Shown one piece after another: positions 1 to 16,233 of a stretch of DNA of 16,233 nucleotides. Source of the DNA: Candidatus Adiutrix sp. (GTDB lineage: Bacteria; Desulfobacterota; Desulfarculia; Adiutricales; Adiutricaceae); assembly GCA_031273445.1 (NCBI GenBank), contig JAISRV010000223.1, forward strand, positions 1 to 16,233, given 5' to 3'. Within the stretch, counting starts at the first letter, position 1. Every line of letters starts with the position of its first letter. The translations under genes were made by a program, and so were the position numbers. The notes under the pieces were generated by a model, which had not been told where the DNA came from, did not search any database, and saw nothing but the letters and a program-made list of their open reading frames with translations.

Positions 1-795
1 TTGACCTTCATTCCTTTCAGCCAGGTCTACGGCCTGGCCCTGGAACGCAACGAAAAATTCCGCCGCCGCAAAGACGATCTGGCCGAAGGGCGCGGCGATA
101 TAGACATCTGGGAAGGGCATTTTTTCAGCCACCCCTCTTTCACCAGTCTTTTCGAATCAATAGTGCTGGAACTGGCCGGCCGCGGCGACGTCATCATGGT
201 CGGCGCCGCCATCCAGGCCGTTCTGCGCCCCTTCCCGGGCATTGGCCTGGTCTATGTCCACGCGCCCCTGGAAGTGCGGGTAAAACGTTTTATGGATCTC
301 AATCAGATCACTCTGATGGAAGCCAACCAAACCATCAAATGGTGGGATCAACGCCGCCGGGCTCTGTTTGAAATAAGCTCCATTTTTGAAAACACGGCCG
401 GCTTCGACGCCTATGACCTGACCATCAACACCGACCGCGTCTCTATTTCCGCCGCCAGCCGCCTGTTGCAGACCATGTTGCAGGAACTTCCGGCGCCGCC
501 CGACCCCTCCGCCTGGCAGGCCCGCTTGAAAAGGCTGGCCCTGGCCCGGAGGGTGGAATGTTCGGTGCGGGAAGCCGGCGCCGCTCTGGGGCTGGCGCCG
601 CTGGAGGTTCATCCCGACGAAGACGATGAAAAGGCCCTGAAGCTCACCGGCTTTGTGCACAGCGCCGACGACGAGGCCGAAGCCTTGCGGCAGGCGCGAA
701 ATTCAAGCGAAGGCCATGAAATCAAGTCGTATCTGAAGCTGTTGCAGCTGCACGGCGATCTGATGCCGCCGCATTGCTGGAAGGAGGATCAATGA
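1..795 (+). CDS. Cytidylate-kinase-like protein with C-terminal BON-like domain (5' truncated)
   Basis: The frame is open from the first base, so the true start and the nucleotide-binding P-loop probably lie upstream. Visible residues about 55-160 match the cytidylate-kinase-like family: a strand-turn segment (DVIMVGAAIQAVLRPFPG), then VYVHAPLEVRVKRFM, a basic lid-like stretch with WWDQRRR, and YDLTINTDRVS near the end of the fold. The glycine-rich VGRGG seen in many relatives is VGAAI here, so activity is uncertain. Residues about 170-250 look like a degenerate BON domain (KALKLTGFVHSADDEAEAL, then a basic/hydrophobic strand), a fold often tied to membrane or ligand binding. The stop overlaps the next gene's start (ATGA at 792-795), implying translational coupling. 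Family assignment is fairly secure; the substrate and whether it is an active CMP kinase are not. Confidence 0.75.
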   Translation: MTFIPFSQVYGLALERNEKFRRRKDDLAEGRGDIDIWEGHFFSHPSFTSLFESIVLELAGRGDVIMVGAAIQAVLRPFPGIGLVYVHAPLEVRVKRFMDLNQITLMEANQTIKWWDQRRRALFEISSIFENTAGFDAYDLTINTDRVSISAASRLLQTMLQELPAPPDPSAWQARLKRLALARRVECSVREAGAALGLAPLEVHPDEDDEKALKLTGFVHSADDEAEALRQARNSSEGHEIKSYLKLLQLHGDLMPPHCWKEDQ

Positions 796-1637
796 ACCCC
801 GTCATTGACGCCCATGTCCACCTGACGCCGCCTGAAATAGCCGGGAACCGGCCGCGTTTTTTAAACGGCGAAGGCGCCTGGGCCGCCCTGTATCACGACC
901 CCAAAGCCCGCATGGCCTCTACGGGCGAGCTTCTGGCCACGATGGACGAAGAAGGCGTGGACAAAGCCGTGGTCATGGGCTTCCCCTGGTCTAACGAAGA
1001 TACGGCCAGGCGCCACAACGAGTGGCTGCTGAACGAGGCGGCCAGGCTTCCGGAGCGCCTCATCCCTCTGGCCGCTTTTGATGTGCTGGCCCCCTGGGCT
1101 CCGCGCCATGCCGAGGCCATGCTGGACTCAGGCATGGCCGGCTTGGGGGAGCTGGCTCTCTATGACCGCGGTTTCGGCCGGGACGAATTGGACGTTCTGG
1201 CTGACCTGGGCCGTCTGTGCCGCGAGCGAGACAAGTTTTTGATGGTGCACGTCAACGAGCCCATCGGGCACAAATACCCGGGGAAAGCCCCGCTGGAAAT
1301 AAGCCAGATTTATGAGCTGACGCGGCGCTGTCAGGGCGTGCGCCTGCTTTTGGCGCATTTCGGCGGAGGTCTGCCTTTTCTGGCCTCGCTAAAAAAAGAA
1401 GTGAAAGAGGCTCTGGCCCTGGTGCGTTTCGATACGGCGGCCATGCCCTTTCTTTTCGACCCGGCGGCTTTGCCGATGGCTCTGCATATTCTGCCGGCCC
1501 ATTATTTTCTCCTGGGCACCGACTATCCGCTTCTGAAGCCGGCCCGCTACCGCAAATACCTGGAGGCGGCCGGCTTGGATGAAGGCGGCACGGCCCAGAT
1601 CATGGGACTGGCCGCTCGCGATTTTTTAAAAATATGA
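792..1637 (+). CDS. Amidohydrolase-family (Amidohydro_2-like) metal-dependent hydrolase
   Basis: 281-residue TIM-barrel hydrolase of the amidohydrolase 2 type (aminocarboxymuconate-semialdehyde decarboxylase-like group). The N-terminal metal motif is IDAHVH (His8, His10). Likely further ligands are His153 in LMVHVNEP, His189 in LLAHFGGG, and Asp244 in LGTDYPLL. These fit the usual order of strand-end ligands. The start chosen is the ATG at 792, preceded by a strong AAGGAGG at 781-787; an in-frame TTG at 774 lies upstream of that site and is less likely. The gene overlaps its neighbour by 4 bases on each side, so it is in the middle of an operon. The substrate cannot be told from sequence; members act on many C-N, C-O or C-C bonds. 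Confidence 0.88.
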   Translation: MNPVIDAHVHLTPPEIAGNRPRFLNGEGAWAALYHDPKARMASTGELLATMDEEGVDKAVVMGFPWSNEDTARRHNEWLLNEAARLPERLIPLAAFDVLAPWAPRHAEAMLDSGMAGLGELALYDRGFGRDELDVLADLGRLCRERDKFLMVHVNEPIGHKYPGKAPLEISQIYELTRRCQGVRLLLAHFGGGLPFLASLKKEVKEALALVRFDTAAMPFLFDPAALPMALHILPAHYFLLGTDYPLLKPARYRKYLEAAGLDEGGTAQIMGLAARDFLKI

Positions 1638-2581
1638 ATATTGACTCGCCGGACAAGCATACTAAAAATCTCGCCTGGCTCAAGGTCGTCGTTCATCACC
1701 CGCCGTGCGCGGCCGACGCCCTGTCGTCTCTTCTGTTCGCCGAAGGCGCGGCCGGAATATGGGAGGACACGCCGGACGCCCGGGGTCGCCAGGTGACCAA
1801 GGCCGGCTTCGCGCCGTCTGAAGCCGGACGCCTGGCCGGCCTTCTGCCGGCGATGGTCGCCAACCTGGCTGAGGCCTTTGCGGAGCCTGTCGGCGAATTC
1901 GACTTCCATTTGGCGGAGGAGACAGATCAGAACTGGGCCGAAAAATGGAAAGAAGGGCTGGAACCCATCGTCGTGGCCGGGCGCCTGATCATCGCCCCGA
2001 CCTGGAGCCCGACGGCCGACCTGCGCCGAAAATACGGCGATGGGCCTGTTTTGCGGCTGGATCCGGGCCTGGCCTTCGGCAGCGGCCATCACGCCTCCAC
2101 CTTTCTTTGCCTGTACGCGCTGACCGCCCTGGCGCCGGCGGCCCGCCGCATTCTCGACGTCGGCGCCGGCAGCGGCATTCTGTCTTTGGCCGCGGCGGCC
2201 CTGACTGGTGAAGCCGAAATAGTCGGGATCGACAACGACCCTGAAACCATCAGCGTGGCCGCGGCGAATGCGGAGCTGAATCAGTTGGCCGGGCGGCTTG
2301 ATTTCAGCGCCCGCGCCTTGAGCGAGTTAAGGCCGTCTTTTGACCTGATCGCGGCCAACATTACCCTGAACCCGCTTCTGGAGCTGGCCCCGGCCATCAC
2401 TTTTCTGGCCGGGAACCGGGGCCGGCTGATCCTCTCCGGCCTTTTGGAAAGCCAGGCCGGGGAAGCCGTCGCCGTTTATGCGGCGCACGGCTGGGGCTTG
2501 GAACGGCGCTTAAGCCGCGAAGGCTGGGCCGCCCTGATTTTCGTGAAAGGGCGGGGCGCGGCGGCCCGGCGACAGCCGTGA
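1634..2581 (+). CDS. prmA: Ribosomal protein L11 methyltransferase PrmA
   Basis: 315 residues, the normal size for PrmA, which trimethylates ribosomal protein L11 using S-adenosylmethionine. The N-terminal part is the substrate-recognition domain, with DQNWAEKWKEGLEPI, a characteristic PrmA block. It is followed by LDPGLAFGSGHHASTFLCL at about residue 142 (the family's AFGTGxHxTT motif), SAM motif I ILDVGAGSGILSLAA at about 173, acidic motif II IVGIDNDPE, and the NPL-type motif DLIAANITLNPLLEL at about 236. It starts at an ATG overlapping the previous stop (ATGA, 1634-1637) and ends overlapping rsmE. PrmA beside RsmE is a widespread bacterial arrangement, which strengthens both calls. Confidence 0.95.
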   Translation: MNIDSPDKHTKNLAWLKVVVHHPPCAADALSSLLFAEGAAGIWEDTPDARGRQVTKAGFAPSEAGRLAGLLPAMVANLAEAFAEPVGEFDFHLAEETDQNWAEKWKEGLEPIVVAGRLIIAPTWSPTADLRRKYGDGPVLRLDPGLAFGSGHHASTFLCLYALTALAPAARRILDVGAGSGILSLAAAALTGEAEIVGIDNDPETISVAAANAELNQLAGRLDFSARALSELRPSFDLIAANITLNPLLELAPAITFLAGNRGRLILSGLLESQAGEAVAVYAAHGWGLERRLSREGWAALIFVKGRGAAARRQP

Positions 2582-3327
2582 GCCTTCATATGAGCCTTCA
2601 TATGAGAACTATCCGCCTGGCCCTTTCGTCTCTGGCCGTTCCGCCGCGCCCGGGCGAGGAGGTTTCGCTCCCCCGGGATCAGGCGCGTCACGGAGCCTTG
2701 GTGTTGCGGCTGAAAGAAGGCGACCCGCTGGAGCTGACCTCGCCCCTGGGGCTGGCTTCGGCCGTGGTCGCCGCCGTCGCCGTCAAGCCCGGCGGCGCCC
2801 GTCTGAGCGTGCGCCTCACCGGCCCCTGGGTCGGCGAAGCGGCCGCGGCCGGCCCGAAACTGGCCCTGGCCCTGATTCAGAATCAGCGTTTCGACTGGGC
2901 TTTGGAGAAAGCGACGGAATTGGGCGCGGCCCGGCTGTCGCCGCTGATAACGGAGCGCACCAAAGGGAGCGCCGCGGCGCAGGCCGCCGGGCGCCAGGCC
3001 CGCTGGCGGCGTCTGGCGGAAGAAGCCCGCAAGCAGTGCGGCCGCCAGACCCCGCTTGAGGTCACGGCCCCGCTTACCTTGGAGGAATTGATGGCCGGGC
3101 CGGAAGCCGGCCTGTTTTTAAGCCCGGGAGGCCTCGCGGAACTTCCCGCCGGACGGGCCGACTCGCCGCTTTTGGCGGTGGGCCCGGAGGGCGGCTTCAG
3201 CCCCGCCGAGGAAACGGCTCTTCTGGCCGCCGGCTTTCTGCCCTGGCGCCTGGGGCCGATTATTCTGCGGGCGGAAACAGCCGCTCTCGCCGCTCTCGCC
3301 CGCCTCTCCGCGCCGCGGCCAAGCTAA
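2578..3327 (+). CDS. rsmE: 16S rRNA (uracil-1498-N3)-methyltransferase RsmE
   Basis: Up to 249 residues, typical for RsmE, a SPOUT-fold enzyme that methylates U1498 of 16S rRNA. An N-terminal PUA-like part (HGALVLRLKEGDPLELT) precedes the SPOUT domain with LIQNQRFDWALEKATELG, the arginine-rich EEARKQCGRQTPLE, GPEGGFSPAEE at about 202 and LGPIILRAETAALAAL at about 225. These last two form the SAM-binding knot; the family usually reads LGxRILRxETA, and here the first Arg is Ile. Three in-frame starts are stacked by a 12-base tandem duplication: GTG 2578 (overlapping the prmA stop as GTGA), ATG 2590 and ATG 2602. The last gives the start closest to usual family N-termini (MRTIRLAL). It ends the overlapping four-gene chain. 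Confidence 0.93.
   Translation: MSLHMSLHMRTIRLALSSLAVPPRPGEEVSLPRDQARHGALVLRLKEGDPLELTSPLGLASAVVAAVAVKPGGARLSVRLTGPWVGEAAAAGPKLALALIQNQRFDWALEKATELGAARLSPLITERTKGSAAAQAAGRQARWRRLAEEARKQCGRQTPLEVTAPLTLEELMAGPEAGLFLSPGGLAELPAGRADSPLLAVGPEGGFSPAEETALLAAGFLPWRLGPIILRAETAALAALARLSAPRPS
2579..2606 (+). repeat. 12-bp tandem duplication creating stacked start codons
   Basis: The unit TGAGCCTTCATA occurs twice in a row, followed by TGAG. Because it is 12 bases long it keeps the frame and adds MSLH units to the RsmE N-terminus, placing GTG, ATG and ATG starts 12 bases apart across the prmA stop codon. Confidence 0.9.
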
Positions 3328-3368
3328 AAATATGCTTTTATGATTCCGCGGCTAACCTGGGAGAGCTG

Positions 3369-4343
3369 ATGCGTAAAAACAAAAAATCAGGGCGCGCGCT
3401 AATCTTTTATTGTCTGCTTGGGCTGTCGCTGATTTGGCTATGCCAGGCTTGCAAACTGTCGCCCGGGTCCGGCGCCTCGCCGGCCTCTCCCGGCCAGGCC
3501 GAGACGCCGGCGCGACCGGCCGCGGGAGCTCCTTCGGCGCCGGCTCAAACCGGGGAAGACTATTTTAAAGCCGGCCGCTACGCCGAAGCCTACAGGGCTT
3601 TTCTGCCTAGAATACAGGCCGGCGACCTGGCCGCCGTATACTATGTCCTGGTCATTCGCCGCAACGCCTTGGACGGCCGGCCGGCCGACCTGGCCGAACT
3701 GGCGGCTCTGCGGCAGATACTGGCTCTGCGCGCCGAAGTCATGCGCGCGGCCCTCAAAAAAGGCGCCTTGGCGCCTGAAACCGAAGGGGTCTATCGAACC
3801 GCCCTGGCCGAACTGGCCTACTTCGGCCTTGACGATCTGAACGTCTGGCCGCCTCCGCCCCGGCCGGATTCCAAAGAAGTCAGAGCCAGAGTCCGCGCCG
3901 CCCAGGCTCTGGTCGCCCCGGCGGTTTTCGCCAGATTTGCCCCGGCCCTTAATTTCATGGCCCGCCTCGCCTGGGAACCGGTCAACGACCACTCGGTTCA
4001 AGTCTTCGTTTACACCTCCAGGGCCGCCGCCGCCGGCGACCGTATGGCCATGGGCAACCTCGCCTGGCTCTATCGCGACGGCATTGGAACCGGGAAAGAC
4101 GACTTGCGGGCCGCCCACTGGGCCCGCGAAAGCGCCGCCGCCGCGCCGCCGGTGGCGCGCGGCCTCAATGAAGCGGGTTGTGCCTATGAAAGCGGACGCG
4201 GCGTCACCGCGAGCCTGGGCGAGGCCCAAGTCTGGTATGAAAAAAGCGCGGCTCAGGGTCATCCCGCCGGTCAGGCCAACCTTGAGCGCCTGCGGAACGA
4301 CAGCCGGGAGCCGCCGGTTCTGGACAACTTGATCATGTTTTAG
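3369..4343 (+). CDS. Sel1-repeat protein with N-terminal export signal, possible lipoprotein
   Basis: 324 residues. The N-terminus is basic (MRKNKKSGR), followed by a hydrophobic stretch at about 10-24 and Cys28 in LCQACKL. That is a poor but possible lipobox (Cys at -3, Ala at -1). A Pro/Ala/Gly-rich spacer follows (about 30-57), typical of exported proteins. The first helical repeat-like part is about 60-200. At about 219-305 there are two or more Sel1-type repeats, with AMGNLAWLYRDGIGTGKDDL and then AGCAYESGRGVTASLGEA plus WYEKSAAQGHPAGQANL. Sel1 repeats are alpha/alpha solenoids used for protein-protein contacts, often in envelope or secretion proteins. A GGGAGAG sits just before the ATG. 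A 41-base gap separates it from rsmE, so it may share that operon. The partner is unknown. Confidence 0.8.
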   Translation: MRKNKKSGRALIFYCLLGLSLIWLCQACKLSPGSGASPASPGQAETPARPAAGAPSAPAQTGEDYFKAGRYAEAYRAFLPRIQAGDLAAVYYVLVIRRNALDGRPADLAELAALRQILALRAEVMRAALKKGALAPETEGVYRTALAELAYFGLDDLNVWPPPPRPDSKEVRARVRAAQALVAPAVFARFAPALNFMARLAWEPVNDHSVQVFVYTSRAAAAGDRMAMGNLAWLYRDGIGTGKDDLRAAHWARESAAAAPPVARGLNEAGCAYESGRGVTASLGEAQVWYEKSAAQGHPAGQANLERLRNDSREPPVLDNLIMF

Positions 4344-4393
4344 CCTCCTGTTGCAGCTGTGGTTGAAACTGATGTTTAGCGAAACAAAATGAT

Positions 4394-5812
4394 ATGGTTA
4401 ATTGTATGGCTCCCACTGGAAAAGGTCAGCGAAAATCAGTAAAATATAAAGTAATACTAACTATTTTAATTGTTTTATTAATATTATTGGCTTATAGCCA
4501 TTTATCGAATTATAGGGTAAATCAATCGAAAGATCAGGCTTTACGAACGGAAAAAGATTTATACGCGGCAAACAAATATTACTTTTCGATCATTCTGGAT
4601 TTGGATAGTGACGGCGTGGAAACGGCGGGTTTGGAAGCCGGGGTTTACTTTGATCACGACGGCAACCGTTTCGCCGAGAAAATGGGCTGGGTTGGCTCTG
4701 ACGACGCCATCTTGGCGCGGGATCTCAACGGCAATGGGCAGATTGACGACGGCGGCGAGATGTTCGGCAACAACGCCATTTTGGCCAACGGCCAGAAAGC
4801 GGCCAGTGGTTTTGAAGCCCTGGCGGAACTGGATGCCAACGGCGACGGCGTGGTGGATCAGAACGACGAAGGCTTTTCAATTTTAAAATTGTGGCGTGAC
4901 GCCAACGGCAACGGCACGGTGGAAGAAGGCGAACTGCTGACCTTGACCGAGGCCGGGGCGGCGAGTTTGAACGTGGCTTACAGCCGGCGGAATTACACCG
5001 ACGAAAACGGCAATGAGCACCGGCAGGGCGGTTCCTTCACCCGCGAGGACGGCTCCACGGGCCAGATGGCGGACGTCTGGCTCAAAAACGAATTGGCGGA
5101 CAGCCGGTATCTGGACAAAATAGAGGTGAGCGAGGCGATCGCGGCCCTGCCGAAACTGAGAAGCTACGGCCAAGTTGCCGATTTATGGCAGGTCATGGCC
5201 AGAGATGAAGGCGGCGCCCTGCAAACCCTCTTGGAAGAGTTCGCCGACTCCGATCCGCAGACGGCCAAAAACCTGGTCTGGGACATTATCTTCGCCTGGA
5301 CCGGGGTGACGGAACTTGACCCCGGCTCTCGCGGCCCCAACATCGGCGACGCCCGCAAGCTTTACGCCATGGAAAGACTGTGGGGCCAGGATTTCTTGTC
5401 GCTCGACGGTAATGGGGTCTACCACCGCGAACCTCACGCCATAGACAGCGTGGAGCTTAAAAAAGCGTTTGCCGACTGGGAGCAAAAAATATTGTCGTAT
5501 TTGCTGCTCAATAATCAGTATGCCGATCTGTATGCCCTGGTCGTCCGGGGCAGCCGGGCGCGGCAAGCCGGGGCGAGCGAGGCGGAGGCCCTAAGCCCGC
5601 TATTGGAAGCGTTCGGCGATTTATATGCCAGCGGGCTGGAAGCCGACCGCAGCAGAATAAGCGATTTTATGGCCACGCTCAAAGTCTATGACTCCAGAGG
5701 CTTGGCTTGCGTGGAAGCGCTTAAGTCCTATTACATTAAGACAAAACCCGCTGACGAATTTTCCGATTTCGACACGCTGATCCACGGCGGCGGGGACGAC
5801 GTCCCAATGTAA
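4394..5812 (+). CDS. Membrane-anchored calcium-loop protein, derived from an RTX-type protein and lacking the RTX repeats
   Basis: 472 residues. A short basic N-terminus is followed by one membrane segment at about 20-34 (VILTILIVLLILLAY), predicting a single-pass anchor with the rest outside the cytoplasm. Residues about 65-200 match the module found in large RTX/hemolysin-type calcium-binding proteins. It has repeated EF-hand-like loops: LDLDSDGVET, YFDHDGNRF, ARDLNGNGQIDDGGEMFG, LDANGDGVVDQND and RDANGNGTVEEGE. A mostly helical part follows to about 455. The protein ends at DTLIHGGGDDVPM, which looks like the first turn of a GGxGxD RTX repeat, then stops. No RTX array or type I secretion tail follows. 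The first ~180 bases are clearly AT-rich, unlike the GC-rich remainder, which suggests a chimeric 5' end. No good ribosome-binding site precedes ATG 4394 or the alternative ATG 4406. The role is unknown. Confidence 0.75.
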   Translation: MVNCMAPTGKGQRKSVKYKVILTILIVLLILLAYSHLSNYRVNQSKDQALRTEKDLYAANKYYFSIILDLDSDGVETAGLEAGVYFDHDGNRFAEKMGWVGSDDAILARDLNGNGQIDDGGEMFGNNAILANGQKAASGFEALAELDANGDGVVDQNDEGFSILKLWRDANGNGTVEEGELLTLTEAGAASLNVAYSRRNYTDENGNEHRQGGSFTREDGSTGQMADVWLKNELADSRYLDKIEVSEAIAALPKLRSYGQVADLWQVMARDEGGALQTLLEEFADSDPQTAKNLVWDIIFAWTGVTELDPGSRGPNIGDARKLYAMERLWGQDFLSLDGNGVYHREPHAIDSVELKKAFADWEQKILSYLLLNNQYADLYALVVRGSRARQAGASEAEALSPLLEAFGDLYASGLEADRSRISDFMATLKVYDSRGLACVEALKSYYIKTKPADEFSDFDTLIHGGGDDVPM

Positions 5813-6079
5813 AATGTAAGTTGAGGGGTGGTCCAATGACTTATTTTGCGCTTTTTTATAATCCTTTTTTGTAATGCTCTTGCCCTGCTCAAAATTGTCC
5901 TCCTTCGCTTTCAGTTGATTTTCCGTCAGGCTGAACAGCAATGCCCCGCTCTCCCTCAAAAACAGCTTGACAAATGGGGAGCCCCGCATATATATTGTAA
6001 CTAAAGTTAAATCATATTTTCACGGCAAATGCTTGACTGCTTGACGTCTCTTTTTTAGCGGTGTTGGGGCATCAGTGCG
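5813..6079. other. Non-coding spacer after the calcium-loop protein
   Basis: AT-richer than the flanks, with T-runs near 5851-5870. No convincing gene, terminator hairpin or promoter was found. A minus-strand open frame (5989-5621) runs through here but mostly lies antisense to the preceding gene. Confidence 0.5.
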
Positions 6080-6220
6080 AACTGGCAGCCCGCAAAAAAA
6101 TTTCGTGAGGTCAGCGGCGTCAAGCCCCCTTTGAGGGGGCCATGCCTTTACAAGCCGCCGGTTCTGCCGGAGGCATTTGACTTGGCGTCAAATCGTGGCT
6201 AACCCCCGACCTCGCCAGTT
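6080..6220. ncRNA. Cloverleaf-like inverted-repeat element (candidate structured RNA or small repeat element)
   Basis: A nested fold can be read by eye. The outer stem is AACTGGC (6080-6086) with GCCAGTT (6214-6220). It continues as GAGGTC (6107-6112) with GACCTC (6208-6213) after a 20-base bulge. Inside are three consecutive hairpins. GCCCCC 6124-6129 pairs with GGGGGC 6135-6140. GCCGCCGG 6154-6161 pairs with CCGGAGGC 6167-6174 with one G-A mismatch. ATTTGAC 6175-6181 pairs with GTCAAAT 6187-6193. The pieces cover most of the 141 bases. I recognise no known riboswitch, and no run of T follows as in a terminator. It could be a transcribed RNA, a multi-copy intergenic repeat or an end of a mobile element; strand is undetermined. 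Confidence 0.4.
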
Positions 6221-6329
6221 TAACGCGTTTATTTAAGGTATCTGCCTGATGCTGAAAAACACTGCGATTATATATGGTCAGCCTGAATCTCTTCGTCCCT
6301 GCTTCGGGGCCATAGTTGGCACGATTAGT

Positions 6330-6395
<66 letters not shown>

Positions 6396-6589
6396 ACTAA
6401 CTATTTAACTATTTTCCGTTTAAATCTTTTTTTATTCCATTCGCGGTCTGAAGCCCTAAAATTCATATTCCGTCCGTTTTTTGCGGCCCAGCTCGTCGCC
6501 GTCCTGGGCGGAGGCGGTTCTTTTGGCCTTTCGGCTGGTCGGGGTTGGTCGCAGCCAAGCCAAAAACGCGAATTTTTGTCGTCCGGGAT

Positions 6590-6619
6590 TTGCATATTTA
6601 ATCGCTGGCTCTGTATTAT
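6590..6619 (+). promoter_or_regulatory. Candidate sigma-70 promoter for the formate/nitrite channel gene
   Basis: TTGCAT (6590-6595) and TATTAT (6614-6619) are separated by 18 bases, close to the TTGACA/TATAAT consensus, about 55 bases before the ATG. A small GCGC...GCGC hairpin with a T-rich loop (6623-6637) would lie in the leader. This is a sequence match only. Confidence 0.35.
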
Positions 6620-6673
6620 CCGCGCTTTTTTAGCGCATCGCGACATATTATTGATTAAGGAGGTTTCAGGCAC

Positions 6674-7534
6674 ATGAAGAACCTTAAGACATCGGGCGAA
6701 TGTATTTTATCTGTATGCGCCATCGGCCGAGGCAAGCCGGAACTGCCTTTGTCCAGAAATTTGATTACGGCTTTTTTCGGCGGGGCCTATATCGGACTCG
6801 GCGGGCTTCTGGCGATCAAGGTCGCGGCCTCCATGCCCCTGGAATATTGGGGCGGGCTGCAAAAACTCGTTTTCGGCGGCGTCTTCCCGGTAGGCCTTTT
6901 GCTGGTTCTGGTGGCCGGGGCGGATTTGTTCACGGGCAACTGCATGTATATGCCGGCGGCCGTGCTGCATGGAAAAACCGGCTGGCGCGGGCTGATGAGA
7001 GTCTGGATTATTTCATACGGCGGCAACTTCGTCGGCGGACTGGTTGTGGCTTTTTTCCTGGGATATTCGACCGGAGTCATGTTTGACGTCGGCTCGGACG
7101 GCTTCATGCCGCTGGCGGCTTATAGCGTAAAACTCGCCAACGACAAGTGCGCCCTGGCTTTCGAGACCGCCTTTTTGCGCGGGGTCGGGTGCAACTGGCT
7201 GGTTTGCCTGGCTATTTATATGGCCCTGGCCGCTGAGGACGGGGTCTCCAAAGCCATCTTGCTCTGGCCTCCGGTCACCGCCTTCGTGGCCTTGGGCTTT
7301 GAACACAGCATCGCCAATATGACTTTTATTCCCCTGGGCCTTCTGATCGGCTCGTCTGAAATTTATATTAATAGTTCGGCGCAGCTACCGGCGCTTTCCG
7401 CCGATTTATACGGGTTGTTGGTCGCCAACCTTATTCCGGTGACTCTTGGCAACATCGTCGGCGGCGGTTTATTTGTGGGTATGTTCTACTACAAAGCCGC
7501 CGGGCTCAAACCCGACGTTACAGCGGTCGGCTGA
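6674..7534 (+). CDS. Formate/nitrite transporter (FNT) family channel
   Basis: 286 residues, the normal size for FocA/NirC/HSC-type pentameric inner-membrane channels for formate, nitrite or hydrosulfide. Membrane segments recur through the protein. The family hallmarks are present: FFGGAYIGLGGLL in helix 1, AGADLFTGNCMYM (Thr87, at the omega-loop/slit region), YGGNFVGGL, RGVGCNWLVCLAIYMALAA, and ALGFEHSIANM. His211 in this last motif corresponds to the pore histidine (His209 in E. coli FocA). The close is LIPVTLGNIVGGGLFVG. The strong site AAGGAGG (6657-6663) sits 10 bases before the ATG. No formate or nitrite enzymes are next to it, so the substrate cannot be fixed; in an anaerobe formate is a reasonable guess. 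It appears to be transcribed alone. Confidence 0.93.
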   Translation: MKNLKTSGECILSVCAIGRGKPELPLSRNLITAFFGGAYIGLGGLLAIKVAASMPLEYWGGLQKLVFGGVFPVGLLLVLVAGADLFTGNCMYMPAAVLHGKTGWRGLMRVWIISYGGNFVGGLVVAFFLGYSTGVMFDVGSDGFMPLAAYSVKLANDKCALAFETAFLRGVGCNWLVCLAIYMALAAEDGVSKAILLWPPVTAFVALGFEHSIANMTFIPLGLLIGSSEIYINSSAQLPALSADLYGLLVANLIPVTLGNIVGGGLFVGMFYYKAAGLKPDVTAVG

Positions 7535-7624
7535 ACAGGGCTGTCGTCGACAAATAGAAGCTAAATTTTCGTCAAAAATTGTAACTACAACAGCGAGTTC
7601 AACCTTTTTAACCTGGGCGGAGGC
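7535..7624. other. Spacer between the channel gene and the minus-strand gene remnant
   Basis: About 90 bases, AT-richer than both sides. No clear terminator hairpin or promoter was seen. It probably marks the border between chromosomal sequence and the mobile-element region. Confidence 0.4.
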
Positions 7625-8523
7625 TTGGTGGCGGCTCCGGTCGGCCGCCTCCTCGGCCAGGTTGCGGATGTCCGTTGGCCGGTTGCGCACATAGGCCTGG
7701 GCCATCTTCTTGGCCACCTCCATAACTCGCTTCACCATCTCCGGCGAGTCGGCCAGGTTGACGACCTTGCGCGGCCGGCCCACGGGCCGCTTGGCCGGGG
7801 CCGCTGGCGCGGCCGCTTCGGCGGCCGCCGCGGCCGGCCCGGCGCGGACTTCGCGTCCGCCCTAGGTCAGCCAGCGGTCGAAGATGCGACGCACGTCGTC
7901 GTTGACCAGCGGCGGAAGTTTATCATATCCCGGCGCAGCTGCCCGTAGGCGGCCATGTCGCCGATCTGATCCAGCGGGGTGGCCAGCCGTATTCGTCATA
8001 TTGCCCGTCCACGCTCTGGTTGTTCGGGTTGGCCGGGCGCGACGATATTCGCTGGAAGGGCGCGAGGCTGGCCTCGACGGCGGCCTTGAACTTGTCGTTG
8101 GCGTCGTAAGGTTCCAGAAATTCCAAGAGCAAGGCCCGGTCGGCGGCCTTGAGGCGGCTGGAAGGTATCGTACAAAGCGTTTTCCAGCAGCGCGTCCAGC
8201 TCGGCGTAGGCTTGTTTCTGTTCCCGCCCCCGCTTTTTGAGCCCAGCCCTCAGTCCATCCCGGTTAAGCTCGACTATCTCCCCATCATCAGCGATCTCAA
8301 CCTTCATGTTCCGGTATTTGGATAGCAGCCACTGAGCCAGTGCTCCGGTGTTCTTCAGGTCAATGGGCCGGCCTTCGTCGTCCACAATCAGCGCGGGATC
8401 GATCTCCACCACATCGGCGGTGCGCCTCAGCGCGGCCTGCTCGTAAGTCTTCTGATCCAACCGCCGCACCTCCCCGCCCAGGCGGCTCCAGTCCCCGCTC
8501 CGGCCGAAGACCTGGGCAAGAAT
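7625..8523 (-). pseudogene. Broken paralogue of the giant polyvalent protein gene
   Basis: Read on the minus strand from about 8523, the remnant starts GEVRRLDQKTYEQ, compare AGEVRRLDQ at 9928-9954 of the big gene. A domain of about 60 residues (ALAQWLLSKYRNMKVEIADD ... LDALLENALYDTF) resembling the LPD3 type of polyvalent-protein-associated domain follows. After a frame change comes SRLKAADRALLLEFLEPYDA, nearly identical to 13336-13395, with five residues missing shortly after. Another frame change gives LATPLDQIGDMAAYGQL (compare 14749-14802), then VRRIFDRWLT, an in-frame TAG (complement of 7862-7864), GGREVRAG, the AT-hook AKRPVGRPRKVV, and the start of the sigma-like region (AKKMAQAYVRNRPTD). 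Similarity ends near 7625. With frameshifts, a stop and large internal deletions it cannot make a full product. Confidence 0.85.
7764..7800 (-). repeat. 37-bp perfect inverted repeat, left copy
   Basis: Its reverse complement is identical, base for base by eye, to 15260-15296. It encodes the AT-hook (AKRPVGRPRK) in the minus-strand remnant. The two copies face each other across about 7.5 kb, so recombination would invert the DNA between them. Confidence 0.9.
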
Positions 8524-8526
8524 TTA

Positions 8527-11500
8527 ACTTCAGGATCCAGCACGGCGGAGCAAATAACCAAAGCCTTTAACGGCATCGCCGACGCCATAGCGGTAGGCTC
8601 GGCGGACCATATAAACCGCCTGGCGGCCAAGGTCGAGACGGCGGTGGCCGGGGGCAAGACCCTGGAACAGGCCCTGGCGGACGAGGGCCTGACCTGGGCG
8701 GGGCAGCCGCAGACGATCCAGGCGGTGCTTCAGCGGCTGAAAGACAGGGGCGTCGTCCCGGCCGCGACGATCGCGGCCCTCAACCCCAACTCAAACCCTA
8801 ACCCAGAGCCGCAGCCGGGGGCGGCTCCTGTAGAGCAAACCCCGGCGGAGGCGGCCGATGACGGAACAGCAGGCGCTGACGCAAATAATCAAACTAATCA
8901 GCCGGTGGAAACCCCTGCCGGAGAAGCTGACCAGTCAGCTGGATCAGGAAACGCTGCGCAAAGTGCTGAAGCTGGTGCGACAACTCCAGGACCAGGGGCT
9001 GTCGGGAGCGGGCTACAAGACCCCGGCCAGGCTGGCGGCAATGCAGAAAATAATCGAGAGCTGGACGGCCGGCCCGGCTCAAGCACCCCAAATACCCCCC
9101 CAGCAACGGGCGGCGGAGAGCCTGGCTTTCAGGACGATACACGGGCAGACGGCGCTGGATCAGAGACGGACCTTGACGGAACTGAGGAAGAGGCCCTAGA
9201 CGAGACGGAGGAAGAGGCCGCGGACGAGACTGAAGACGAGACTGAGGAAGAAGAAGAAGAAGAGACGGCCCTGGACCCGGAGATGGAAGCCTTCATCAAG
9301 GTGATGGCCGAGAACCCCGACAACTCCCTGGAAGAGTTCCAGGAGGACTTGGCGGGGCTGGACCCGGAGACGGCCGAGAACTGGCTTAACCACTTCCAGG
9401 CTTACCGGGCGCTGGCGGGGAACCCCGGCGCGGCGGAGCTGAGGGAGCGGATGAAGGGGCTGCCCCTGGGGGCGCTGACTATTATAACGAACCAACTGAA
9501 CCAGCGGCGGGCGGACGTCCTGGCCAGGATGGACGCCCTGGATGATGAATTTGAAAGTAGTCTGGAGGGAAACGATGAATCGGGCGATGCCTTACGGGAT
9601 GGTCGGGGAGTCGACGGGAGAACGGGAAATACCAATATTGGCGAGGATGGAGACGGCGACGTAGGTGCTGATGAAAGTGGTGTGGGAGACGCCGCCGACG
9701 GAAGAAGCGGCGGGGAATCCAGGCCGGCCGCCGGAGCGAACGCCAGGGTTGAAGCCGTGCTTGAGCGAGCTCTCCTCGACGCCGGACGAAGCCCCGAGCA
9801 GGCCCGGCTCAGCTCCGTAATCCTCGGCGCGTTTTTCCGGGAGGCTCTGCGGCCCCTGGGGGTGGACCCGGCCCAGTGGGTGAGGAACAAACTGGCCGTG
9901 GTCGACGTCTCCGGCGGGCGGAGCGTGGCCGGGGAAGTGCGGCGGCTGGACCAAAGTGGGGAAAACCCTAGAGTAACTTCTGATGAAGTTCGGCGGATAT
10001 CAGAGCTTCGGGCGCGAACCTGGAAGCATATCGGGTCTAACGGTTCCAAACATACTTTGTTTAATGCGGGCCTCTTAGTGCGCCAGGGCGCGAGTGGCCC
10101 CTGGCGGGCTCTTATCCAGCAAAAACTTAACCTGGCTTTGCGGTTATCCGACCCTGTGCTGACTGATTTCCTGCAAACCATGTTGAATACCCCGTCTCCT
10201 TATAGTAACATTACAGATGCTCGGGAGTTTTTGCGCCTGCAATATGCCGAAGGCGGGTTCAACGCGACGGAGGCCGAGGAAATAATCGAGGCTGTTTTCC
10301 CGCTTCTGGAGCGGGCGGCGGAAATGTTCAACGTCGAGGCCGTCGATATAGCGCGTGAGCTCCCCGTTAAGGTCGTATCGCCAAGTATGCTGGGCGCCGG
10401 CGTTATGGCGGCGACTTACAAAATTTATTGGCGCAATGAGGTCGCGTCGATACTGGACGTGTCGTCTGATTTACGGAAGATCGCGGGTGTGGGCAGCCGC
10501 TCGCCGATGGATGTGATCGCCCATGAATATGTCCATGCATTGCTGACTCAATTTATTGACGCTCCGCAGGTGCAGGCGCTGGCCCAGGCGGTGCAGACCG
10601 CCGCGGCGCCTTACTGGGTGACGCCGAACCCATACCCGATGTCCGCGTCAAAAACTGACCGCGCACATTGGTGGGGTCGGCACATGCCGACTAAATTTGA
10701 TTTTGTATCCGATGACTTCAAATATTTTTACGCACCCACGGAGCTGGTCGCATTTGGGTTTGAAGGTTATTTGTCCGGGCAAGCGCCTATGTCCCAAACC
10801 TTTGACCAGGCGGACGCTAATTTTGCTTCAGCAATAAAGGCAATGGGAACCCGTGGGGTGACGCCTGAAGCGATATACGGAAAAATCGGGTTGCCTGTCG
10901 GCAGTAAAGTGTGGCGGGGAGATACCCCGGCTTTGACGACCTTTTTCCAAGATTTGGGGGCTTTATATGACCAGAGAAGATCAGATAATTCAAAAAGCGT
11001 TCCAAGAGCTACGGGAACGGTTCAAGCGGGTACAGGAAATGCCCGGAACAGAAATGTACAGAGTACACCAGGTAGTGGAAGCGCAGCGGAAAATGAACGA
11101 GAGATTCGAGAAAGCGCATCGGGAGAACCCGGAAGAACCTTTGGTGGAAGCGATCCTGACGTAGAGACGAATGAACGGAGAAGGACCTACTTCCAGTCCC
11201 CCCTCGCCGCCCCCCTCGCCGCCCCCCTCACCCTGAGCGCCTGGCCGGTTTTGGCCAAGCATAACGGCAAGACCATGCCGGCCAGGCAGCTCAGGGAGAT
11301 CATAACCAACGCCCAGATCAAGAACCAGGACCGCGAGCTCCTCTTAGACTTCCTGCGCCTTTACCCCGACAGCCAGAAAATAAATTTCGACGACTTCCGC
11401 GAAGCGGTCAATATGACCCTGGAACCGCTGGGGCGCGTATCGGAAAGCAGATACGCCGACGTCGGGCTGGACAAAGTCAGCCTGCCGCCCCGGGGGCGGG

Positions 11501-14500
11501 ACGACGCCGACTATTCCCTTATCCTTCAAGACCCCTCTATCGAACACGGAAGCACGAAGCATTGGAGCGAGCTGGCCAAAAACGCTTTTGGCCATCTGCG
11601 CTTCTGGCTGCGCGGCGAGGTCGCCTACGTCGCCGAGATCCAGAGCGACTACTTCCAGTGGGACGCCCGCGTGGACGCGGAGGCCGGACGCTGGGCGGCC
11701 AATGACCCCAACGCCCAGCGCGCGGCCAGGGACTGGCTCATGTATAACTGGAAGCCCCCGGCGGAGCTCCAGCAGCGGCTGGACGCCGCCGAGGCGTCGT
11801 TTGGACGACTTTCCAGAAAACAGATAGCTGAGCAGAACCGGCTGCTCGACGCCAAGAAGGCCGTCGAAGATGAAGGGCGGGCGCATCGGCGGGCTCTTTA
11901 CGGCCAGCCTGAGGAAGTCGCCCGCGGGCGACTGGCGGAGCTTGACGTTATTGAAGAGGCTTTTAAACAGGGCCGCGACCTGACCCCGGAGCAGCTTGGA
12001 TTTTTTGCCGGCCTATTTCCTGCCGACGCTTACCAACAGGCCGTGCGGGATGAGTATTCGACCTATTCGCGAGCGAAAGGCAAGCAAAAGGTTTCTATAG
12101 GGAGGAGCCTTTTGCGGGACATAAAGAGAGCCCGGACGTACGCCCTGAACCGCGCCGAACGCCAGACGCACGACAAAGCCCTGGCGGAGAATGAGGAATA
12201 CCGCGACATCGTGCGGAGGCGGACGGAGGCCAAGGACGCCTACGATCAGTACGTCAAAAAGTCCTCGGTGCTGAAGGAAGACGCCGCGGCCGAAATGGAG
12301 ATAATAAAGGACGAAATAAGCGCGGCGCAGAAGAAAGCCTATGGGGAGCGCCTGGTTCTCGAAGCCAAGAGGCTGGCCTCGGCCCCGGGCGACTACGCGA
12401 CCTGGACCCCCTCCGCTGAGTGGGCGCGGCGAGACCAGGCGCTCCAGGCTAAGATGGACGAGATTGAGGCCAGGTACGACCGGCTGGACGCGCCGGTCAG
12501 GAAACGGCTGGATGAGATTAAACGACGCCAGCAGCGGCGCTCCGCGGAAGTAAGGGAGGGCCTGTCTCATAAGCAGCGACTCAGCTTGTCCGGGACGTCC
12601 GACGCCCTGGCCCGCGACGCCGAGTTCAGGGCGATTATGGAAGAAGAAGTCCTGGCTCTGCAGGAGCTGAACGCGCTTGACGACGAAAAGAAAAAGGAGC
12701 TGAATCCGCTATATAATGAACGGCATAAAATGGCGATGGAAAGGGTGGACGCCTGGAACGCCGAGCTTGATCGCCGGCTGGCGGCCTCGCCCCCGCCCGA
12801 CGCCTGGAACGCCGCCGAGAAACGCTTCCTGGCCTTCGCCAATAACGAGCTTTACCAGGACCGCCTCATCCGCGAGGCCGTGGATGAGGCCGTTCGTCAG
12901 GGCCGTGAGACCGTCGCTTTCCCGACGCCTGACACGCTGAGCAAGATCGAGGGCTACGGGCTGGAAAACCTGCCCCCGGAAGAGGAAGAGGCCATACGCC
13001 GGATGGGCGGCCGCCGCGTGGCCCAGCAGCGCATGAAGAAGAGAACCGCCCCCATCCTCAAGAAGTACGCCGACCTGCCCAAGAAGCTGGCCAAATTCTA
13101 CGGCGCCCAGAACGTCACCCAGGACGGCGATTGGGTCTACCTCAACCTGACCGGCGAAATAAAAAACCAGCCCATTACTTATTACCAGTCCCCTCTCGCC
13201 GCCCCGCTGACCCTCTCCGCTTTCGACGACCCGGCCTTCAAGGCCTGGCCGAAGAATAAGCTCGTCTCCGTGGCCGAGCTGCGGGCCTTCGCCACGCCCA
13301 AGACCGACAAGAAGACCGGCCGGGAGCTGCCCAGCCGCCTGAAGGCCGCTGACCGGGCCTTGATCCTGGAGTTCCTGGAACCCTATGACGCCAATGAAAA
13401 GTTCAGGGCCGGCGACTTCCAGGCCGCCGTCGAGGCCGGCCTTGCGCCGCTGGAACGGGTAACGTCCGCTGACTATGCCAATTATGGCCTGGAAGATGTT
13501 TATCCGCCGCTTCCGGGCGTGCTTCCTGATGACGGCGAGTACTCGCTCATCCTACAAGACCCGGCCGTCAAACACAATTACGCGGGTCATTGGGGTAAAC
13601 AGGGCGCCAACGCTTTTGGGCATATACGCGTCTGGCTGCGCGGCAAGACTGCTTACATAGCCGAGACTCAAAGCGATTATTTCCAGCAAAAAGCCCGTTT
13701 CGATAAAGCGGTTGGGCGTTTTGGCGTTTCAAGCGAAGCCGCGTTACGTAAGGCTGAAACCTGGGCTGATAAAAATTGGACGACCTCGGCCGAGCTTCAG
13801 CAAAGGCTTCGTGACGCCGAGTCCGAGTGGCTGCCGCTTGCGAAAAAGGAGCGGGAGGCGGAGGCTCAACGGGGGATTCAGTCTTATAAAACCGCGGCTG
13901 AAACAAGGAAATATATAAAAGAGCGTTATGGCCGCCCAGGAGATGCGCATTACGATAGTAAAATGGCGCGTGCGCTTCTTGGTGTTGTAAAAGCCTATAG
14001 CTACGATTATTTAACCCCGACCCAAAGAGATGCGCTGGCCCGTGATGAAAATGTTCAACTTCTTTTACGACGGAGGGATAAAGAGAAGGAGGACTCGTGG
14101 CAGGAATATGGTAGAGCCCGCGCGGCGGCGGCGGAAGCTCGCGACAAAGTAAGCGCGATAGAAGAAAGCATAAGAACAGAGAGGGCGAAGGCCGTCAAAG
14201 AGCGACAGATTATCGAAGCTCAAATGATGGGGCGAAAGCGACGCACGTCTGTCAAAAACCCGGCTGACGGCTGGAATGCCGCCGAGGAACGCTTTCTCGC
14301 TTTTGCTGATAACGAGCTCTACCAGGATCGCCTCATCCGTGAGGCCGTGGCCGAGGCCATGCGCCAGGGGCGTGACGCGGCGGCCTTTCCTACGGTTGAA
14401 ACACTCCGCCAGATTGAGGGCTATGATCAGGCAGGTGCTGGATTTGTTATAGATGGGGGTAAGTTAGCCCCTATCCTCAAAAAGTACGCCGACCTGCCCA

Positions 14501-16233
14501 AAAAACTGGCCAAATTCTATGGCGCACAGAACGTCACCAGCGACGGCGATTGGGTCTACCTCAACCTGACCGACGAGATCAAAAACCGGCCCATGCCCTA
14601 TTACCAGAACACGCCCCAGGGCGTGGCCCGGGGCTTTATGTCCCTTCTGGACAACAACCGGCTGGCCCTGGCCTTCACCGAGGCCAGCGACGCCTCCTCC
14701 CCCATTCATGAGGGCATGCACGTCATTCTGGAGACCGTTCGGCAGGTGCTGGCCACCCCGCTGGACCAGATCGTCGACATGGCCGCCTACAATCAGCTGC
14801 GCCAGGAGATGATCACCCTCCGCGAGTGGATGGGCGAGACCAACCCTGAGGACGTGACGGCCGAGCCCAGCCGCCGGGGGCACGAGCGGGCGGCCGTGGG
14901 CCTGGAGACCTATATGATGGAGGGCAAGGCTCCCACCCCCGAGCTCCAACCCCTCTTCGACAAATTCAAATCCTGGCTCATGGGCGTCTACCGCACCGTC
15001 AGGGAGCTGCTGGATCGGACGCCCGGCTCCAAACCACTCAACCCCGAAATACGCCGCATCTTCGACCGCTGGCTGACCGAGGGCGGGCGGGAAGTGAGAG
15101 CCGGACCCGCCCCGGCCCCGGCCGCGGCCGCGGCGGACGCGCTCGGCCGGCCGGCAGGGTCAGCCGCGGCGACCGCCCGCGCCTCTTCGGGCGGCGCGGC
15201 CACGCCCATGGGGGCGACCGCCTCGGCCGTCGGGACCTCTTCGGGCGGCGCGGCCACGCCCCCGGCCAAGCGGCCCGTGGGCCGGCCGCGCAAGGTGGTC
15301 AAGCTGGCCGACTCGCCGGAGATGCCGCTCGACATGCAGAAGCGGCTCATAGCCGCGGCCAATAAAATGGCCCGGAATTACCTGCGCAACCGGCCCAGGG
15401 ACGTCCAGGTTTCGGTTGAGGACGCGGCCTCGGAAGCCGTGACGGCGGCCCTGGCCAAGTGGCCCAATTATAACCCGGCCAAGGGCGCCGACTTCCTGAC
15501 CTTCGTCCATCAGGAAATGCTGGGCGCGATAGAAAAATTCGCCAACCCCACCAACCTGGCCAGGTCTTACAACAACGACGAAAAATACATCCGCAACAAC
15601 CTGGACAAAGCCGCCAGGGAGGCCGGCGTCGTCGACAGCCGGGACCCGGTGGAGCTGGCCGCGGCCCTCAACGCCTACCGCGCTTCCGACCCTAACGTAA
15701 CCAAACAGGGTGTGGTCTATACCCCGCCCCAGATTCAAGCCGAGCTGGAATTTCGGAGGCTGAACAAAATCGCTTCGCTCGACAAACCCGCGCCGGGGGC
15801 GGAAGACGGCGAGGAAGGTGACCCGCTGGTCGAAACCCTGGCCAACCCGGGCGCCCGCGCCGACCTCAGCCTGGCGGCTGAGGAAACCGCCGACCGCGAC
15901 CGGGGCATCGTGACCGACAGCGCCGCGACCTACTTCATCACCCATGACCCGGAGCTGCGGGCGCTCATGCTGGAAGAGGCCGACTTCTCGGAGGTCGAGC
16001 GCCGGCTCTTCGACCGCACGCTAGTCGGCGACGACGACGCGAGAAACCCCAAAGTTTTGGCCAAGCTGCCCGGCGTGGGGAAAGACAACCTTCTGCCCCT
16101 CCTGCAAAGCATACAGGAGAAGACGGCCGAGGCCGTCGACCGGCTGCGGGAGACGCGGCCGGAGCTGTTCGAGAACATGCGGGCCGTGCTGCAACTGGAG
16201 CAGGGGCCGGCCCCCGACATCGAAGACGCCCTC
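8527..16233 (+). CDS. Giant polyvalent protein: two HExxH domains, duplicated EIQSD modules, AT-hook and sigma-70-like region (3' end outside window)
   Basis: One frame is open from 8326 to the window's last base without a stop; coding character begins near 8527, giving 2,569 codons and continuing. Order: helical N-terminal part (8527-8814), acidic/disordered linker (8815-9282), helical part (9283-9550), disordered linker (9551-9740), a segment with LGAFFREALRPLGVDPAQW (9805-9861), metallopeptidase-like domain with HEYVH (about 9960-10960), linker, module 1 (11188-13179), module 2 (13180-14598), second HExxH domain (14599-15075), Ala/Pro linker, AT-hook, and sigma-like region (15310 on). This domain pile-up is typical of polyvalent proteins of phages and conjugative elements, thought to enter the host with the DNA. 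No ATG, GTG or TTG lies in frame between 8326 and GTG 8644; the first ATG is 9283. The 5' end is therefore probably lost at the junction with the minus-strand remnant, or translation begins at GTG 8644. Confidence 0.88.
8858..9199 (+). CDS. Nested ORF (113 residues) in an alternative frame under the first linker
   Basis: It begins MTEQQALTQIIKLISRWKPL and reads as a Leu/Gln-rich, helix-like protein. A GGCGGAGGCGG lies just before the ATG and an upstream TAG (8831-8833) bounds the frame. In the first 50 codons I count about 74% G/C-ending codons here, against about 32% for the giant gene's frame over the same bases; the region's real genes end codons mostly in G/C. So this frame looks like the original coding frame, and the giant protein's Gly/Ala/Ser/Asn-rich linker is what results from reading it shifted. 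No family recognised. It could be a live overlapping gene or a fossil. Confidence 0.35.
   Translation: MTEQQALTQIIKLISRWKPLPEKLTSQLDQETLRKVLKLVRQLQDQGLSGAGYKTPARLAAMQKIIESWTAGPAQAPQIPPQQRAAESLAFRTIHGQTALDQRRTLTELRKRP
9154..9282 (+). other. Acidic low-complexity tract in the giant protein
   Basis: In the giant gene's frame this reads as a run dominated by Glu and Asp (for example EEALDETEEEAADETED), ending in about six consecutive Glu. Such tracts are disordered linkers or DNA mimics; here it separates the N-terminal helical part from the next helical part. Confidence 0.85.
9542..9664 (+). CDS. Short nested ORF (40 residues) under the second linker
   Basis: Begins MMNLKVVWRETMNRAMPYG in the same alternative frame as the 8858 ORF. 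It also lies under a Gly/Asp/Ser-rich disordered linker of the giant protein and has more G/C-ending codons than the main frame. There is no strong ribosome-binding site. Weak on its own; it is listed because the same pattern occurs three times in this gene. Confidence 0.15.
   Translation: MMNLKVVWRETMNRAMPYGMVGESTGEREIPILARMETAT
10480..10800 (+). other. First zincin-like metallopeptidase core (HEYVH) of the giant protein
   Basis: The motif DVIAHEYVHALL carries the HExxH zinc-binding signature (His 10522-10524, Glu 10525-10527, His 10534-10536). About 68 residues on, APTELVAFGFEGYL supplies a Glu (10741-10743) that fits the third-ligand helix seen in polyvalent-protein metallopeptidases (usually E-x-x-A-R-x-F-E). 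The upstream part back to about 9960 is AT-richer than the rest and has a mixed helical fold. Catalysis is plausible because all core residues are present; the substrate is unknown. Confidence 0.7.
10967..11164 (+). CDS. Nested ORF (65 residues) under the third linker
   Basis: Begins MTREDQIIQKAFQELRERFK, charged and helix-like, preceded by GGGGG about 7 bases before the ATG and bounded upstream by TGA (10934-10936). About 58% of its codons end in G/C against about 29% for the giant gene's frame in the same stretch, which there encodes a Ser/Gly/Asn/Arg-rich linker. No family recognised. Confidence 0.3.
   Translation: MTREDQIIQKAFQELRERFKRVQEMPGTEMYRVHQVVEAQRKMNERFEKAHRENPEEPLVEAILT
11188..13179 (+). 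repeat. EIQSD module, copy 1 (664 residues, with a ~380-residue helical insertion)
   Basis: It opens with YFQSPLAAPLAAPLTLS (containing a short PLAA tandem repeat). It then has LLDFLRLYPDSQ, DYSLILQDPSIEHGSTKHW, FGHLRFWLRG and AYVAEIQSDYFQ (EIQSD at 11635-11649). These match a module common in phage polyvalent proteins, where the motif is EIQSDWHQ after LAHVRF; I do not recall its formal family name. From 11659 to about 12798 lies a long Glu/Lys/Arg/Ala-rich helical, coiled-coil-like insertion. The module resumes at DAWNAAEKRFLAFANNELYQ, TLSKIEGYG and KKYADLPKKLAKFYGAQNV, ending at TYYQ. It shares a nearly identical 129-base block (13048-13176) with copy 2. Confidence 0.8.
13180..14598 (+). 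repeat. EIQSD module, copy 2 (473 residues, with a ~190-residue helical insertion)
   Basis: Same order as copy 1: YYQSPLAAPLTLSAFDD, LILEFLEPYDANEKF, EYSLILQDPAVKHNYAGHW, FGHIRVWLRG, AYIAETQSDYFQ (13660 on; Ile replaced by Thr). The helical insertion (13687-14262) is half as long as in copy 1. Then come DGWNAAEERFLAFADNELYQ and KKYADLPKKLAKFYGAQNV. The block 14467-14595 differs from 13048-13176 at about 14 of 129 bases. Tandem duplication followed by separate changes in the inserted coiled coil explains the pattern. Confidence 0.82.
14599..15075 (+). other. Second zincin-like metallopeptidase domain (HEGMH) of the giant protein
   Basis: ASSPIHEGMHVILETV carries HExxH (His 14707-14709, Glu 14710-14712, His 14719-14721). 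Downstream, GHERAAVGLETYMMEGKAPT and LFDKFKSWLMGVYRTVREL match the closing part of phage polyvalent zincins (usually HExFARxFExYLxEGKAPS, then a trailing LxxWLxxIYR). The likely third ligand is Glu 14884-14886. The usual Phe-Ala-Arg is Ala-Ala-Val here, but the metal residues remain. A remnant of the same domain is present in the minus-strand pseudogene. Confidence 0.75.
15183..15263 (+). repeat. Imperfect internal repeat in the Ala/Pro linker
   Basis: The bases encoding SSGGAATP occur at 15184-15207 and again at 15238-15261, identical over about 25 bases. They lie in the flexible linker just before the AT-hook. Slippage or small duplications in a disordered linker explain it. Confidence 0.8.
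15260..15296 (+). repeat. 37-bp perfect inverted repeat, right copy (encodes the AT-hook)
   Basis: Reverse-complement partner of 7764-7800. It encodes PAKRPVGRPRK, an AT-hook (GRP core flanked by basic residues and proline), a minor-groove DNA-binding motif. Confidence 0.9.
15310..16150 (+). other. Sigma-70-like region within the giant protein
   Basis: After the AT-hook, AAANKMARNYLRNRPRDV leads to VEDAASEAVTAALAKWPNYN, then PAKGADFLTFVHQEMLGAIE. This follows the sigma region 2 pattern (D-x-x-x-E-x-x-x-x-L, F-D/N-P-x-K/R-G, F-x-T-Y/F, closing A-I). A region-3-like part follows, with PPQIQAELEFRRLN and IASLDKPAPGAEDGEEGDPL (compare the SLD-P ... ED ... L-D blocks of sigma factors). Last, DFSEVERRLFDRTLVGDDDA ... 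VLAKLPGV ... SIQEKTAEAVDRLRE (15985-16155) is a weaker match to the region 4 helix-turn-helix. The region 2 match is the strongest and region 4 the weakest. No structure or search was run. Confidence 0.6.

Follow-up and report, generated by a model that had tools for sequence, protein, structure and literature searches.

The DNA analysed here, referred to as the window, is a complete contig of 16,233 bases (C63) from an assembly of 2.79 Mb in 439 contigs, 71.7% complete. Coordinates are on the plus strand unless the minus strand is named. A large polyvalent-type ORF of 2530 codons occupies 8644-16233 and is cut by the contig end. By eye, its GTG start has no clear ribosome-binding site upstream; the frame stays open back to 8326, with no ATG, GTG or TTG in between, and the N-terminus is uncertain. 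Of eight upstream ORFs scanned, six belonged to Pfam families of ordinary chromosomal genes, i.e. cytidylate-kinase-like, amidohydrolase, PrmA, RNA methyltransferase, Sel1 repeat and formate/nitrite transporter. Just before the formate/nitrite transporter gene an ORF without a Pfam match (6249-6677) codes for a long Ser-Leu repeat, possibly slippage-prone. No phage structural gene was seen on the 16,233-base contig. The upstream context of the long ORF consists of chromosomal genes and a decayed copy of the ORF itself, not of late or conjugation genes; downstream the contig ends. The final 244 bases occur a single time in the assembly. With host genes and a decayed copy adjoining, the locus may be a prophage remnant.

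Within the ORF, positions 11500-14607 are internally repeated. The pieces are 72-89% identical at the DNA level at offsets of 1.4-2.0 kb (11500-11658/13528-13686, 12792-12956/14259-14423 and 13048-13188/14467-14607), and no convincing Pfam match was obtained for this region. Next comes a zincin-like metallopeptidase domain (14599-15084, residues 1986-2147) with HEGMH at residue 2022, a conserved Glu and an EGKAP motif, which the PHROG 9880 profile matched at E 3.2e-31. The first-pass annotation of this DNA had placed metallopeptidase domains, in the plural, in the same chain. One is the zincin; of the second there is an HExxH motif only, HEYVH at residue 627 (10522-10536), a possible first zincin. 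With its long multidomain chain and phage-type zincin, the ORF is of the polyvalent-protein kind.

The zincin is related to the Bbp10-type proteins of BPP-1; 40 phage records matched with 24-52% identity at 2-8% query coverage. The gene context was inspected in eight phage records. In BPP-1, AF, CP2 and vir555, the same strand carries annotated internal virion proteins immediately upstream. The neighbours in ctEw122, Jess A and MZH0603 were stabilization, peptidase, lysis, head-adaptor or hypothetical genes, and in Lbo-JY46 hypothetical genes. Of a congeneric genome (G003) 20 kb were read; there, genes for two tail proteins, a pair of internal virion proteins and a transglycosylase protein precede, in one run, a polyvalent ORF of 2232 codons. 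Bbp10-like proteins are termed lysins in the accessible text of PMC9239159, and the Jess A record uses the same label. After the EGKAP/EGKA motif the chains of the zincin relatives continue for a median of 1176.5 (viral) or 1150 (genomic) residues; a zincin ORF was found in 76 of 80 viral and 75 of 80 genomic loci, and contig ends cut some of them.

Further giant ORFs were encountered on the way. Contig C218 of the own genome (L055) carries two polyvalent ORFs, 3390-7916 (1509 codons) and 7867-12285 (1473 codons). Both contain ART-PolyVal, in the second below the cut-off; the first also has LPD3, the second a weak phosphoribosyltransferase-like match, and neither has the sigma motif. Genome G023 contains an open frame of 4739 codons (L056, 833-15049), whose zincin belongs to the family found in the long ORF. 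The Leptolyngbya phage Lbo-JY46, with a 125-kb genome, encodes a protein of 2748 residues (L013, 7327-15573) with two HExxH motifs and zincin similarity.

In the long ORF a linker comes after the zincin, then an AT-hook-like motif and, last before the contig end at 16233, a sigma-like module. The linker (15091-15258) is rich in Ala, Pro and Gly, with 89% GC at the second codon position. The motif, KRPVGRPRKVV (15268-15300; core KRPVGRPRK at about 15268-15294), scored 12.1 bits with Pfam AT_hook, under the cut-off of 17.4, hence it is called AT-hook-like only. GRPR, the core of the AT-hook, is also present in two of the 47 closest proteins (P0035 and P0042).

The sigma-70-like module

The module comprises about 300 residues C-terminal of the zincin, the linker and the AT-hook-like motif. 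Its region 2-like segment, DAASEAV...YNPAKGADFLTF...GAI, lies at 15367-15525 and was identified by Pfam Sigma70_r2 (15367-15513) and by fold. Region 3-like helices at approximately 15544-15771 were assigned from a sequence match and from structure. A region 3.2-like loop with an SLD-acidic motif, ASLDKPAPGAEDGEEGDPLVETL, follows at 15772-15855, and a region 4-like helical domain at 15922-16200. Support is good for region 2, moderate for region 3.2 and weak for region 4. The first-pass annotation had read an AT-hook plus a sigma-70-like module at the C-terminal side of a polyvalent protein, with a region 2 signature ahead of region-3-like and weaker region-4-like parts. Pfam, fold and motif bore this out, weakly for the region-4-like part, in the same order and with region 3.2 added.

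In a search of the own genome Sigma70_r2 scored 24.3 bits (E 6.7e-5) versus a cut-off of 24. By hmmscan the score was under this cut-off, both for the 328-residue module alone (21.7 bits, E 1.7e-4) and for the whole ORF (18.9 bits, E 0.0013). Among 14 control genomes the profile had matches in 10, all of them bacteria. PHROG 351 (sigma factor) matched module residues 38-202 at E 0.0012; this is weak evidence because the same profile also matches three archaeal controls. TIGR02937 likewise matches archaeal controls. Profile alignment without secondary structure ranked a segment holding the module first among about 228 segments (31.9, next 25.2); the module as cut scored 24.4, lower than two control segments. 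A home-made HMM of 28 FliA-, RpoH-, RpoD- and ECF-type sigmas gave the module 0.3 bits, within the shuffle range, and the module's protein was not among the matches of three home-made subgroup HMMs (group labels by eye). In a global MAFFT alignment, region 2 came out in the wrong place.

For structure comparison a template-free, single-sequence AlphaFold model of the module was used, which was of moderate confidence. In the fold check that the first-pass annotation had suggested, Foldseek returned sigma factors or their complexes at ranks 1-12, none of them at E 0.001. In VIA-align sigma factors or their complexes made up all 50 matches listed, again none at E 0.001. The region 4-like part by itself was weak in fold comparison. 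Three lines indicate sigma, namely Pfam, the best single match and the structure lists; as they share the region 2 signal, they are not fully independent. On the sigma subgroup of origin the signals differ: the structure lists place sigma-28 first, tied with others, and pairwise sequence scores favour an RpoD type.

A decayed sister copy and the search for further cases

On the minus strand, 7613-8159 holds an inverted copy of the polyvalent gene that has decayed, with one in-frame stop and frame changes. It contains pieces of the repeated region and of the zincin, a short Ala-rich linker, PAKRPVGRPRKVV and the opening helix of region 2. Compared with the long ORF, identity was 45% in an alignment of 141 columns that includes 43 gaps. 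In the AT-hook stretch 18 of 20 codons are identical between the copies; the next compared stretch differs in 15 of 23. Because two diverged copies share the order zincin, linker, AT-hook and region 2, an artefact such as a chimeric assembly is an unlikely source of the fusion. By eye, a further polyvalent-like piece was noticed at 8160-8470 (minus strand).

We then asked where else the module occurs. No confident relative outside the own contig was found in the protein database (8000 and 7998 candidates scored), in any of 97 other relatives, viral contigs, phages, genome contigs and plasmids, or in the six other genomes of the genus. Queried as a single sequence against the 395 genomes of the phylum, the module gave two weak matches in the 394 other genomes. 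By eye, the better one is a FliA-type sigma, whose per-genome E of 0.0019 is not significant once all 395 genomes are considered, and the other is an unrelated enzyme. The sigma motif was absent from all 47 closest proteins and from three further polyvalent ORFs in a motif search, and also from the best 80 of at least 581 viral and the best 80 of 148 genomic loci. These 160 loci were taken with flanks of up to 5 kb, and motif matches in viral loci were counted on the match strand only. With the module as phmmer query, the best E values in viral and genomic loci were 2.2 and 2.8. At E 0.1, Sigma70_r2 matched none of eight phage proteins and none of the 18 scanned among the 47 closest. The silence of the home-made sigma HMMs on relatives is uninformative because the same HMMs miss the module itself. 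The fusion searches were centred on this zincin type, and sigma fusions with other polyvalent types would escape them; tblastn with the host FliA-like sigma matched 174 phage records (50 of them listed), among which giant fusions may be found. At the sensitivity used, the search for the same fusion in other genomes, which the first-pass annotation had suggested, thus yielded no other case. What we have is a single, incomplete case, one copy plus one decayed sister.

Possible roles of the module

The fusion, the fold similarity, the duplication and the coding character are supported by computation. We consider the chances to be even that a divergent sigma-70-family domain was captured behind the zincin of a phage polyvalent-type protein, is delivered with the virion and starts transcription from promoters of the element at entry. 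Virion delivery is plausible by homology, i.e. from zincin relatives in late-gene runs with internal virion proteins. The protein would be, or would formerly have been, made with the late virion genes, packed into the virion and ejected with the DNA. The AT-hook-like motif might hold the module close to the incoming DNA, and the zincin may free the module by cutting the linker, a release step that the first-pass annotation itself had marked as speculation. Region 2 would bind host core RNA polymerase, and transcription from element promoters could precede expression of the element's own genes. A tentative and rather doubtful extension would be a whole phage lineage whose virions inject a sigma housed in a self-processing polyvalent protein with an AT-hook-like tether, which would redirect host polymerase at entry.

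Alternatively, the sigma-derived module might bind host RNA polymerase as a decoy which blocks or displaces host sigma and does not start transcription. Here the contact residues are relevant. For region 2.2 we take the beta-prime contacts to be D403, Q406, E407, N409 and M413 in E. coli sigma-70 numbering. The first-pass annotation had singled out the beta-prime contacts of region 2.2, without naming residues, for a check, and the outcome was mixed: the acidic D403 and E407 are kept, and S, V and L stand in place of Q406, N409 and M413. Departures at such positions also occur in the FliA-like sigma of the host. The positions of the aromatic pair, presumably W433/W434, read Q and E in the module. 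Retained acidic contacts without the aromatic pair, together with a weak region 4, would suit a decoy, yet the FliA-like sigmas of these genomes also are without the pair, and the preserved order of regions 2, 3.2 and possibly 4 would be superfluous in a simple blocker. We regard a decoy as unlikely.

The module might also be without present function, whatever its past role, as a piece of a decaying prophage. The neighbouring inverted copy is broken, ordinary chromosomal genes lie upstream, the start is not convincing and the gene runs into the contig end. Against this stand 2530 stop-free codons and a strong codon-position bias through the module (GC2 0.37-0.49, GC3 0.81-0.89), which argues that this region is real coding sequence. 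A remnant of this kind has a small probability in our estimate. That the module is no sigma at all, i.e. a helical DNA-binding or structural module whose short region 2-like motif arose by chance or by convergent evolution, is very improbable: the model is a single-sequence one of moderate confidence, the Pfam score is at or below the curated cut-off and narrow sigma HMMs miss it, yet Pfam, the best match and the structure lists, which share the region 2 signal, all indicate sigma factors, and the SLD-acidic region 3.2 motif follows region 2 in the right order.

Comparison with known systems

Should the reading as an injected sigma factor hold, it would constitute a further route to transcription capture at entry, and a sigma-like module could let an incoming virus direct host transcription. 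Whether polyvalent proteins jump-start transcription via the host enzyme, a theme proposed in general terms in the accessible text of PMC5512222, would become directly testable. The logic of the fusion adds to the weight of the finding; the isolation of the case and the possible decay of the locus detract from it.

Polyvalent proteins were defined in PMC5512222, which in its available parts treats MPTase, RNA polymerase and the N4 virion polymerase; the word sigma is absent from its main text (figures and supplements apart). Two routes of transcription capture at entry appear in the same text, an injected polymerase (N4) and the injection of proteins that modify host polymerase (T4 Alt). In the available parts of PMC7824862, phage sigmas and polyvalent proteins are handled separately. 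In agreement with the first-pass annotation, which knew of no described fusion of this kind, a sigma within a polyvalent, ejection or virion protein did not appear in the literature searched, including the accessible text of PMC7824862 and PMC3974807; this literature comprised few subscription papers and no bioRxiv preprints. Nor did one appear in the proteins and loci searched above.

The Bbp10-type polyvalent proteins of BPP-1-like podophages (PHROG 9880) have the same zincin, with HExxH and EGKAP, in a very long multidomain chain, and their gene comes after a run with internal virion proteins in several of the phages and in one congeneric genome. Where about 1150-1180 residues usually follow the zincin in these proteins (medians), the long ORF has the AT-hook-like motif and the sigma module. 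Sigma-28/FliA and other sigma-70 factors share the order of regions 2, 3, 3.2 and possibly 4. Unlike these factors, the module is fused to a giant protein with an AT-hook-like motif in the place of region 1, is very divergent and has an altered region 4. Stand-alone phage sigmas such as T4 gp55, which is in the structure list, have in common with it the steering of host RNA polymerase by a sigma; those of the SPO1 type are further examples. The stand-alone phage sigmas known to us come from small genes of their own that are expressed in the course of infection. The N4 virion RNA polymerase, a polyvalent protein combining RNAP and MPTase, shares a transcription function fused to a zincin in one chain; such a chain acts at entry in N4 and would do so here. 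phiKZ is another phage with an injected polymerase. N4 supplies its own catalytic polymerase; a sigma module would instead divert the enzyme of the host. Polyvalent proteins, phage sigmas and the logic of N4 are known. A sigma module inside a polyvalent protein appears to be new, as a probable parallel to the N4 virion RNA polymerase.
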